64,000 nt of DNA from an uncultured Duodenibacillus sp. (lineage in GTDB: Bacteria > Pseudomonadota > Gammaproteobacteria > Burkholderiales > Burkholderiaceae_F): assembly GCA_944390715.1 (NCBI GenBank), contig CALXQS010000010.1:1-64000 (forward strand), read 5' to 3'. The notes below the pieces were generated by a model. That model did no database searches. It was not told the DNA's origin and saw only the letters and a program-made list of their open reading frames with translations. Every line of letters starts with the position of its first letter. Positions within the stretch are counted from its first letter, which is position 1. The position numbers were made by a program, and so were the translations under genes. Positions 1 through 64,000 of this stretch are shown here, piece after piece.

Positions 1-46
1 GTTTGAGTTGGTCTGGATTGTGTCTGCGGGCATCGGTTGCTTTCAT
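1..46 (-). CDS. N-terminus of a transposase-like gene (cut by window edge)
   Basis: An ATG on the minus strand at 46 opens a frame reading MKATDARRHNPDQLK before the window ends. A TATAAT-like hexamer lies about 6 bases upstream of the ATG. The MK-TDAR-x(4)-Q opening resembles the first residues of IS630-family transposases, which usually begin MKNTDAR. With only 15 codons visible the family is a guess. The AT-rich tract from 47 to about 90 could be the end of such an element. Confidence 0.4.
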   Translation of the reverse strand, partial: MKATDARRHNPDQLK

Positions 47-258
47 GCCCGAATTATAGCAAAAAGTCTACTATTTTGCAACCTGGTTAATAGGATCGGG
101 ATAAGGACTGCACATTGATATGACGCAAAGAGAGATGGAGCTTTAAAGAAAGCATTGTCTCGTGCTTGAAGAAAATCGGCAAATTCTTATAGGCCTATCG
201 TCGCCTGGCCGACAACAATGCTTTGGATTTCGATCTGCGCCTTCTTCAGCAGGCTTGA

Positions 259-1401
259 TTAAGCCTCGGGCTCTGACTCAATGGCATCGATGTTGCTCGG
301 CGTCGCAATGGCGACTGGCGTATCCGGGTATGTGCGTTCGAATGCCCTGATTGACGTCGTTTTTGTTTTAGCGCCCCACTTGCATTCAAACGCTCGGATT
401 TGTCCGTTGAGAACTTCCAGAAAATCGACTTCATGCATTGTGCGAGTTCTCCAGAAATAAATCTCAGCGCCGTCGTTGCGAAACGCATGATGCTTCAAGC
501 GCTCTGTAAAGAATAAATTCTCCCAGAGCGCTCCCACATCGGATCTTGCGGGCAGCGGCGAAAAATCCCGAATGAGCGCATTTCGAATGCCGTTGTCGTA
601 GAAGTAGATTTTCTTGCCGAGCTTGATTTCCGATTGAGGATTGCGCGAAAGCGAAGGGACGACCTTGATGATGAAGCAGGATTCAAGCAGGTCGACGTAA
701 CGCTCAATGGTTTTATTTTGAATGCCGAGCTCGCTTGATAAAGTGCCGTACTTTACTTCCGAACCTACGTTATAGGCCAAATACTTGACAAGCTTCACAA
801 GTTCAGTAGGCTTGCGCATTTCCGCAAGCCTAAACAGATCCTTATAAAGAACGGCGTCGGCAAAATCAATGAGATACTGCTGGGCGTGCTGAGGCTCGTT
901 GATGACGGCCGGAGAGCAGCCATAGATCATGCGGTCATGCATTTGGCGCTTAACTTCGATCCAAGATGTGTGCGCGGCAAGCTCAGCCAAAGAAAAAGGC
1001 CAAAGGTTATAGGAATTGAAACGTCCTGCAGCTGATTCCTTCATGCCGCCGGCCAGCTCCAGCGAACTGGATCCCGTCACAAAAATGCGGTTTTCAGCTT
1101 TGCCCGAATCCACCATGCGCTTGATGACGCGGCCGATTCCCGGCACGAACTGAGCCTCATCAATGATGATGCAGTCAAACTCATCGAGAAGCTTCAGGTA
1201 CGATCTTGGATCGGCAAGCACGGCCAGATCTTCATCATCCTCACCCGTAAGAACCAAATGACGCATACCTTGAACCAAATTGTTGAGAAGCGTCGTTTTT
1301 CCAACCTGTCTGGGACCAAGAATGATTTCCGCCCGACCAGACAACCTTGGCATTGACAACGGTGTTTCCAGTTGTCTCGAAATGTAGGGGAACTTGAGCA
1401 T
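259..1401 (-). CDS. AAA-type ATPase with C-terminal DUF4143 domain
   Basis: A 380-aa protein of the archaeal-ATPase-like family common in gut bacteria. The N-terminal P-loop has Walker A GPRQVGKTT near residues 29-37, Walker B as CIIIDEAQ near 78-85, and a sensor-like VTGSSS near 106-111. The second half carries the DUF4143 region, which contains a winged-helix-like part (ELGIQNKTIERYVDLLE) and a nuclease-like core (HEVDFLEVLNGQIRAFECKW, with a D..E-x-K pattern). Cellular role is unknown for the family; a toxin or defence link has been suggested because of the nuclease fold. The gene is complete. A truncated duplicate of its first third lies just upstream at 1677-1825. Confidence 0.85.
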   Translation of the reverse strand: MLKFPYISRQLETPLSMPRLSGRAEIILGPRQVGKTTLLNNLVQGMRHLVLTGEDDEDLAVLADPRSYLKLLDEFDCIIIDEAQFVPGIGRVIKRMVDSGKAENRIFVTGSSSLELAGGMKESAAGRFNSYNLWPFSLAELAAHTSWIEVKRQMHDRMIYGCSPAVINEPQHAQQYLIDFADAVLYKDLFRLAEMRKPTELVKLVKYLAYNVGSEVKYGTLSSELGIQNKTIERYVDLLESCFIIKVVPSLSRNPQSEIKLGKKIYFYDNGIRNALIRDFSPLPARSDVGALWENLFFTERLKHHAFRNDGAEIYFWRTRTMHEVDFLEVLNGQIRAFECKWGAKTKTTSIRAFERTYPDTPVAIATPSNIDAIESEPEA

Positions 1402-1410
1402 TTTAGAAGC

Positions 1411-1453
1411 GTAATCCCAAATTGTTTAACTTTTTTAGGATTGTAATCCCAAA
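1411..1453. promoter_or_regulatory. Paired direct repeat upstream of the DUF4143 ATPase
   Basis: GTAATCCCAAA occurs at 1411-1421 and 1443-1453, 32 bp apart (about three helical turns) and directly in front of the ATPase start at 1401. The second copy sits inside a small palindrome, GGATTgtAATCC (1438-1449). The layout suggests an operator over the promoter, but no regulator gene is evident nearby. Confidence 0.4.
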
Positions 1454-1552
1454 ATGTTCATTTTTTTGATTGCGTTGTGACGTTGCGAAACTGGTTGCCA
1501 GTTTTTCACTGAATGACTGATTGCGTTGACAGATGCATGAGATCCTAAATTG

Positions 1553-1589
1553 CTAATACACAATTTTTCTTTGTTCTAATACACAATTT
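1553..1589. repeat. Two 14-bp direct repeats with a 23-bp period
   Basis: CTAATACACAATTT is present at 1553-1566 and 1576-1589. The perfect identity and the spacing of about two helical turns suggest protein binding sites. They stand upstream of the truncated ATPase copy and may have been its regulatory region or that of the intact copy. Confidence 0.4.
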
Positions 1590-1616
1590 CTTTAGATGCG
1601 TATGGCTGGAGGCTGT

Positions 1617-1669
1617 CGAGGCCGTCAGAAATTTTGCGTCCAAGGGATAATTAAGCCCCTTATGCCGAG
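1617..1669. repeat. 53-bp dispersed repeat, copy 1
   Basis: This stretch, starting CGAGGCCGTCAGAAATTTTG and ending TTATGCCGAG, matches 13583-13635 at 50 of 53 positions in the same orientation. Here it abuts the broken end of an ATPase gene fragment. The sequence resembles the end of an insertion element: on the minus strand it contains a stop codon followed by GGACACAAAATTTCTGAC. The source element is not in the window. Confidence 0.7.
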
Positions 1670-1676
1670 TTTAGGT

Positions 1677-1825
1677 CGGCAGGCACGGCCAGATCTTCAT
1701 CATCCTCGCCGTAAGAACCAAATGACGCATACCTTGAACCAAATTGCTGAGAAGCGTCGTTTTTCCAACCTGTCTGGGACCAAGAATGATTTCTGCCCGA
1801 CCAGACAGCCTTGGCAATGACGCGA
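1677..1825 (-). pseudogene. Truncated, frameshifted copy of the DUF4143 ATPase N-terminus
   Basis: About 149 bases match 1209-1356 of the intact ATPase gene with few differences. On the minus strand they encode LSGRAEIILGPRQVGKTT and the residues after it, so the whole Walker A part is kept. A base missing near 1708 (CTCGCCG where the intact gene reads CTCACCCG) shifts the frame. The copy then ends against the 53-bp repeat at 1617-1669. No ATP-binding protein can be made; this is a remnant of a duplicated or recombined gene. Confidence 0.8.
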
Positions 1826-1893
1826 TCTTGATGCACGATCTTTCCGGGCAATTCTGATCGGGCATGCGCACATGCAATTCATGCCGCCGAAAC

Positions 1894-2784
1894 TCATGCA
1901 GCAGGAAGCCGTCGCATTGTCGAAAGTGCAAGCGCTGCTCCTGCCAAAGAATCCATTCCCGATGTTTTGCCGTGCCGGCTCAGACGTCTGCAGTTCTCAA
2001 AAAGGCGATTCTCTCTGCCGCTGGCAGCAGCCTGCAGCACGCCGATCAGATGGCTGGAAAACCGTCCGCGGCAGGCAGCGCTAAGGTACGTGCAGCTCGC
2101 GCTCGTCGTGCACTCTTCAAAAATTGGAACAAATGAATTAAGGCACTCAAGCCATGCACGGGAGCGCATCCTTTGAAAATGAGAAACCCCTAAACTTGCT
2201 GCGATCATGGAGTGCACTGCCGCCGCACCGATGAGCATGTCGTCGCCTGCCGGCGTCGAACCCTCGCCGCGCCCGAGAAGTGAGTTCATGAGCTTTTCTT
2301 CGTCCTGCGGACATGCACCGAAAGCGCCCGCCCAGCGCCAGCTCGAAGAAAAGACTTCCTGCCACCCGCCGAGCCCTCCGGCCTGCGCCTCTAAGACCAG
2401 AAAGGCGCGGATTTTTTCGGCTGCCCCTAGAAGCCGACCTAAGCCTTGAAGCTCTCTCTTGACCGCAAGCCGCAAATCAAGATTAAATACACGCCCGCGC
2501 TTAACTGCCGACAAGTCGAGAATGACGGTACTTTGGACCTCAAGCTTAAAGAGGCTCTCGAGTTCCCCTCTCGTTACGACAATCTGCATTGGAAGCAGTC
2601 CTCGCTGAACCGTGCCGACAAAAATAGGCAAAGGGAGGCTCTCAAACCGAATCAGACACCCATGTCGAAAATGCAAAGCGACCTTGGCCTGAGCGCACGA
2701 ATTCGGATTTGCGTCAAGAAGATCCTTTAAAAGATCGGCGTCAACAGCGCTGACTCTCAAGTAGAAAAAGGGCTTTCGGAACAT
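1894..2784 (-). CDS. allH: Oxamate/oxalurate carbamoyltransferase subunit AllH (DUF2877)
   Basis: A DUF2877 protein of 296 aa, the YlbF/AllH family. In E. coli AllF (FdrA), AllG (YlbE) and AllH (YlbF) together act as the oxamate carbamoyltransferase of anaerobic allantoin breakdown. Family signatures are visible: the glycine-rich LLGRGEGSTPAGDDMLIG segment, then TTSASCTYLSAACRGRFS, then GKTSGMDSLAG near the C-terminus. The ATG at 2784 is preferred over an in-frame TTG at 2826. Unlike E. coli, the gene is transcribed away from its partners allF and allG, across a 190-bp divergent region from the first MFS gene. Its 3' end lies beside the decayed ATPase copy. Confidence 0.85.
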   Translation of the reverse strand: MFRKPFFYLRVSAVDADLLKDLLDANPNSCAQAKVALHFRHGCLIRFESLPLPIFVGTVQRGLLPMQIVVTRGELESLFKLEVQSTVILDLSAVKRGRVFNLDLRLAVKRELQGLGRLLGAAEKIRAFLVLEAQAGGLGGWQEVFSSSWRWAGAFGACPQDEEKLMNSLLGRGEGSTPAGDDMLIGAAAVHSMIAASLGVSHFQRMRSRAWLECLNSFVPIFEECTTSASCTYLSAACRGRFSSHLIGVLQAAASGRENRLFENCRRLSRHGKTSGMDSLAGAALALSTMRRLPAA

Positions 2785-2974
2785 GAAAAAACTCGAGTAT
2801 TTTCTGCTTTTCGAGTATATCCGCAAGGCTTTTGACCAAGTAAGTCAATTTTCAAAATTTTTAAGCAAATCAATGCTTTTCTCTGCAAAAAAATCATCCA
2901 TTCCGCAATCGGCGCCTTCATAGAATAAAAACAAGTCTCAAGCCTTCCATTTCCTTACCCATCGGAGGCAAACC
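2785..2974. promoter_or_regulatory. Divergent region between allH and the catabolic operon
   Basis: A 190-bp AT-rich stretch that must carry promoters in both directions. A TAGAAT hexamer at 2921-2926 is a candidate -10 for the rightward operon with no good -35, as is usual for activator-dependent promoters. A strong Shine-Dalgarno, CGGAGG, precedes the ATG at 2975. ATACTCGA occurs twice near 2793-2820 beside the allH start. The LysR-type gene at 10843 is the obvious candidate regulator. Confidence 0.4.
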
Positions 2975-4186
2975 ATGTCTTGTACGACCAGCGCAGGCAA
3001 AAACCAGACCAACTGGAAAATTGCCGTCTTGTTCTTCTTTCTCGGCTGGATCTTCATCTACGCCGACCGCATGATTCTCAACCCGGTGCAGACGCTCATT
3101 CGCAGCGAGTTTCAGCTCACCAATGCCGAGGTAGGCCTCATCAGCAGCATCTTCTTTCTGACCTACACCTTCATGCAGGTTCCCTCGGGAATGCTCGGCG
3201 ACAAGTTCGGAAAGACCAAGGTCATCGCCTTCGGCTTTGCGATTTTCGGCCTTTTTACCGGCATTACCGGCATTGCCGGCTCCTTCGGCGTTCTTCTGGT
3301 CGCCCGCGCCTTGATGGGCATTGGGCAAGGCTTTTACTACGGGCCGCAGTACGGACTTTCCTCCGAACTCATTCCCACCAAGTACCGCACGCTCGGCAGC
3401 GCCATCATCAACAGCGGACAGGCCTTCGGCATTACGCTCGGCCTTGTCGCTTCAAGCTGGATAGCGGTCGATCTCGAAGGCGGCTGGAGAATGCCGTTTT
3501 ACGTCTTTGCCGTTCCGACGCTGCTTGTAGGCCTGGCCATTCTTCTCTTCATCCGCACGCCCAAAACCGAAGAGGCTCCGGCTGCCGCGCAGGACAAGCC
3601 CAAATTCATGGACTTGCTCAAAAACAAGAACCTGGTTCTTACCTATCTGCTCGTTTTCTGCAGTCTGTACGGCTTTTTCGTGATGTGCACGTGGCTGCCG
3701 GTGTACCTTGAAGAAGTACGCCAGATCTCCCGCTCGGATACGGGCTTCGTGTCTTCGCTCGTAGCCTGGACGTCGATTCCGGCCGCCCTGTTGTACGGCT
3801 ACATTTCGGACAAAATCGGCAAGCGCCGTCCGGTCATCTTGTGCCTGCTGCCGCTTGCAGCGTTGAGCATCGTGCTCCTTCTTCTGACCGAAAGCCGCAC
3901 GCTCATGGTCACGGCGCTTGTGTGCTACGGCTTTTTCGGCAAGCTTGCAACCGATCCTCTGGCCATTGCTCTGATTGCCGACAATACGCCCCGCAACCAG
4001 CTTTCGACGGCCTTCGGCATCTTCAACTTCGTCGGCATGAGCTCTGCCATCGTCGCTCCCTACGCCACGGGACTTTTAAGAGACATCACCGGATCGTGGA
4101 ACAGCGGCTTTTACGTGGCAGTCGCGCTGCTGTTGATCGGCGTTGTCGTGGTGCTGTGCATCGACGAGAAAAAGCGCCTGAACTAA
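2975..4186 (+). CDS. MFS transporter, anion:cation symporter type (first of two)
   Basis: A 403-aa twelve-helix major facilitator of the ACS type, the group that includes galactonate, glucarate and tartrate carriers. The usual marks are present: the early ADRMILNPVQ segment after helix 1, and the loop 2-3 motif GMLGDKFGKTKV near residues 71-82. Organic-acid anion uptake with protons is the likely role. The protein resembles the carrier encoded immediately downstream along its whole length, so the pair arose by tandem duplication. As first gene of the operon with FdrA and AllG, it probably imports the carbamoylated or amidated acid used by the pathway. Confidence 0.85.
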   Translation: MSCTTSAGKNQTNWKIAVLFFFLGWIFIYADRMILNPVQTLIRSEFQLTNAEVGLISSIFFLTYTFMQVPSGMLGDKFGKTKVIAFGFAIFGLFTGITGIAGSFGVLLVARALMGIGQGFYYGPQYGLSSELIPTKYRTLGSAIINSGQAFGITLGLVASSWIAVDLEGGWRMPFYVFAVPTLLVGLAILLFIRTPKTEEAPAAAQDKPKFMDLLKNKNLVLTYLLVFCSLYGFFVMCTWLPVYLEEVRQISRSDTGFVSSLVAWTSIPAALLYGYISDKIGKRRPVILCLLPLAALSIVLLLLTESRTLMVTALVCYGFFGKLATDPLAIALIADNTPRNQLSTAFGIFNFVGMSSAIVAPYATGLLRDITGSWNSGFYVAVALLLIGVVVVLCIDEKKRLN

Positions 4187-4259
4187 ACCCGCCGGGCAGC
4201 GCCCCGAAGAAGCCTTGTGCAAGGCGGGCGCTGCCGACTGAACAAAAGAGGGTTTTCTT

Positions 4260-5495
4260 ATGACCAACACAAAGACCAAGCAGACGCCCGCCGAACGGCA
4301 TTGGGTTCTTACGTCGCTGCTTTTTTTCCTCGGCTGGGTCTTCATGTACGCCGACCGCACGATTTTAAGTCCCGTGCAGGGCGTCATCAGAGACGAATTC
4401 ATGCTGACCAACGCCGAAGTCGGCCTCATCAGCAGCGTCTTCTTCATCATCTACACGGCCGTGCAGATCCCTTCTGGCCTGATGGGCGACAAGTGGGGCC
4501 GCACCAAGCTCATCTGCATCGGTTTTCTCATCTTCGGCTGCGCCACTGCGCTCACGGGCTTGGTGACGACGTTTGCGATGCTCCTTGCGGTGCGGCTTCT
4601 GGCGGGCTTCGGCGAAGGCTTTTACTACGGTCCGCAATACGCCGTGTCTTCGGACTCGACGCCCGCGCAATACCGAACGATGAGCTTTGCCATCATCAAC
4701 AGCGGGCAAGCCGCAGGCATTTCGCTCGGCCTGATCGGTTCGAGCTACATCTCCTTCGAGCTAGGTCTCGGCTGGCGCACGACGTTCTGGCTCTATGCGC
4801 TGCCCACGATTCTCATTGGTCTGGCGATCTACTTCTTCATCAAGGAAGGCACGCATGCGCAGCCCTCAGAAAAAGCCCTTCGGGAAGATGCCGGCGCCGG
4901 CGCGAGCGTCAAGGAAATCCTCTCGAACAGGACGCTTGCCACAATCTTTCTGATTTCGTTTTGCAACGTCTACGGCTTTTTCGTGATGGTGACGTGGCTG
5001 CCGATTTATCTTGCAGACGTCAGAAGCATTCCGCTTTCAGAAACAGGCATGTTCGCCTCGCTCGTTGCCTGGACGAGCATTCCAATGGCGCTCATCTTCG
5101 CGCGGATTTCCGACCGCTTCCACGCCAGAAAGCCGCTGCTGGCGGTTCTGATTCCGCTTACGATCGCCTCCATTCTCACGCTCATCAACACGCAGAGCTG
5201 GACGCTCATGATCGCCTCCCTAGTCGCCTACGGCTTCGTTGGAAAACTTGCCTGCGATCCGCTGCTTCTTGCCTTGATTGCCGATCATGCACCGAAAGAC
5301 AAGATGTCGACCGTTTACGGACTCTACAACTGCATTGCCATGGTCGGCGCCATTGCCGCTCCTTACGTCACGGGGTGGCTCAGAGACAGCACCGGAACAT
5401 GGGACAGCGGCTTTTACTTTGCCGTCGGGCTTTTGACGATCGGCTGGACGGCGCTTTGGACGCTCAAGTCGCGCCACGCACAACCTACGAACTAA
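4260..5495 (+). CDS. MFS transporter, anion:cation symporter type (second of two)
   Basis: A 411-aa relative of the upstream carrier, sharing LFFLGWVFMYADRTILSPVQ, GLMGDKWGRTKLI and GFYYGPQYAVSS. Twelve membrane segments are expected. The central cytoplasmic loop (about residues 200-222) is charged and differs from the first carrier. It lies 73 bp after the first carrier and stops just before the next gene, whose Shine-Dalgarno overlaps its stop codon. Two carriers for one pathway suggests different substrates or a substrate/product exchange pair; this is inference. Confidence 0.85.
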   Translation: MTNTKTKQTPAERHWVLTSLLFFLGWVFMYADRTILSPVQGVIRDEFMLTNAEVGLISSVFFIIYTAVQIPSGLMGDKWGRTKLICIGFLIFGCATALTGLVTTFAMLLAVRLLAGFGEGFYYGPQYAVSSDSTPAQYRTMSFAIINSGQAAGISLGLIGSSYISFELGLGWRTTFWLYALPTILIGLAIYFFIKEGTHAQPSEKALREDAGAGASVKEILSNRTLATIFLISFCNVYGFFVMVTWLPIYLADVRSIPLSETGMFASLVAWTSIPMALIFARISDRFHARKPLLAVLIPLTIASILTLINTQSWTLMIASLVAYGFVGKLACDPLLLALIADHAPKDKMSTVYGLYNCIAMVGAIAAPYVTGWLRDSTGTWDSGFYFAVGLLTIGWTALWTLKSRHAQPTN

Positions 5496-5506
5496 AGGAG
5501 CCGGTC

Positions 5507-6304
5507 ATGAAGATTCTTCGATTTGTCCTGCCAGAAGAGAGCACGATCCGCGTCGGTCAGCTCCTTGACGAAACGATTCTGGAATATCCCTTGGGCACCG
5601 ATCTGCTCGACGTGCTGCAAAGCAAAAAAGAGCCTCCCCGCAAGTGCCCTGAGCATCGCTTAAGCGACGTCGGGCTCGTGATGCCCTTTGCGCCCAAAAC
5701 GATCTACGGCATCGGGCTCAACTACCCTTCGCATCCGCTCAAGGAAGCGTTCGGTCAGATTGAAAAGCCGGCCGTGCCGGTGATCTTTCTCAAAGGCGCC
5801 TGCGCGGCGGCCGGCCCCTTTGATGAAATCGCCCGTCCGAGCGTCTCGCAAGCACTGGACTATGAGGGAGAGCTTGCCGTCGTGATCGGCCGCAGCGGAA
5901 AGCCCGCGGGCTACTGCACGGCCGACGATCTCACGCTCAGAGACCTGCAGAAAGCTGAAAAGCAGTGGACCCGAGCCAAAGGCTTTGACGCATCCTGCCC
6001 GTTCGGACCGTGGATTACGTCTGCCGACGAAGTCGAAAACCCCGCAGAGCTTTGTCTTCGCACCTGGGTCAACGGCTGTCTGCGGCAGGAGGCGAACACC
6101 GGAGACATGCTCTTTTCGATTGACGAAGTCATCGAAATCATCTCCCAAACCAACACATTGCAGTGCGGGGATCTGATTCTGACGGGATCCCCGGCAGGCA
6201 CCGGGATTTCTCAAAATCCTGCGGTTTTTCTCAAACCCGGCGACACCGTACGGATTGAAATTTCAAAGCTCGGAAGCATTGAAAACCGCATCGTCGAAAA
6301 GTGA
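5507..6304 (+). CDS. Fumarylacetoacetate hydrolase-family enzyme
   Basis: A 265-aa FAH-fold protein, a family that cleaves C-C bonds or decarboxylates acylpyruvate-type acids using Mg2+. The metal-site pattern is visible in LDYEGELAVVIG and the later D of TLRDLQ; GPWITSADE and the C-terminal LTGSPAGTG are also typical. The start is fixed by AAAGGAG overlapping the previous stop, six bases before the ATG at 5507. About ten residues usually found between VIGK and GYT are absent (here VIGRSGKPAGYC), and the conserved N of the AND motif is D. The fold and metal ligands appear kept, so this may be a divergent subfamily. The substrate is unknown. Confidence 0.75.
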   Translation: MKILRFVLPEESTIRVGQLLDETILEYPLGTDLLDVLQSKKEPPRKCPEHRLSDVGLVMPFAPKTIYGIGLNYPSHPLKEAFGQIEKPAVPVIFLKGACAAAGPFDEIARPSVSQALDYEGELAVVIGRSGKPAGYCTADDLTLRDLQKAEKQWTRAKGFDASCPFGPWITSADEVENPAELCLRTWVNGCLRQEANTGDMLFSIDEVIEIISQTNTLQCGDLILTGSPAGTGISQNPAVFLKPGDTVRIEISKLGSIENRIVEK

Positions 6305-6370
6305 CTCATCCACCAACTTGTTCAAGCAATGAACGCGTCGCTTGCTTTTTCTCTCTAAAGGAGTTTTGCC

Positions 6371-7606
6371 ATGACTCAACAGACTTTTCTGAACCTCCCC
6401 CGTCTGGAAGTTTCACCCGAGCCGCCGTACGATCCGCTGCAGGCCTTCGTACGCGAAAACCACATTGCGCTTGAAGGAAGCGGCTGCGGACCGCTCAGCG
6501 GCCTCAAGTTCGCCATCAAGGACGTCTGGAAGGTGCTCGGCAGCACGTGCGGCAACGGTCATCCGCTGTGGCTTGCCACGCACGGGCCCGACGAATTCAC
6601 CTCGAGCATCGTCACAAAGCTTCTCGAAGCCGGAGCCGATTTGGTCGGCAAAACGGTCTGCGACGAGCTGTGCTTCAGCATCAGCGGCGAGAACTGGAAT
6701 TACGGTTCGCCCATCAACCCGCATGATCCGCGCCGCTTCACCGGCGGCTCCTCGGCCGGGTCGGCGGCCGCTGCCGCGGGCGGTCTGGTTGACTTTTCTC
6801 TGGGCAGCGACTGCCTGGGCAGCGTGCGCGTCCCGGCAAGCTACAACGGACTGCTTGCAATGCGTCCGAGCTTTGCGCGCGTGCCCGGCGACGGCGAAGC
6901 CCCATACTGCGCGAGCATGGACGTCGTGGGCTTCATGAGCGCAAGTCCCGATACGTTTGAGCGCATCTGTCCTGTGATGCTCGGCGAAGATGAAAAGCCT
7001 GCGGCGTTCAAGCGGCTTCTCATTGCTGAGGACTGCTTTAAATCGGTCAATGCCGACGTGGCTCAGGCTCTGGCGCCAGCGGTCGAACACATCGGAAAAT
7101 TCTTTGAAAAGGTCGAACCCGTCACCGTCGCTCCCGACGGACTGGCGCAGTGGGTGGAGGTCTTCAGAACCGTTCAGGGCTATCAGGTCTGGGAAAGCTA
7201 CGGCGGCTGGATCCGCAAGCATCGTCCTCATCTGTCGCGCGGCCCCAAGGAAAGGCTCGAGTGGGCTTCGACCATCACGCTGCAGCAGTTCAATGAGGCC
7301 AGCCGCGTGCGCAAGGAAATCGTCGCGCGCATCAATGCGCTCATCGATGACGAGACCGCGCTCGTGCTGCCTACCGCCGCCTCAGTGGCGCCGCTTCGCA
7401 CGGCCGCTTTGGAAGAAATCAACAGCACGCGCCTGCAGTCGACGAATCTGCTTTGCATCTCTCCTCTGTCGGGAATCCCGCAGCTGCAGCTGCCGCTCGT
7501 GCGCCAGCATGAAGTGCCGCTCGGCATCTCGCTTCTGGCCGCGCGCGGCACCGATCTTGCATTGGGGCGCCTCGGAGCGGAAATCGTGCGCCGCTTTGCC
7601 GACTAA
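6371..7606 (+). CDS. Amidase-signature family amidohydrolase
   Basis: A 411-aa serine amidase with the full Lys-cisSer-Ser triad: K50 in FAIKDV, S127 in GGSSAGS and S151 in GSDCLGSVRVPAS. The 24-residue spacing between the two serines matches the family. The middle of the last motif is unusual, CLGS where most members have TGGS. In this operon it may hydrolyse oxamate (oxalate plus ammonia), oxalurate or a related amide; no specific substrate can be assigned from sequence. Its Shine-Dalgarno AAAGGAG lies 66 bp after the FAH-family gene. Confidence 0.8.
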   Translation: MTQQTFLNLPRLEVSPEPPYDPLQAFVRENHIALEGSGCGPLSGLKFAIKDVWKVLGSTCGNGHPLWLATHGPDEFTSSIVTKLLEAGADLVGKTVCDELCFSISGENWNYGSPINPHDPRRFTGGSSAGSAAAAAGGLVDFSLGSDCLGSVRVPASYNGLLAMRPSFARVPGDGEAPYCASMDVVGFMSASPDTFERICPVMLGEDEKPAAFKRLLIAEDCFKSVNADVAQALAPAVEHIGKFFEKVEPVTVAPDGLAQWVEVFRTVQGYQVWESYGGWIRKHRPHLSRGPKERLEWASTITLQQFNEASRVRKEIVARINALIDDETALVLPTAASVAPLRTAALEEINSTRLQSTNLLCISPLSGIPQLQLPLVRQHEVPLGISLLAARGTDLALGRLGAEIVRRFAD

Positions 7607-7684
7607 GCCGCATTCAAACGCAAATCGATAAACACCGGCAGACGCAGCCGTCAAGGCGCGTCTGCCAAACATGGAGTAGGCCAC

Positions 7685-9352
7685 ATGCTTTACGCCTTTT
7701 TGAAAAAAGGTTGCTTTCAGGATTCTGTCAGCCTCATGCTGATTTCCCGGGACCTCAGCAAGGCCGACGACGTCAAGCGCGTCTCGGTCATGATGGGCAC
7801 GCCTGCCAACAAGGAGGTTTTCCGTGAAACCGGCATGTGGCACGAAACGCTTGAAGAAGCAGGTCCGAACGACGTCTGCGTCGTCGTCGAAAGCAATCAG
7901 ACGCAGGAAATCACATCCAAAGTCGCCAAGCGCCTCGAAGAGGCTCTGGCTCAGCTTGCCAAGGGCAGGCAGTCGGCCGACTATCCGGTCGTGCACAGCC
8001 TCTCGCAGGCTCTGCGCATCGCGCCCGACAGCAACCTGGCGCTTATCAGCGTGGCCGGCGCCTACGCGCATGAACCTGCCAGGCAGGCGCTTGAAAAGGG
8101 ACTCAACGTCATGCTCTTTTCGGACAACGTGCCGGTTGACGTAGAGCTCGAACTCAAGCGTTATGGACACGAACACGGTCTTCTCGTGATGGGCCCGGAC
8201 TGCGGCACGTCGGTCATCTCGGGCGCGCCGCTGGCGTTTGCCAACCGCATGCCGGCGGGCGCCATCGGCATCGTCGGCGCATCGGGGACCGGCATTCAGG
8301 AAGTCTGCTCGCAGATTGTCCTGGCCGGAAGCGGCATTACGCACGCCATCGGTCTGGGCGGGCGCGATTTGTCTGCCGACGTGGGCGGCATTTCAGCACA
8401 AGACGCGCTCAAAATGCTCGCCGACGATGCGGCCACGCGCGTCATCGTCTTCATCTCCAAGCCGCCCGCTGCAAGCGTTGCCGAGCGCATCACCGCCCTC
8501 ATGCTGAATCTAGACAAGCCTGTCGTAGCGCTCTTTTTGGGCACGCGGCCAAAGTCAAAGCAAGCCGGCAGCGTCCGGTTTGCAGAGTCTCTCGATGAAG
8601 CCGCGCGGCTTGCAGTGGAACTTGAAAAAACCGAAAAGCTCGTCGATGCGCTCCCCCACCGCGAAGGCGGACATATTCTCGGACTCTACACGGGAGGCAC
8701 GCTTGCAGCCGAGGCTGCTTGCCTTGCCGCAGAGCTTCTCAAACTAAAGCCTGCCGAAAACCACGACCGCGGCGTCATGCTTTGCGATCGGGATCACCTC
8801 ATCATCGACTTGGGCGACGATGCGTATACGCGCGGGCGCCCCCATCCAATGATCGATCCCAGCGTCAGAACCGATGCGCTGCTTGAGATCGCCGACAAAA
8901 TGCCTGTCGAAATTCTTCTTGCCGACGTGGTGCTCGGCTTTGGGAGCCACCCGGATCCGGCGGGCGCATTCGCCCAAGCCTTTGAAGAAGTCAAGCGCCG
9001 CCAGGGCAACGGGAAAGCGCCCGTATGCATTGCAACCGTCACGGGTACCGAAGAGGACGTGCAGGTACGAAGCCGGCAGATTGAAAAGCTCCGCCAAGCC
9101 GGCATCGTCGTGGCCGACAACACCCGTCAGGCCGTCACGGCTGCGGCGCGCATCGTGCGAAGCCGCAAAAATGCCGCCGCGCACCTGCCTGAGAGCTCGC
9201 TTTTGAAGGACAAACCCAAGGTCGTCAACATCGGTCTGCGCAGCTTCGCGCAAAACCTTCAGGACTGCAACGTGAGCTGCGTGCAGTACGAGTGGGTGCC
9301 CGCATGTCAAGGCAACGAACGCCTGCAGAAGCTATTGAGCCGCATGAAGTAG
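7685..9352 (+). CDS. allF: Oxamate/oxalurate carbamoyltransferase subunit AllF (FdrA)
   Basis: A 555-aa FdrA-family protein. Its core resembles acyl-CoA synthetase (succinyl-CoA ligase-like) domains, with GPDCGTSVISG and GIVGASGTGIQEVC in the nucleotide/CoA-binding part and HILGLYTGGTL in the second domain. With AllG and AllH it forms the carbamoyltransferase that turns oxalurate plus phosphate into oxamate and carbamoyl phosphate. The length matches E. coli FdrA. It is followed after 32 bp by allG, keeping the canonical order. Confidence 0.9.
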   Translation: MLYAFLKKGCFQDSVSLMLISRDLSKADDVKRVSVMMGTPANKEVFRETGMWHETLEEAGPNDVCVVVESNQTQEITSKVAKRLEEALAQLAKGRQSADYPVVHSLSQALRIAPDSNLALISVAGAYAHEPARQALEKGLNVMLFSDNVPVDVELELKRYGHEHGLLVMGPDCGTSVISGAPLAFANRMPAGAIGIVGASGTGIQEVCSQIVLAGSGITHAIGLGGRDLSADVGGISAQDALKMLADDAATRVIVFISKPPAASVAERITALMLNLDKPVVALFLGTRPKSKQAGSVRFAESLDEAARLAVELEKTEKLVDALPHREGGHILGLYTGGTLAAEAACLAAELLKLKPAENHDRGVMLCDRDHLIIDLGDDAYTRGRPHPMIDPSVRTDALLEIADKMPVEILLADVVLGFGSHPDPAGAFAQAFEEVKRRQGNGKAPVCIATVTGTEEDVQVRSRQIEKLRQAGIVVADNTRQAVTAAARIVRSRKNAAAHLPESSLLKDKPKVVNIGLRSFAQNLQDCNVSCVQYEWVPACQGNERLQKLLSRMK

Positions 9353-9384
9353 CTTCAATTTTTCTTTCTTAGGAGACTTAAATC

Positions 9385-10647
9385 ATGTATGCGACGATTC
9401 AAGAAGCCAACAATGCCGTTGCTGCACGCATCAAGGAAGCCCGTCCCTACTGGGTCGACGTCAAGCCTGCAGGCGATGTGATCGATGAACTCAACGTCGG
9501 CATGACGCTCTTGCACGCCGGCCCTCCCATCACCTGGGCGCGCATGACCGGCCCCATGCAGGGCGCGGTGCTTGGAGCGGCAAAGCTCGAAGGCTGGGCG
9601 AAAACCGACGATGAAGCTGCGGCACTGGCCGAAAACGGGCAGATCCGCTTCATCCCCTGCCATGACGTGCGCGCAGTGGGGCCTATGGGCGGCATTACGT
9701 CCAAGTCGATGCCCGTGATCATCATGCGCAACAAAGTGCACGGCAATGAGTCCTTCTGCAACCTCAATGAAGGTATCGGCAAAGTCATGCGCTTCGGCGC
9801 CTATGATGAAGAAGTGCTCGCGCGGCACCGCTGGATGATGAGCACGCTCGGACCCGTGCTCTCGGCGGCACTCAAAACGACCGAAGAAGGCATCGACATC
9901 ACGAGCCTTATCGCACAGGCCATCACGATGGGCGACGAATTTCATCAGCGCAACATCGCGGCCTCCGCACTTTTGATGCGCACGATCACGGTTCCGGCCA
10001 TGAATAGCGGCATGCCCGCCGAGCAGTGCAAGGAAGTGCTCGACTTTCTTGCCTGCACCGATCAGTTCTTCCTCAATGTCATGATGGCATACTGCAAGTG
10101 CGTCATGGACGCGGCTGCCGAGATTGAAGAAGGCTCGATCGTCACGGCGATGACGCGCAACGGGCGCGACTTCGGCATTCGCATATCAGGACTTGGCAAG
10201 CGCTGGTTTACCGCCGACGTCAATACGCCTGTAGGGCTGTTCTTTACGGGCTACACGCAGGACGACGCCAATCCCGACATCGGCGACAGCGCCATTACCG
10301 AAACATTCGGCGTGGGCGGCGCCGCCATGGTGGCCGCGCCGGGCGTGACGCGCTTTGTGGGGGCCGGAGGCTTTCAGGACGCCCTTCGCATCAGCAACGA
10401 GATGCAGGAAATTTACGTCGACAACAATCCTCTTCTTTTGATTCCGAGCTGGGACTTCCGCGGCGCGCCATTGGGACTTGACATCCGCAAAGTGGTTGAG
10501 ACCGGCATTACGCCGCTCATCAACACGGGCATCGCGCACAAGCTGCCGGGCATCGGGCAAGTAGGCGCGGGCACCGTGCGCGCGCCGCTTGACTGCTTCG
10601 TGGCTGCCTTTGAGGCGCTCGCGCAAAAGCTTGAGCTCAACGACTAG
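9385..10647 (+). CDS. allG: Oxamate/oxalurate carbamoyltransferase subunit AllG (DUF1116)
   Basis: A 420-aa DUF1116 protein, the YlbE/AllG family, with the typical opening NVGMTLLHAGPPITWARMTGP and the central VGPMGGITSKSMPV and ITVPAMNSGMP segments. It works with AllF and AllH in cytoplasmic carbamoyl transfer. It is the last gene before a strong terminator, so the operon 2975-10647 is six genes long. No sign of damage. Confidence 0.9.
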   Translation: MYATIQEANNAVAARIKEARPYWVDVKPAGDVIDELNVGMTLLHAGPPITWARMTGPMQGAVLGAAKLEGWAKTDDEAAALAENGQIRFIPCHDVRAVGPMGGITSKSMPVIIMRNKVHGNESFCNLNEGIGKVMRFGAYDEEVLARHRWMMSTLGPVLSAALKTTEEGIDITSLIAQAITMGDEFHQRNIAASALLMRTITVPAMNSGMPAEQCKEVLDFLACTDQFFLNVMMAYCKCVMDAAAEIEEGSIVTAMTRNGRDFGIRISGLGKRWFTADVNTPVGLFFTGYTQDDANPDIGDSAITETFGVGGAAMVAAPGVTRFVGAGGFQDALRISNEMQEIYVDNNPLLLIPSWDFRGAPLGLDIRKVVETGITPLINTGIAHKLPGIGQVGAGTVRAPLDCFVAAFEALAQKLELND

Positions 10648-10685
10648 CACCGGCAGCAAGATCACTGCGTCCGCAAACCCTGCCC

Positions 10686-10734
10686 GCCGTCCCCTGCAGA
10701 GGCGCAAGCCTCTGCGGGGGCGGTGTCGTTTTTA
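10686..10734 (+). terminator. Rho-independent terminator after allG
   Basis: A GC-rich hairpin with arms CCCCTGCAGAGGC and GCCTCTGCGGGG around a GCAA tetraloop, extendable with GCCG/CGGT beyond a bulge. TTTTT follows at 10729-10733. Confidence 0.75.
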
Positions 10735-10842
10735 AAAATACCCTCAGGCAGAGGACTTTATCTTTTATTGCTGCAGGCTGCCGGGCTAACATCTGCTGCA
10801 AACGACAGGATTTTCGACCAACGTCTTTAAGAGGATCCCCCT

Positions 10843-11787
10843 ATGGACGAGCATCTCAAGGCACCAAATTTCGACATTGACGGACTCAAGACCTTCATGA
10901 CGGTGGTGCAATGCAAGAACTTCAGCCAGGCCGCCGAAATTCTGCACAAGACGCCGGCCACAATCAGCTACCGCATCAAGACGCTCGAAGATCAGCTCGG
11001 CATGCCCTTATTCAAACGCACGACGCGCAACATCGAGCTTCTGCCCGAAGGCGAAAGGCTTCTTGAACTCGTCTCGAATCTTTACACGCGGCTGCAGGAG
11101 ATTCCGCTTGAACTCGAGCAGCTTGCGCACGAAGTTGAACCGCATTTCGTCATCGCCGTCAACAACCTACTGCTGACAAGTTCAAACATCGTGCCGCTTT
11201 TGGCCGATCTGCATGCCAAATTTCCCTACACGCGCATTGAAGTCACGCGCTGCGTCTACATGGGCGTATGGGATGCGCTCATGCGTCATGAAGCCGACTT
11301 CAGCATCGGCGTGCCGACCTGGCACACGATCGGAGAGGCTTTTGAAGCGCTTCCGATCGGAGAAATCCGCTGGGTTTTCGTATGCTCGCCGGATCATCCC
11401 GTGACGAAGGAAGCCGAAGACCCCTTAAGCGACAAGACGCTTGCCCGGTATCTTGCCATCAACGTTGAAGACACCGCCGTGACGCTCAGAAAACGCACGG
11501 CTTGGCTTGTGCCCGGCCAGCGCGAAATTCTCGTGCCGAACATGGCCACCAAGCTCGAGTGCCACCTCAAAGGCTTGGGCGTAGGCTTCATGCCGGTAGG
11601 CATGGCAGCGCCCCACCTCAAGGATGGCACTCTCGTCACACGACGCGTCAAGCATCCGCGAATGCCGTCGCCCGTGGGCATCGCGCTACATCGCAACACC
11701 GGCGGCAGGATTGCGAAGTACCTCAAGCGCCTATTTGAAACCAACGCACCCATCATTCAGCCGTTTTTAGAAATGCTCAAAAGCTGA
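10843..11787 (+). CDS. LysR-family transcriptional regulator
   Basis: A 314-aa LysR regulator. The winged helix covers about residues 11-70, with NFSQAAEILHKTPATISYRIKTLEDQLGMPLF as recognition region. The C-terminal part is a periplasmic-binding-like effector domain. An AAGAGGAT Shine-Dalgarno precedes the ATG. It sits between the carbamoyltransferase operon and the carbamate kinase gene, so it probably senses a pathway acid and controls both, as well as the divergent allH promoter. The effector is not known. Confidence 0.85.
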   Translation: MDEHLKAPNFDIDGLKTFMTVVQCKNFSQAAEILHKTPATISYRIKTLEDQLGMPLFKRTTRNIELLPEGERLLELVSNLYTRLQEIPLELEQLAHEVEPHFVIAVNNLLLTSSNIVPLLADLHAKFPYTRIEVTRCVYMGVWDALMRHEADFSIGVPTWHTIGEAFEALPIGEIRWVFVCSPDHPVTKEAEDPLSDKTLARYLAINVEDTAVTLRKRTAWLVPGQREILVPNMATKLECHLKGLGVGFMPVGMAAPHLKDGTLVTRRVKHPRMPSPVGIALHRNTGGRIAKYLKRLFETNAPIIQPFLEMLKS

Positions 11788-11947
11788 TGCTTTGTACTAA
11801 CTGGCGCAGCTTATCGGACACAAGCGCAAATTTTTCTTGAAAATGAAGGCTTAAAGCGCACAATATTTCAACAAATGCCTAGCTTCTCGGCCTCTAAAAT
11901 GGCTTCAGCCCTAAAGGCTTTTTTCTTAGCTTTTCATGGTGACCGAG

Positions 11948-12880
11948 ATGAGAATCGTTGTGACTTTAGGCGGCAACGCCCTCTTGCGCCGCGGTGAAGC
12001 GCTGACGGCCGAAAACCAGATGAAGAACATAAGGCTCGCCTGCGCGGCGCTCAAAAATCTTGCCGCCCGCCACGAACTTGTTCTCGGTCACGGCAACGGA
12101 CCGCAGGTCGGTCTGCTGGCGCTGCAAAACGAGGCCTTCGCCGAACATGCTGCTCCGTATCCTTTGGATGTTCTCGGAGCCGAAAGTCAGGCCATGATCG
12201 GATGCATGTTCGCGCAGGCCATGCACAATGCGCTGCCTGATCGAAAAATCGTCAACATCGTCACCCACTCGGAAGTCGACAAAAACGATCCGGCCTTCGT
12301 CAATCCGACGAAATTCATCGGCCCGGTCTACGACAAAGAGACCGCTCGAGCGCTTGCCGAGAAAAAAGGCTGGATCGTGCGCGCCGACGGTCCCTACTAC
12401 CGGCGCGTCGTACCTAGTCCCAAGCCTGTTCGAATTCTTGAAATCGACGCCATCAAAAAGCTTGTCGATTCAGGCATCATGGTGATTGCTGGCGGCGGCG
12501 GCGGAGTTCCTGTAAGCGTCAGCAGCGACAAGTCGCTCGACGGCATCGAAGCTGTCATCGATAAAGATTACTGCTGCTCGATTCTTGCCGTCGAACTCAA
12601 CGCAGATCTCTTTGTCATCGCCACCGACGTGGCAGGCGTCTATCTTGATTGGGGCACGCCCGAAGAGCGGCTCATCCGAGAGGCCTCACCCGAAGACCTC
12701 AAGACCATGGGGTTTGCGAGCGGCTCGATGGGACCGAAGGTATCGGCAGCAATCGAGTTCGTCGAAAGAACCGGGCGCACGGCGGTAATCGGCTCGCTCG
12801 AAGAAATCGAACTCGCTGTTGAAGGCAAGGCTGGCACGCGCATCAGCGCCGACTGCGCTGCACTTGTCACGGAGGCCTAA
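11948..12880 (+). CDS. Carbamate kinase (catabolic)
   Basis: A 310-aa carbamate kinase of the amino-acid-kinase fold, making ATP from carbamoyl phosphate and ADP. Visible motifs are VVTLGGNALL at the N-terminus, LVLGHGNGPQVG, VIAGGGGGVPV and AVIDKDYCCSILA, and GSMGPKV near the C-terminus. The ATG at 11948 fits the usual family start better than the in-frame ATG at 11936. It is the energy-yielding step after the AllFGH transferase, equivalent to E. coli AllK (YbcF). A weak hairpin with a T-run (AGCC-CTAAA-GGCT at 11907-11919) stands in the leader and could attenuate or separate it from lysR. Confidence 0.9.
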   Translation: MRIVVTLGGNALLRRGEALTAENQMKNIRLACAALKNLAARHELVLGHGNGPQVGLLALQNEAFAEHAAPYPLDVLGAESQAMIGCMFAQAMHNALPDRKIVNIVTHSEVDKNDPAFVNPTKFIGPVYDKETARALAEKKGWIVRADGPYYRRVVPSPKPVRILEIDAIKKLVDSGIMVIAGGGGGVPVSVSSDKSLDGIEAVIDKDYCCSILAVELNADLFVIATDVAGVYLDWGTPEERLIREASPEDLKTMGFASGSMGPKVSAAIEFVERTGRTAVIGSLEEIELAVEGKAGTRISADCAALVTEA

Positions 12881-12889
12881 GCAAAGATC

Positions 12890-12920
12890 TGCCCCTGCAG
12901 GCTCGCCGGGGCATTTATTT
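12890..12920 (+). terminator. Terminator after carbamate kinase
   Basis: Hairpin TGCCCC/GGGGCA (12890-12895 and 12908-12913) followed by TTTATTT. Confidence 0.65.
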
Positions 12921-12932
12921 GCTGCACTCCGA

Positions 12933-13408
12933 TCAGTGCTCATAGACCTGCAAGAAGAGAATCTTGCCGCCTTTCTTTTCATAGTAGTTGCGAAGCGGAA
13001 CCATGAAGCCCATGCCGACCATGAATCCGCCATTGATAAAGCTCTTGGAGAACTTGATGCCGCGTTCTCCGAACCACACTTTGCATCCAGGCAGCATCTT
13101 GGCATAAGCCATGGCCAGAGGCTTTTCGTTTTTGCGCATTTCGGGATTGCGCGGATCGGTCAAGCGCTTGAAGAAAGCCTCGGGCGTATCCTTGATTTCG
13201 GTTTCAAGCTGCGTGTGCGTGCCGCCTTCGAGCGTCAGATAGCCGCCGATATGCCGGCGATGCCGGACTCGGCAATGACTGCATCGACTTCCTTGTCCCG
13301 CTTAGACGGGAACTTGGGCTGCGGCATCTCTTGCGCACATGCATACACAGCTCCCAGACCGACCAGAGCAACTGCGCCGCTTTTGAGAATATCTCGACGA
13401 GAAGTTAT
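12933..13408 (-). pseudogene. Decayed Tat-exported flavoprotein reductase (fumarate/urocanate reductase type)
   Basis: Remnant of the FAD-binding reductase family that is often amplified in anaerobic gut Burkholderiales. The 5' part encodes a Tat-like leader (TSRRDILKSGAVALVGLGAVYACA) and the start of the dinucleotide-binding fold (VDAVIAESGIAGISAA), where the usual GSG is ESG. The codon expected to be the start, five bases after a perfect GGAGG, is ATA at 13408-13406. After ISAA a deletion and frameshift near 13240 jump to IGGYLTLEGGTHTQLE, then the frame stops at 12933 after about 100 residues, where the family normally continues for about 400 more. Three independent lesions mean no function. 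Confidence 0.75.
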
Positions 13409-13582
13409 ATATCCTCCGAGAGAATTAAAATCCGATTCGCTTTTGGTAGCAAATACATTACACCTATCACAAATAATTGCTTTTGAAAGCCGATTTATCG
13501 TAGTTTCTGAAAAAGGTTTGACAGTTTGTAGAGATTCAACTGAATCTGCAGCCAAGTTTTCGGCTATTGCCCAATTTTGAAT

Positions 13583-13635
13583 CGAGGTCGTCAGAAATTT
13601 TGTGTCCAAGGGATAATTAAGGCCCTTATGCCGAG
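13583..13635. repeat. 53-bp dispersed repeat, copy 2
   Basis: Same orientation and 50 of 53 bases identical to 1617-1669. It lies just upstream of the flavoprotein remnant and ends nine bases before the start of the acetyltransferase frame. The two copies bracket the oxamate gene module (about 12 kb apart). Confidence 0.7.
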
Positions 13636-13643
13636 CACGACCT

Positions 13644-14321
13644 ATGAACACAACCAAACCGAAAATCAAACACGCCGCTCTCAGGAAAACCACAGAAACT
13701 TCCTTGTTCGACGAATCCATCAGCAATTGCGTCAACGAAGTCCTGTCCAACGATCGCAATCAAAGACATGGCCCCTGCCCGTCCCCACCCTCAAGCCGCG
13801 TTCGGCTAAGGACCTGGACGGACGCTGACTTGGAGCCATTTCGCAAAATCAACGCGAACGCCCAAGTCATGCGCTACTTTCCTCAAACGCTCAGCTCAGC
13901 TGAAAGCGACGCACTAGTTTCAAGCATACGGCGGCACTTCGAGCAATACGGTTTTGGACTCTGGGCTGCCGAACATCTTGCGACTGGAGAACTGATGGGC
14001 TTTTGCGGGCTTTCTCATGTTCGATTTGATCCCAACATGATTGAAGTTGGCTGGCGTTTTGACAACCGCTTCTGGCATCAAGGCTTAGCTTGCGAAGCGG
14101 CTACCCTAGCTCTTGATGACGCATTTTCGAGAATTGGACTCAAAGAGGTGGTTTCTTTCACGGCCGAAATCAACATGCCAAGCTGGCGTCTGATGGAGCG
14201 CCTCGGCATGGACTTTTGCAAGCATTTCGACCATCCGGCTCTTCCTGAAGGCCACATTCTTCGCAGACACCGCCTTTATCGACTCTTGGCAACGGACTGG
14301 CCAAAACAAAAGACTCTTTGA
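13644..14321 (+). CDS. GNAT-family N-acetyltransferase (RimJ/RimL-like)
   Basis: The region from about residue 50 to the end is a GNAT domain: LRTWTDADLEPFRKINANAQVMRYFP at the start, IEVGWRFDNRFWHQGLACEAATLALDDAF holding the acetyl-CoA binding loop (QGLACEA where RGxGxA is usual), and the NMPSWRLMERLGM motif near the end. The first 50 residues are not typical of the family and begin only nine bases after the 53-bp repeat. The ORF may therefore have a replaced 5' end; no good Shine-Dalgarno is visible. The substrate is unknown. Confidence 0.7.
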   Translation: MNTTKPKIKHAALRKTTETSLFDESISNCVNEVLSNDRNQRHGPCPSPPSSRVRLRTWTDADLEPFRKINANAQVMRYFPQTLSSAESDALVSSIRRHFEQYGFGLWAAEHLATGELMGFCGLSHVRFDPNMIEVGWRFDNRFWHQGLACEAATLALDDAFSRIGLKEVVSFTAEINMPSWRLMERLGMDFCKHFDHPALPEGHILRRHRLYRLLATDWPKQKTL

Positions 14322-14379
14322 CTAAGCAGCAACAGAGCAAAAACGAACTCGAAGCAGAAATGCGCAACGAACAAAAGGG

Positions 14380-14841
14380 TCAGCTCGCTTGACTTTGAGC
14401 CTGCTTGAGACGCTTCTTGATCATTTGAACTTTAGCTATATTGGCAAGCTCAAATCCGCGCTTCATTGCCATCTCCATCACTTCAGTCTCGCGAGCCTTG
14501 CGTGCCTTTTCGCTGATTCTGGGAAAAATGATGACGGCAAATGCCCAAATCTTTACTCCTTCAGCAAAATGCTCGGTTTGACGGTGAACGATGTCAACGG
14601 CTTCGCCAACATAGACTCTTCCATCATTGCGCAGCTGGAGATAGACGCCGCTTGTGATTTCCGGCATAGCGGCGCGCATCAGTTCAATGTCGCCCCCGAT
14701 GATGTAGATTGGGCAAAGCAGTTCGTCGATGAATCTTTCGAATTGAACGAGCAAAGTGCTCTTTAAAACTCTTTTAGTTTTTCCTTCAACAACCTTATAC
14801 ATTTTAACGATTCGATCACTTTCTCCGAAAATTTTCAACAA
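14380..14841 (-). CDS. Small GIY-YIG nuclease-like protein
   Basis: A 153-aa protein whose middle, GVYLQLRNDGRVYVGEAVDIVHRQTEH, fits a GIY-YIG domain: GVY and VYVG stand for the two tyrosine motifs, followed by the conserved Arg and His. A glutamate that could be the metal ligand lies later in RETEVMEMA. An internal ATG at 14799 (MYKVVEGK) is an alternative start. It is codirectional with the tra operon, 381 bp downstream of traG, so read-through is possible. Host or element function is unknown. Confidence 0.55.
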   Translation of the reverse strand: MLKIFGESDRIVKMYKVVEGKTKRVLKSTLLVQFERFIDELLCPIYIIGGDIELMRAAMPEITSGVYLQLRNDGRVYVGEAVDIVHRQTEHFAEGVKIWAFAVIIFPRISEKARKARETEVMEMAMKRGFELANIAKVQMIKKRLKQAQSQAS

Positions 14842-15046
14842 AATCTCAAAAAATGTCCTTACATTGAAAATGTCTCAACATTCAAAGAAGACAAGGACAA
14901 CTCACTACAAAACGAATTTTCTATACCAATAGGAAATCGGGATCTAGATCAAAATACTTTTTTAATACATTTCTTTGATCTACCCATTGACTTATTTGAT
15001 TTTCCTTTTTACGATCATCCTAAAGTAATACCATGCAGCTTTACAC
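14842..15046. other. AT-rich gap between the GIY-YIG gene and a small ORF
   Basis: Clearly more AT-rich than its surroundings. No gene, repeat or terminator was recognised. Confidence 0.5.
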
Positions 15047-15226
15047 ATGAACAAACGTACCTTTATCGAGCTCGCCCTACCCTTCATGGAGCTTGCTCAC
15101 TTGCTCATAACATCTCTAACCGAGTGGCTTGAAAAGCAGTCACGGTACATTGGTTCTAAAGAAGAATACGAAGCAGCGCGAACACGAATTCGAAATTACC
15201 GTAGGCGACGCCGACATTTTTTTTAA
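15047..15226 (+). CDS. Possible 59-aa basic small protein
   Basis: An open frame starting MNKRTFIELALPFMELAHLL and ending in an arginine-rich tail (YRRRRRHFF). The pattern is an amphipathic or membrane-seeking N-terminal half followed by a strongly basic C-terminus. It runs opposite to traG and overlaps the last bases of that gene. There is no clear Shine-Dalgarno, so it may not be expressed. Confidence 0.3.
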   Translation: MNKRTFIELALPFMELAHLLITSLTEWLEKQSRYIGSKEEYEAARTRIRNYRRRRRHFF

Positions 15227-18200
15227 TCCCCAAGACGAATTCCTCGTGGCTGTCTCGCTATTCTCACCAAACCAAGCCAGTCTGCTTCTGTGAGTTCTGT
15301 GTATTCTTTTTTTCCGATATCCTTAATCGCTTCTTTAAGTTCTGGTAAAGTTTCCGCCCTAGTTCGCAAATCTTCCTGAATCTGTTCTCCAGACCTATAT
15401 CCCCATGCCCCTAAAAAAGCGTTCCTAAGGGCAAAATTTTTGTCATCGGCTTCTTGATGATATGCTTGTCGCGATATCAACAAAAGACCTCTCTCGAAAT
15501 TCAAAATATTTTTTGACTGGTTAAACTCAGATGAAAGTTCACTTTTCCGTTTATCAAATCCATTGTCTTCGTTGTTTCGAGACGACAATTCACTAATGTT
15601 TGTTTCTTGTAAATCATTTGGTATTCTTTGCTGAAAATTCTTTGAAGTCGTCTCTAAATCAGCTTCAGCCTTTTCCAAAAAATCTTTATTTAACTGTCTC
15701 GCTGACATAATTTTCTGAGGGCCAAAAACAAAAATATCTTCTCCATGACTATTAGTGGACAAAGAAGCTCCTATTTTCATGACAGCTGAGTCAGAGTACA
15801 TTGCCCTCAAAGCTGATTCAGGTGATTCATAGCTCTTTATTGCTTGATTCATTGCCCCAACCGAACCATCTACTTTTGTAGTTGTCTCACCCATTTCATT
15901 TTGAATAACACTGCTTGATGCTGATATGTCACCGACTAAAGATCTTATTTCTTCACGTCCTGATTGATAGGTTTTTCCCAAACTACTTGCAAATGACCTT
16001 GCTGCACTTCGAACACTTTCGTCACCATGAGATGTAGCTACGCGTTGAACTGCATTTTTCACTAGTTCTAAAGCTGCGGAACTATCAACATTGTTACGGG
16101 TTCCAGCTTTTTTCAGCGCTGTGTCTATTACGTCTTGCGCATCTTTGAATGAAGCCTCTGCCTTTAAATTAGTATTTAAATATCTTTGATAGGAAGATAA
16201 AGTTCCCTCACCTAATTCCGAAATATCTTGTTCTGGCCTATTAGAGCTTGGAATCAAATAACTGTTTGATCCTGTTTTGGTATTGGATTCATTAATGGAG
16301 TGTCCCCCCTGCTTGATCAAACGAACAGGATTTCTTGGTTGTTCAATGCTAGCCTCAAAACCGAGTTTTCCGCCGGTATTAAGCGAAACACCTTCACTAA
16401 CACTATCCGTGCTCGCCAACTCCACCCCTCGATCAACGACCAAACTTGACCCTGTTCTTTGAGATCGAGAATATGCATCCATCGTTCCCATCTCTTTGTT
16501 GATCGCATCCCTCAAGGCATGCGCAAAGCCTCTCTGCACCGAATCAGAACTCGTTGCTGACTGCGTAAAGCTGAACCTCGCCGCATCCGCCCAAGAACTC
16601 GTCATCTGTGAGACATTGCTCGAGGCATGTCCTCTGGCAAAGCTCTGCGTCGTCGTTGAAGACACGCCGAAATTCACCGGCGTTCTCGTCATGCCCGTCA
16701 CCTGCCCTTCGTCAGATCTCGTCACGGAACCAAATGCTGAGGTCGTGACAAGCATGCCGGGATGAGAAGCTGAAATAGACCTGTCAAACTTATTGGCCGA
16801 CGTGTTGTTGCTCTGAACGTTCGAAAGCTGCACGTTGCCTTGAGACACATTGCCGGCGGCAAGCGATGCGCCTTGGGATGATGCCGCGCTTTGCGCCGGG
16901 GCCGTCAGTCCGCCCACAAGCTGGCCTACGGCCACATCTCCCGCACGCACCAATGCGTAGGCAATCACAGGCACTGCACACATCAATGCTCCAGCCATCG
17001 CCTGACTTGTTGCTCCCGTTTCGCGAATGAGCGCCGCGGCCTGAAGCGAATTGCCGCCAAACTGAGAAGCAATGACGCCGAAAGGGTGCGCGTCATACGT
17101 GATCATGAGGTAGTTGACGATGGAAGACAGCGCCGGCCAAATCTGAATCGTCACAAGAAGCGTGACGTAGGAGCGCACGATCGAGCCCATGGCCGAGCCC
17201 GAGACAAGCGCCATGAGCACGATGATGGGGAAAGCGCCGATCACGATGAATTCAAGCGCATTGCGAATTTTTGGCAAAGCATCCTGCGCAATTTTGGCCA
17301 TCGTGCGGTAGTTGATTTCGCTGGCGAGATTGCCCTGCGCCTTGGCCAGCCCGACAGCAGCCGAAAGCGGATCGTCTTTGCCGGCGGCCGAGCCTGCTGC
17401 GGCCTCTGGAATTGCCGAGAGCATGAGCGAGTGCTTGAGCGAGGCGTCCATCGTGCGCGAGAGATTCAAAAGAAGCTCTTCGGCCTGCGGAAGCGCCGTC
17501 GTGACGACAGCCTCGGGCGCGGCGTGATCGGGCGCCAGCTTGGCTCCGAGCATGAGCTTTAAGGCTGGAAGCTCTACGGTGCGCAGAACCTCATCGGCGT
17601 ACTTGAGCGCATCGGGGCACTTCTTAACCTCTCCATTGGGGAGCGCCGTCAGCCGAGCCGGATTGACCCAGCCCGCGGCCGATACGTCCTTCCAGATATC
17701 AGTTGATCTGACAAGTCGCGCGGCCTTTGTCTGATCGGTCAAAAGCTCCGGCACGATGCAGCCTGCGACCACTGCCTTGACGGTCGACATGCCTTCGACC
17801 GTCACCGGCCCCACGCTTTGGAGCACTTCGAGAATGCGTTCAGGGTAGACGGCGCCGAACTTAGAAAAGCGCGCCACGTCAACCGGAGCAAATGCGTCTT
17901 CAGAAAGGCGCGAAAGCCAATAGCCCGCGCGGTTGGCCATCGAGCCGAAAACGCCGATGCCAAGCGGCACGTTGTCCACGGTATAGACGGTTTCGCTGCG
18001 GATGTCCTGAATGGAAATCGTCACCTTGGGCACCACCGCAACGCCCCAGAAAAGAACGGCGCAGGCAAAGTACGCGATGGCTGGCCGCCCCTCGCTTTTG
18101 ACGGCTCCCATGGCGATGACGATGATCATGCCCAAAAGGAAAATCAATGCGGCAAACTGACCGAAGGCGCCGCTTGCCGTGATCGACACCAGCCCCTCGA

Positions 18201-18255
18201 AAAGATCGCGAAGCTGCGCGCCGTTCCAATATGCATAAAAAAGAAATGCTTCCAT
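15223..18255 (-). CDS. traG: Conjugal transfer mating-pair stabilisation protein TraG
   Basis: A 1010-aa inner-membrane protein matching F TraG: an N-terminal segment with several membrane helices, then a long polar C-terminal part rich in Ser, Thr, Gln and Asn. N-terminal residues MEAFLFYAYWNGAQLRDLFEGLVSI and AALIFLLGMIIVIAMGAVK are typical of the TraG_N domain; membrane helices recur near 340-480. TraG acts in pilus assembly and in stabilising mating pairs through its periplasmic C-terminus. The ATG at 18255 is chosen over an in-frame TTG at 18261. The last third (15223-16300) is more AT-rich than the first, so the C-terminal domain may have a different origin. Confidence 0.9.
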   Translation of the reverse strand: MEAFLFYAYWNGAQLRDLFEGLVSITASGAFGQFAALIFLLGMIIVIAMGAVKSEGRPAIAYFACAVLFWGVAVVPKVTISIQDIRSETVYTVDNVPLGIGVFGSMANRAGYWLSRLSEDAFAPVDVARFSKFGAVYPERILEVLQSVGPVTVEGMSTVKAVVAGCIVPELLTDQTKAARLVRSTDIWKDVSAAGWVNPARLTALPNGEVKKCPDALKYADEVLRTVELPALKLMLGAKLAPDHAAPEAVVTTALPQAEELLLNLSRTMDASLKHSLMLSAIPEAAAGSAAGKDDPLSAAVGLAKAQGNLASEINYRTMAKIAQDALPKIRNALEFIVIGAFPIIVLMALVSGSAMGSIVRSYVTLLVTIQIWPALSSIVNYLMITYDAHPFGVIASQFGGNSLQAAALIRETGATSQAMAGALMCAVPVIAYALVRAGDVAVGQLVGGLTAPAQSAASSQGASLAAGNVSQGNVQLSNVQSNNTSANKFDRSISASHPGMLVTTSAFGSVTRSDEGQVTGMTRTPVNFGVSSTTTQSFARGHASSNVSQMTSSWADAARFSFTQSATSSDSVQRGFAHALRDAINKEMGTMDAYSRSQRTGSSLVVDRGVELASTDSVSEGVSLNTGGKLGFEASIEQPRNPVRLIKQGGHSINESNTKTGSNSYLIPSSNRPEQDISELGEGTLSSYQRYLNTNLKAEASFKDAQDVIDTALKKAGTRNNVDSSAALELVKNAVQRVATSHGDESVRSAARSFASSLGKTYQSGREEIRSLVGDISASSSVIQNEMGETTTKVDGSVGAMNQAIKSYESPESALRAMYSDSAVMKIGASLSTNSHGEDIFVFGPQKIMSARQLNKDFLEKAEADLETTSKNFQQRIPNDLQETNISELSSRNNEDNGFDKRKSELSSEFNQSKNILNFERGLLLISRQAYHQEADDKNFALRNAFLGAWGYRSGEQIQEDLRTRAETLPELKEAIKDIGKKEYTELTEADWLGLVRIARQPRGIRLGD

Positions 18256-18393
18256 GCTCAAAAACCGACGTTGTTGTTTTTATTTATTCGAGAGCCAAAA
18301 AAAACGGGCATCAAATGGCGGACTTGCCCGGTCCTGCGCTTCATTTTTTGCCGCAGACTCGGGCAAAACCGATTCTTTTTCAGACAAGCGCCT

Positions 18394-19872
18394 CTATCGG
18401 CCTGCTGCCGCTGAAGCCGGCAGCACCTGCAGCAGCGCCGCGCTTTGATTTCCCGCGAGGCTGCGCTCGATGTGCTCGAGCTGCACCACGAGGCTGGAGG
18501 CGCGCATCATGGCCTGCATCACTTTGCTTTCGCGCGCATGCAGGCTTGCTTCAATTTGCGCGATGCGCTGCTCAAGCCGCTCGACGTGCCGGACGTGCTC
18601 GGAGCTCGTGCTTGAGGCAGCGCTAGAAGTCAGAGTCGTGCGGATGTCCTGCGCCAACGCCCTCACCGCCGAAGCAAGCATTTCATAGGCTGCGGCCTCG
18701 ACGTAAATGCGCGTGAGATCGTGCGCGATGCCCTGATAGCGCGAGAGCGCCGAAAGGTTGAGAATGCGAAGCAGCGGCACGCCCGTCGCTCCGCCAAGGA
18801 GCATCAGTTCGTCATCCGTGACAAGCGACGCGTCGCGCTTTTGCAAAGCGTCAAGATAATGGTCGGCCGCCTCCTGAATCTTGTCGACAAGACTCATGTC
18901 GGTGGTTTTCTCAAGAACAACCGTCAAGCACTTTTTGGCCTCGTCGCACTTGAGCCGCTCAAAGCCCTCGCCCTGGCGCACTTCGCCGAAAAGAACCGGC
19001 AAAAGGTCAACGCCGGCATAATGCTTGGCCTCGATCACGGCGTCTTCGCCGCTGCCAGCCTTTTTAAAGATCGTCGTGCCCGCAAGCGTCATCATCACCT
19101 CGCGCAAAAGCGTCGCGTCGCCCGAAGTTTTTCCGAGCCTTCCCGAGTTGATGAGCGCCCAGGTGAGGTTGATTTCCGGCGCATCGATGACGTTGCCGCC
19201 CGAGTCTTTTCTTACCGGCGCGCTTTCAATGGCTGCGCCCCCGTCGTCGCGCACCTTGCGGTCGGCCTCAGACTGATCGGAAACTTCGCCGGTGCTTCTG
19301 AGACTATTTTTGGCCTTAAGCAGTACGCCCTGCAGGTGTTCCGAGGCGCCGGTATTTTCAAACAGCGCCTGCGCGGCCGAGCACGAATCGGTGTAGCGGT
19401 TGGTGTAGCTGCGAATCAGATCGGCGTAGCGCCCCACCATTTCGTTTAAGTCCGGAGCCATCGTCTGCAGCGCAAGCTGAAAGGCAAGCCCGGGCAGCGC
19501 CGTGCCGACGCTTTTTAAAAACGAAACGAATTCATCGCGGCTCGGTATGGAAAATGCGCCAAGAAACACGTCGATTCCCCCGCATCCGGCTTTGAGCGCA
19601 GGGGGCGTTACAGAAAACGGCACGAACTCTCGCCTTGGCGTGCGGTAGACAAAGCCTCCGCCCGAGACGACGTTGAGCGCCCCGGCTTCAACGATGCCTG
19701 CCTGCGTGACATTGGTCATCTGCGCATTTTCTTCAAAAAATTCGTCGACAAAGCCTGCCTGTGCGCTCGCGGAGGCAAAGGCCGTCAGTGCGGCGGCTGC
19801 AAGGAGCCTCAAACTCATGCGCCTTGCCTTGCGGCAGCTGCCGCCAAAAGCTCGTTTTTGCTTCATATTCAT
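18394..19872 (-). CDS. traH: Conjugative pilus assembly protein TraH
   Basis: A 492-aa exported protein of the TraH family. A signal peptide ends near LTAFASASAQA-GF; the conserved CGGIDVFLGAFSIPSRDEFVSFLK block and ALQTMAPDLNEMVGRYADLIR follow. A coiled coil (EHVRHVERLEQRIAQIEASLHARESK) lies near the C-terminus. TraH with TraF, TraU, TraW and TrbI forms the F-specific periplasmic complex for pilus extension and retraction. It is followed by traG after 138 bp. Confidence 0.92.
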   Translation of the reverse strand: MNMKQKRAFGGSCRKARRMSLRLLAAAALTAFASASAQAGFVDEFFEENAQMTNVTQAGIVEAGALNVVSGGGFVYRTPRREFVPFSVTPPALKAGCGGIDVFLGAFSIPSRDEFVSFLKSVGTALPGLAFQLALQTMAPDLNEMVGRYADLIRSYTNRYTDSCSAAQALFENTGASEHLQGVLLKAKNSLRSTGEVSDQSEADRKVRDDGGAAIESAPVRKDSGGNVIDAPEINLTWALINSGRLGKTSGDATLLREVMMTLAGTTIFKKAGSGEDAVIEAKHYAGVDLLPVLFGEVRQGEGFERLKCDEAKKCLTVVLEKTTDMSLVDKIQEAADHYLDALQKRDASLVTDDELMLLGGATGVPLLRILNLSALSRYQGIAHDLTRIYVEAAAYEMLASAVRALAQDIRTTLTSSAASSTSSEHVRHVERLEQRIAQIEASLHARESKVMQAMMRASSLVVQLEHIERSLAGNQSAALLQVLPASAAAGR

Positions 19873-19940
19873 TCTTTTGCTTCAAGCGTTCGTTCGTGTT
19901 TTTTAAATTTGCTGAGAGTGGGTTCAAGGCAGCGCCAAGC

Positions 19941-21035
19941 CTAGTGCGCGCCCTGCGATCCTTTTTCCTGCGGCCTTGCTTCGGCTTCATCAAGCCCCGA
20001 GGCAAGCTCCTCATAAAGTTCTGAGCCCGCATAGGCGGGCGCGCCGTTGAAAGCTGGGAAAACGTCTTCTCTTTGAGCAAAGCCCTGGGCGCTGTGAATG
20101 CGCGCCATGTCTATGGCTTCGGCTTGCGAAGCCAGGCGCACGACGCGCCGGGAGATTTCTGCGACGTCGACAACGCCCGTGGCCACAAGCCGGGCCTGAC
20201 GCGGATCCTTGTCGCCGCGGCGCACGAGAACAAGCGCAGGAAAAAGCCTGATCCCCCCGGCCATGACGGAAGCCTGCCCGCGATCGCGCCGCGCTTCGGG
20301 CATCAACGGGTTTTGGTCCGTCATGGAGACGTAGACCGTGTCAAAGCCGTTGCGCTCGGCAAAGCTCTCGACCAAAGGAAGCATCATGCGCGTGAGGTCC
20401 GACTCGTCGCCAAAGAAAATAAAGCCCCAGTCGCTGCTGAGCTTAGCGGCCTGCTCCTGAACCTTTCGCGCAGACAGGCGCGAGAGTTCAGTTGAGGCAA
20501 AGTTCACCGTCGGGTGCTGCGCCGTCCAGTCAAACTGCGGAGCCTGCAGCAGAGCGCTTTGCCAGCTTTCGGCAAAGCGCCCGGCCTTGATCATCAAAAA
20601 GGCATTGGCTTCAAGATAGGCCTTCATGTTTTCTTCGGTGGGCTTCATCACGGCCCGATCAAGGCGCTTTTTCACCTCGGCTTGAAGCTCTTCGAGGGTT
20701 TCGAAAGCCTCAAGCCCCTGAGAATCAGGAAAATCGGCCTTCTTCTTCTCGTCTGCAGAAGATCGCCTTTTTTGCATTTGATCAGGCAATGCTTCTTCGC
20801 CGTAGAACAAAAAAGGGCGATTGGGATCGCTCCAGACGTCCTGCGTCCAAAAGCTCTGCGTTTGACTCTCCAAGCTCGAGGCAGCAGCCAAGCCCCCAGG
20901 CGCGAGAGCAAAGACGCCCGAAAGGGCACAGGAAAGCGCAAGGCCCTGCGGCAGCTGCGCCGTGCACCGCCGGCAGGATATGGATCCATTTATAAATTTT
21001 CTAAACATCGATCTCTTTTTTGCGTATTTATTCAT
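19941..21035 (-). CDS. traF: Conjugative pilus assembly protein TraF
   Basis: A periplasmic protein of the F TraF type with a thioredoxin-like C-terminal domain. The family core WGFIFFGDESDLTRMMLPLVESFAERNGFD lacks the CxxC pair, as in F TraF. The segment SFWTQDVWSDPNRPFLFYGEE near the N-terminus is characteristic. The start chosen (21035, MNKYAKK) gives 364 aa with a signal peptide near residues 20-50; an ATG at 21008 is possible. Gene order N-F-H-G is that of F, without the small trb genes. Confidence 0.88.
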   Translation of the reverse strand: MNKYAKKRSMFRKFINGSISCRRCTAQLPQGLALSCALSGVFALAPGGLAAASSLESQTQSFWTQDVWSDPNRPFLFYGEEALPDQMQKRRSSADEKKKADFPDSQGLEAFETLEELQAEVKKRLDRAVMKPTEENMKAYLEANAFLMIKAGRFAESWQSALLQAPQFDWTAQHPTVNFASTELSRLSARKVQEQAAKLSSDWGFIFFGDESDLTRMMLPLVESFAERNGFDTVYVSMTDQNPLMPEARRDRGQASVMAGGIRLFPALVLVRRGDKDPRQARLVATGVVDVAEISRRVVRLASQAEAIDMARIHSAQGFAQREDVFPAFNGAPAYAGSELYEELASGLDEAEARPQEKGSQGAH

Positions 21036-21126
21036 CGGCTTTGCGCCTTTCAAGCCAAGCAAAGGCTCAAAGCTTTTCCTGGTCTGGAAAGGATGAAAAA
21101 AATCAAAAGGAGGAAAGAATCTTTCT

Positions 21127-23724
21127 TCAGGGCTTTACAACCAGGCTGTGCCTTAAGGCTTTCTCCTTTTGGTTTTCCAGAATCCCGTAGCCGCGAATGA
21201 GGTAAGCCGAGCCCGCGCTGCAGCCCGTTGAGAGCGCGCATTTGCCCGTGATGTTGTCAAAGGCGACGTACTGATCGCCCCCGGAGGCGATTTGCTCAAC
21301 ACGAGCCTTGCTGCGGGAAAGGACCGCGTCGACGTTGAGCTCTAGGCCGTTTTTCGAAGCCTCAAGCGCAATGTCGCTCACGATGGCCGAGAGGTCCATG
21401 CGCGAGAAGTCAAGACTTTGAAATTCCGCGAGCGTAAAGCCGCGGGTGAGCGGCTGTCGGGGCGTGCCCCAGGACAAGCCCAGCTGCTCGCGGCCCTGCT
21501 CGGCGATGATGCGCGCGAGCTTTGAGTTGAAGCACACCCAGCTTTCCTTTTTCTCCAGGCACTTGCTGCCGGCGCTCTTGTCGCACCAGCTGCCCACGTA
21601 ATGGCAAAGCCCGCGGGCTTCGCGCAGCACGTGCATGCGGTCGGTCTCTTCGCAGCTGAAGTATTCAGCGGCCATCTCAAGGGCCGCGGCCGCAAGAAAC
21701 CCTGCCGGAGAAAAATTAAGCGTCATCGAGCCCGTCGAGCTGATCGAGACCGACACGCCGTAGTAGGAAAGACTTGGGCTGTAGACGCCGCTGCCCGCCG
21801 TGCCGTAGAGCGCCGTCAAAAGCCCCGAGGTTTGCTCGTAGGAACTCAGAATGTCGTAGACAAAGGGGCTGCCCACCCATTTGACGGCCTCCCAGCCGGC
21901 TTCAATGCCGACGGTGAGCGCCACGCCGAATGCTGAGTTGTCCATTGAAGAAGCGCTTTGCGCGTCATCAATGCTGCAGCACGAAAACCCAAAGGCTTTC
22001 GTCGTGCAGCGGCTTGCCGTGCCGCCGAAGATGCTGTCTTTGTTGGCGTCGCCGTAGACGCCTGCCTGACGAATGATCTCCATCAAGGCAATGCCCTCAA
22101 GAAAATCCTTGCTCGTCTCGCTTGTGGTCGGCTCGCACAGGCCCGCAATGCAGATTTCGCCGTCGCACACGACGCCCGCCTCAACCTCTTCTTCGCCCCC
22201 GCCGCAGACCCAGGTTTCGGTGCGCATCAAGCAGCTGCCGTCTTCATCGGTACCAAGACACTGGCTTTCGGTCTTTTTGCAGGCAGGGTCGGCGGCAAGC
22301 TTGGCGCACTCGTCGATCACTTCCGAGTCGCCCGAGCCCGCGCCGCACACAAAGGTCGACTGATTCTTCCAGCAGTCCTTGTAGACGGGCACGCCGTCGA
22401 CCACCTTGGTTGCCGGCCCTTCAAGACAGACTTCTTCTTCGAGCCGGCAGACGGGATTTTCTTCAAACTCCCGGCACGTTGAAACCTCGACGATCGAGTC
22501 GATCGTGGTGCTGTCTTCAACGAGCTCGGCGCCTCCCGCTTCAACATCGTCGGCGCCCGCGCCGCAGGCGTAGGTCACATTCCACTCGATGCAGCCCAAG
22601 TCGTCGCTTTTGACGCACGTGCGCGCAGATTCGCTGCAGGAGCCTTCGGCGGCAAGCCCTTGGCAAGTGTTTTCGGGATTTTTGGTCGTGCACTGCATCA
22701 CGCGCTCGTAGCCCCAGCAGGGCATGGAGTAGCCCTTGCCGTTGATGACGCGGTAGGTGGGATAGCGGTCCACGCACGTTTGAGAAATCTGCCGGCAGCT
22801 CGTGGCGTCGTCTTCGAGCTTGGCGCAGGCGCTTGCATCGGGCTTGGGGGTGCCGACGTTGACCGTGGAGCTGTCGATGATTTCAGCGCTTTCCGACTCG
22901 ATCACGCCCTCGGGCAGCGGCCCCTTGCAGCGCACCTCCCCTTGCAGAATACCGCAGGCGGGATCAACGGCTGCATCGCACACGGGGTCCTTGACGCTCG
23001 TGCAGCCGGCTGCCAGCAGCACCGAGCAGCCCTCCACGCGCCTGCCGCCGCACAAATAGGTGCGCTTGCAGGATTGATCGGTGCAGGCAAGCTCGCCCTT
23101 GACGCAGGCCTCGTTTTCCTCAAAAGGCCGGCAGGCGGACTCATCGACGACTTCTTCCTGTCCCTGGATTTCTCCGGTCCAGGCGGCGTTGATCGGCGGA
23201 AGGTCGATTTTTGCTTCGCACGCCCAGGACTCTTTTTCGCTCAGACAGGCTTTCTCGCCGTTGACGCCCGTGATTTCCTCAGCGCATGCGGACTCGGTTT
23301 TCCTACATCGCGCAGCGTTCATGCCGTCAGCTTCAGCCTGAAGGCTTGCGCAGCCGTCAATTGCGCTCTCATCGGGCTTGAGGCACGCATAGGTATCGCG
23401 CGTGACCCAGCAGTCGCGCACAACCTCAATGCCGTCGACAACGCGCGTGCCGCCAGGCTCCACGCAGGTCGTCTCGGTGACGAAGCACGTTTCGCCCTGA
23501 TCATTTTTAAAGACTTCGCCTTCAAAAAGAAACCGTGCGGGAAGTTCAGGCTTTTCAGACGTGGCTTTGACATCCATCCCTGCAGAATCTGCCGCAAGAG
23601 CCGCGCAAGCCTCGGTTAGCCCCCAGAGCGAAGCAATAGCGGCAATGATGATCAAGCGCGCAAAGAAGCATGCAGCAAAGCATGTCGAGCTCTGAGCCAA
23701 TCGAAAAGAAACAGATAGCCTCAT
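21127..23724 (-). CDS. traN: TraN, C-terminal cysteine-rich part as a separate gene
   Basis: An 865-aa protein with its own signal peptide (about residues 1-45, ending near TEACAALA) and dozens of cysteines in repeated C-x(n)-W-x-C blocks. The stretch VVCDGEICIAGLCEPTTSETSKDFLEGI and the end CLEKKESWVCFNSKLARIIAEQGREQLGLSWG align with the C-terminal half of F TraN, the outer-membrane adhesin that contacts the recipient. What is missing is the N-terminal half, which the preceding gene encodes. The two genes overlap by ATGA. The many Cys modules make it much longer than F TraN, which could widen receptor range. Confidence 0.85.
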   Translation of the reverse strand: MRLSVSFRLAQSSTCFAACFFARLIIIAAIASLWGLTEACAALAADSAGMDVKATSEKPELPARFLFEGEVFKNDQGETCFVTETTCVEPGGTRVVDGIEVVRDCWVTRDTYACLKPDESAIDGCASLQAEADGMNAARCRKTESACAEEITGVNGEKACLSEKESWACEAKIDLPPINAAWTGEIQGQEEVVDESACRPFEENEACVKGELACTDQSCKRTYLCGGRRVEGCSVLLAAGCTSVKDPVCDAAVDPACGILQGEVRCKGPLPEGVIESESAEIIDSSTVNVGTPKPDASACAKLEDDATSCRQISQTCVDRYPTYRVINGKGYSMPCWGYERVMQCTTKNPENTCQGLAAEGSCSESARTCVKSDDLGCIEWNVTYACGAGADDVEAGGAELVEDSTTIDSIVEVSTCREFEENPVCRLEEEVCLEGPATKVVDGVPVYKDCWKNQSTFVCGAGSGDSEVIDECAKLAADPACKKTESQCLGTDEDGSCLMRTETWVCGGGEEEVEAGVVCDGEICIAGLCEPTTSETSKDFLEGIALMEIIRQAGVYGDANKDSIFGGTASRCTTKAFGFSCCSIDDAQSASSMDNSAFGVALTVGIEAGWEAVKWVGSPFVYDILSSYEQTSGLLTALYGTAGSGVYSPSLSYYGVSVSISSTGSMTLNFSPAGFLAAAALEMAAEYFSCEETDRMHVLREARGLCHYVGSWCDKSAGSKCLEKKESWVCFNSKLARIIAEQGREQLGLSWGTPRQPLTRGFTLAEFQSLDFSRMDLSAIVSDIALEASKNGLELNVDAVLSRSKARVEQIASGGDQYVAFDNITGKCALSTGCSAGSAYLIRGYGILENQKEKALRHSLVVKP

Positions 23725-25034
23725 GCGTCCACTCCCGTGCAGGTCTCGGTCCAATGCTCGGACTCGCCCGTCTTCATAAAGCGCACGAACACTAGCCGCA
23801 CGAACACCTCGCCCGAATACACGGCGTTTGACCCCGTGCCCGCATGCACGCTCATGCGCACGGAAGACTCGCACTGCGAGGCGCTGCACGAGGTGCTGCC
23901 GGAAAAGCGCACCGTGCCGTCGGCGACTGCCATAGGGACGTCGAAGACCGCCTCGCGCGTGGAGACGCTCAAGGCTGGGGCGAGGCCCGCAGCCGCATTG
24001 GTGGCAAAGGTCACAAGCGGCATTGCGCCTTCTTTAGTTTCTTGGCAGACCACTGAGACCTCAAGCGTATCGGCCCCCGGCACGGCGTCTTGCATCAATA
24101 CGGCCCAATCGGTGTTGGAGGCTTTGGTCGTATCGCCCACGCGGCAGGTCGCCTCGGGCTTGACGACAAGCCTGCGGCTGCAGCGGCGCTCGATTTTTTT
24201 AAATTTCGGACGCAGGCAGCTTGCCAGATGCTTCGTTTTGATTTCCGTGGAAACCGATACCGGACAAGACATCACGTCGGGGTTCTTGACGCCCTCCCAG
24301 CAGGCGACGGTCGAGGTCGTCTCCTGGGCCACCACCACTGGGACCGAACAGGAGGCGGAAAAGTCTTTGCGCTCAACGATGCGGCACACCCATTTGGAAG
24401 CTTCCTCAAGAATCGACTCCCAGGCCGTGGTGCAGGTGTTGGTGGTTGAGGCGCTCTCGGCGTTGACGCGCACATCGCACGTGTGCGTGACCGAAGGCTT
24501 GACCACAGTCTCGGTGTTGGGCCTGCAGGTGCCCGTTGAGCTGCCGTTGCCCTCGACATTGACCATGTCGTCGGCCTTGTCGACGACCTCGTCTCGGCCG
24601 CCGATGATGTCGCCGGCCGCATCGGGATCGATGGTGGGCTTGGTCGTGCTCGTGCGGTCAACGACTTGCACGGCCAGACACGTCGGATCCCTTTGGCTTT
24701 TGCAGCGATCGGCTTCCGTTCTGCCTGGAGCAAACAAAACGCCCTGCCCGTTTTGACGCAGAGATTCAATGGCCGTGGTGTCGCCCGTGACGCGCTCGAG
24801 CACTTCCTTGATGTGCCCTGAAGCGTGAAGTGCCCCATAGTCAGGCAAAGGCGTTTTGCGCGCGGCCTCAACCGCAGCTTCAACCGCCGGGCTTGCTTTG
24901 GGCAAGGGATCCCCATCCATCTCGTGCAGCGAGGCGAAAGCCGGCTGAAAAGCGATGCAAAGGATGAGCGCAATGCATGCATCAACCAACATCAGCGGTT
25001 GGCGCTGAAGTTCTCGGCAAAAAGCGATTCTCAC
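23721..25034 (-). CDS. traN: TraN, N-terminal part as a separate gene
   Basis: A 437-aa exported protein. GGRDEVVDKADDMVNVEGNGSSTG and the following Cys-rich block correspond to GRDVVNRADSIVG in F TraN, and the closing VRLVFVRFMKTGESEHWTETC corresponds to its middle (RLVVRVKKA...WSESC). It ends exactly where the TraN Cys-rich C-terminal region should begin. The start is GTG at 25034, overlapping the trbC stop (GTGA). The two parts probably meet in the periplasm or outer membrane. The stop is a clean TGA in an ATGA overlap and the second gene has a signal peptide, so the split looks evolved and not a sequencing error. Confidence 0.75.
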   Translation of the reverse strand: MRIAFCRELQRQPLMLVDACIALILCIAFQPAFASLHEMDGDPLPKASPAVEAAVEAARKTPLPDYGALHASGHIKEVLERVTGDTTAIESLRQNGQGVLFAPGRTEADRCKSQRDPTCLAVQVVDRTSTTKPTIDPDAAGDIIGGRDEVVDKADDMVNVEGNGSSTGTCRPNTETVVKPSVTHTCDVRVNAESASTTNTCTTAWESILEEASKWVCRIVERKDFSASCSVPVVVAQETTSTVACWEGVKNPDVMSCPVSVSTEIKTKHLASCLRPKFKKIERRCSRRLVVKPEATCRVGDTTKASNTDWAVLMQDAVPGADTLEVSVVCQETKEGAMPLVTFATNAAAGLAPALSVSTREAVFDVPMAVADGTVRFSGSTSCSASQCESSVRMSVHAGTGSNAVYSGEVFVRLVFVRFMKTGESEHWTETCTGVDA

Positions 25035-25795
25035 GGCCCGACCCCCATCGCGGCCTCGGCCAATGCCGACAGGCGCTTGGCGTCGTCCTTCAAGCCCCTA
25101 TCCTTTGCCCGATCGGCCATGGCCTCAAGCGCCCAGTGCAGATCGAGGGCTCCGCGCACGATGTAGGTGCGAGGGTTCGCGCCGACTTCAAGCGCTCGAT
25201 TGTCAGCACGAGCGCTGGAAGTCAAGCGCACGACAAAAACCGGCACGGCATCAATGCGGTGCGTGCGGAAAAACTGCGGATCGATTTCAAAGCCGACGAC
25301 TTTGCTTTTGGCAGCCATTGCGCGAAGCCCCTTTCCGATGCGCTCGCGCACGCGCTGCTGTTCAGTTGCATCAAGCGCAAAAAATGAAGCCTCTTCAAAT
25401 TCCTTGGCCTTTCGCGCAGCCTCTGAGATTGTCGTCCGAACATCATTTCGATTTGGGCTGAGGCCCACGTCGATGCCGCGCACGACCAGCCGCCCGCCCG
25501 TGCGTAGCAATGCTGCGCCAAGCCCTTCAAGATACTCGGCGCTCAGGCTGTTGGATGCGGCAACCGAGATCTCAACGCTGCTTTTGGATGCGGCAGCTTC
25601 AACGGCTTTTTGGGCCTCGGCAATCGACTCCGAGAGCATGCTCGAAACTGCGCTTGATTCATCAAAGGCAAGCGCCTGAGAGAAGAAGAGCTGCAAGCTC
25701 ATGCAGGCAAGCAAAGCTGCGGCAGCGCGCGCGTGCATCGCTCGAAAAGGGTAGATGCGGGCGGTTTGGCTGATTTTATTGAAGCAATGGTTCAT
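25031..25795 (-). CDS. trbC: F-type pilus assembly protein TrbC
   Basis: A 254-aa periplasmic protein. A signal peptide (AAAALLACMSLQLFFSQALA) precedes the TrbC fold, in which FEIDPQFFRTHRIDAVPVFVVR is the family signature. TrbC is required for F-pilus assembly and pairs with TraW. The ATG at 25795 is taken as start. The stop overlaps the GTG of the next gene. Confidence 0.85.
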   Translation of the reverse strand: MNHCFNKISQTARIYPFRAMHARAAAALLACMSLQLFFSQALAFDESSAVSSMLSESIAEAQKAVEAAASKSSVEISVAASNSLSAEYLEGLGAALLRTGGRLVVRGIDVGLSPNRNDVRTTISEAARKAKEFEEASFFALDATEQQRVRERIGKGLRAMAAKSKVVGFEIDPQFFRTHRIDAVPVFVVRLTSSARADNRALEVGANPRTYIVRGALDLHWALEAMADRAKDRGLKDDAKRLSALAEAAMGVGP

Positions 25796-25928
25796 GGACA
25801 AGTCTTTAGAAAATGCATATTTGAGGAAAATTCTTCAGCATGAATTGCGCGATGTCGGTTTGAGAAAACAAAGAAAATCGACTTCTTTTGTCATCTTTAA
25901 GAGTCTTCTAAGAAACCTTTAAAAGGAC

Positions 25929-27116
25929 TTAGAAGAAATTTTTCGACGCGCAGCAATCGCGCTTTCTCCACAGAAGAATGGCGCCGTCTTCGCCGTTGAC
26001 GGGATACGTCTTGCCGGCGCCCCAGACGGCTGTCGGCGCGCCCAGCGGCCTGCAGCACGTGCCTGAGGCCGTGACCGTCGGGTGCACAAGCTGCGTGCGC
26101 CAGACGTCTTTTCGTGGAATGGGCTCAAAGTAAGGGCCGCACTGCCCGGCCTTGCCGTAGGCCGCCCACAAGAGTCCCTCGCGGGCGAGCTTGACCGTCA
26201 TGCGCGCGGCAATCAGATGCCAAGCCTGCAGGGGACTCGTCATGGCCGCAATCCAGCCCGAGAGCGGATAGAGGCTTCCCTGGCAGCCGCTGCACCAAAA
26301 AAGCTCGGCGCGAGGCTGCATGATCGTTGCGGCCGTGCAGTCGAGCATGCAGGCGCCGACGGCGACGGGATTCGCGAAAAGCGCAGACTCCGGAGCAAGA
26401 ATGAAGGCCGCCAGCGCATCGTTCCAAATCGGATCAAGCTCGGTCATGTAGGCAAGGTCATAGGGCGCGTATTCCAGGCACGTGGTATCCAAAAGCACCT
26501 CAAGAATGAAGAGCCACGGCGTGTGATACCAATGCGCCTGATAAAAGGCGGTGGACTGATGCGTCGATTCAAGCGAGTCGATCTCCGACGTCTTCCCTCT
26601 CGAAGCGCTTCTGCCGTGGGCTGCGGCATGCGGCATGGCGTTGCCGGGATTCATGTCGAGCCCGCCCAAGGACGGAAAGCAGTAGGGCTCTCGCACAATC
26701 TCAACCGTTCGCACCGGCTCCCAAAAGCTCATGTTGATGCCCGCCTGCGGCACCGGCCCCTTTTGGCAGACGCACAGCGAAGGCGCATCGGTATCGGGAT
26801 CAGAAACACCCGAAGAAGAAAGCGTGGTGCCGGCAACTTTGATCGGCATCAGACACGACCAGCAGATGTCGCTCACGGGATTGATGATGCGCCCGCTGCA
26901 GGCAGCCTCTGCCGTCCTTGCCGTCAAGAAATGAAAAAGAACGATAAGCAACAAAACCCAAAGCACCAAAAGCACGCCTGCCTCCTGCAGGCAAAAGCGC
27001 TTTGCGCCCTCATGAACTTGCCTTGCAAAACGGCTCTTCAAAGCATTCGTCATTCTCTTAGTGTTCATTTGCGGGCGCTTGCAAATAGAGAGGTCGATAT
27101 ACAAAGCCATCTTCAT
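25929..27116 (-). CDS. traU: Conjugative pilus assembly protein TraU
   Basis: A 395-aa TraU-family protein. After an unusually long N-terminal extension (about 45 residues) comes a hydrophobic export segment (VLLVLWVLLLIVLFHFL), then the conserved CSGRIINPVSDICWSCLMPIKV, FWEPVRTVEIVREPYCFPSLGG, WYHTPWLFILEVLLDTTCLE and LFWCSGCQGSLYPLSG, with the paired cysteines of the family. Translation starts in a TAATG overlap with the previous gene, with GAGGAAG upstream. TraU functions in pilus assembly and DNA transfer. Confidence 0.92.
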   Translation of the reverse strand: MKMALYIDLSICKRPQMNTKRMTNALKSRFARQVHEGAKRFCLQEAGVLLVLWVLLLIVLFHFLTARTAEAACSGRIINPVSDICWSCLMPIKVAGTTLSSSGVSDPDTDAPSLCVCQKGPVPQAGINMSFWEPVRTVEIVREPYCFPSLGGLDMNPGNAMPHAAAHGRSASRGKTSEIDSLESTHQSTAFYQAHWYHTPWLFILEVLLDTTCLEYAPYDLAYMTELDPIWNDALAAFILAPESALFANPVAVGACMLDCTAATIMQPRAELFWCSGCQGSLYPLSGWIAAMTSPLQAWHLIAARMTVKLAREGLLWAAYGKAGQCGPYFEPIPRKDVWRTQLVHPTVTASGTCCRPLGAPTAVWGAGKTYPVNGEDGAILLWRKRDCCASKNFF

Positions 27117-28237
27117 TATTCTTCCTCGCTCTGAGCGCACTCCCCCTTTTGACCAGCGTCCGGATCGCGTTTTGGATCGTGCAGGCTTTGGTTGTACTCG
27201 CGGCGCTCCTTGATGCGCTTTTTTTCCTTTTCTACAAGCGCTCTTTCTTCAATTCTTGATTTGGGAGCGCAGCGCGCAAGCGCCGCGGCAATCTTGGGGT
27301 GGCTCTTTTTCTTGAGCTCGCGGGGATCGACGCGCCCCGTGGGAAAGGTCACAGTCCACCCTCCCAATCTTCTTTCAAGCAGCAGGACCGTGCCAGAATT
27401 CTGCGTGAGCCACTCAAAGAGCCCCTGCTCGTCTTCGACGACAAGCAGAAATTTTGGAAGCTTCTTTTGGACGTCTGCCCTCGGCGCGGGCGAAATGACC
27501 ACCAGTTCTGCGCTTGCGGCGTCATACAAGCTCTCGGCCGCGGCACGGTGCTCAGGGACATTCAAATCGCACAGAAATACCGGATAGCCGCTGTTCCAGG
27601 CGGCATAGGCTCTGCCTTGGCGCGCCAAAACCATGTAGCACGAGCGCACGCGCATGGCAAAGGCTCCGCTTGTTTTTTCAAAATACCGAACGAGCTTCAG
27701 GCGCGAGGCGCACTCGCGCGTCATCCAGTGCCCGTCATAGCCGAACTGATAACGCGCTAGGCTCCTGCCGAAAAGCTGCTCTTGATGTTCGTCGTCATCC
27801 AACTGATCGTGATCCCTGCGCCCGACAAGCTTGAGTTTGCCCATTCGAACTTTGTGCTTTTCATGCACATAGCCGCGATAGACGGGAGCAAGCCGCACGA
27901 GATCCTTCAAGGCGCCGTTGAGCTTTGTCATGGTTAACGGCATCGTCAAGTCAAACAACCCCAGCAGTGCTTCAAGCGCAGCTTCGCTTGACTGCTTTTT
28001 GACGCCGACGGATTCGCGCACGGTTTTAAGCGCAAGCCCCGCCAAGGCAAGCGCGAGGATGCCGACGTCGCTTGCTCCCGGCTGGCTTAATTCATCAAGA
28101 ACCTTAAGCGGCATGCATTCGCGCGCAAAATTCACTGCCGCAAAGGGATCAGGCACGGGATCAAGGCCCTGGCGCGCAATTTCCTTCATGCGGCTTCGGG
28201 TTTTGGCAATTTCACTGCGTTTGATGTAGCTGGTCAT
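27116..28237 (-). CDS. Unknown protein inserted between traW and traU
   Basis: A 373-aa soluble, charged protein with no signal peptide and no membrane helix that I can see. I do not recognise a family. Features are a mixed helical N-terminal half, a central segment (KLVGRRDHDQLDDDEHQEQLFGR), an apparent alpha/beta part (AYAAWNSGYPVFLCDLN, AELVVISPAP, KFLLVVEDEQ), and a highly charged C-terminal tail rich in Lys, Arg and Glu. It ends in the TAATG overlap that starts traU and follows traW by 48 bp, so it is a true member of the transfer operon. In F no gene stands here. Confidence 0.65.
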   Translation of the reverse strand: MTSYIKRSEIAKTRSRMKEIARQGLDPVPDPFAAVNFARECMPLKVLDELSQPGASDVGILALALAGLALKTVRESVGVKKQSSEAALEALLGLFDLTMPLTMTKLNGALKDLVRLAPVYRGYVHEKHKVRMGKLKLVGRRDHDQLDDDEHQEQLFGRSLARYQFGYDGHWMTRECASRLKLVRYFEKTSGAFAMRVRSCYMVLARQGRAYAAWNSGYPVFLCDLNVPEHRAAAESLYDAASAELVVISPAPRADVQKKLPKFLLVVEDEQGLFEWLTQNSGTVLLLERRLGGWTVTFPTGRVDPRELKKKSHPKIAAALARCAPKSRIEERALVEKEKKRIKERREYNQSLHDPKRDPDAGQKGECAQSEEE

Positions 28238-28285
28238 GAGCGTGTCTCTATTTTTCTCGTCTTGTTTTCAGCGTTAGGAAGCGAC

Positions 28286-29062
28286 TCAAGCGCCCGAAGC
28301 GTTGTCATTGCGATCGAGGGCAACGCTTTGAACCTCAACGACGACCTCTGCTTCACCCGCACTGGTTCTGCGGCCCTTCAACTGAACAATGGATGGCCTT
28401 GCCGTGACGCCGAAACGCTTGACGAGCACGCCTCCTTGATCGGCCCAGACGCGCATCTTCAGTCGCTCTGAGAGCCTGATGACGTCGCCCGCAACGGCAA
28501 CGACGCGCACCTCGGCAGCCTTCATTGCAAAATCCATTGCATCGGCTCTCTTTTTTATGTCTTGCCCTTCAAACCCCAAGCAGTCAAGCAGCCACTTAAC
28601 CTCATCTTCATCATCGGCATTGATGAAGACATAGGTACGCTGAAAGCCCGCAATGAGGCTTCGCTGCTCATCGTTCATGATGCGCGAGCGCGATGCGCCA
28701 AAAATGACGTCGCGGCGCTTTTCGATTTTCTCAGCCTCTGGCAAGAGAACTTCGACGGGACGAGCGGCATGAGCTTTAAAAAGCTGCTGCGTTTTTTTGC
28801 GCTCAGCTTCAATCAGCCCCAGGCGCTGGGCTTCCCTTGCCTTGTTTTCAAGAAGACTCAGCCAATCGGGCTCAACCACCGGATGAAGAGCTGAAAGCAC
28901 TTCGTCCTGCACAACCTCTGCGTAAAGTGCCGCAGGCGGACTGACAAGCATCGCGAAAGTCGCCATTGAGGCCAAAGCCCGAAAAATATTCGTCTTTAAA
29001 CAAAGCCGATGTAAGCGCGATGTCTTCGCACTTAAAGTGCCGCGCATGATCTTCCTACTCAT
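28286..29062 (-). CDS. traW: Conjugative pilus assembly protein TraW
   Basis: A 258-aa periplasmic protein. A signal-like segment (FAMLVSPPAALYA) precedes LHPVVEPDWLSLLENKAREAQRLG, which matches PVKEPDMLTVIMQRL in F TraW. VFINADDEDEVKWL and RVWADQGGVLVKRFGVTARPSIVQL complete the family pattern. The ATG at 29062 overlaps the end of the upstream gene by eight bases; ATGs at 29116 and 29047 are alternatives. Confidence 0.85.
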   Translation of the reverse strand: MSRKIMRGTLSAKTSRLHRLCLKTNIFRALASMATFAMLVSPPAALYAEVVQDEVLSALHPVVEPDWLSLLENKAREAQRLGLIEAERKKTQQLFKAHAARPVEVLLPEAEKIEKRRDVIFGASRSRIMNDEQRSLIAGFQRTYVFINADDEDEVKWLLDCLGFEGQDIKKRADAMDFAMKAAEVRVVAVAGDVIRLSERLKMRVWADQGGVLVKRFGVTARPSIVQLKGRRTSAGEAEVVVEVQSVALDRNDNASGA

Positions 29063-31451
29063 CAAGGGCTCCCTCGCCTTTTTCGTGAGGCCGAATTCCT
29101 GCAGGATCTTGAGCAAGCTCCTTGATCACTTCCTGCCTTCTGGCTTCAAGCGCTTGATTTGTCTCACTGACTTTTTCTTCAATTCTCTGGGCTCTTGCGG
29201 CAAAGCTGTCGGCATGTACGCCAAAGCGCGGAAAGAGCCAATCAAGGCACTCTTCCATCAAGCGCCTGCCCTGCGCTTTGACGAGCTCCAAAAATTCGTT
29301 GAGCTCAAGCGCACACTCTTTTGCCCCGTCCCAAAGCCAAGCGCCCAGAAAAATCGTCTTCTCCTTGACCCACGAAGCAAAATCCGCGACTGCAAGCACT
29401 GCCGCATCGAAGGCATTGCCAACCACTCTCGGGCGTTTGGGGAAATCAACGGCATGCACGGCGCTTTGCGCTGCCAAGGCAAATGCCTCGGGCGGCACGC
29501 GTGCGTTTTGCTCGGCAAGAACCCTTGCGGCCTCCCGCACAAGGCGCTTGACGGCTTCGGTTCGATCGAGCGCATCCGCCTTGGGCGCTGCCAAAACAGC
29601 CTGCGCATCCATGATGAGGCAGTCTTCTTCTTTGGCCGTGCGCGCAAGCGCAGCGCCCAAAAGCGCGTCAAACCCTTCGGCGGCAGCCATCGAGACCGCA
29701 AGCGAGTCGCTTTGGGCAATCTCTAGAATCACTTCGCGCGCGGCGCGTGCGTCGACCACGGCCAGCTTCTGCCCGCCTTGCGCGCTGATGAGTGCCGCAA
29801 GGCCCATGACGGCGACGACGGCAGCAATCGCCTTTTTTCCTCGTCCTGAGCAGGCGTGCGAGAGCGCTTGGGGCCAAGCTGCTCTAAGAACCCCAAAATG
29901 CGCTGCTTTGCACTTTGCCTTCTCGCCCGACTTCTCTTTTGACGCATCCGTACAAGTGTTCAAAAGGTTGGAGAGGATCTCCCTCAATGCGGAAAATAAG
30001 CGCCTGCACCTTCTGAGTGCCTTTTCCGCGAATTCGCCGACTCTGTCGCAGGTGCGCTTGATAAACCCCATCTCGTCGCGCCGCAAGGCTCTCGCGTGCT
30101 CCATCGCCCGCAGACCCTCTTGTTTGAGTTCGGCAATCGATACGGCGTCTTCCTGCGAGGGAGCTTTCATCTCAGCCGACATGCACTCAGAATCGCGATC
30201 AGGCAGGTCCTGCGTCTTTTCATTTTCTTTTTGAGCCCTTTGCTCGCGCACGCGCGCGTCGCTTTCCTGCAAAAGCTTCATGTCGACCGTGGGCATGCCT
30301 CTGGCCCAAGCCTTCTGCAGAATTTCCAGGCGAGCCAGTGCCTCTTCGCCGTACTTTTCTGCAATGGCGAAAATGTCTTCATGCCCAAGCGCCTGACCCT
30401 CTTTGGTTTCACGCGCAGCAATCTCTCGTTCGATGGCTTCAATGCGCTCGAGCCTTTTGAGCCTCTCAGAAAACTCAGCTTCAAAATATCCTCTTTCGAC
30501 GGCTTCGAGCACCGCCTCCAGAAACAGAACGAAGCGCTTTTGCAAATCTTCCTTTGAGACGCGCCGCGCGAAGGCAAGCTGCTCCCAAAGGGAGTCGTCT
30601 GAGTCGACAGGGGCAAGATCCTGCACGAGATCGACGCACTCGGGCATGGAGATGAGCGCAAGCAGCCGCTCTTTTTCCGAAGCGTAGGTTCTCGGCGCAA
30701 CCTCAGACTTGATGTTGCCCCTTGATGTGCGCCGAAACACCTTTTTGGTTGCCTCGGGATTCTCGGCAATGCGCGCAAGCTGCCGCTCCTTCAAAAAGGC
30801 TTCAAACTGAGCTTTCTGCCTTTTTTGCATGCGCTCTCGATATTCTTCTAAGAGCGCCTGCTGCTTTAAGGCTTGCGGCGTTTGCAGCTCTGCGGGCTCA
30901 ATCACCTTGACCTTGTCGGGCTCTTCCGTCGCTGCGGCCAAACTCTCGGCCTTCACTTCCGTCTCGGCTTCGCTTGAAGACGCCGCAGACGGCTCTTTGC
31001 TTTGACCTGCCTCGGGAAGACGTTCGGGCTCGCACGCGGCGCTCTCAAGCGCAGAATTTTGCTGATCGCCTCCAAGCGAGAGCGCCATGAGCGCGCGCTT
31101 GGCGCCTGCCGCGTCGCTTTTTGCTTCAAAAGCCTGAGAGCTGGGCTCCTGCTTGCTGCCGGAGGTCTTTGCGCGCGCACGGCTTTTGGCGATGCGCGGC
31201 GTTTTAGAAGCCGTCGACTTTTGCGTGCGGGAAGTCTTGGCGCGGCTTGCTGCGTGCGCTTTTTTCCTTTCATTTGCCTCAAGCGGCGTCTTGCCGCCAG
31301 CAGGCGTGCTCGAAGGCAATTGCTCATGATGAGAGACTTCGATTTGATGCGCTTGCGCGCAATCGGTCTTTTCTTGCGTCATCGTTTTTATGGGTAACAC
31401 TTTTTTTGAAAAACGCTTTTTTTCTTTGCGGGCAGAAAAAAATTTGCTCAT
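29055..31451 (-). CDS. trbI: Giant TrbI-like protein with a long coiled N-terminal extension
   Basis: A 798-aa protein in the exact position of F trbI (between traC and traW). A single membrane helix (KKAIAAVVAVMGLAALISA, near 545-563) is followed by a domain with the TrbI pattern: KLAVVDARAAREVILEI, then DCLIMDAQAVLAAPKADALDRTEAVKRLV, comparable with the helix, VAFNMKQTVDAFF and VVILVSPAVVQGAPDIT parts of 128-aa F TrbI. Before the helix lie more than 500 cytoplasmic residues: a basic low-complexity stretch rich in Ala, Ser, Lys and Glu (1-200), then long charged helices likely to form coiled coils. A further 120 residues follow the TrbI part. TrbI affects pilus length and retraction in F. 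The role of the extension is unknown. Confidence 0.65.
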   Translation of the reverse strand: MSKFFSARKEKKRFSKKVLPIKTMTQEKTDCAQAHQIEVSHHEQLPSSTPAGGKTPLEANERKKAHAASRAKTSRTQKSTASKTPRIAKSRARAKTSGSKQEPSSQAFEAKSDAAGAKRALMALSLGGDQQNSALESAACEPERLPEAGQSKEPSAASSSEAETEVKAESLAAATEEPDKVKVIEPAELQTPQALKQQALLEEYRERMQKRQKAQFEAFLKERQLARIAENPEATKKVFRRTSRGNIKSEVAPRTYASEKERLLALISMPECVDLVQDLAPVDSDDSLWEQLAFARRVSKEDLQKRFVLFLEAVLEAVERGYFEAEFSERLKRLERIEAIEREIAARETKEGQALGHEDIFAIAEKYGEEALARLEILQKAWARGMPTVDMKLLQESDARVREQRAQKENEKTQDLPDRDSECMSAEMKAPSQEDAVSIAELKQEGLRAMEHARALRRDEMGFIKRTCDRVGEFAEKALRRCRRLFSALREILSNLLNTCTDASKEKSGEKAKCKAAHFGVLRAAWPQALSHACSGRGKKAIAAVVAVMGLAALISAQGGQKLAVVDARAAREVILEIAQSDSLAVSMAAAEGFDALLGAALARTAKEEDCLIMDAQAVLAAPKADALDRTEAVKRLVREAARVLAEQNARVPPEAFALAAQSAVHAVDFPKRPRVVGNAFDAAVLAVADFASWVKEKTIFLGAWLWDGAKECALELNEFLELVKAQGRRLMEECLDWLFPRFGVHADSFAARAQRIEEKVSETNQALEARRQEVIKELAQDPAGIRPHEKGEGALDE

Positions 31452-34174
31452 TAGGACTCAAGCGCAAGGCGGCTCACAGACTCGAGAGCTTCTGCAATCG
31501 GCAGGCCCCTGCTTCTTGCCTTCTGAACGGCGTCAAAGACTTCTGCCTTTGTTGAGTAGGCTGTCATTGAGAATCGATCGAGCATCAAGCGGCCGACGAC
31601 TGCTGCCTGATCGCCCACCTTGACGTAGACCTCGCTATAGTGCCCGGCCTGGGTGGTGAGCCCCGAGAGAATCTTTGCGGCATAAGCGTCGCCCGCGGCA
31701 TACGAAGCGATGCCCTCTGCCTTCTGCCTGAGCAAAAAGACGCTGTCGGCGTTCATGCGCACGGCCCTGGCTGCGCTTGTGGCTTCAAAGTCGCTCATCG
31801 ACTGGCTGATGCAGACGATGCCCGCGCCGTACTTTCTGAGCGTTCTGCATGCCCACTCGATGAAGCGCCCCGAGTTGCCCGACAAAAGCCTCCAGGCCTC
31901 ATCGATCACAATGAGCTTTTTCTGACTGCGCGGGCTTTCTCGAATCTCTCTGAGGATGCGCATGATCACGATGAGAAGCACGACGTTTTGCAGCACCGGC
32001 TTGTTGGCCAAGGCTTCCATTTCAAGCACCACCAGATCTGACGCAAAGTCGATGCTCGCCTGCCCCTCAAACCAGTGCGCGTAGCGACCTCCCGCGCAGT
32101 ACGGCATCAGGCGCACGGCAATGTCCGAGAGCATGGCGTCGCCGCTCTTCATCAGCGACAAGGCAAGCATCGTCACCGTGGGCGTCTTTTGCTGCGCGCG
32201 GGCGCTTTTGACCACCTCGGCAATGTGCATCTTCAAAAGCTCGCTTGCGGTGAGCTCCATCGGCGCGTCGCCGTTTGCCATGGCCGTGATGATCTGCGCG
32301 AGCTCATCGAGCATGTCGGCGGGATCTTCGAGCATGTCCAAGGGGTTGAGGCACAGCCTCCCGTTGGGCTCGCCTTTGCCCAATTGAAAATCATCGCCGC
32401 GCTCAAAGTCGATGAATTGCCCCTCGACGAGCTCCACGCAGTTTTTGTAGCTTTTGCCGATGTCAAAGACCCACACGCGGCCCCCAAGGCCGATGTGCGA
32501 GAGCACGATTTCCTGCGCGAGCACGCTTTTGCCCGAGCCCGACGTGCCGGCGATGACCGCGTTGTAGTTGCCGCTGCGGTTGGCAAAGATGTCGATGGGC
32601 AGCAGCTGCCCCTTGCGGGTGACGAGCATGAGCATCGGCGTGCGCGCGCTCTCGCCTGCTCTGGGGCCGCTGCCGCGGCTTTCGGCCATGATGGGAAGCA
32701 TGTGCGCGGCGGCCCTGCGCGTTTTGGTCGACGTCTGGCGCGCGGCTTTTGCGTCCTGCATCAGGCCGATCGACGCCTCAAGCGGCAGGCTCATCAAAAA
32801 GGCCATCATCTGAAGGCCGGCAGCAGGGTGCGCGTCAAAGCCTGCGCCCGAGAGCAGGTCGCCAGCGGTGTGCGCGGCGCTTGCCGCTTCGCCCGCCGGG
32901 GCAAAAACAGTCATGGCATGAATGACGCGCGCCAAGCCCGAGCCCTCTTCGCAAGCCTTCTGCGCCAAGTCGAAGTCGCGCGCTCGTTCGCCCAAGTCCG
33001 TGAGAAACTGCCCGATTTCGGTGTGCATGAGCTGCTTGACGCGGGCGTTTTTCATCGACACCAGCGCCTTGTCGTCGGCAACCGACGTGGGCTCGACCGC
33101 GCACGTCAAAAGATAGGGATAAGGAAATTTGTCTCCAGCCAAAGCCATGCGCATGCGGTTTAGGTGCGCTGCCGGCGGATATCCGGCAACAGTGAGGCTT
33201 GCCGACTCGACGGCGCCGCCTGCTCTAGAAAAAGGCGACGAAAACGTAATCTTGCTTTTGCCGACGTCGATCATCGTATCGCGCCGCACAAAGGAGTCTC
33301 TCAAAGGCGCCGCAACAGCCGTCTTCAAGGTGCGCGCTCCCGCAGCCGCCTCCTGGGGATTGACGATTTCGCGCATCGTGCGCACCAAAAGCTCATCGTC
33401 CCAGCGCGTCTTCAAAAGCGAAAAATGCCGCAGCGCAGACTGCGTGGAGCGCACGGCCAAAAGAAAGTCGTCGACCACGGCGCTCTTGGCGTTGGAGAGA
33501 AAATCTGCGACCGCCGATTCTCCTACGCGCGTCGTGATGGTAAGCCACACGCGGTACTCGCGCACCGGATGCACGCCCGTGCGGGCAGCGCGCGACATGG
33601 CGTCAAGCTTGCGGGCGCGCTCAAGAGCCATGCGCCAGGGGACTGCAGCGGGATTGGTCTTTGCGCTCTCATTTAAGCCCGCTGACGCGCTTGAGGCTTC
33701 GCGGCTCATCACGTACTCTGAGAGCGTGCCGCGCACGGCGCTTGAAGCAAAAAGCGTGGCGGCAATGACGGTCTGCGGCGGATAGGTTGCCGAGAGCATG
33801 CGCTCAATGCCCTGAATAAGAGCATGATCGGCCGCAACCAATGCATTGAGCTCAAAGACGACCCCGAGCGCGCAGGGCTCGGTGTCGCCTGCGTTGTTGA
33901 GCACAAAAACGCCCGACTCCGGCTCCCAGAAGAGCGCCGAGAGCACGCCCGAGAAGCGGTCGACGAGCGCTTGCTCGCCGCTGCGCGGCAGATGAATCAC
34001 CCCTTCGCCCGAGAGATTGTCTCCTAAAAGAAGCGCCCGACGCACGCCTGCATGAAGCTGCTTCAAACGCTTGCCTGCGGCCGCGGCTCGCGCAAAAAAG
34101 CTCGAGCCAACCGCATTTTCCTTTGCGTTTTTCTTCGCAGTCGCCTCCTGCCTACTTGTCATTGCCTCTCTCAC
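31451..34174 (-). CDS. traC: Type IV secretion ATPase TraC (VirB4 family)
   Basis: A 907-aa cytoplasmic ATPase that powers pilus assembly. Walker A is GTSGSGKS near residue 545, Walker B KLIVIDEAWRLL near 756, and the downstream GAGIVCISQSMSDF is the conserved sensor region. The start is GTG at 34174, overlapping the traV stop (GTGA) with CCGGAG seven bases upstream. The length fits F TraC (875 aa). Confidence 0.93.
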   Translation of the reverse strand: MREAMTSRQEATAKKNAKENAVGSSFFARAAAAGKRLKQLHAGVRRALLLGDNLSGEGVIHLPRSGEQALVDRFSGVLSALFWEPESGVFVLNNAGDTEPCALGVVFELNALVAADHALIQGIERMLSATYPPQTVIAATLFASSAVRGTLSEYVMSREASSASAGLNESAKTNPAAVPWRMALERARKLDAMSRAARTGVHPVREYRVWLTITTRVGESAVADFLSNAKSAVVDDFLLAVRSTQSALRHFSLLKTRWDDELLVRTMREIVNPQEAAAGARTLKTAVAAPLRDSFVRRDTMIDVGKSKITFSSPFSRAGGAVESASLTVAGYPPAAHLNRMRMALAGDKFPYPYLLTCAVEPTSVADDKALVSMKNARVKQLMHTEIGQFLTDLGERARDFDLAQKACEEGSGLARVIHAMTVFAPAGEAASAAHTAGDLLSGAGFDAHPAAGLQMMAFLMSLPLEASIGLMQDAKAARQTSTKTRRAAAHMLPIMAESRGSGPRAGESARTPMLMLVTRKGQLLPIDIFANRSGNYNAVIAGTSGSGKSVLAQEIVLSHIGLGGRVWVFDIGKSYKNCVELVEGQFIDFERGDDFQLGKGEPNGRLCLNPLDMLEDPADMLDELAQIITAMANGDAPMELTASELLKMHIAEVVKSARAQQKTPTVTMLALSLMKSGDAMLSDIAVRLMPYCAGGRYAHWFEGQASIDFASDLVVLEMEALANKPVLQNVVLLIVIMRILREIRESPRSQKKLIVIDEAWRLLSGNSGRFIEWACRTLRKYGAGIVCISQSMSDFEATSAARAVRMNADSVFLLRQKAEGIASYAAGDAYAAKILSGLTTQAGHYSEVYVKVGDQAAVVGRLMLDRFSMTAYSTKAEVFDAVQKARSRGLPIAEALESVSRLALES

Positions 34175-34833
34175 GGCTCAACTCCGGAGGGCACCGACTG
34201 CATCGCGCGCGAGCGCACGCGCTCAATTCTCCACAGCGCATCCTTGACGCGCACCCACAGGCGAGAGTCGCCGTGCAGATCGCCCTCGGCATCAACCCAG
34301 GGCAGCACCCAGAGCATCACGACTTTTTCAGGAGCCCGCGCAGGAAGCGTCTGCGCTCGGGCCTTCAGTGCGCGCATGCGCGCATCCACTTTCTTTTGCG
34401 AGCGGGCAAGCGCCTGCGCGGCGCTTTCGGTCAACCCTTGAGTTTCCAGCACGCCTGCCGTTTTGAGGCTCTCGTCTGTCTTTGCTACGGTGTTCTCTGC
34501 CTCTTTTGCAGCAGCCGCTTTCGGTGCGTTCTCAAAATTGCCCTTCCCGGCAGCGCCCTCGGTTGAACGGCTTCTTATCATCGCCTTGGCGCTTTCTTTA
34601 CTTTGCGCCTCGTCGGCAGCGCGCTCATGGGCATAAGTCTCTGAGAGCGACGCGCAGCTTGCCCGTCCGGGCGAGCCGCACCCGAATTCGTCGTGCGCGT
34701 CGATGAGCCCCGAGATGTTCCCGCAGCCCGCAAGCGGCAGCATCGCGGCAACAGCGGCGGCCGCCGGCAACAGGCGCCTGGCGCGGTTTTTCAAAGCAAC
34801 AAGGCTGGAGAATTTTTTTGTCATGGTTTTCAT
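34171..34833 (-). CDS. traV: Conjugal transfer outer-membrane lipoprotein TraV
   Basis: A 220-aa lipoprotein. The lipobox LAGC places the lipidated Cys at residue 37. The motif CGNISGLIDAHDEFGCGSPGRASC is the TraV signature. The C-terminal segment VVMLWVLPWVDAEGDLHGDSRLWVRVKDALW also fits the family. It forms the outer-membrane core with TraK and TraB. Confidence 0.88.
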   Translation of the reverse strand: MKTMTKKFSSLVALKNRARRLLPAAAAVAAMLPLAGCGNISGLIDAHDEFGCGSPGRASCASLSETYAHERAADEAQSKESAKAMIRSRSTEGAAGKGNFENAPKAAAAKEAENTVAKTDESLKTAGVLETQGLTESAAQALARSQKKVDARMRALKARAQTLPARAPEKVVMLWVLPWVDAEGDLHGDSRLWVRVKDALWRIERVRSRAMQSVPSGVEP

Positions 34834-34945
34834 ATAAAGTGACTTTTTTTAAGCCGGCAGTTCGTTAAAAGACGCTTGGCGCGGCGTTTGGGGCAATGTC
34901 GCCCATTTTTTGTTCCCTTTTTTTGTTCTCGATTGGCGTGTGGTT

Positions 34946-36979
34946 TCAGCGGCTTTCCAGCGCGGCATATCCTTCGCGCAGACTTCTTTGCCTGTCGCCG
35001 AAAACCTGCGAGTGGTTGACGATTTCGGGCTCCTTCGGATCGGGATCGTCAAAGGAAATCGCTAGGCCCTGAGAGAGCACGATGTCGACCTTGCGGCCGC
35101 TGTCGAGCTCCAAGACGGGAAAGATCTTGTCGGCGAGCTTGAGGTAGTAGTTGACGATGCGATCCATTGCGTCGTCGACGCCTTCGCCAATCCCTGCGGC
35201 CCAGGCGTTTTCCACGCTGCTGCCGACTGCGCCCGAGGCGTATGTCGTGGTGCTTTGCGCTGAGAGCGAGACGGCTTTGCCAAGCCCCGAAATTGCGCCC
35301 GTAAAGAGCGCGCTTGCAATGGCCTGACCGCTTCGCGTCACAAGCCTCGCGCGGGCTCCAGCCTTGCCGTCTTCGCCCGTCACATAGCCCTGCACCCTGA
35401 CGTCGACCGCCTTGCCATGCTTGTTCATGCACGAGAGTCTGTCCAAGCGCACAAGCACGCGCTCGCTTGAAAGATCGCCCGTGGCGTTTGCCGTCACAAA
35501 GCAGCGCTTGATGTTGGCCTTGAAGTCGTTGGGCAGCTGCGCAAAGCGCTTGATCTCCATGAGCAGCGGCATCGGGTTTTGCGCCGCATTGCCGCCCGTG
35601 GGAGCCGTGACTCCCGAAAGAATCACGGCGTGCGCAAAGCTGCCTGCGGGCAGATACGTGTTTTCGCGCTCGTGCCGCGCACGATTGGCCGCAATGGGAA
35701 GATCGGCAATGCGCCGCGGCCCTCTTTGCGTTGATTCGGCTTTCTTTTGTCCGGCGACCTTGACGATGCCCATGCGGCCGGAGGCAGAATCGCCCGAACC
35801 GGCCACGCTGATGCTCGACAAAAGCCGCGCTTGATCTTCTCGCAGCGCCTCGTCGTCAGACATCTGGCGGGGCGCAAGGTCTGACAACGGCACGCGCACG
35901 GCGCCGTCGGCTTCAGCGGACTTTGCCGCAGCGCCGGCTTTTGCCTGCTCCTGCTTGGCAAGCGCCTTCATGCGGGCATCAAGCTGCCCCATGAGAGCTT
36001 CCATCGACTTCATCTTGATGCCGATGTCGTCCAACTTTTCTTCGTACTGCCGCTGAAAGCTCTGCTTGTCGAGGCTGTCGGGCTCAAGCCTAAAGTCGTT
36101 GCGGTAGGTCTTGACGGCTGGCGTGCGGGGCTGGGCATTTTTTTCGCTCACATAGGCAACCACTAGCGAAAACAGCACGATCGCGCACAAAAGAAGGAGC
36201 AAATTGCGCCGCTGCTTGGTTTTTTCTGCCTTCTGGTCGGTGACTTTTCCAAGTTCCCCGCGCTCGCGCCTGTTTTTGAGCACGCGGGCAAAGACTTGAG
36301 CCGCGCGACGCGCGCGAAGCCATAGCGGCGTTCTTCCCTGCGGGGCTGAAGCCCCCTGAAGTCCGATGTCTTGCTCAAGGTCCGACGCGTCGGCCGAGGC
36401 CGACTCAAAAAGGTTTTCGCCCGAGGCTTGAGAATCGCGCCCGGCAGAAAAGCTCTGATCATTTTCAAATATGCGGCGCTCGTGCGAATCGTCAGCAAAA
36501 GGCTCCCTTTGGCCGAAGCTGCCGCGAGCCCTGCCTGCGGCCTCTAGAGGGGCTCGGCTCGAAGACAATTGCGGGAAATCTTCACCCTGTCGTTTTTCGT
36601 CGTTCATGTTTTGGTTTTTCACAATTAAGCACTCAGGCTCGGGCTCAATGGGTTGCGGCGCTTTCTCGCAAGTACTTTTGCGTGTGGGATTGCCAGCATC
36701 CTTTGCGTCATCCTTGCTGATGCCGCTAAAGAGCTGGCCAACAGCCTTAAGCTGCGTGTCCAGCATCCAGAACTTGGGCTTGGCGACGTCGCTGTAGGGA
36801 AGCTTGTAGAGTTTTGCAAGCCGATCAAACAACGGCCGGCAGCCGTCTTCAAAGCGCGGATCCTGCAAAATCTCTTCGAACTCTTTTTCCTGCTCTGGCG
36901 TAAAGAGCGGGCTTTTCGTCGCGCCTTGATCCTGTGCGCAGGCGTTTTTCTTGGGACAGACCGCATCATTGGACGCCAT
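34946..36979 (-). CDS. traB: Conjugal transfer core-complex scaffold TraB (VirB10-like)
   Basis: A 677-aa protein with a long cytoplasmic N-terminal region, a membrane helix (LLLLLCAIVLFSLVVAYVS), a coiled coil (about 330-380: KSMEALMGQLDARMKALAKQEQAKA) and the TraB/VirB10 beta-barrel domain with YLPAGSFAHAVILSGVTAPTGG and CFVTANATGDLSSERVLVRLDRLSC. The N-terminal region of about 240 residues is longer than in F TraB. The ATG at 36979 overlaps the end of traK by 14 bp; GGAG stands upstream. Confidence 0.92.
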   Translation of the reverse strand: MASNDAVCPKKNACAQDQGATKSPLFTPEQEKEFEEILQDPRFEDGCRPLFDRLAKLYKLPYSDVAKPKFWMLDTQLKAVGQLFSGISKDDAKDAGNPTRKSTCEKAPQPIEPEPECLIVKNQNMNDEKRQGEDFPQLSSSRAPLEAAGRARGSFGQREPFADDSHERRIFENDQSFSAGRDSQASGENLFESASADASDLEQDIGLQGASAPQGRTPLWLRARRAAQVFARVLKNRRERGELGKVTDQKAEKTKQRRNLLLLLCAIVLFSLVVAYVSEKNAQPRTPAVKTYRNDFRLEPDSLDKQSFQRQYEEKLDDIGIKMKSMEALMGQLDARMKALAKQEQAKAGAAAKSAEADGAVRVPLSDLAPRQMSDDEALREDQARLLSSISVAGSGDSASGRMGIVKVAGQKKAESTQRGPRRIADLPIAANRARHERENTYLPAGSFAHAVILSGVTAPTGGNAAQNPMPLLMEIKRFAQLPNDFKANIKRCFVTANATGDLSSERVLVRLDRLSCMNKHGKAVDVRVQGYVTGEDGKAGARARLVTRSGQAIASALFTGAISGLGKAVSLSAQSTTTYASGAVGSSVENAWAAGIGEGVDDAMDRIVNYYLKLADKIFPVLELDSGRKVDIVLSQGLAISFDDPDPKEPEIVNHSQVFGDRQRSLREGYAALESR

Positions 36980-38039
36980 CGGCAGCTCCAAGCGAATCCG
37001 CGGCAAAGACGACTGCTGCGGCGTCCTTTGCCGAAAGCGAAGCTGCGCTCACGCCCGCCGCAAGTCTTTTTTGCATTTCGGCTCTGGCGCGGATGACGTA
37101 CACCACGCCGGAAGCTCCGGGTTCGAACTCAAGCGCTTGGGCGCCAATTGCAAGAACGCCCTCAAGGGTCTGCGCAATTTCGCCCAAGTCAATGGCCGTT
37201 TTTCGGATGTTCATGTTGGTGAAGTGAAGCTCTTCACAGACAAACTCCGTGCTCACCCAGACGCGGGACTGACGCACCGCAAAGCCGTTCATCGAGGCGC
37301 GTGCGGTTTCTGCGAGCTCCACGGGCAGCAGCGCGCTTTGTTCCTGCGAAAAGGCTAGCCCCACGGCTGGCTGCTGGGCTTCATAACCTTTGCCGGCGGC
37401 TGCGCTTTTGATTACTTCCTTGAGCTGCGCGATGTAGTCTTCGGCCTGAAGCGGCGCCAGAGGCGTGCTGAATGCCTCTTGAAGCCTCTGCATGGAGGTC
37501 GCTGCCCCCTTGGCAAGGCTCTTTTCGTCGGCATGCAGCTCAATGCTCTGACTGGGAACATCGGCCGCCACAAAGCGCACGGCGTGGTTTTCCGTTTCGG
37601 TATTAAAAAATGCGGACGTCACGGCCTGCCCCGGGTGCGAGGCAAGCCACCGGGGCTTGACCTGCACGAAGACGATGCCGCGCTCCTTGTCGGCAGAAAC
37701 TTCGAGCGCCTGAGCGTCAAAAACCACATCGGTGATCTTGTCGCCGCGGACCTTCACAAGATTGACGTGATCGCGCGACAAGGGCCGCACAAGGCCGGCT
37801 GCATTGGGTTCGGCGACGGCGTTGTTGGCCGCGCTCAAGTCTTCAGTCTTTGATTTGCCCTCATTTGGTTCGGCGGCAGCTGCGCCGAAAGCCGCAGCAA
37901 GGCCAAGCAGCACGCCGAACAATGTCAAAGCGGCGGCGCGCAGCATCGGCCGGACCTGAACAAAAGCAGGGCGCGCAAAAAATCTTTGTCTCATCGTTTT
38001 AGGAATGTTTTGGGTAAGCATGGATGATCTGAATGTCAT
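36966..38039 (-). CDS. traK: Conjugal transfer core-complex protein TraK (VirB9/secretin-like)
   Basis: A periplasmic protein of at most 357 aa. A signal peptide (LRAAALTLFGVLLGLAAAFGAAAA) is followed by the secretin-like region VKVRGDKITDVVFDAQALEV, ending with SRVWVSTEFVCEELHFTNMNIRK. This is the TraK pattern. Three ATGs (38039, 38021, 37994) are possible starts and none has a strong Shine-Dalgarno. The protein joins TraV and TraB in the envelope-spanning core. Confidence 0.88.
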   Translation of the reverse strand: MTFRSSMLTQNIPKTMRQRFFARPAFVQVRPMLRAAALTLFGVLLGLAAAFGAAAAEPNEGKSKTEDLSAANNAVAEPNAAGLVRPLSRDHVNLVKVRGDKITDVVFDAQALEVSADKERGIVFVQVKPRWLASHPGQAVTSAFFNTETENHAVRFVAADVPSQSIELHADEKSLAKGAATSMQRLQEAFSTPLAPLQAEDYIAQLKEVIKSAAAGKGYEAQQPAVGLAFSQEQSALLPVELAETARASMNGFAVRQSRVWVSTEFVCEELHFTNMNIRKTAIDLGEIAQTLEGVLAIGAQALEFEPGASGVVYVIRARAEMQKRLAAGVSAASLSAKDAAAVVFAADSLGAADGVQ

Positions 38040-38089
38040 AAATTAAAAACATTCAGATTCGTGATCAGCGCCTGAATGCGCTTCTTGAC

Positions 38090-38722
38090 TCAAAGTCCCT
38101 TGCCGGAGTCCTCTGAGAGGCGTTCGTCGCCCTTTTTGATGCCGTGGACGTCTTCTCTTAAGACAAGCTGCACGATCATCAGCTGCCCGAGCCGCACCGT
38201 GCACTTCAAGCACGCTGAAACCGGCACGTCTTCGGTCACTGCCTTGCCGATGAGCGTCTTGCGCGTTCCCGCAATGCATGTCGTCATCGTCTTGTCGTCG
38301 ACCGATACGGCTTCGGCAAAAAAGGCCGTGCTTGCCTGGTTGCGCTCTAGGCTTGCCGCAGCGCGCCGCACGCCGGCTGCTATCTCGGCATAGCTCTCGG
38401 GCGCCACATGCTTTAAGAAGGCTTCCGTCTGCCAGCGCCCCGTCTGCGGCGACATGTTCATCAAAAGTCCCAAGGCGCCCACAGAAAACCGCTCAAGCAG
38501 ATTGGGGCTCACGCGATCGGTCATGGCGATGTAGGGCTCAAGCGAATCGGGCGCAATCACCACCGTGCGCGTCTGATCTTCCTTCAAAAGCAGATAAAGC
38601 GCCAGCAAAGCATTGGCAAGCGCGCTCAGCACGAAAAGCACCACGATCAGTCGTCGGATCTGCAGGTGCGCGGCCGCTTCCGTGGTAATGCGTCTGTAAA
38701 TCGTCTCTGCGGCTTGTGTCAT
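38090..38722 (-). CDS. traE: Conjugal transfer pilus assembly protein TraE (VirB5/TraE family)
   Basis: A 210-aa inner-membrane protein with one N-terminal helix (LIVVLFVLSALANALLALYLL) and a periplasmic domain, including TVVIAPDSLEPYIAMTDRVSPNLLERF, characteristic of TraE. AAAGAGA precedes the ATG at 38722. The order A-L-E-K-B is the canonical one. Confidence 0.9.
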   Translation of the reverse strand: MTQAAETIYRRITTEAAAHLQIRRLIVVLFVLSALANALLALYLLLKEDQTRTVVIAPDSLEPYIAMTDRVSPNLLERFSVGALGLLMNMSPQTGRWQTEAFLKHVAPESYAEIAAGVRRAAASLERNQASTAFFAEAVSVDDKTMTTCIAGTRKTLIGKAVTEDVPVSACLKCTVRLGQLMIVQLVLREDVHGIKKGDERLSEDSGKGL

Positions 38723-38934
38723 GTATTTCTCTTTGGATGAATAAAAATGGGCTCGAACAAAGCCCCGAGATCGGGCAAAAAAGAAGCGCCTTGGCGTCGT
38801 CAATTCTCTAAGAGCAAACGCCCTATGGGTACAAGTACGAGGTCCGTCGGCTGAGCCTCAAGCGGCAGAGAATCGATCGTTTTCGATCCTCTGCCCAAGC
38901 GAACAAGCATCGAGGCCTTTTGAAGAACGCCTCG

Positions 38935-39234
38935 TCACCCCGTGAAGTGCCGCCTAGCGCTTGCCGGCACCCGTCTGAAGACGTCAAACGGCAGATGCCA
39001 ATAGGCAAGCGCAAAGGCGCGCGCAACGCCTCCGCCCGCTCTGGCCTTGCTCCAGAGCGCACAGGCGCCTGCGGCGGCCAGGCACCCCGTAAAGGCCCCC
39101 GACATGATGATGCCGATGGCTAAAGCGGCGGCAAAAATCATTACGTAGTCGATTTCCCAGAAGAGAAACCGCGGGCTTGCGTCAAGCGTTCTGGGAACGC
39201 TGACCCAGGAGCTTTCATTCGGATCTCTGAGCAT
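38935..39234 (-). CDS. traL: Conjugal transfer protein TraL
   Basis: A 99-aa membrane protein with the family opening VPRTLDASPRFLFWEIDYV, two hydrophobic segments, and ALAYWHLP near the end. TraL is a VirB3-like inner-membrane component. It follows the pilin gene by 30 bp. Confidence 0.88.
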   Translation of the reverse strand: MLRDPNESSWVSVPRTLDASPRFLFWEIDYVMIFAAALAIGIIMSGAFTGCLAAAGACALWSKARAGGGVARAFALAYWHLPFDVFRRVPASARRHFTG

Positions 39235-39264
39235 TGCTCAAGCCTCACGATGGCGCACTTGCCC

Positions 39265-39588
39265 TTAAGCGCCGGCGCCGAAAAGGCCTTCGATGATCGT
39301 CGGCAGCATCACGAGCGAGACGCCTGCGGCAATCGAGCCCACAGCGGCAATGATGCTTCCGCGGATGATGCCCACGCCCAAGCCCACGAGCAGGAAGGTC
39401 ACGGCAATGGTCTTGCCCAATGAGCCGGTGCTCCACTGCTTGACGAGATCGTAGAGGTCGTTGAACTCGTCGCCCGTCGGTGCGGCAAGCGCATTGCCGC
39501 TCAGCAATGCCCAAAGCAAAAGAACGCCGACCGCGGCAAGCCCCCAGTTGAGGATTCTCTTTTCGCGCAAGGCTATTTCAGGATTCAT
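39265..39588 (-). CDS. traA: Pilin precursor TraA
   Basis: A 107-aa precursor with a leader ending NALA-APTG, giving a mature pilin of about 72 residues. The mature part has two hydrophobic segments (IAVTFLLVGLGVGII and IAAGVSLVMLPTIIEGLF) with a short polar loop between, as in F-type pilins. AAGGGA lies before the ATG. It is the first gene of the transfer operon, which has no relaxase or TraM/Y/J genes upstream in this window. Confidence 0.82.
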   Translation of the reverse strand: MNPEIALREKRILNWGLAAVGVLLLWALLSGNALAAPTGDEFNDLYDLVKQWSTGSLGKTIAVTFLLVGLGVGIIRGSIIAAVGSIAAGVSLVMLPTIIEGLFGAGA

Positions 39589-39653
39589 GTTTAATGTCCC
39601 TTTTCAAGTTAAAAAAATCCGCAAAAAAACGAAGTTTTCTGCGGCCCTTGAGA

Positions 39654-39709
39654 CGTGTTCGGCAGAAGGCGTTGTGTTAAAGGAGGAATTTTTCCGACTG
39701 CCGAACACG
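39654..39709. promoter_or_regulatory. 12-bp perfect inverted repeat in the traA leader
   Basis: CGTGTTCGGCAG (39654-39665) and CTGCCGAACACG (39698-39709) are exact complements separated by 32 bases, 66 bp upstream of the traA ATG. In the traA transcript the loop would expose CCUCCUUUAA, matching the 16S anti-Shine-Dalgarno sequence; on the plus strand it reads AAAGGAGG. It may be an RNA hairpin controlling pilin expression or a protein binding site. Confidence 0.55.
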
Positions 39710-39851
39710 GCGGGCGAATTGTGCACAAGCGCGTTTTCTTCGTCACTACCGTGTCTGCGTTTGAAGCCAATTGTGTCCCGGTTCTGCAGGCAGAAAGAAC
39801 GCTCGCATCGGCCCCTCAAAGGTCATGCAAATGCAGTCTCAGCCTAAAGCT

Positions 39852-39875
39852 GCGCCCGATCGGCGCTTCTTTTTT
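39852..39875 (+). terminator. Possible terminator antisense to the traA leader
   Basis: Short hairpin GCGCC-CGATC-GGCGC followed by TTCTTTTTT. It reads on the plus strand, where no gene is recognised upstream, so it could end a small antisense RNA. The stem is only five base pairs. Confidence 0.3.
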
Positions 39876-40284
39876 CATGCGGCTCGAAAGAGGGATGAAC
39901 GCGTGCGAAAGTCAGACACAATTCCCATTTGCGCCATTTTTTTCAACATGCATTCTTGATTTTCCAACCAATTTCCTATATTGAGCATGATTTGACGAAT
40001 GGAACAAGAATTTTTGAAAAAGCCTTGATTTTTCAAGAAAAATCTTCCCTCTTTACTCGTTTCAATCGCCCTTCCCAGCATTTTGGCCGTAATTTTTGGC
40101 CGCTTTTTCATAGGTGTTTTCCCGATTGCAAAAATTTAAAGGAAATATCAAATCGCTCTGACTGCTCTTTCAAGTCGTCTCTTTTTAGGAAAAATCAAGG
40201 ACTTAGCGCAAAGTGAAAGCTTGCTCACGCTCTCATCGGCTTTGAATTTCGAATGGCTTTTCTCGACGAAGCTGCATCTGGCCC

Positions 40285-40312
40285 TTGAAACTTTCCAAAA
40301 TTCAGGTAGCAT
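40285..40312 (+). promoter_or_regulatory. Candidate sigma-70 promoter of the orphan gene
   Basis: TTGAAA (40285-40290), a 16-bp spacer, and TAGCAT (40307-40312). Confidence 0.4.
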
Positions 40313-40345
40313 CCCGAGTCTTTTGAAAGTCGTCTTCGTCGGACA

Positions 40346-41257
40346 ATGCACCGATGGGGATATTTCTTTACTTCAATCAAAGAAAGGAGAATGAACTTGT
40401 ACGCAAATCTCCATCGATTCGCGCACAGGCCTGCCGAAGCTGCCGAGACCTCCAGCTGCGACGCAAAATTTAAAAAATGTGCAGGAGCTCAAAGAAAACT
40501 CTCTGATGCAGAATTCTGGTCTGTGCTTGAATTCTTTTGTCGGACCGCTTTTCGTGCAATGAACATCACAGGCTTGTTCACCTGGGACCACGTTGGGCAA
40601 TTCCTCCAAAACTTCACTGACTTCAGGGTGTCGAACAAAACCCTTCGGCGCTGCTTCGAGCGGCACTGTCTGTGCCCAAATGCGCCTTATCTGCTCGTGC
40701 TTGCCAGACTTTGCGGCCAAGAGCTCGCGCAGGCAACCAAAAAGCTCATTGAAGCCTATCAGGGCGACCGCAACGCCAAGCAGGTATTCCTGCATCGGCG
40801 CGTCATCTACTTTGACGGGACCCGCGTGCGGCACGTCGTCGACCTGCCGCCTGAAGAGCTCGCTCGCCTAAACAGCCGCTCCAAGCTTATTTATCACTAC
40901 ACGTTCGTCTCGCCAAAAAGCGGACGGTCGTGCTTTTTTCAGACGACGACAAAGGATCAGAAAAAGCGTGAGTCTGAGCTGATGCGCGCAGTGTTCAGCC
41001 ATTACGCAGGGACTCAGCGCTTGTTGTTGATGCCCATCGCTCCCATCGGGTCGCTTGCCAAGGCAGGCGTTTTCGATGCCAAGGCGCAGCTTGAGCTCTA
41101 TGGCCAATGCAGCAAGCAGAACATGACGCTGATCGTTCACCCCCTGCCCTGCATCAATTTTGATGATGAAAGGCTCAAGCAATCTGAACTTTGGAAAAGC
41201 GTCTGGCCCTTTGATGAGAATTTCCCCCTCTCAAACCGCAAAAAGGCTAAGTCCTAA
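40346..41257 (+). CDS. Unknown 288-303 aa protein between traA and the autotransporter
   Basis: A hypothetical protein I do not recognise. No signal peptide or membrane helix is evident. The N-terminal half has helical stretches (SDAEFWSVLEFFCRTAFRAMNITGLF, LLVLARLCGQELAQATKKLIEAYQG), and the C-terminal half looks alpha/beta (KLIYHYTFVSPKSGRSCFFQTTTKDQKK). The ATG at 40346 gives 303 aa; an in-frame ATG at 40391 directly after AAAGGAGA, or a TTG at 40397 with better spacing, would give 286-288. It has its own promoter and a strong terminator. Its position, divergent from the transfer operon, would suit a regulator, but no DNA-binding motif can be shown. Confidence 0.6.
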   Translation: MHRWGYFFTSIKERRMNLYANLHRFAHRPAEAAETSSCDAKFKKCAGAQRKLSDAEFWSVLEFFCRTAFRAMNITGLFTWDHVGQFLQNFTDFRVSNKTLRRCFERHCLCPNAPYLLVLARLCGQELAQATKKLIEAYQGDRNAKQVFLHRRVIYFDGTRVRHVVDLPPEELARLNSRSKLIYHYTFVSPKSGRSCFFQTTTKDQKKRESELMRAVFSHYAGTQRLLLMPIAPIGSLAKAGVFDAKAQLELYGQCSKQNMTLIVHPLPCINFDDERLKQSELWKSVWPFDENFPLSNRKKAKS

Positions 41258-41296
41258 AACCTTAGGGATTAAATCTTTTCCAAACTCGGCTTGATT

Positions 41297-41314
41297 TGAA
41301 CGAATGCTCGTTCA
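41297..41314. promoter_or_regulatory. Palindrome resembling a TetR-type operator
   Basis: TGAACGA-ATGC-TCGTTCA, a perfect 7+7 palindrome, nested in TTGAAC...GTTCAA. It lies between the orphan gene and the autotransporter. The shape is that of many TetR-family operators; no TetR gene is in the window. Confidence 0.4.
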
Positions 41315-41328
41315 GTTCAAGCTTTCTA

Positions 41329-41367
41329 GGAGAGGTTGTGGCATGAATGGCCACAGCCCCTCCTTTT
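41329..41367 (+). terminator. Terminator of the orphan gene
   Basis: A 14-bp stem with one mismatch and one G-T pair: GGAGAGGTTGTGGC (41329-41342) with GGCCACAGCCCCTCC (41349-41363), followed by TTTT. Confidence 0.8.
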
Positions 41368-41460
41368 GACTAATTGCGGCGATTTTCCCTGTATTTCTTA
41401 GGTGTTTCTACATTCCCCCGTCTTTTCAGAAATCCTCAATGAAAAAACCGACGTAAAAAT

Positions 41461-41492
41461 TTGACACGATGAGGGGGGGGGGGTGCTACTGT
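41461..41492 (+). promoter_or_regulatory. Phase-variable-type promoter with an 11-G run
   Basis: A perfect -35 TTGACA (41461-41466) and an extended -10, TGCTACTGT (41484-41492, hexamer TACTGT), are separated by 20 bp, of which 41473-41483 are 11 consecutive G. The autotransporter ATG is 36 bp downstream of the -10. Slippage of the G-run would change the -35/-10 spacing; about eight G would give the optimal 17 bp. Poly-G or poly-C tracts in this position switch porA in Neisseria and the fim genes in Bordetella. Confidence 0.7.
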
Positions 41493-41528
41493 AGGCAAAA
41501 TTCGTCCACTAACCCATGGAGTTCATCA

Positions 41529-44500
41529 ATGAACAGGACTTTCAAAGTTGTTTTCAACAAAGCCCGCGGCAGCTTGATGGTTGCCAATGAGGCGACTTCT
41601 TCGGTGCAAAAGAAGGGAGCCAAGACAATCATTGCTGCTGCGGCCGCTGTACTAATGACAGCATCAGCACAGGCTCAGACTGCTTCCCTTGAAACAACCA
41701 ACATCACCGAAGGTTGGTCAAACGTTACTTACAACGTTACTAACAAAAACGAAGACTACTTCGGGGGACAACATTCTTACAGCACCCATGTAACAGCATC
41801 AGACGTTGTTTTCTCAAACAATACCCTTCAGGCTCTGCAGTCGGAGCTCGGGACTGGTGCTGCTGACGCTCAGGGCGGCGCACTCTACCTGTATTCACAC
41901 GGAAATACCTATCACGACAATACCCTAAATACTTTCACGAACGTCAGATTTGAAAACAACTCTGTCGTTACCGAATCAAATCAGGGAAATCGTCCCGCTG
42001 CATACGGCGGCGCAGTTCTCATCAAAGGTGGCGAGACCACTTTCAAAAACACTGTATTCATCGGCAATACGGCTGAAGCAAAATCTGAGAAGCCCAATGC
42101 GACCAGCAATAGCGATAAAGGCGGCGGCTCCGCTGCAGGGGGCGCTATCTTTGCCGACTCAACCAGAAATAAGTTTAACTACAAATCTACTTTGAAATTC
42201 GTAGTAGATGTAGACGGCCTTGTCAATAGCGGCAACACGGTCAAGAGCGGCCTCGAGAAACCGTTTACAGATGGTCATGACACCAAAATTCCGACCGCTG
42301 GCGGATTCCTCTTCATGGATCGCGATGTCACTGCAAATTTTGAAATTGCTGAAAACGTCACGTACACGATCGGTACAAAAGACGCCTACAAAACCGATCC
42401 AAATATGGACAGCATTGCTAGTTCAGCTTATTTGAAAGGCGTCAAACACGACAATGTAGTCATCAACAAGCGTGGGGCCGGCACTCTGCTTATGCACGGA
42501 AGCCTCAACGACTACTTTGGCACCGTGAATGTCAATGCAGGCACAATGGAAGTCACATCAGATTGGGCCATCGCCAATACCGTGACAATAGATGGGGGAA
42601 CCTTGCGGCTTGCAAACATGAGCTTTACTTCGGTAAAGGATGCCGCAGAGTATGACGGAACTGCCGATGGAACTGCAGACGATGTTGTCGCCGATGTCGG
42701 CAAACTGGTTATTAATTCCGGCTCTGCCGTTTTGACTGGAAGTTTTGGCGACCTCAGCAAGGTTTCCATTGCTGAGAAGGGCACCCTCGCCTTTGAAGGC
42801 CAAACGATTGAAGCTGATGCTAATGGAGATGCTTCTTGGATTACCCTCGAGAAAAACAACAAAGGCGGCACAGTTGAAGTTGTCGGCGTCAATATCTCCA
42901 ATCAAATCTCAGGACAGACTGATGGTTCCTCGCAAGAAGGCGGAGCAGCCATCAACCTCAAAGGCAACTTTGCGGACGATGCGTCGCTTGGGGGTTCTTT
43001 AACGGTTAAAGATTCCACGTTCACTAAGAACACGACCGGCTTCAGAGGCGGCGCGATCTCAGTGAACAACACGTATTTTGCTTCTGCCGGCAACAAGGCC
43101 GTCGTGACCATTGAGAATTCCGAATTCAATGAAAACGAGGCCAACAACACCTCCAAAGACACCAACAGGATGGGCGGCGCTCTATTTATTCGCGGCGCTG
43201 ACACAAACATCATAAATACCAACTTCACCAGCAACCTAGTTACTGCCAATGATGGCTATGCCGAAGGCGGCGGCGCTCTCTACATCACGGGCTACGGCGC
43301 CAACGACGATCTCACGCAAACCGGCGGCTCCTATGTCGGCAACAAGGTTGCCGTCAGCGGAAAACTCGGTCTGATGAAACAGCAAGCACTCGGAGGCGGG
43401 GCTGTAATTCTTAAGGGAACGCAGGCTGTTTTCAATGACGTTTCGTTCAAAGACAACGTCGTTGACTACTCTGACTCTGATGGCAAAGTAGGCGTCATGG
43501 GCGGCGCAATTGTCGCCGACTACAGCACTGGCTCGCCCAACACAACTACAACTGGCGGCAAAGGCTTGGGATCCTCTGTCACTTTCAACATTTCTCAGAA
43601 TGCTGCCTACACCGGAAACACTGTCATTGGCAGCAATAACAGTGATCGGATTGACACGTTTGTCAACTCTGGCTATGTCGGTCCGGTTGTGGCCGGCGGC
43701 TTCTTGATGCTGCAGCGTGGTTCCACTGCTGAATTCAATATTGCCTATGGAGCTACCCTCACTCTTGGTACGGAAGGACAGACCAACCTCGACACCGACT
43801 CCATCGCAAGCGACCTGCCTAGCAAAGCGAAGTACAACACCGATGACGGCATTTCCACTCTTACCAAGAGCGGAGCCGGCACGCTGCTGATTCACAGCAC
43901 GCTCAACAAGTATTTCGGCACGACGACGGTTGCCGGAGGCACAATGGATGTGCGCACTGACTGGACGGCCGGCAATGCCATTACGGTCAAAAAAGGCGCG
44001 ACGCTTTTGGTCAAATCGCTCACGCTCGATACCCTTGACAACGCCTTCAACGCACAGACTGAGGACGGAGCAAGCGATGCTATCCATAGCGGCTTAGATA
44101 AAACGCAAGGCTCTGTCACTATTGATGCGGGCGGCCTTCTTACTGCAGGTGATCTGAAGGTCAATCAGGGCTCTGTTACTGCAAACGGCACACTGGAAGT
44201 TACCGGAAGTCTTGCCGGTGCAGAGGGCTCGGTCACGGTCAACGGCGGTACGCTCAAAACCGGTTCGGCAAACGTCTTTACTTTGGCAGAAAATGCCGGA
44301 GCATTGTTTGCGGCCGAACAAACTGCGCAGTTCGTCAAAGCCGATAACGAAGTTTCCGGCACCAACGCAACTCTGACATTGACATCAGGCACTGTTGCTC
44401 TTACCGATGAAGGTTTCTACACGAATTCCTCTCTGAGCGCGATGTCCAGCAAACTGGGCAATATGGTTCTGACGATTCTCAACGCGCAGGCCACGCTGCA

Positions 44501-46598
44501 GGAGGGTGAAACGTCTGTCGATCTCGTCGAGGGCGTTGTGCACAACGATGCAGCCGGCGTTGACAGCACGGTAACGTCATCTACCGACCCCGAAACGACC
44601 ACCGCAACAACGAACATTGAGACGACGACTGCCGGCGGCACGTCGCTTGAAGTCAGAGCCGATGCAGATCGAATCGGCGAAGCTGCTTCCGTTGACGTTG
44701 TCCTCCGCGCAGCAAATGCAACTGCCGGGAACCATGTCACCCTGGTTCTCAAAGGAACCGAAGAAGGCGGTGATCTTGTGACCGTCAAGGCCGAAAGTGC
44801 TGAGACCTCCGATCCGGCCAAGACCGTGGCAGTTCAAAACGTCACCATCCCTGAAAACGTTACGCTGCAGCTCGGCAGCGGTGCGAACACTGCAGAAACA
44901 AGCGGCTCGCTCAACAATGTCATCGTTGGCACTGTTGAGACTTCTACGGCCAAACTCTCCGTTCAGAACATGACTGCTCAGGTAGCCACGTTGAGCGGCA
45001 CGGGTACGGTTCTTGTCGGTTCAACAACCGGCACTGCTCAAAGCGGTGATGTGACTTCGAGCAACGGTTCTCGCGCCACTCTCAAGGTTGCCGAACTCGA
45101 CATGGACGGCGGCTTGATTTTTGTGGATCCCGCCTGGGACGACACGACGTCCCTGCAGTCCATCGCCAAGGCTTCGCACCTTGAAATCTCTCAGGTTGCG
45201 GGCGGCGTGCTCGATACCAAGCTCGTAGCCGGACAAAACGCGTTGATCACGATCGGCGCTACAACCGAACAAGCGACGGCCGCCTTCAACAACATTGTGG
45301 CGGCTTCGTCCGAAGTTGATGGCTGGGGCAAGGATGCCGTCAGCGCTGCCATCTATCTCGGCGAACGCGTTGTATTCGGCAGCAGCAACGGCGGCATTCT
45401 CGTGGACGGCTCTCTGAGCTCTGCTCCGCTCAAGAGCGATGTAGCTCAGGCCTTGACCGTCGCCAACGGCGGCATGGTCATGACCGACAGCTCGCTGCTT
45501 ACCGATGCGGCCCAGCCGCTTGTGGCCGGCACGCTGGCCTATAAGGGCACGACCGGCAATGCCTACATCGGCATTACCAATGCTCAGGAAACGACCTACT
45601 ACATCGCCGAATCGGTCACCGGTGCTGAAAACTTCAAGGTTGTCACCGACAACCCGTTCATCGTCGGCGGAACGCCTTCTGCTGACGGCACGATTCAGAC
45701 CTCAGTCGATGCTCAAAGCGGCCTTGCCGCTCTCTCCTCGACCGGTCTGCAGGCGATGACGCGCCGCGCCGATACGGTGCTCGCTCAGACCATCGCCGAC
45801 CGCACCTCGACCGACCAGGAACTCAAGGCCGGCCTCAACCTCTGGGTCGACGTCACGGGCGAAAACTATGAGTCCGACGATTTTGATCACGGCGGAGAGT
45901 TCACGGCCGACATGGGCTACGGCACGTTCGGCGGCGATGTTGCCTTCGGCAGCTTCACCGTTGGCGGCGCCTTCCAGTACGGCACGGGTTCGCTGAGAAG
46001 CTCGGTGTCGAACATCAAGAACGACATCGACAACTACGGCGTGTCGCTCTACGGCACCTACAAGGTGTCCGACGCCTTCAAGCTTGCTGCAGAACTCGCC
46101 TATGTCTGGGGTGAAAACGACATCACCTCGTCTCAGACGGCTCTCAATCAGAGCGTTGACACCGAGATGTACTCGTTCGGCCTCAGAGCCATGTACGAGG
46201 TCACGGCCGGCAACTTCAGCTTCGTGCCGAGCATCGGTCTGCGCGTCTCGCAGCTGTCGACCGACGAAATGAAGGTGGGCAACGTCAAGGTTGACGATCA
46301 GGATCAGACCCTCGTGCAGGTTCCGATCGCCTTGCGCATCAATGCTGCCGACTTCAACGCCGGCGGCTGGGTTGTGGCTCCGAGCATGAAGATTGCCTAT
46401 GTGCCGACCTTCGGCGACAAGGACATCGAAGTGCTGCACCACACCCAGGACGTGATCGATACGGCCCCGGTGCAGGCTGACATTGGTCTGCGCGTCGGCA
46501 AGGACAACATGCTCTTCAACGTGAACATGCTCCTTGGCTCCGGCGAGTACGGCACCTCGGCAATCGGTGGTAAAGTGGGCTTTAAGTACGTCTTCTAA
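41529..46598 (+). CDS. Type V autotransporter adhesin with extended signal peptide
   Basis: A 1689-aa surface protein. Residues 1-33 (MNRTFKVVFNKARGSLMVAN and onward) are an extended signal peptide region, followed by a hydrophobic segment with cleavage near AQA-Q (residue 49). The passenger has Pmp-like repeats with GGA-[ILVF] and F-x-x-N motifs and two clearly homologous modules: RGAGTLLMHGSLNDYFGTVNV and SGAGTLLIHSTLNKYFGTTTV mark the same place in each. A Thr/Ser-rich low-complexity stretch lies near 1020-1060. The beta-barrel occupies about the last 260 residues and ends GFKYVF with an aromatic terminus. The ATG at 41529 is chosen over 41469, which lies before the -10. The passenger DNA is poorer in GC than the barrel DNA, a mosaic pattern. 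Confidence 0.9.
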   Translation: MNRTFKVVFNKARGSLMVANEATSSVQKKGAKTIIAAAAAVLMTASAQAQTASLETTNITEGWSNVTYNVTNKNEDYFGGQHSYSTHVTASDVVFSNNTLQALQSELGTGAADAQGGALYLYSHGNTYHDNTLNTFTNVRFENNSVVTESNQGNRPAAYGGAVLIKGGETTFKNTVFIGNTAEAKSEKPNATSNSDKGGGSAAGGAIFADSTRNKFNYKSTLKFVVDVDGLVNSGNTVKSGLEKPFTDGHDTKIPTAGGFLFMDRDVTANFEIAENVTYTIGTKDAYKTDPNMDSIASSAYLKGVKHDNVVINKRGAGTLLMHGSLNDYFGTVNVNAGTMEVTSDWAIANTVTIDGGTLRLANMSFTSVKDAAEYDGTADGTADDVVADVGKLVINSGSAVLTGSFGDLSKVSIAEKGTLAFEGQTIEADANGDASWITLEKNNKGGTVEVVGVNISNQISGQTDGSSQEGGAAINLKGNFADDASLGGSLTVKDSTFTKNTTGFRGGAISVNNTYFASAGNKAVVTIENSEFNENEANNTSKDTNRMGGALFIRGADTNIINTNFTSNLVTANDGYAEGGGALYITGYGANDDLTQTGGSYVGNKVAVSGKLGLMKQQALGGGAVILKGTQAVFNDVSFKDNVVDYSDSDGKVGVMGGAIVADYSTGSPNTTTTGGKGLGSSVTFNISQNAAYTGNTVIGSNNSDRIDTFVNSGYVGPVVAGGFLMLQRGSTAEFNIAYGATLTLGTEGQTNLDTDSIASDLPSKAKYNTDDGISTLTKSGAGTLLIHSTLNKYFGTTTVAGGTMDVRTDWTAGNAITVKKGATLLVKSLTLDTLDNAFNAQTEDGASDAIHSGLDKTQGSVTIDAGGLLTAGDLKVNQGSVTANGTLEVTGSLAGAEGSVTVNGGTLKTGSANVFTLAENAGALFAAEQTAQFVKADNEVSGTNATLTLTSGTVALTDEGFYTNSSLSAMSSKLGNMVLTILNAQATLQEGETSVDLVEGVVHNDAAGVDSTVTSSTDPETTTATTNIETTTAGGTSLEVRADADRIGEAASVDVVLRAANATAGNHVTLVLKGTEEGGDLVTVKAESAETSDPAKTVAVQNVTIPENVTLQLGSGANTAETSGSLNNVIVGTVETSTAKLSVQNMTAQVATLSGTGTVLVGSTTGTAQSGDVTSSNGSRATLKVAELDMDGGLIFVDPAWDDTTSLQSIAKASHLEISQVAGGVLDTKLVAGQNALITIGATTEQATAAFNNIVAASSEVDGWGKDAVSAAIYLGERVVFGSSNGGILVDGSLSSAPLKSDVAQALTVANGGMVMTDSSLLTDAAQPLVAGTLAYKGTTGNAYIGITNAQETTYYIAESVTGAENFKVVTDNPFIVGGTPSADGTIQTSVDAQSGLAALSSTGLQAMTRRADTVLAQTIADRTSTDQELKAGLNLWVDVTGENYESDDFDHGGEFTADMGYGTFGGDVAFGSFTVGGAFQYGTGSLRSSVSNIKNDIDNYGVSLYGTYKVSDAFKLAAELAYVWGENDITSSQTALNQSVDTEMYSFGLRAMYEVTAGNFSFVPSIGLRVSQLSTDEMKVGNVKVDDQDQTLVQVPIALRINAADFNAGGWVVAPSMKIAYVPTFGDKDIEVLHHTQDVIDTAPVQADIGLRVGKDNMLFNVNMLLGSGEYGTSAIGGKVGFKYVF

Positions 46599-46693
46599 CG
46601 CAACCGCCCACGCTCTGCGTTCTGCGGCTCTCTAAAAGATCCCCGTCCTGAGAGCAGCAGTTCGCAGCAGCAAAATCACTTGATCAGGGGAAC

Positions 46694-46738
46694 AACAGGG
46701 CGCTGTGATGTTAAAAGAGCATCTGGCGCCCTGTTCTT
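46694..46738 (+). terminator. Hairpin in the leader of the small orphan gene
   Basis: AACAGGGCGC (46694-46703) pairs exactly with GCGCCCTGTT (46726-46735); an inner GATG/CATC adds to the stem, and CTT follows. It lies 96 bp after the autotransporter stop and could terminate that transcript. Confidence 0.55.
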
Positions 46739-46772
46739 ATGTCTGAGCTCAAACTGAGATATAAGCAACAAA

Positions 46773-47066
46773 ATGTCAAAGACGATCAGCAGAAAAGTGT
46801 TTCCAACCGGAAGCATCTATCGAGACAAGTCTTCGCGCGGCCCGGGCCTAGCCAAACGCAACACGTGGCGAGCCGAAATCACGTATGCAAATGTGCGGCT
46901 CAGAAAACGTGGAGACAGCAAAAGAGAACTTGCCAAGTGGCTCAAGAAGGCCGCGGGTCTCATTAAGACGCGCTCTCTTGCTCTGCCTGAAGATGCCGCC
47001 GACGAAGACTACAAGCTGATGATGGCGGCCGTCCGTCAAGAGCTCAGCGAAATGCCGTCAGCCTAG
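46773..47066 (+). CDS. Small basic orphan protein
   Basis: A 97-aa protein, basic in its first half (GSIYRDKSSRGPGLAKRNTWRAEITYANVRLRKRGDSKRELAKWLKKA) and acidic at the end. The first part, with several beta-strands before a helix, resembles the AP2-like DNA-binding domains found in phage and mobile-element proteins, but the match is weak. It stands alone between the autotransporter and the defence island. Confidence 0.4.
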   Translation: MSKTISRKVFPTGSIYRDKSSRGPGLAKRNTWRAEITYANVRLRKRGDSKRELAKWLKKAAGLIKTRSLALPEDAADEDYKLMMAAVRQELSEMPSA

Positions 47067-47294
47067 AACACCGCCCGTCTGACGCCTGCTGCCGCTGCCG
47101 TCAGCTTGCTGCAAAACCTGCCTGCATCAATTCCGGTTGCTCCGCTGAAGGAAGCGACCCAGTGTGGAGATTCCGCCGAAAGAAGAGCTTCTCGTCGGCA
47201 AGCTTCAACCTTCAAGCAGGCGCCTGTGCTCTCATTTTCTCATTTCACTGCCCTGCAGAATTCTCTCAACAGAGCTTCAGGGACTTCCATCCAG

Positions 47295-49379
47295 CTACAG
47301 CTCGAAGCCTTGAGACCTCAGTTCCTCTAGCGCTTGAAGCGCAATTGAGGCCCGTTCGATTTTCTGTATCTTTTGCTCGGCTGCATCGTTGATGGCTTTA
47401 TATTGCCGCGCACTGAGCGAAGCGCCTTGGCTTGCAAACTTGAGAGCTTCCTTCCAGTGCCTGTACTTCCACACCTCAACGAGTTCCGAAGTCGGAGACG
47501 TTCCCTGCGATCCTGACTTGACGGCGCAAAACGTGCTTCGAATCGAATCCAGCAGCTTCTTTCTGCTGAATCTCTTTTTGACGCACTCCCAACACTCGCT
47601 CCTCTTGCACCACTGCGTCACGTTTGAAACGCGCTGACTGTAGGATTGATCCTGTATGTCCTGCAGAACTATCTCAGCAATTACCGTCAAAACATTCAGC
47701 AGCGAGGCATCCGCGTCCTGCTTTCGCCAAACAGGCTCCAGATTGAACATGCTCAGGCCGCCCCACTCCTCGATTATTCTGTATGCCAGCACGGCAAGCG
47801 TGTAGTCGACGATGTTGGCAAGATAGCCGCCGTTGTAGAAGTCTGAGTTGTACACCGCCTTGCGAAGCTCGTTGCGGATGATCAGCAGGCTGACGCTGTC
47901 CTTGAAGTAGCGCTCGTCGAATTCGTCGACTTCATCGCGCTTTTTCCACTTTTCGTCGACAATCTTTGAAAATTCCTTAAAGAGCGCAGCTGATCCTTTG
48001 GAGACGACGTCCGGCCGCGGCACCTCGGTCCATAAGAGCCGCACCCGAGCAAGGTCCTCCTTTCGCACGACCTGTCCGGGCGGATACTTAGCTTCAAGCT
48101 TCTTGCGTTCAGCCTCAGTGCAGAACATGAACTTTTGAGCATAAGCCCCGCGACTTCTCTCGTAGAACCAATGCGATCCGCTGAGACGCTCGACAGCGGG
48201 CGCCATGGTGCTTTCAGAAAGTTTTGCCATTTCGAGATGAAACGGATGCGAAGAGAAGAAGTCGGCGTCCTTGATGGCATTCTGACTGTTTGAGGCTTTC
48301 GAAATCGACACCACCATCGCCTGAACCTGCTCCAAAGGGAGGGACTCATCGATGCATGTGATTTTTATCGGCACCTGCACTTTTTCAAATGGATCGTCTG
48401 CTCCCTGAGCACGATGCTGATTCAGCGTTTGGGAAATCGTCGCCGTTGTCTGACCTCCATTGATGATCTGGAAGTCGACGGCTCCTATCAGGCGCTCGCC
48501 GTCGTCGCCGTCAAAGACAAGCTGCTTGGCTGTAGCTGCAATGCCGTTGTTGTAGATGAAGAATTTCTCCGGCTCCTTGAGAAGCGTATCCCTGATTTGT
48601 CTGTTGACCTTCATTTTGGTCGTCAGAAATGATCTGACGTTTCCCTCGAGAATTCTCGCGCCGTTTTCTTTGTAGATCTTGGCCAAAGTTTTTGCAGAAA
48701 TTGAACCAATGTAGGCCTTGAAGCTTTCTCCGTCGACGGTCTGATGCAGAACCACCGGATCGTCGAATACGACTTCGTTGTCCTGATGCTGCATGCCGGA
48801 CTTGTCGATTTCGAAAATCCTTTCAATAGGCCACACCTGCACCTCAATAAAAACATTGCCGACAGGTTCAGGCTGGACCGTCTTGATTCTGGTGCTGAGC
48901 TTGCGCTCCGTGAAAACAAGCACGCGAACTCTTTCGGGATGATGCGCATGCATGTGATCTATGAGATCGTACTCCGGCGTCGTATAGTCCACGCTAAGTT
49001 CGTTTTCAGCTCGTCCGCTCATCGCGGCTGAGACGAACACCCGCATGCGCTTGACGATGGCTTCAAGTTCGGTGTTGGTCAGCGTTTGCTCAACACGCTC
49101 GAAATCATAAAAATCAGCACAAGCCAAAATGATCGTGTCGTCAGAGTCGTTGATGCGGAATCCGTCGACAGCGATGTTGGAGGATCCGATTTTGCCGTGA
49201 ATGTAGATAGGAGCCAGATCGCCTTCGGCGGATTCATCCGTTCTCATATAGGCGCACTGCACGTAGCTCATCCGCATGCCGAGGCCCAATTCCTCCTCGC
49301 GATGACGCTTGACCTCGTTTATAAAGCGGCCGAGAAAATTCTGAAAATCGGCATCATCAGAAACCTTGCTCACAATCAC
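47295..49379 (-). CDS. AIPR-family protein of the MZA-type defence system
   Basis: A 694-aa AIPR (abortive infection phage resistance) protein. The family core is seen in FLTTKMKVNRQIRDTLLKEPEKFFIYNNGIAATAKQL and DFQIINGGQTTATISQTLNQ, the typical IINGxQT motif, followed by VPIKITCIDESLPLEQVQAMVVSISKASNSQNAI. The protein is the last of the operon; its start overlaps the preceding gene by 23 bp. In MZA systems it acts with MutL-like, Z1 and PD-(D/E)XK partners against phage. The biochemical role of AIPR is not settled. Confidence 0.85.
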   Translation of the reverse strand: MIVSKVSDDADFQNFLGRFINEVKRHREEELGLGMRMSYVQCAYMRTDESAEGDLAPIYIHGKIGSSNIAVDGFRINDSDDTIILACADFYDFERVEQTLTNTELEAIVKRMRVFVSAAMSGRAENELSVDYTTPEYDLIDHMHAHHPERVRVLVFTERKLSTRIKTVQPEPVGNVFIEVQVWPIERIFEIDKSGMQHQDNEVVFDDPVVLHQTVDGESFKAYIGSISAKTLAKIYKENGARILEGNVRSFLTTKMKVNRQIRDTLLKEPEKFFIYNNGIAATAKQLVFDGDDGERLIGAVDFQIINGGQTTATISQTLNQHRAQGADDPFEKVQVPIKITCIDESLPLEQVQAMVVSISKASNSQNAIKDADFFSSHPFHLEMAKLSESTMAPAVERLSGSHWFYERSRGAYAQKFMFCTEAERKKLEAKYPPGQVVRKEDLARVRLLWTEVPRPDVVSKGSAALFKEFSKIVDEKWKKRDEVDEFDERYFKDSVSLLIIRNELRKAVYNSDFYNGGYLANIVDYTLAVLAYRIIEEWGGLSMFNLEPVWRKQDADASLLNVLTVIAEIVLQDIQDQSYSQRVSNVTQWCKRSECWECVKKRFSRKKLLDSIRSTFCAVKSGSQGTSPTSELVEVWKYRHWKEALKFASQGASLSARQYKAINDAAEQKIQKIERASIALQALEELRSQGFEL

Positions 49380-50346
49380 CCCCTGACTTCCTCAACTGGT
49401 CAAGCGCCTGAATGATCAAACGGTAGGATAAATTTTCGACTGCTGTCGGAACCATGCTTCGCGTTATTTTTGGAAAGCCCTCTTCGTTGACCGAATACTG
49501 CTTGAGCTCAACGAGTTCGGCAATAAAAGGATCTGCAGCTTCATCAACCGCAGGGTCCCAGCCGATAAGCTCAAGGTTGTTCATGAAGCCAGCCTCTGCA
49601 TGACCTGCCTCGCGCAGCTTGAGCCGAATTCTTTCAATCAGCTGTCCCAAGGACAGCGGCTTGGCGGCCGCCTGCAAATTGAGCACGACCAAAACCAGCC
49701 TGCCGTCAATTTTGCTTTTTTCTCCCTGCGTTGACCTGAGAGGATTATCGAGCTGTTCGAGAGAGGAAATGCTCACCGTCGAAGCCGAGGCTTTGACCGT
49801 CTTTACCTCAGCCCAGAATCCTGGCCTGATGAAGTCCTGCTCTGCTTTGGCCGGCCCCCGCCAAGAAGAAATCGCGTCCTCAGGATCTACGCCCTTGTCG
49901 ATCAGATGTTCGAGGTAGACCAACTCTCCGTAGAGACCTTGCTTTTCCTCGTTTTCCAACCCCTTGCGCCCTCGGCTCCAAAACCGTAGCCACAGCTCAT
50001 AGCGCGACACGATCCGCCTCATCCACCGAACAGGATCTTCTTCTCCTGCCGCCTCTTCAAGAATATCCTGGAAAGCCTTGATGAACATTGAGTCATACTC
50101 TCCGCTCACGGAAATTGCATCCACGATCTGATTGCCGGCATCATCTTTTCTCAGCTTGACTTCAATTGCCCTGGAGCGCCTGAAAACTCTTTTCTCCGGA
50201 ACCTTGTAGAAGCTCACGAGAAGGCGTCCTTCCGCATCTCTGCCGGCAACCACAGGAATGGGGTGAGGTCTGCCGACTGGACAGAACTTGACGACATTCT
50301 GGGAACCTTGCTCTTTGAAAAATTCTTCCAACGTCATTGATTCCAT
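49357..50346 (-). CDS. PD-(D/E)XK motif protein of the MZA-type system
   Basis: A 329-aa protein of the family found after Z1 genes (the DUF in MutL-Z1-DUF-AIPR). The putative nuclease site is D171 in AEQDFIRPG with E180 and K182 in WAEVKT, preceded by E141 in GLYGELVYLE. It overlaps the Z1 gene by 13 bp and the AIPR gene by 23 bp, so translation is coupled. It probably delivers DNA cleavage for the complex. Confidence 0.8.
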   Translation of the reverse strand: MESMTLEEFFKEQGSQNVVKFCPVGRPHPIPVVAGRDAEGRLLVSFYKVPEKRVFRRSRAIEVKLRKDDAGNQIVDAISVSGEYDSMFIKAFQDILEEAAGEEDPVRWMRRIVSRYELWLRFWSRGRKGLENEEKQGLYGELVYLEHLIDKGVDPEDAISSWRGPAKAEQDFIRPGFWAEVKTVKASASTVSISSLEQLDNPLRSTQGEKSKIDGRLVLVVLNLQAAAKPLSLGQLIERIRLKLREAGHAEAGFMNNLELIGWDPAVDEAADPFIAELVELKQYSVNEEGFPKITRSMVPTAVENLSYRLIIQALDQLRKSGGDCEQGF

Positions 50347-53186
50347 TCCTCGCCGTTGTTGTGCAGATACACATCGTTCACGTACACCAACTCATAGTCG
50401 CCGAGCTCCTTGCGGCTGGGATCGATTGTTGGAAATAGGAACATGAAGGCATAAAAGAGCTCGCCAGAGCGCAGAAAAGCCTCCTCGAGCTCGCCTCGCT
50501 GCTGCACAACGTAGACGAGCATCTGCAGCGGGGCTTCTTCAGGACGGTAAAGCGATGCCGTCTTGAGGGTCCTTGCAAGGTTGTTTTCTTCCCTCCAGGT
50601 CCTGTATTGGACAGGATCGCTGACCCAGCCGATGCCGTCGCCGTCGCCGCCGCCGGCAAGAGCTGCCTGCGGCATTCGTACGAAGCCGCACTTGTCGGGC
50701 TTTTCAAGCACCACGCTTCTTGAGACGCAGCGAGTCGCCCCGCCGATGCCGAAGAAATCCTGCACAAGACCGGCTTCTTCCGAGGCGATTCTGCGCGAAA
50801 CAATCGTCACCCTCCATGGTCGCTTGTTCGGATAACTGCTGATCCCGTCAACAATATGAACCGTACGAAGCTTGTCCGACCACTGTCGACAGTCAAATTT
50901 CTGAAGAAGGTCGATGATCTTTTCCTGCGCAACATTGTTCCAGACGACAGGAGCCGGATGCGACAAGGATGAAGAATGCTCATCGGGAGAGCCGAGGTCA
51001 GCCAGAAACTGCCGCAACGCCTCCTTGTTGGCTTCAAGAATCGCCTTGTCTGCCGGAAAGCGATTCATCTGAACAAGCCCCTGGAGCTTGACGGAGGTAA
51101 CGATGGAAACCCTCGTCGATCGACGCATTTTTCTGAGCGAGGTCGGCCGCAGGCCGTCATATGCATTGTCGGGAACGAGCATCCACTGACCGAAATCAAG
51201 CGGCCTCATGTTCCTTTCGTTCATGCGGAAGACCTGCTCGCGGAAAACGCGCGTAGCCTCGGCGCAATCCTTGAAGAACGGAATGACCGGATCGGACATC
51301 CAAATCTTCATGTATTTGAGAATGCGATTCCTGTAGCCGAACCAGCGTCCCATCTGCAGGAGGGTATCTTCTGCTGAAGACTTTCGACTGAAATACGTGG
51401 TGCACAGATCCACCAAGGTAATTCCTCGGGATAGCGCCGCTCCGCCGATGACGATCAGCCGGAATTTTCTTTTTTCGTTTTCCTTGTGGTAATTGGCCAA
51501 AGATGAATCAGAAACGCTGTTGACCATCAGGATGTCGATGTTCACCAAAGCTTTGTACAAATACCCTTCGTTCCAGATTCTTTCCCAAGGCACGCCGGTG
51601 AGCTCGGCAAACGTCTGCACGCTGCCCGTCCATCCTTTCTGAACGACCGGCTCAGACCACAGTTTTTCATAGGCCTGATGCTGCTCATTGTCGGCAAGCT
51701 CCTCCGGGGGCAGTCCTCTGAAAACGCTTGCCGCTTCCTTTTCTTCGGTCAGAAATTCTTCAATCAGTCTCTTGAGCTGTCTGTGATGCTTGATGAAGCG
51801 GGCGATGTGCACCAGCATGGTCGCCTTGGATTTGTCCGACTCCCTTAGATCCTTGTAGATTCCAGTGCAGACGAAGTAGCGCAAGGCTGTTTTCAGACTT
51901 GCCGGCATAAGCTTGATGGCCGCCTTCGGCTTCAGTTCGCCCTTGGCAAAAATTTCCGAACTCGGCTCGTCGCTTTCCAAAAGCGGCATCACCGTTTTGC
52001 CGAACAGTCCTCCATTTTGCACGGCCTGCTTTCCAAAAAGCTTTTCAACGCCGACATAGGCCGGAGGCGGCACCATCGGAACGATGAAATGTCTGGGATA
52101 AAGATCAATGCCCTCTTCGCCTGCCGCCGTCTGCTCGAGCATCGGGTCAATGAAGATGTTCGCAAACGGCGTAGCCGTTACAGCCACATAGCCGGCCCGG
52201 CTGAAGCACTGCATCAGCTCTCGTATCTGCCGATTTATCGTCGTGATGCTCGTTGCTGAAGTATTGATCGAAGCATTGTCAGCCTCATCATCGATGATCA
52301 GACACGGCTGACGGGATACGGCAGAAGTAGCGCGCACCCAGCGAATGATGTTCTGAAGCGTCTGTCTTTCCTTTTTGCTCACGCAAAGAAGAACTTCCGA
52401 GCCGCTGTAGCTTTCGACCGTCTTGTGGCGGATGAAGTCGTTTTCATTGTCCGTGAGCGACCTGACCTTTGCGGCCTTGTCGGCCCCGAACATGCCGACG
52501 CCGATTCTGCGGTCGACGACTGCGGCATCGTTGCTGAGCGTGCCTGCGTCATAGCCCGAGAACTCTGCGTTGAGTCTCTTCTGCGTCTGATTTCTCAATT
52601 CATTGCTGTTTGCCGTAAGAACAATGACGACCTTCCAGCCAGCATCGACGGCCTTGTGCATCACGCCCGTATAGGCGGCGGTCTTTCCTGACTGCACTTC
52701 TCCGAACAAAAGACCGTATCGGCGACCTGCTGGGCCCTGCGGGTCGCCCACATAATCGACAACCTTTTCGGCGACTTCGGAGATGGCTTTAATGCTTTCT
52801 TCTGCGATCGATGCGCGTTTTCTCAAATATTCTTCATAGGACTTCCAGTGAGACCAGCTGATGCGTCCTGAATGAACAGCCGCCCGCAGCCAAGGCTCAA
52901 CTGTGTCGTCAACGAGCGATTGGGTCGTGTCGTAGACGAATTCAATGCTGTTTTCAGCCGCATCCCTAATCCTGCGCTTGAAGACGTCGGCGGTTTCCGG
53001 ATCAAGTCCTCCCTCGGGGAGCATTGCTTTGACAAAGCTGACGCCTAAAAACTCCGGAAGCATGCTTTGGTAGAGCTTTTCAAAAAGCGCCGCAAAATTG
53101 TCCGGCGTGGGATTGTGCTTCTTTAAATTTGAGACAAATAAATCGGCAAACGGCTGCTCGAGTACATCAATGATTGAATTGGACAT
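50334..53186 (-). CDS. Z1-domain ATPase of the MZA-type system
   Basis: A 950-aa P-loop ATPase with a superfamily-2-like core. Walker A is GEVQSGKT (162-169), Walker B IIDDEAD (297-303), and FRLIVIGGAALSRGITLVDLCTTYFSRKS resembles the helicase motif V/VI region. Z1 proteins accompany MutL-like ATPases in restriction-linked gene sets. It overlaps the upstream GHKL gene by 20 bp. Confidence 0.88.
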   Translation of the reverse strand: MSNSIIDVLEQPFADLFVSNLKKHNPTPDNFAALFEKLYQSMLPEFLGVSFVKAMLPEGGLDPETADVFKRRIRDAAENSIEFVYDTTQSLVDDTVEPWLRAAVHSGRISWSHWKSYEEYLRKRASIAEESIKAISEVAEKVVDYVGDPQGPAGRRYGLLFGEVQSGKTAAYTGVMHKAVDAGWKVVIVLTANSNELRNQTQKRLNAEFSGYDAGTLSNDAAVVDRRIGVGMFGADKAAKVRSLTDNENDFIRHKTVESYSGSEVLLCVSKKERQTLQNIIRWVRATSAVSRQPCLIIDDEADNASINTSATSITTINRQIRELMQCFSRAGYVAVTATPFANIFIDPMLEQTAAGEEGIDLYPRHFIVPMVPPPAYVGVEKLFGKQAVQNGGLFGKTVMPLLESDEPSSEIFAKGELKPKAAIKLMPASLKTALRYFVCTGIYKDLRESDKSKATMLVHIARFIKHHRQLKRLIEEFLTEEKEAASVFRGLPPEELADNEQHQAYEKLWSEPVVQKGWTGSVQTFAELTGVPWERIWNEGYLYKALVNIDILMVNSVSDSSLANYHKENEKRKFRLIVIGGAALSRGITLVDLCTTYFSRKSSAEDTLLQMGRWFGYRNRILKYMKIWMSDPVIPFFKDCAEATRVFREQVFRMNERNMRPLDFGQWMLVPDNAYDGLRPTSLRKMRRSTRVSIVTSVKLQGLVQMNRFPADKAILEANKEALRQFLADLGSPDEHSSSLSHPAPVVWNNVAQEKIIDLLQKFDCRQWSDKLRTVHIVDGISSYPNKRPWRVTIVSRRIASEEAGLVQDFFGIGGATRCVSRSVVLEKPDKCGFVRMPQAALAGGGDGDGIGWVSDPVQYRTWREENNLARTLKTASLYRPEEAPLQMLVYVVQQRGELEEAFLRSGELFYAFMFLFPTIDPSRKELGDYELVYVNDVYLHNNGEEWNQ

Positions 53187-54534
53187 TGCAAAGCTTCCTG
53201 ATGTGGTCGATCATCTCATCTGTTGCGCCAAGACTCTCCAAGACTTGTCTGTCTTGATCCGAGAGAGCGTCGAGCGACGAAAAAATCTTGTTGTCGGAAG
53301 AGTCGGCATAGATGCTGTTGACCGGCAGGGTTGCGGCGATCGTCTTCAAAATGCTTCTTGCCTCGGGCGCTTTTGCGAGCAGTCTGCGAATCGGCTCGGA
53401 ATTCATATTGAGCCCATATGAAACGCTTCCGCCCTCTTCCTCGATTCTGAGCCAGAAGCCTTCGGGACTGCACTCGCGAGTTCTGACGCGAGCAAATGAC
53501 CGTCGGCTTCGACTCTGAAGCCTGTCCACGGTCAGTCTGAGAGCCTGACGTATCTCGGGCGGAAGCACCGCCGAGGATTTCTTCACGTCAAGGCACCACG
53601 CTCGATCGAACCTTTCCGTACTGGGAATGTTGACCTCAATGCGAGCCAAGCGCGAGGCGTCCGTTCTGGTTCTGAGTCTGAACCAGGATCCCCAGATCAC
53701 GAGCCTGCGGCTGCGATATACATAAAACCCCTGCGCTTCCGTCAGGTCGCCAAGCATGTCGAGCTCTTCCTTCGTGAGCTGAGATACGGGCCTGAGCATC
53801 CACCCGCGGACGTCGACGAAGCCGTCGAGAACACGAAGCCTCTCGGGCGCAAAGACTTCCTGCGCCCTTACGAACGGATTTCTCGCCTCAAGCGCCGCTC
53901 CGTTGAAGCGAATCTCAACGCCGTCTTCTTCAATGAACTTATGAAATACCAAGGACAGGTGCTTGCTTACGTCGCTGGTTTTGCGAACGAAGTGGCTGCC
54001 TTCGAAATCAGAATACGCAAGCAGCAGCTGATCCAGCTCCTCCCAAATTACAAGCGTCCCTGTTCGTCGATTCCGAAGCTTTTCGATGTCGACGAGCCCT
54101 TCAATTTCATCGTCGTCAAGAAGCATCAGCTCCCAGCCGTCGGTTTTCTTGACATAGTCTAGATCCCAGCGAGCGGCAGAAATTATTCCCTGCGCATCCT
54201 TGCATGCAACCGTGAGCCTGCGGCACTGCGAAAGCGAAGCAAGCTTGAGTCCAAGGCCGAAGCGCCCAAGATCCGCACTGCTTCTTGCGGCAGAAATCGG
54301 ACGGCTGCCGTATACCATGGCCTGCTTGAGCTCCGGCCCGTCCATTCCCTCTCCATCATCAATGATCGTCAAAAAAGGACGCATTTTTCTGGGGAACTGC
54401 ACTTCGATGCATCGAGCGCCGGCCGAAATCGAATTGTCGATGATGTCGGCAACCGCCGCTTCGAGCGAATACCCGATGCTGCGAGCCGACTCCATGAAAT
54501 TGCCGGCCGGCGGAACCGCAGACACTGTTCTCAT
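53167..54534 (-). CDS. MutL/MORC-like GHKL ATPase of the MZA-type system
   Basis: A 455-aa Hsp90-like ATPase. The Bergerat fold shows ADIIDNSISA (30-38), DDGEGM (59-64) and GRFGLGLK (90-97). The second half is a MORC/MutL-like transducer region without the MutL endonuclease motif. The ATG at 54534 has AGAAGGA nine bases upstream and is preferred to one at 54630. It starts the tightly overlapping block GHKL-Z1-PD-(D/E)XK-AIPR and lies 323 bp downstream of vsr. Confidence 0.85.
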   Translation of the reverse strand: MRTVSAVPPAGNFMESARSIGYSLEAAVADIIDNSISAGARCIEVQFPRKMRPFLTIIDDGEGMDGPELKQAMVYGSRPISAARSSADLGRFGLGLKLASLSQCRRLTVACKDAQGIISAARWDLDYVKKTDGWELMLLDDDEIEGLVDIEKLRNRRTGTLVIWEELDQLLLAYSDFEGSHFVRKTSDVSKHLSLVFHKFIEEDGVEIRFNGAALEARNPFVRAQEVFAPERLRVLDGFVDVRGWMLRPVSQLTKEELDMLGDLTEAQGFYVYRSRRLVIWGSWFRLRTRTDASRLARIEVNIPSTERFDRAWCLDVKKSSAVLPPEIRQALRLTVDRLQSRSRRSFARVRTRECSPEGFWLRIEEEGGSVSYGLNMNSEPIRRLLAKAPEARSILKTIAATLPVNSIYADSSDNKIFSSLDALSDQDRQVLESLGATDEMIDHIRKLCNVQFNH

Positions 54535-54857
54535 AAAAATGCTTCCTTCTAAAGACTCGGTCAGCGCATTTCCGGACAAAAGCGAGCAGGGCTGCGGCAC
54601 TGACGCAAAAAAAAGGCGCCGCATTTCCAAATGCTTATTCCGACGACGAAGACCCCCTCGTCAGAAGGAAGTTTAGACGAACCAAAAATGAGGCGTGATC
54701 TTTTTCATGCGTTCAGTACGCACGACGCTCGCGGCTGGGAATCGTTTTGCGACAGTTCTGCCAATCCATAGCTCACGAATCCGCGGCGTTCAAAATGAAG
54801 ACTGGATTGCTGAACGACTGCGCTGTCGAGAATTCGTCTTCTGCGCGAGAAGGCGCG
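54535..54857. other. Intergenic region upstream of the MutL-like gene
   Basis: A 323-bp gap between vsr and the GHKL gene, long compared with the overlaps elsewhere in the island. It is likely to hold a separate promoter for the GHKL-Z1 block. No controller gene or operator could be identified. Confidence 0.4.
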
Positions 54858-55319
54858 TCAAAAGTCGGCCGAACCGATTTGCACCAAGTCTTGGCCTTTT
54901 GCTGCAGGCTGCTTGATGATGTCCGACAGGGTCTGCGAAAGCACTGTCTCAAAGCGCATTTTGCAAGCGCACTCCCAAACCACGATCACGCGCCAGCCGA
55001 GCGCAGAAAGCTCCTCATAAGCCCGAGCATCCCGCGCTCGATTGCGTTCCAGCTTAGGAAGCCAATACTCCCTTCGACTTGAAGGAACGACGGCCCTCGC
55101 GCATCCTGGATGCTGATGCCAAAAGCATCCGTTGACGAAAACAACTGTCTTATATTTTTTCAAGACGATGTCCGGACGCCCCGGCAGATCTTTTCGGCAG
55201 AGTCTGTAGCGAAACCCCTGCGCGAAGAGAAGCCGACGCACGAACAGCTCCGGCTTCGTGTCCCTGCTTCGGATGCGGGACATGACTGCAGACCGTTTCT
55301 CGGAGCTGAATGCGTCCAT
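54858..55319 (-). CDS. vsr: Very short patch repair endonuclease
   Basis: A 153-aa Vsr protein: MSRIRSRDTKPELFVRRLLF, PGRPDIVLKKYKTVVFVNGCFWHQHPGC and NRARDARAYEELSALGWRVIVVWEC carry the conserved catalytic Asp, the nearby histidines and the zinc cysteine region. It nicks T:G mismatches arising from deaminated 5-methylcytosine, and so protects against mutations caused by the adjacent C5 methylase. It lies 18 bp after the methylase gene. Confidence 0.93.
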   Translation of the reverse strand: MDAFSSEKRSAVMSRIRSRDTKPELFVRRLLFAQGFRYRLCRKDLPGRPDIVLKKYKTVVFVNGCFWHQHPGCARAVVPSSRREYWLPKLERNRARDARAYEELSALGWRVIVVWECACKMRFETVLSQTLSDIIKQPAAKGQDLVQIGSADF

Positions 55320-55337
55320 ATGCTTGGCTTGGCGCAG

Positions 55338-56627
55338 CTACTTCGCGTCGTGTCTATATGTTTTGGCGGGAAAAACGCCGACGCTGGGCTCGACGCTGGG
55401 ATATTCTTCTCCCTCGAGAGTCTTCAGGAGAGCATTAAGAATAACCTGAGCGCCCTCGCAGGGCACGGCCATGCCGATCTGCTTTCTCACGGACTCCTTG
55501 CTGCCGCAGAACTCAAAGTCGTCCGGGAACGTCTGCAGTCGAGCGCGCTCGCGGTTCGTAAGCGCTCGATTTTCGGACCAGTGATAAACATGCGTGCCGC
55601 CGCCGCCCGAGCCCGTAATGGTATACGCGGGCTTGCTCGAATCGAGCCGCCGGTAGATTTGCGAGAGCCTTGCTCCCTTGACGTTGAGCTGAAGCCGCTT
55701 GGGCAGCAGCCCTGCCTCTTCAGCCTGCCAAACGTTCTGCCCCTCAGGTATCAGACTCAAGCGTTCCTGAACTACGCGGCTCTGCTTTGTGCCCTCTTGG
55801 TTGGCCGCCCACTCGGGGATGCCTTCGAGAGCCTCGCGGCAGGTTTTGATCTTGCCGGAAGGACGCGGCACGGCAAAGGCCTTGTTCAGATCGCCTCGAA
55901 TGCCGATCAGAATATAGCGGTGACGAGCCTGGGGGATGCCGTACTCCTCAAACTTATAAAGATTGGCCGTAATGGTATAGCCGAACTCTCCCGCGTTGTT
56001 GAGCGCCTCAAGAATCAGCTTGAAGGCTTTGCCTTCGTTTGCGCTGGAAAGACCGGAGACATTTTCAGCAAAGAAAAAAAGAGGGTTTGCGCGGCTGATG
56101 TACTTCACGCCGTATGTATAAAGTCCTCCGTAATTGCCGTGCAGACCTTTGGACTCCCCTACCAGAGAGAAGTCATTGCAAGGAAAGCCGTAGAGAAAGC
56201 CGTCGACGACAGGAAGCCGATCGATGTCAAGCTTGCGAACGTCGCTGCAGATGCAGCGGGCGTGCGGCTCGTTCTGGAGAACATTTTTCTCATAGGTGCG
56301 GCAGGTGTCTGCATCCCAGTCGGTCGCCCAAACGTGCGAAAACGAATAGTGCTTCGATTTGGCGCGTCCAAGCGCAACGCCGATGCCGCCGGGACCAGAA
56401 AACATCTCTCCGACGCGAAGCCTTCCGGCTCTCGGCAGCTGCGGCACGGCTTCCGAGGCCTGCTCCAAAGCAAGCTCAAAGAGATCCGGCTGCGCAGGCG
56501 GAAAACAGTAGTCGCGAATCATTTCTCTCGTCTTCCGGGACCTGGGGATCTTCTCACTCGAACATTTATGCGAGAATGCTGCGAATTCGTCTTCGCTCAT
56601 TCTGACGGTCAGTGTTTTGGTGCGCAT
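55338..56627 (-). CDS. DNA cytosine-5 methyltransferase
   Basis: A 429-aa C5 methylase: motif I GEMFSGPGG (73-81), motif IV GFPCNDFS with catalytic C150, motif VI ENV (188-190), motif VIII QARHRYILIG and a C-terminal motif X KQIGMAVPC. A helical N-terminal extension of about 65 residues (KTLTVRMSEDEFAAFSHKC) looks like a ribbon-helix-helix-type fold and may autoregulate. The ATG at 56627 is preferred over a TTG at 56660. It is divergent from the NgoFVII-like nuclease and likely shields the host from that enzyme. Target sequence unknown. Confidence 0.9.
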   Translation of the reverse strand: MRTKTLTVRMSEDEFAAFSHKCSSEKIPRSRKTREMIRDYCFPPAQPDLFELALEQASEAVPQLPRAGRLRVGEMFSGPGGIGVALGRAKSKHYSFSHVWATDWDADTCRTYEKNVLQNEPHARCICSDVRKLDIDRLPVVDGFLYGFPCNDFSLVGESKGLHGNYGGLYTYGVKYISRANPLFFFAENVSGLSSANEGKAFKLILEALNNAGEFGYTITANLYKFEEYGIPQARHRYILIGIRGDLNKAFAVPRPSGKIKTCREALEGIPEWAANQEGTKQSRVVQERLSLIPEGQNVWQAEEAGLLPKRLQLNVKGARLSQIYRRLDSSKPAYTITGSGGGGTHVYHWSENRALTNRERARLQTFPDDFEFCGSKESVRKQIGMAVPCEGAQVILNALLKTLEGEEYPSVEPSVGVFPAKTYRHDAK

Positions 56628-56754
56628 TTTGCTGCTGCATTTCAAGCTACGGAGCGGCAAATTTTACAGCAACAGGCAAACGGCTGTGAGGCATGAAGCG
56701 AGCAATCCCAACCTTGCCTGCATCCCCGTTCAAAGCCCAGTCGAGAGTACGAAA

Positions 56755-57780
56755 ATGATCTGCACCAACAACAACGAAACCTTCGGTCGTCTGCTTGAAG
56801 ATGAACTTGCAGACGCTTCTTCCGTCGACATATGCGTCGGATACTGCGGCGCTTCAGCCATCCGAGCCTTTGCTCCGAAACTCGTCGACATCGCCGAACG
56901 CGGCGGTCGAGTGCGACTGATATTGGGCATGTACGCTCAATCTCGCGGCCGCCTGCACATGCTTTTTGCCGAGCTCTGCCGCCTGCACAAGGAGCTTGCC
57001 GCTGCAGGCGCCTCAGGCTCAGGAGTCTTCATCTGCATTGAGCGCGACTACCACGGCAAGATCTATTGCATTGAAAAAAACGCAGAAAAGATCGTCTGGC
57101 TCGGGTCCAACAACTTCTCCGACCAAGGGCTTCGTGCCAGACTTGAAGCCTGCACGCGAATCACGAGTCCGGAAGACCTGCTGAACATTCAGAATTACAT
57201 CGACATGCTGGCACAGTCCAACCGCTGCGTCTGCGCCTGCGACTACGTGCTGCCGGAAAAAGAACCCTCGCGTCTGTCCTCGCTTGAAATTCTGCATGAG
57301 CTGCCGGCAGAGCTTTCAATTGTGAGCGAAATGAGCATCAAGCTTCGCCCTAGCGTGCAGCCGCAAAGCTGCCTTAATCTTTGCTTCGGCATCGGCAGAA
57401 GGGACAAAGACGGAAAGTATCACCCCAGAAACTGGCTTGAAGTTGAGATTTCAGCCCCAACTCATGAAATCGACAACCCGTGCTATCCGAAGGACGCCTC
57501 AGGAACATTCGGCAAGAATCGCAGATTTCCTTTCTGCGCCTACCTCACCCATGACGAAAAAACGTTTTACAAAACCGTCCTAGCTTCGTATTCGGACAGA
57601 AACAAGGCCATCGGATCCTCTCCGAGAACGCTGCTCGGCGAATTCATCAAAGGCGCCCTGCTTGAAGCAGGCGCGATGCGCGAAGGCGATCCCGTTACCG
57701 ACGACGTACTCGAAGAATACGGCCGCAAAAGCATCACTCTTCGCAAGCTCTCGGATAGATCCTACGTGCTTGTCTTCTGA
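56755..57780 (+). CDS. PLD-family restriction endonuclease (NgoFVII-like)
   Basis: A 341-aa phospholipase-D-fold nuclease. The HKD motif is H100-x-K102 in DYHGKIYCIEKN, with S118, N119 and N120 in WLGSNNFSDQGL completing the active site. The C-terminal half contains NPCYPKDASGTFGKNRRFPFCAYLT, suggesting a B3-like DNA-reading domain as in NgoFVII-type enzymes. It is divergent from the C5 methylase, with a 127-bp intergenic stretch, a typical R-M arrangement. Confidence 0.75.
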   Translation: MICTNNNETFGRLLEDELADASSVDICVGYCGASAIRAFAPKLVDIAERGGRVRLILGMYAQSRGRLHMLFAELCRLHKELAAAGASGSGVFICIERDYHGKIYCIEKNAEKIVWLGSNNFSDQGLRARLEACTRITSPEDLLNIQNYIDMLAQSNRCVCACDYVLPEKEPSRLSSLEILHELPAELSIVSEMSIKLRPSVQPQSCLNLCFGIGRRDKDGKYHPRNWLEVEISAPTHEIDNPCYPKDASGTFGKNRRFPFCAYLTHDEKTFYKTVLASYSDRNKAIGSSPRTLLGEFIKGALLEAGAMREGDPVTDDVLEEYGRKSITLRKLSDRSYVLVF

Positions 57781-59415
57781 TCAGTCGTCTCCAAAGCAAA
57801 GGATCTCGCCGGCGCTGGCGCAGCACAGTCCTCGTCTGAAGGCACGCAGAAGCGCCGCAGGATCCGGATTGCGTTCGGCAAGGTCCATAAGCGTCTCGAC
57901 GGTCAGTGCGCTCACTGGCCGTCCGAACCGTCTTGAGCACTCGATGAGCGTCTGCTCAAGCGTCGTCCGCGAACCCAGAAAGCCCCCTGCCACGAAGACA
58001 AAGAAGCTGCACGGAGATGCGGGATCGATCTCTTCGCTGCAGTTTCGGTAATACGTATTGAGCTTGTTTCTGTCGCCTATCGGAAAGCCGTAACGCGTCG
58101 TTGCCTTGGCCTCGGCCCAGCCGCACTCGGCCTCCGAAGAGGACTGAACCCAAACGTCGGGATAGCCGCCAGCTCGCCCTGCGGGCGCTTTTTTCTGCCC
58201 GCTCTGAAAAGACTTGTCAAAGCCCATCTTCACGAAGAGATTGGCCACGCCGAGTTCAAGCGTTATGCTTTCGCGACCGCCCGACTGCGCCGCAGACGTC
58301 AGCACGTCGCGAAATACGCTGTGGGTCTTGGGTCGGACGGCTCTCACGGCCTGCTCAACTTCCGCCTGCGTTCTTCCCCATTTCCTCGCCTGTTCACTAA
58401 CGAAGACGTCGTGCGAAAAGCCGAAGGGATTTTCAGCCGCAGCCCTGAGATAGCTGGATGACATCAGCTGCACGAAGCCGTCGACCTTCGCACGGGATGA
58501 TTTTGGGGAGCTTTTGTGCTGATCGTACCGACCAAAGCGGCACTGCCAGCGTACGTCCGCCGCTGAAACGGGAGCCGGCTCCAGAGACTCTGCTCGCCAA
58601 GCGGCGATCTCGTCAGCAAGCGCCTGATCCGCGCGCAGCCCATAGCATCGAACGCTTCGACCAAAGCCTGAATCCTTCGGCAGCGGCTCGATCAGCCCAG
58701 CGGCAAGCATGTAGTTCTTGAAAGTGTTGCCGATGTTGACGGCGTCCACAATGCCGTTTTCATGAAGAACTGCATCTGGAAGGTTCCATCGGCGAGGCGT
58801 GCAGATGTCTTCGAGAGCGTCGACAACGTCGCCAAGCTCCCTGCCCTGCCGCATTTCCAATATTTTGTCTACGACCTTCTGCCGACACTGTTCCGTGCGG
58901 CCGTAGATGACGGCCACTGCGATTTCGTCATCGGCAAGCCTTCCCTCCAGCAGAGGTTCCTCGAGCAAGTCAAGAAGAAATGCGAAAGGCTTGACCTTCA
59001 CGCCTGGATCCATGCCGACCTGGGGGCCGAGCCCGTAGACTGAAGGGTACTGCATGCGCAGCAGTTGACAAACGACGACTCTTCTGGGATTGTCCGACGT
59101 CATCAGCTGCTCGCCGGCTCTCGTCGGCTGATAGCACTTTGTCTGAGGGTCTCTCCAAACAAGTCCCAGACAGGCAAGCTGGGCAAGGTACGTGCGCAGC
59201 CCCCCAGGGTTGCTCACGCCGTATTCGCGCTGAGTGCATTTGACGCCGAGCGCCGCGAGCTCTTCGTAGATGGCATCCTGCAAAGACTGATCAGCAGCGT
59301 TGCCGTCGAAGCTTTTCAGAAGCGTCATGATCTGCATGAGCTTCCATGGCTCTATGTATCGGATGTTGCGAGGAACCATCCACATGGTTCTGCAACCTGG
59401 CTTGGCTACAGGCAT
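57781..59415 (-). CDS. PD-(D/E)XK type II restriction endonuclease (AlwI-like)
   Basis: A 544-aa protein. The N-terminal half has winged-helix features and IRYIEPWKLMQIMTLLKSFDG; VKVKPFAFLLDLLEEPLL resembles AlwI-type enzymes. The nuclease core is YPDVWVQSSSEAECGWAEAKATTRYG, giving D near 419 and E-x-K near 434-436. AGGAAATTTGCC before the ATG at 59415 decides the start over an upstream frame. It is convergent with the NgoFVII-like gene; their stop codons are adjacent. The AlwI assignment is moderate. Confidence 0.6.
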   Translation of the reverse strand: MPVAKPGCRTMWMVPRNIRYIEPWKLMQIMTLLKSFDGNAADQSLQDAIYEELAALGVKCTQREYGVSNPGGLRTYLAQLACLGLVWRDPQTKCYQPTRAGEQLMTSDNPRRVVVCQLLRMQYPSVYGLGPQVGMDPGVKVKPFAFLLDLLEEPLLEGRLADDEIAVAVIYGRTEQCRQKVVDKILEMRQGRELGDVVDALEDICTPRRWNLPDAVLHENGIVDAVNIGNTFKNYMLAAGLIEPLPKDSGFGRSVRCYGLRADQALADEIAAWRAESLEPAPVSAADVRWQCRFGRYDQHKSSPKSSRAKVDGFVQLMSSSYLRAAAENPFGFSHDVFVSEQARKWGRTQAEVEQAVRAVRPKTHSVFRDVLTSAAQSGGRESITLELGVANLFVKMGFDKSFQSGQKKAPAGRAGGYPDVWVQSSSEAECGWAEAKATTRYGFPIGDRNKLNTYYRNCSEEIDPASPCSFFVFVAGGFLGSRTTLEQTLIECSRRFGRPVSALTVETLMDLAERNPDPAALLRAFRRGLCCASAGEILCFGDD

Positions 59416-59454
59416 GGCAAATTTCCTAGTGCTTTTGCACAATATTAATCGACC

Positions 59455-59475
59455 GTGAAAAGGAAAACTTTTCAC
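59455..59475. promoter_or_regulatory. Palindrome in the promoter region of the restriction endonuclease gene
   Basis: GTGAAAAG-GAAAA-CTTTTCAC, an exact 8+8 inverted repeat, lies 40 bp upstream of the nuclease ATG and next to a TAATAT hexamer that could be its -10. It is likely an operator. Confidence 0.45.
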
Positions 59476-59510
59476 GCTGTTCTTTTTGTGCATCAGCTGA
59501 ACCTCTTTTA

Positions 59511-59539
59511 TGGACAACTGTTTCCCTCGCTCCTATACT
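59511..59539 (+). promoter_or_regulatory. Sigma-70 promoter of the UxaA-family gene
   Basis: TGGACA (59511-59516), a 17-bp spacer and TATACT (59534-59539); five of six consensus bases in each hexamer. Confidence 0.7.
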
Positions 59540-59662
59540 CGTCTGGCCAAATCAGGCTGCCGCAACAGCAAAAAGATAAAACGACGGCTTTGAGCCGGGA
59601 GCTGTCTTGAGGCAGATGACAATCCTCCCAAAAAACCACCGCTGCGCCCAGGAGATCAACCA

Positions 59663-61165
59663 ATGGAAATCAATGCTCTTCTCATGCATCCCAAGGACAA
59701 CGTCGTGGTCTGCGTCAAGGATGTTGCCGCAGGCTCCGACGTCGTTTTTCAAAAAGACGGCAAATTCTGCACGGTCCTCGCCAAAGAAGACATTGCCGCC
59801 TGCCACAAGGCCGCCATTGCGCCCATTGCCGAAGGCGCCGATGTATTGAAGTACGGAGAACTCATCGGACGCGCCACGCGCGCCGTTGATCTCGGAGGTC
59901 TTGTCGACCATCACAACATCCTCAGCGTCCCGCGCGACTATGACAGCGAGCTGGTTGAGGAAACGGATCAAGAAGCAGCCGATTTCGTGCCGACCAAGAA
60001 CGGCTTGAAGTTTTGGGGCTATCGCCGCGCCGAAGGGCGTCCGGGCATTCGCAACCACGTGCTGGTTCTGCCGGGATGCGCCTGCGGCAGCGAAACCGCC
60101 CGCATTGTCGCAAGCCAGGTGCGCGGCGCCGTCAACATCATCTTCAACACCGGCTGCTCGGACGTGGCCGCCAACACGGCCATGTCGCAGAAGATTCTCA
60201 CGGGCTTTGCCTGCAATCCCAATGTCTGGGGCGTAGTGATCATTGGTCTGGGCTGCGAAACCGTGGGCCACAAGGAGCTTCGTGAAAAGATTCAGAAGAT
60301 GACCTCAAAGCCCGTCGTCTCCTTCGGCATTCAGGAAGAAGGCGGCACGCTCAAGACGATTGAAAAGGCCGTGCGGGCTGCGCGCGAAATGGCGGCCTGC
60401 GCCGGCATGCAGCAAAAAGAGCTTTTTGACATAAGCGAACTGCTGCTCGGCATTGAATGCGGCGGCTCGGATGCAACCAGCGGCATTGCCAGCAACCCGG
60501 CCGTCGGCGAACTCAGCGACCTTCTCGTTGATTACGGCGCCTCGGCCATGATGAGCGAATCGATCGAATGGATCGGAGGAGAACACGTCGTCGCGCGCCG
60601 CGCCGCCACCCCGAAGCTGCACAACCAAGTCATTGAAATCTGCCGCGCCTACGAAGAGCACCTCAAGGCGGCAGGCCAGGACTGCAGAGCCGGCCAGCCC
60701 ACGCCCGGCAACAAAGCCGGAGGCCTGTCGACGCTGGACGAAAAGAGCCTCGGATGCATTCGCAAAGGCGGCACGCGGCCCATCGTTGAAGTGCTCGAGC
60801 AGGCTCAACGCCCAACGCGGCGCGGCTCTCTTGTCATGGACACGGCCGGCTACGACATCTCTTCGGTTACCTCGATGGTCGCCGCAGGCTGTCAAGTCGT
60901 TGTCTTTACCACTGGACGCGGCACGCCCACGGGCAACGCCATCGCGCCCGTCATGAAGGTCACGGCCAATGAGCGCACCTACCGGTGCATGGAAGACAAC
61001 ATGGACTATGATCTCTCGCCCATCGTGCGCGGAGAAAAAACGTATCAGGAAATGGGAGCCGAACTCCTTGAAGAAATCGTCGCCATCGCCAACGGCAAGC
61101 TCACCAAGGCCGAGGCCTATGGATTCTCAGACATTGCCGTCGACCACGTCTGCCGATTCGTTTAA
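59663..61165 (+). CDS. UxaA-family hydro-lyase (altronate/galactarate dehydratase type)
   Basis: A 500-aa protein with an N-terminal SAF-like domain (about 1-95) and a C-terminal UxaA catalytic domain. Typical elements are GYRRAEGRPGIRNHVLVLPGCAC, GLGCETVGHKEL, ECGGSDATSGIASNPAVG and FTTGRGTPTGNAIAPVMKV. Members use iron to dehydrate sugar acids such as altronate or galactarate, or to release sulfite from sulfolactate. The single-chain arrangement and length are those of UxaA, but no neighbour points to a pathway. CAGGAG lies before the ATG. Confidence 0.85.
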   Translation: MEINALLMHPKDNVVVCVKDVAAGSDVVFQKDGKFCTVLAKEDIAACHKAAIAPIAEGADVLKYGELIGRATRAVDLGGLVDHHNILSVPRDYDSELVEETDQEAADFVPTKNGLKFWGYRRAEGRPGIRNHVLVLPGCACGSETARIVASQVRGAVNIIFNTGCSDVAANTAMSQKILTGFACNPNVWGVVIIGLGCETVGHKELREKIQKMTSKPVVSFGIQEEGGTLKTIEKAVRAAREMAACAGMQQKELFDISELLLGIECGGSDATSGIASNPAVGELSDLLVDYGASAMMSESIEWIGGEHVVARRAATPKLHNQVIEICRAYEEHLKAAGQDCRAGQPTPGNKAGGLSTLDEKSLGCIRKGGTRPIVEVLEQAQRPTRRGSLVMDTAGYDISSVTSMVAAGCQVVVFTTGRGTPTGNAIAPVMKVTANERTYRCMEDNMDYDLSPIVRGEKTYQEMGAELLEEIVAIANGKLTKAEAYGFSDIAVDHVCRFV

Positions 61166-61174
61166 AGTTTTCGG

Positions 61175-61214
61175 CGGCAGCCCCCGGATTCTTTTGCACG
61201 TCTGCGGGCTGCCG
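61175..61214 (+). terminator. Inverted repeat after the UxaA-family gene
   Basis: CGGCAGCCC (61175-61183) and GGGCTGCCG (61206-61214) are perfect complements with a 22-base loop. There is no T-run after the stem on the plus strand, so it may be a processing or Rho-type signal. Confidence 0.4.
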
Positions 61215-61281
61215 GTCGGGAAAATCTTGTCCTGCGGCAGATTGCATGTGCCTTTGAAGCAAAATCAAAGAGGCTTTCGCG

Positions 61282-61692
61282 TCAAATCGAAAGGAGCTCT
61301 TCAGATTCGGCGTTTTGAGCCTTCTCTTTTTCCAATTCCTCGGCCTTTCTTCTTTCGATCCATTCGCGGCACGTGCTCACGGATACGCCTGTTTGGGCAG
61401 CAATTGCTCGAAGCGACAAACCTTGAGCGCGCAGCTCGCAAACCTTGTCGTGCGCTTGGCTGTCATAGCGATAGAGGTGTTGGGCAATGTCTTCGGTAAA
61501 TTTGCCTCGCCTGTACCTCCTTCCCCAGTCGCGCACCGTGTGCATCGACACGCCGGTCTCTTTGGCCACGAACTTGTAGCCACATCCCTGCGCAAATAAT
61601 TCTTTTGCTCTTTTTCTCTGATCCAGACTCGCACACTGTTCGGGGCGTGTGCACTTGAAAACATCTGTTTTCATCACCTGCTCGGCACTCAT
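61282..61692 (-). CDS. Orphan double helix-turn-helix protein (transposase-OrfA-like)
   Basis: A 136-aa protein with two HTH units: AKELFAQGCGYKFVAKETGVSMHTVRDWG and VCELRAQGLSLRAIAAQTGVSVSTCREWI, then an acidic/basic tail. The pattern matches the DNA-binding subunit (OrfA) of IS3-like elements. There is no OrfB and no inverted ends. A strong Shine-Dalgarno AGGGAGGAA precedes the ATG at 61692. It may be a domesticated regulator or a leftover of an insertion element. Two G-runs lie upstream. Confidence 0.6.
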   Translation of the reverse strand: MSAEQVMKTDVFKCTRPEQCASLDQRKRAKELFAQGCGYKFVAKETGVSMHTVRDWGRRYRRGKFTEDIAQHLYRYDSQAHDKVCELRAQGLSLRAIAAQTGVSVSTCREWIERRKAEELEKEKAQNAESEELLSI

Positions 61693-62572
61693 AAGTTCCT
61701 CCCTATTCTTTTTGTCTGAAGAGCCCCATGACTCTTAATTCGGAACTCTTGAGGATTCCAGCAAGAATAATGTCATTAATACCCCCCCCTCAGCAATACA
61801 GGCTATCCATTGCTGGGCTTGGCTTTTTTCCACGCTTAAGGAAAATAAAAGTGCTTATGGATGTTTGCTAGCCGCCCCCCCCCCATAAACAAAAAATACC
61901 TTTTAAGGGGTATGGGTACTTAATTCGTATTGATGACACCCCCAAAATGTTTGAAAACTCGAAAGTCTCAAAAGATTGGCTTAGGGGTTCGTCCTTGACG
62001 TTGCAAAAAAGAGAATTTGCGACAAAGGCTGCTTTTAAGAAGCTTTTTCTTTTAGAGCCTGCCTGCAGCCGCCAAGACGAGAAAGAAAAACTCTGAGCAC
62101 TGACTTGTTTCGGAATCAGCAAAGGATATTGAGCGCGCGGCACGTTCATTACGCGCCCAAAGGAGCTTGCAGAGGTCAGAAATCAACGCCCTTTCATGCT
62201 CTTAGTCGCTGGCTTCTGACAAGGCTTTGACTGCAAGCCGCCTGCGAGAAAGCCTTCCGTTATGAAGCCGGCTTCACGAGCCAAGCAAAGCGCGCGGCCG
62301 CGTCAATTTTTTTCTCAAATTGTTCTTAGGATTTGCGCCAGTGACAATTAAGACTGCCCCAAGGGCGAAAATCCTCAAAATTGCGCTGATATAAAGGTGC
62401 TTAGCCTCACTTTTGCAATCATGTGCTCACTGTCTAAGCAAAAATGCGTTTGTTTCTTTATTTTTAACTGCGTTGCTTAAAAAACAGTGGAAATTTTCTG
62501 CACTTTTTGCGACAGTTTTATGCGCCATCTTTTTCTCATACACTGCCCTTGCCGCAGGAGCATGAATGAACT
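61693..62572. other. Gene-free, AT-rich interval
   Basis: About 880 bp between the double-HTH gene and the MerR gene. It holds two C-runs (8 C at 61782-61789 and 10 C at 61875-61884, read as G-runs by the HTH gene's strand). The open frame in 61868-62149 shows no protein features. No repeats or RNA genes were seen. Confidence 0.6.
61782..61884 (-). promoter_or_regulatory. Two G-runs upstream of the double-HTH gene
   Basis: Read on the minus strand, G(8) at 61789-61782 lies about 90 bp and G(10) at 61884-61875 about 183 bp before the ATG. TTGTTT, 16 bases including the ten G, then TAGCAA is one promoter-like arrangement; the other tract is followed by TATTAATGACATTAT. Both are weaker than the autotransporter promoter. 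Confidence 0.35.
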
Positions 62573-62980
62573 ATGTCCGAAAATATTTACAGCATTGAGA
62601 GTCTTGCCGACATCACAGGTCTCACTCGCCGAACCATTCGCTATTACATCCAGGAAAAGCTTCTTGCTCCTCCGATCGGGACCCGCCGCGCGGCGCACTA
62701 CACGGCGCATCACCTTGAGAGGCTGCTCGCCATCCGCAGACTGGCTCAAGAAGGGCTGACGCTTGAAGCCATCCGCAGGAAGCTTGGCGGCAGCGATGCC
62801 CAAGAGCGCTTTCAGCAGTCGCAGGCCCGTCCCGGAACCGCACGCTCATGCGTGCACATGACCATTGCCGAAGGCATTGAACTCATGATTGATCCAGCCT
62901 GCGCCAAGCTCAGCGACCAGATGCTGCAGCAGCTGCTGATGCGTCTTCGGGCGCTGCTCGTTGACGAGCGCAGCTGCTGA
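62573..62980 (+). CDS. MerR-family transcriptional regulator
   Basis: A 135-aa MerR-type regulator. The winged helix starts IESLADITGLTRRTIRYYIQEKLLAPP and continues through HHLERLLAIRRLAQEGLTLEAIRRKL. There is no metal-binding cysteine pattern. The effector part is short and ends in a helical tail (KLSDQMLQQLLMRLRALL). The next gene lies 68 bp downstream and encodes a VIT/vWA protein, which it probably controls. Confidence 0.85.
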   Translation: MSENIYSIESLADITGLTRRTIRYYIQEKLLAPPIGTRRAAHYTAHHLERLLAIRRLAQEGLTLEAIRRKLGGSDAQERFQQSQARPGTARSCVHMTIAEGIELMIDPACAKLSDQMLQQLLMRLRALLVDERSC

Positions 62981-63048
62981 AGGCGGCAAGCCGCCTGCTC
63001 GCGGCAAAGACAGTGAATGTTCGACATACATGAAGGAAAGACGACGTG

Positions 63049-64000
63049 ATGCAGAAATGGAAAGGGCTTGAAAATTCAAATGGAAAGATTGCCCTCAAGA
63101 CGCTCAAATGGGACTGCCGCGTAGGGAACCTGCACTGCAGGCTGATTTCGACGCAGGAATACGTCAACACCTCAAAGGAAACGATTGAGGCCGTCTATAC
63201 GTTTTCTCTGCAGCGAGGCGCAGTGGTTGCTGACTTTTGCGTCGTCGTCAACGGCCGCACGCTCAAGGCGCGCATTGCGCCGCGCTCAAGCGCCGACGAA
63301 AACTACGAAAGCGCAAGAAATTCCGGCGACATGCCCGTGCTGCTTGAGCATGCCGACGAAGACATCTGCACGGTGAGCATTTCCGGCATCAAGCCCAAGG
63401 AAAAGGTGCTTGTTCGCATTGTCTGCGACTCCATGCTGAGTCAAATCGACTCAAGCCTGCGGCTGGCCATTCCCATGGTCACGGCAAAGCGCAGAGAACC
63501 CGGCGGCTTTTTTGCAAAGCTGCTGCCGCATCAGTTTTTTGAAAACTCCTTTTTCGTGCGCTACCCGATCAAAGCGCACTTTGAGTTCGTTGGACTAGCC
63601 TACGTCGAGAGCACGTTCAGCACGCCGGGATTTGAACACCGCTGCCGGCGCGAAAGCGACAAAGTCGTCCTTGACGTCGAAAGCGGCTTTGCCGACCGCG
63701 ATCTTGTTGTTGCCGTCACGGGCATGCGCCCGACTTCGAACGCCTTGTTCTTTGTCGACGGCAGCCACTACCGCGGCATTGTCCACCTGCCGATTCCGCG
63801 CTCGATCGCGCAAGGCCGCCTAAAGCCTTTGACGCTTGACGTCGTCGTCGACTGCTCGGGCAGCATGTCTGGAGCCGCTGCCGAACAAGCCCGCTGCGCA
63901 CTCAGCGACCTTGCGGGCGAGCTCTCCGAGCACGACGACCTGCGGGTGTTCTTTGCGGGATCAAAGCCTCATGCCGCCTTGGGCAAGCCGCATGCGTGCA
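63049..64000 (+). CDS. VIT and von Willebrand factor A domain protein (3' end outside window)
   Basis: An open frame from ATG 63049 to the window end, at least 317 residues. The N-terminal VIT domain shows ETIEAVYTFSLQRGAVVADFCVVVNGRTL, with the typical ARNSGDMPVLLEHADEDICTVSISGIKPKEKV. The vWA domain begins near residue 255, LTLDVVVDCSGSMSG, with a MIDAS DxSxS metal site. Such proteins bind partners in a metal-dependent way, and some bacterial ones act with MoxR ATPases, none of which is seen here. It is probably cotranscribed with the MerR gene. Confidence 0.8.
   Translation, partial: MQKWKGLENSNGKIALKTLKWDCRVGNLHCRLISTQEYVNTSKETIEAVYTFSLQRGAVVADFCVVVNGRTLKARIAPRSSADENYESARNSGDMPVLLEHADEDICTVSISGIKPKEKVLVRIVCDSMLSQIDSSLRLAIPMVTAKRREPGGFFAKLLPHQFFENSFFVRYPIKAHFEFVGLAYVESTFSTPGFEHRCRRESDKVVLDVESGFADRDLVVAVTGMRPTSNALFFVDGSHYRGIVHLPIPRSIAQGRLKPLTLDVVVDCSGSMSGAAAEQARCALSDLAGELSEHDDLRVFFAGSKPHAALGKPHAC

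Follow-up and report, generated by a model that had tools for sequence, protein, structure and literature searches.

Does the run of eleven consecutive G residues in front of a 1689-aa autotransporter gene of an uncultured Duodenibacillus sp., a Sutterella-like gut bacterium, control whether that gene is transcribed? The window, by which is meant the whole 64,000-nt stretch of DNA that was analysed, was examined together with the remainder of its genome and with related genomes. The run is probably a random on/off volume switch of the surface-protein gene, and related gut bacteria reuse the poly-G promoter design at dozens of other surface-protein genes.

Promoter architecture and gene context

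The initial annotation placed TTGACA and an extended -10 element 20 bp apart around 11 consecutive G, an arrangement that is confirmed at 41461-41492. The features of the locus are listed below with their state in G005, a genome of another species of the same genus.

40346-41257, + strand: upstream gene, 303 aa, without Pfam family; its ortholog precedes the G005 autotransporter (58% identity)
41334-41358, + strand: hairpin resembling an intrinsic terminator, with a T-rich tail; it separates the upstream gene from the autotransporter, in a region that G005 partly conserves
41461-41466, + strand: -35 hexamer TTGACA, 6/6 match; kept in the G005 ortholog
41473-41483, + strand: G11 homopolymer, in which slippage is proposed; the G005 ortholog has G9
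41484-41492, + strand: extended -10 TGC-TACTGT (TGC 41484-41486, TACTGT 41487-41492); TGC-TAGCGT in the ortholog
41518-41521, + strand: GGAG as ribosome-binding site, with 7 nt between it and the ATG; the ortholog keeps GGAGTTC
41529-46598, + strand: 1689-aa type Va autotransporter with ESPR, PATR, Chlam_PMP-like passenger repeats and an autotransporter beta-domain

The sequence here reads AAAAATTTGACACGATGA, then G11, then TGCTACTGTAGGC, which gives a -35/-10 spacer of 6 + 11 + 3 = 20 bp, and the promoter-like unit ends 36 bp 5' of the autotransporter gene. Within the 271-bp intergenic region the TTGACA/TACTGT pair has the joint-best combined -35/-10 score and is the only pair with a perfect -35. 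TACTGT is a weak -10 that matches the consensus at 3/6 bases (the TA...T positions) and is helped by the extended TGn. The 5' leader is predicted to be ~30 nt long, with GGAG and the ATG at 41529 downstream of the promoter. Because the 20-bp spacer exceeds the usual 16-18 bp, the assembled state is predicted to be weak or OFF; a standard promoter scan, which takes spacers of 16-18 bp only, omits this promoter. The hairpin at 41334-41358 is consistent with an autotransporter that has its own promoter, although the count of such hairpins (1 found, mean 0.7 in shuffles) is within shuffle expectation.

The large surface protein that had been proposed downstream is borne out by the domains found. 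The ESPR, an extended signal peptide (E 1e-9), the C-terminal PF03797 domain (E 5e-29) and the aromatic end ...GFKYVF identify the product as a type Va autotransporter, and ESPR, PATR and beta-domain together predict that it is surface-exposed or secreted. PF03797 has 13 matches in the genome.

Conservation of the promoter ends in a second species

G005 retains the syntenic gene pair, and its autotransporter is 47% identical over 1195 aa. The intergenic alignment reveals that TTGACACG, a G9 run, TGCTAG, GGAGTTC and the ATG are all kept, with a spacer of 16 bp. The two spacers differ by 4 bp, 2 of which fall in the G run, and both promoter ends are conserved. The comparison set holds one genome per species, and G11 versus G9 is thus a between-species difference. 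A homopolymer between -35 and -10, the arrangement of the porA/fetA type, is present at the window locus and in the ortholog, and G11 lies in the hypermutable length range of about 8 or more G.

Homopolymeric runs in the same genome

A run as long as G11, the longest G/C run of the window, is not attributable to chance, since a first-order Markov model predicts only 0.006 G/C runs of at least 11 in 64 kb, where one is seen. Matches to G9 number 5, against a mean of 0.16 in shuffles. On the minus strand of the window, a G8 (61782-61789, then TATTAAT) and a G10 (61875-61884) lie less than 100 bp apart, with a small transposase-like ORF (61282-61692, minus) shortly downstream.

The genome (G000; 2.2 Mb in 46 contigs) was surveyed by pattern searches with backward controls and holds 12 runs of G>=9. 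TTGACA-N2-14-G7 occurs at 2 places in the 2.2 Mb, both before autotransporters, and the backward control gives 0. Autotransporter promoter spacers hold 3 of the 12 G>=9 runs, namely the window site and two others:

C30:7460-7469: TTGACA-aatcctcgt-G10-TAAATT, before a 792-aa protein, spacer 19 bp
C25:10388-10397: TTGCGT-aaatatcaa-G10-TAGTAT, before a 1269-aa protein, spacer 19 bp

The three promoters, with spacers of 20, 19 and 19 bp, are all predicted to be low as assembled if judged by the usual rules for sigma-70. The genome carries a MutS gene, and slippage and switching should therefore be moderate rather than mutator-like. We also note a G10 at 5904-5913 of contig C15 (locus L013), located in an acyltransferase-3-like gene, in the region that encodes the N-terminal part. 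The parts of this gene 5' and 3' of the run are in different frames in the assembly, and judged from its reading frames the gene resembles one under translational phase variation that is switched OFF.

Recurrence across the family

The relatives named here are Duodenibacillus and Candidatus Aphodousia MAGs. A search of all 67 genomes of the family for TTGACA-N2-14-G8 gave 26 distinct places, spread over three genera and 15 genomes, and 0 for the pattern read backward; five more matches lie in other families of the order. TANNNT follows the run directly at 10 of the 26 places (0.22 expected from slid positions) and within 0-3 nt at 14 (0.83 expected, likewise from slid positions). When no -35 is required, G8-TANNNT is found at 67 places as against about 14 backward. 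The poly-C version is not enriched (TTGACA then C8 at 3 places versus 5 backward), which places the G residues on the coding strand. Tract length and gap across the TTGACA sites show no significant anticorrelation (rho -0.27, p 0.34, n=14), so a compensated, constant sigma-70 spacer is not demonstrated.

The genes 3' of these TTGACA-G8 places comprise 13 autotransporters, 4 porins and 1 UDP-galactopyranose mutase, as assigned by Pfam match or, for G005, by orthology; the others are cut by contig ends or have no match. The UDP-galactopyranose mutase gene is preceded by the TTGACA-G run design at L133 (G008, contig C8), a hint that switching may extend to surface polysaccharide.

Two side observations concern other promoters. 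At L087 (G062, contig C90), two similar neighbouring promoters of the form TTGCAA-tttnct-Gn-TA carry G9 and G10, respectively, a tract-length difference inside one genome. The other is a further arrangement, a TAGGG-TTA-CCC-like dyad in which the CCC half has grown to C8-10 on the coding strand; such dyads lie upstream of ESPR autotransporters (L088, L084, L077, L082 and others), and one with expanded C lies upstream of a porin in the window's own genome (L010). TAGGGNNNC8 is found at 5 places in the family versus 0 backward.

A class of tracts preceded by FNR/Anr-type boxes

At several of the G8-TANNNT places that lack a consensus -35, TTGAYNNNNRTCAA, which is the FNR/Anr consensus, lies upstream. 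In the family, TTGAYNNNNRTCAA followed by G8 within 4-16 nt occurs at about 25 places in 13 genomes, and backward at 0. The order at these loci (L160, L164-L167, L170, L179, L180 and L200-L227, all in relatives) is an FNR/Anr-type box, G8-11, the -10 and then the autotransporter. Inspected by eye, 22 of the 23 readable places have an ESPR or a signal peptide at the start of the next ORF, and several of the downstream genes are autotransporters or ESPR proteins by Pfam. The -10 tends to fall 26-29 nt from the box centre despite variation in the components of this distance, with an SD of 1.7-2.0 compared with 3.7 for shuffled offsets (p about 0.002 or less). At FNR promoters, the class II activator position has the box centre at about -41.5, and the spacing in this class is near to that position. 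By analogy with poly-C and BvgA at fim, the tract would here tune the geometry of activator and polymerase. The class is a possible oxygen-sensing plus slippage switch.

These loci raise the question of whether the G11 tract also sets the geometry of an upstream activator site relative to the -10, in the manner of Bordetella fim, TTGACA being no true -35. The precedent of relatives with TTGAYNNNNRTCAA 5' of like runs, at a centre-to--10 distance near 27-28 nt, speaks for such a role. The window locus, in contrast, has TTGACACGATGAGG without a second half-site and at an ill-fitting distance, and an FNR box at this site was rejected; the locus is outside the FNR-box class. A search for FNR-type boxes found none at the G8 runs of G000, and TTGACA is a 6/6 match that is conserved in the ortholog. 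An activator-spacing role at the window locus is accordingly improbable.

Lower still stands the proposal that the run is a static, slowly changing low-complexity spacer of a promoter that is merely weak and in practice not phase-variable. The presence of MutS and the limitation of the comparison to one genome per species are compatible with it. However, runs of 8-19 G recur just 5' of the -10 at unrelated surface-protein promoters, with a strong strand and position bias that neutral low complexity does not explain, and a static spacer is quite unlikely. A translational switch, in which the run shifts the frame of a 1709-aa version initiated at an in-frame ATG (41469), is hardly credible: the reading frame that begins at 41469 continues without a stop across the run and into the gene, as also in G005 and G062, but 41469 lacks a ribosome-binding site and lies inside the promoter spacer, and the ESPR and a good ribosome-binding site place the start at 41529. 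Of the 26 TTGACA sites of the family, moreover, 18 have stops between run and start codon that rule out frameshift switching there, and on this ground the proposal was rejected.

Comparison with known phase-variable promoters

Phase variation through promoter spacing is known for porA and fetA in Neisseria (PMC5320596). As at the window locus, the homopolymer of Neisseria meningitidis porA and of gonococcal and meningococcal fetA is inside the -35/-10 spacer of a surface-protein gene, and in porA the G residues are also on the coding strand. Unlike these promoters, the window locus concerns a type Va autotransporter of a gut member of the Burkholderiales, with a 20-bp spacer and an extended -10.

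UspA1 of Moraxella catarrhalis is a trimeric autotransporter, and its tract lies downstream of the promoter, whereas the tract of the window lies in the spacer. Both loci have poly-G upstream of a type V secreted adhesin; for uspA1, the upstream tract is G8-12 and the mRNA level is length-dependent (PMC7302503).

Bordetella pertussis, with its fim2 and fim3 genes, belongs to the same bacterial order, and there, too, the spacing between upstream elements and the -10 is determined by a homopolymer. Poly-C tunes BvgA geometry at the fim promoters; fim3 is no longer expressed once a single C is lost, and tracts of different length coexist within clonal cultures (PMC10172299). fim2 and fim3 use BvgA and poly-C, in contrast to the consensus -35 without a recognised activator box at the window locus, and their closer analogue is the FNR-box class of the relatives.

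Proposed mechanism

Slippage-driven phase variation of the promoter, as suggested in the initial annotation, is supported by the promoter anatomy, the G005 ortholog, the recurrence in the family, the position of the -10 and the nature of the target genes. We consider it likely that G11 forms a spacer of variable length in a sigma-70 promoter driving the 1689-aa autotransporter, and that slippage reversibly alters transcription. Slipped-strand mispairing at replication would add or remove G residues, so that tract length would change in living populations. The changed G count would alter the -35 to -10 spacing and the helical phase, and autotransporter transcription would rise or fall, reversibly and in subpopulations, as with Neisseria porA and fetA. 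TTGACA and TACTGT would be the true determinants of the start; the assembled 20-bp state would be low or OFF, with the optimum near about three fewer G, and the extended TGn may give a graded rather than an all-or-none response.

Significance for Sutterella-like gut bacteria

Phase variation by simple sequence repeats (SSR) is known mainly from mucosal pathogens. The mechanism proposed for the window locus is itself already known, given the precedents of porA/fetA spacing and of length-dependent uspA1 expression. A literature search, with most subscription journals outside its range, found neither SSR phase variation described for Sutterella-like bacteria nor any homopolymer linked to FNR. What would be new, if confirmed, is the scale across the lineage together with the class that is coupled to FNR. 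We lean, by a little, towards the view that several genera of Sutterella-like gut commensals switch autotransporters and porins through a lineage-wide poly-G promoter phasome; in one of its classes the slippable tract would lie between an FNR/Anr-type box and the -10, with adhesins gated jointly by oxygen and random tract length. If this is true, a large part of what these common gut bacteria display at their surface is switched at random. Heterogeneity among strains and colonies would thereby be explained, and existing metagenomic reads would allow tract lengths to be read off directly. In the FNR-box class, a single promoter would combine the sensing of oxygen with stochastic switching.
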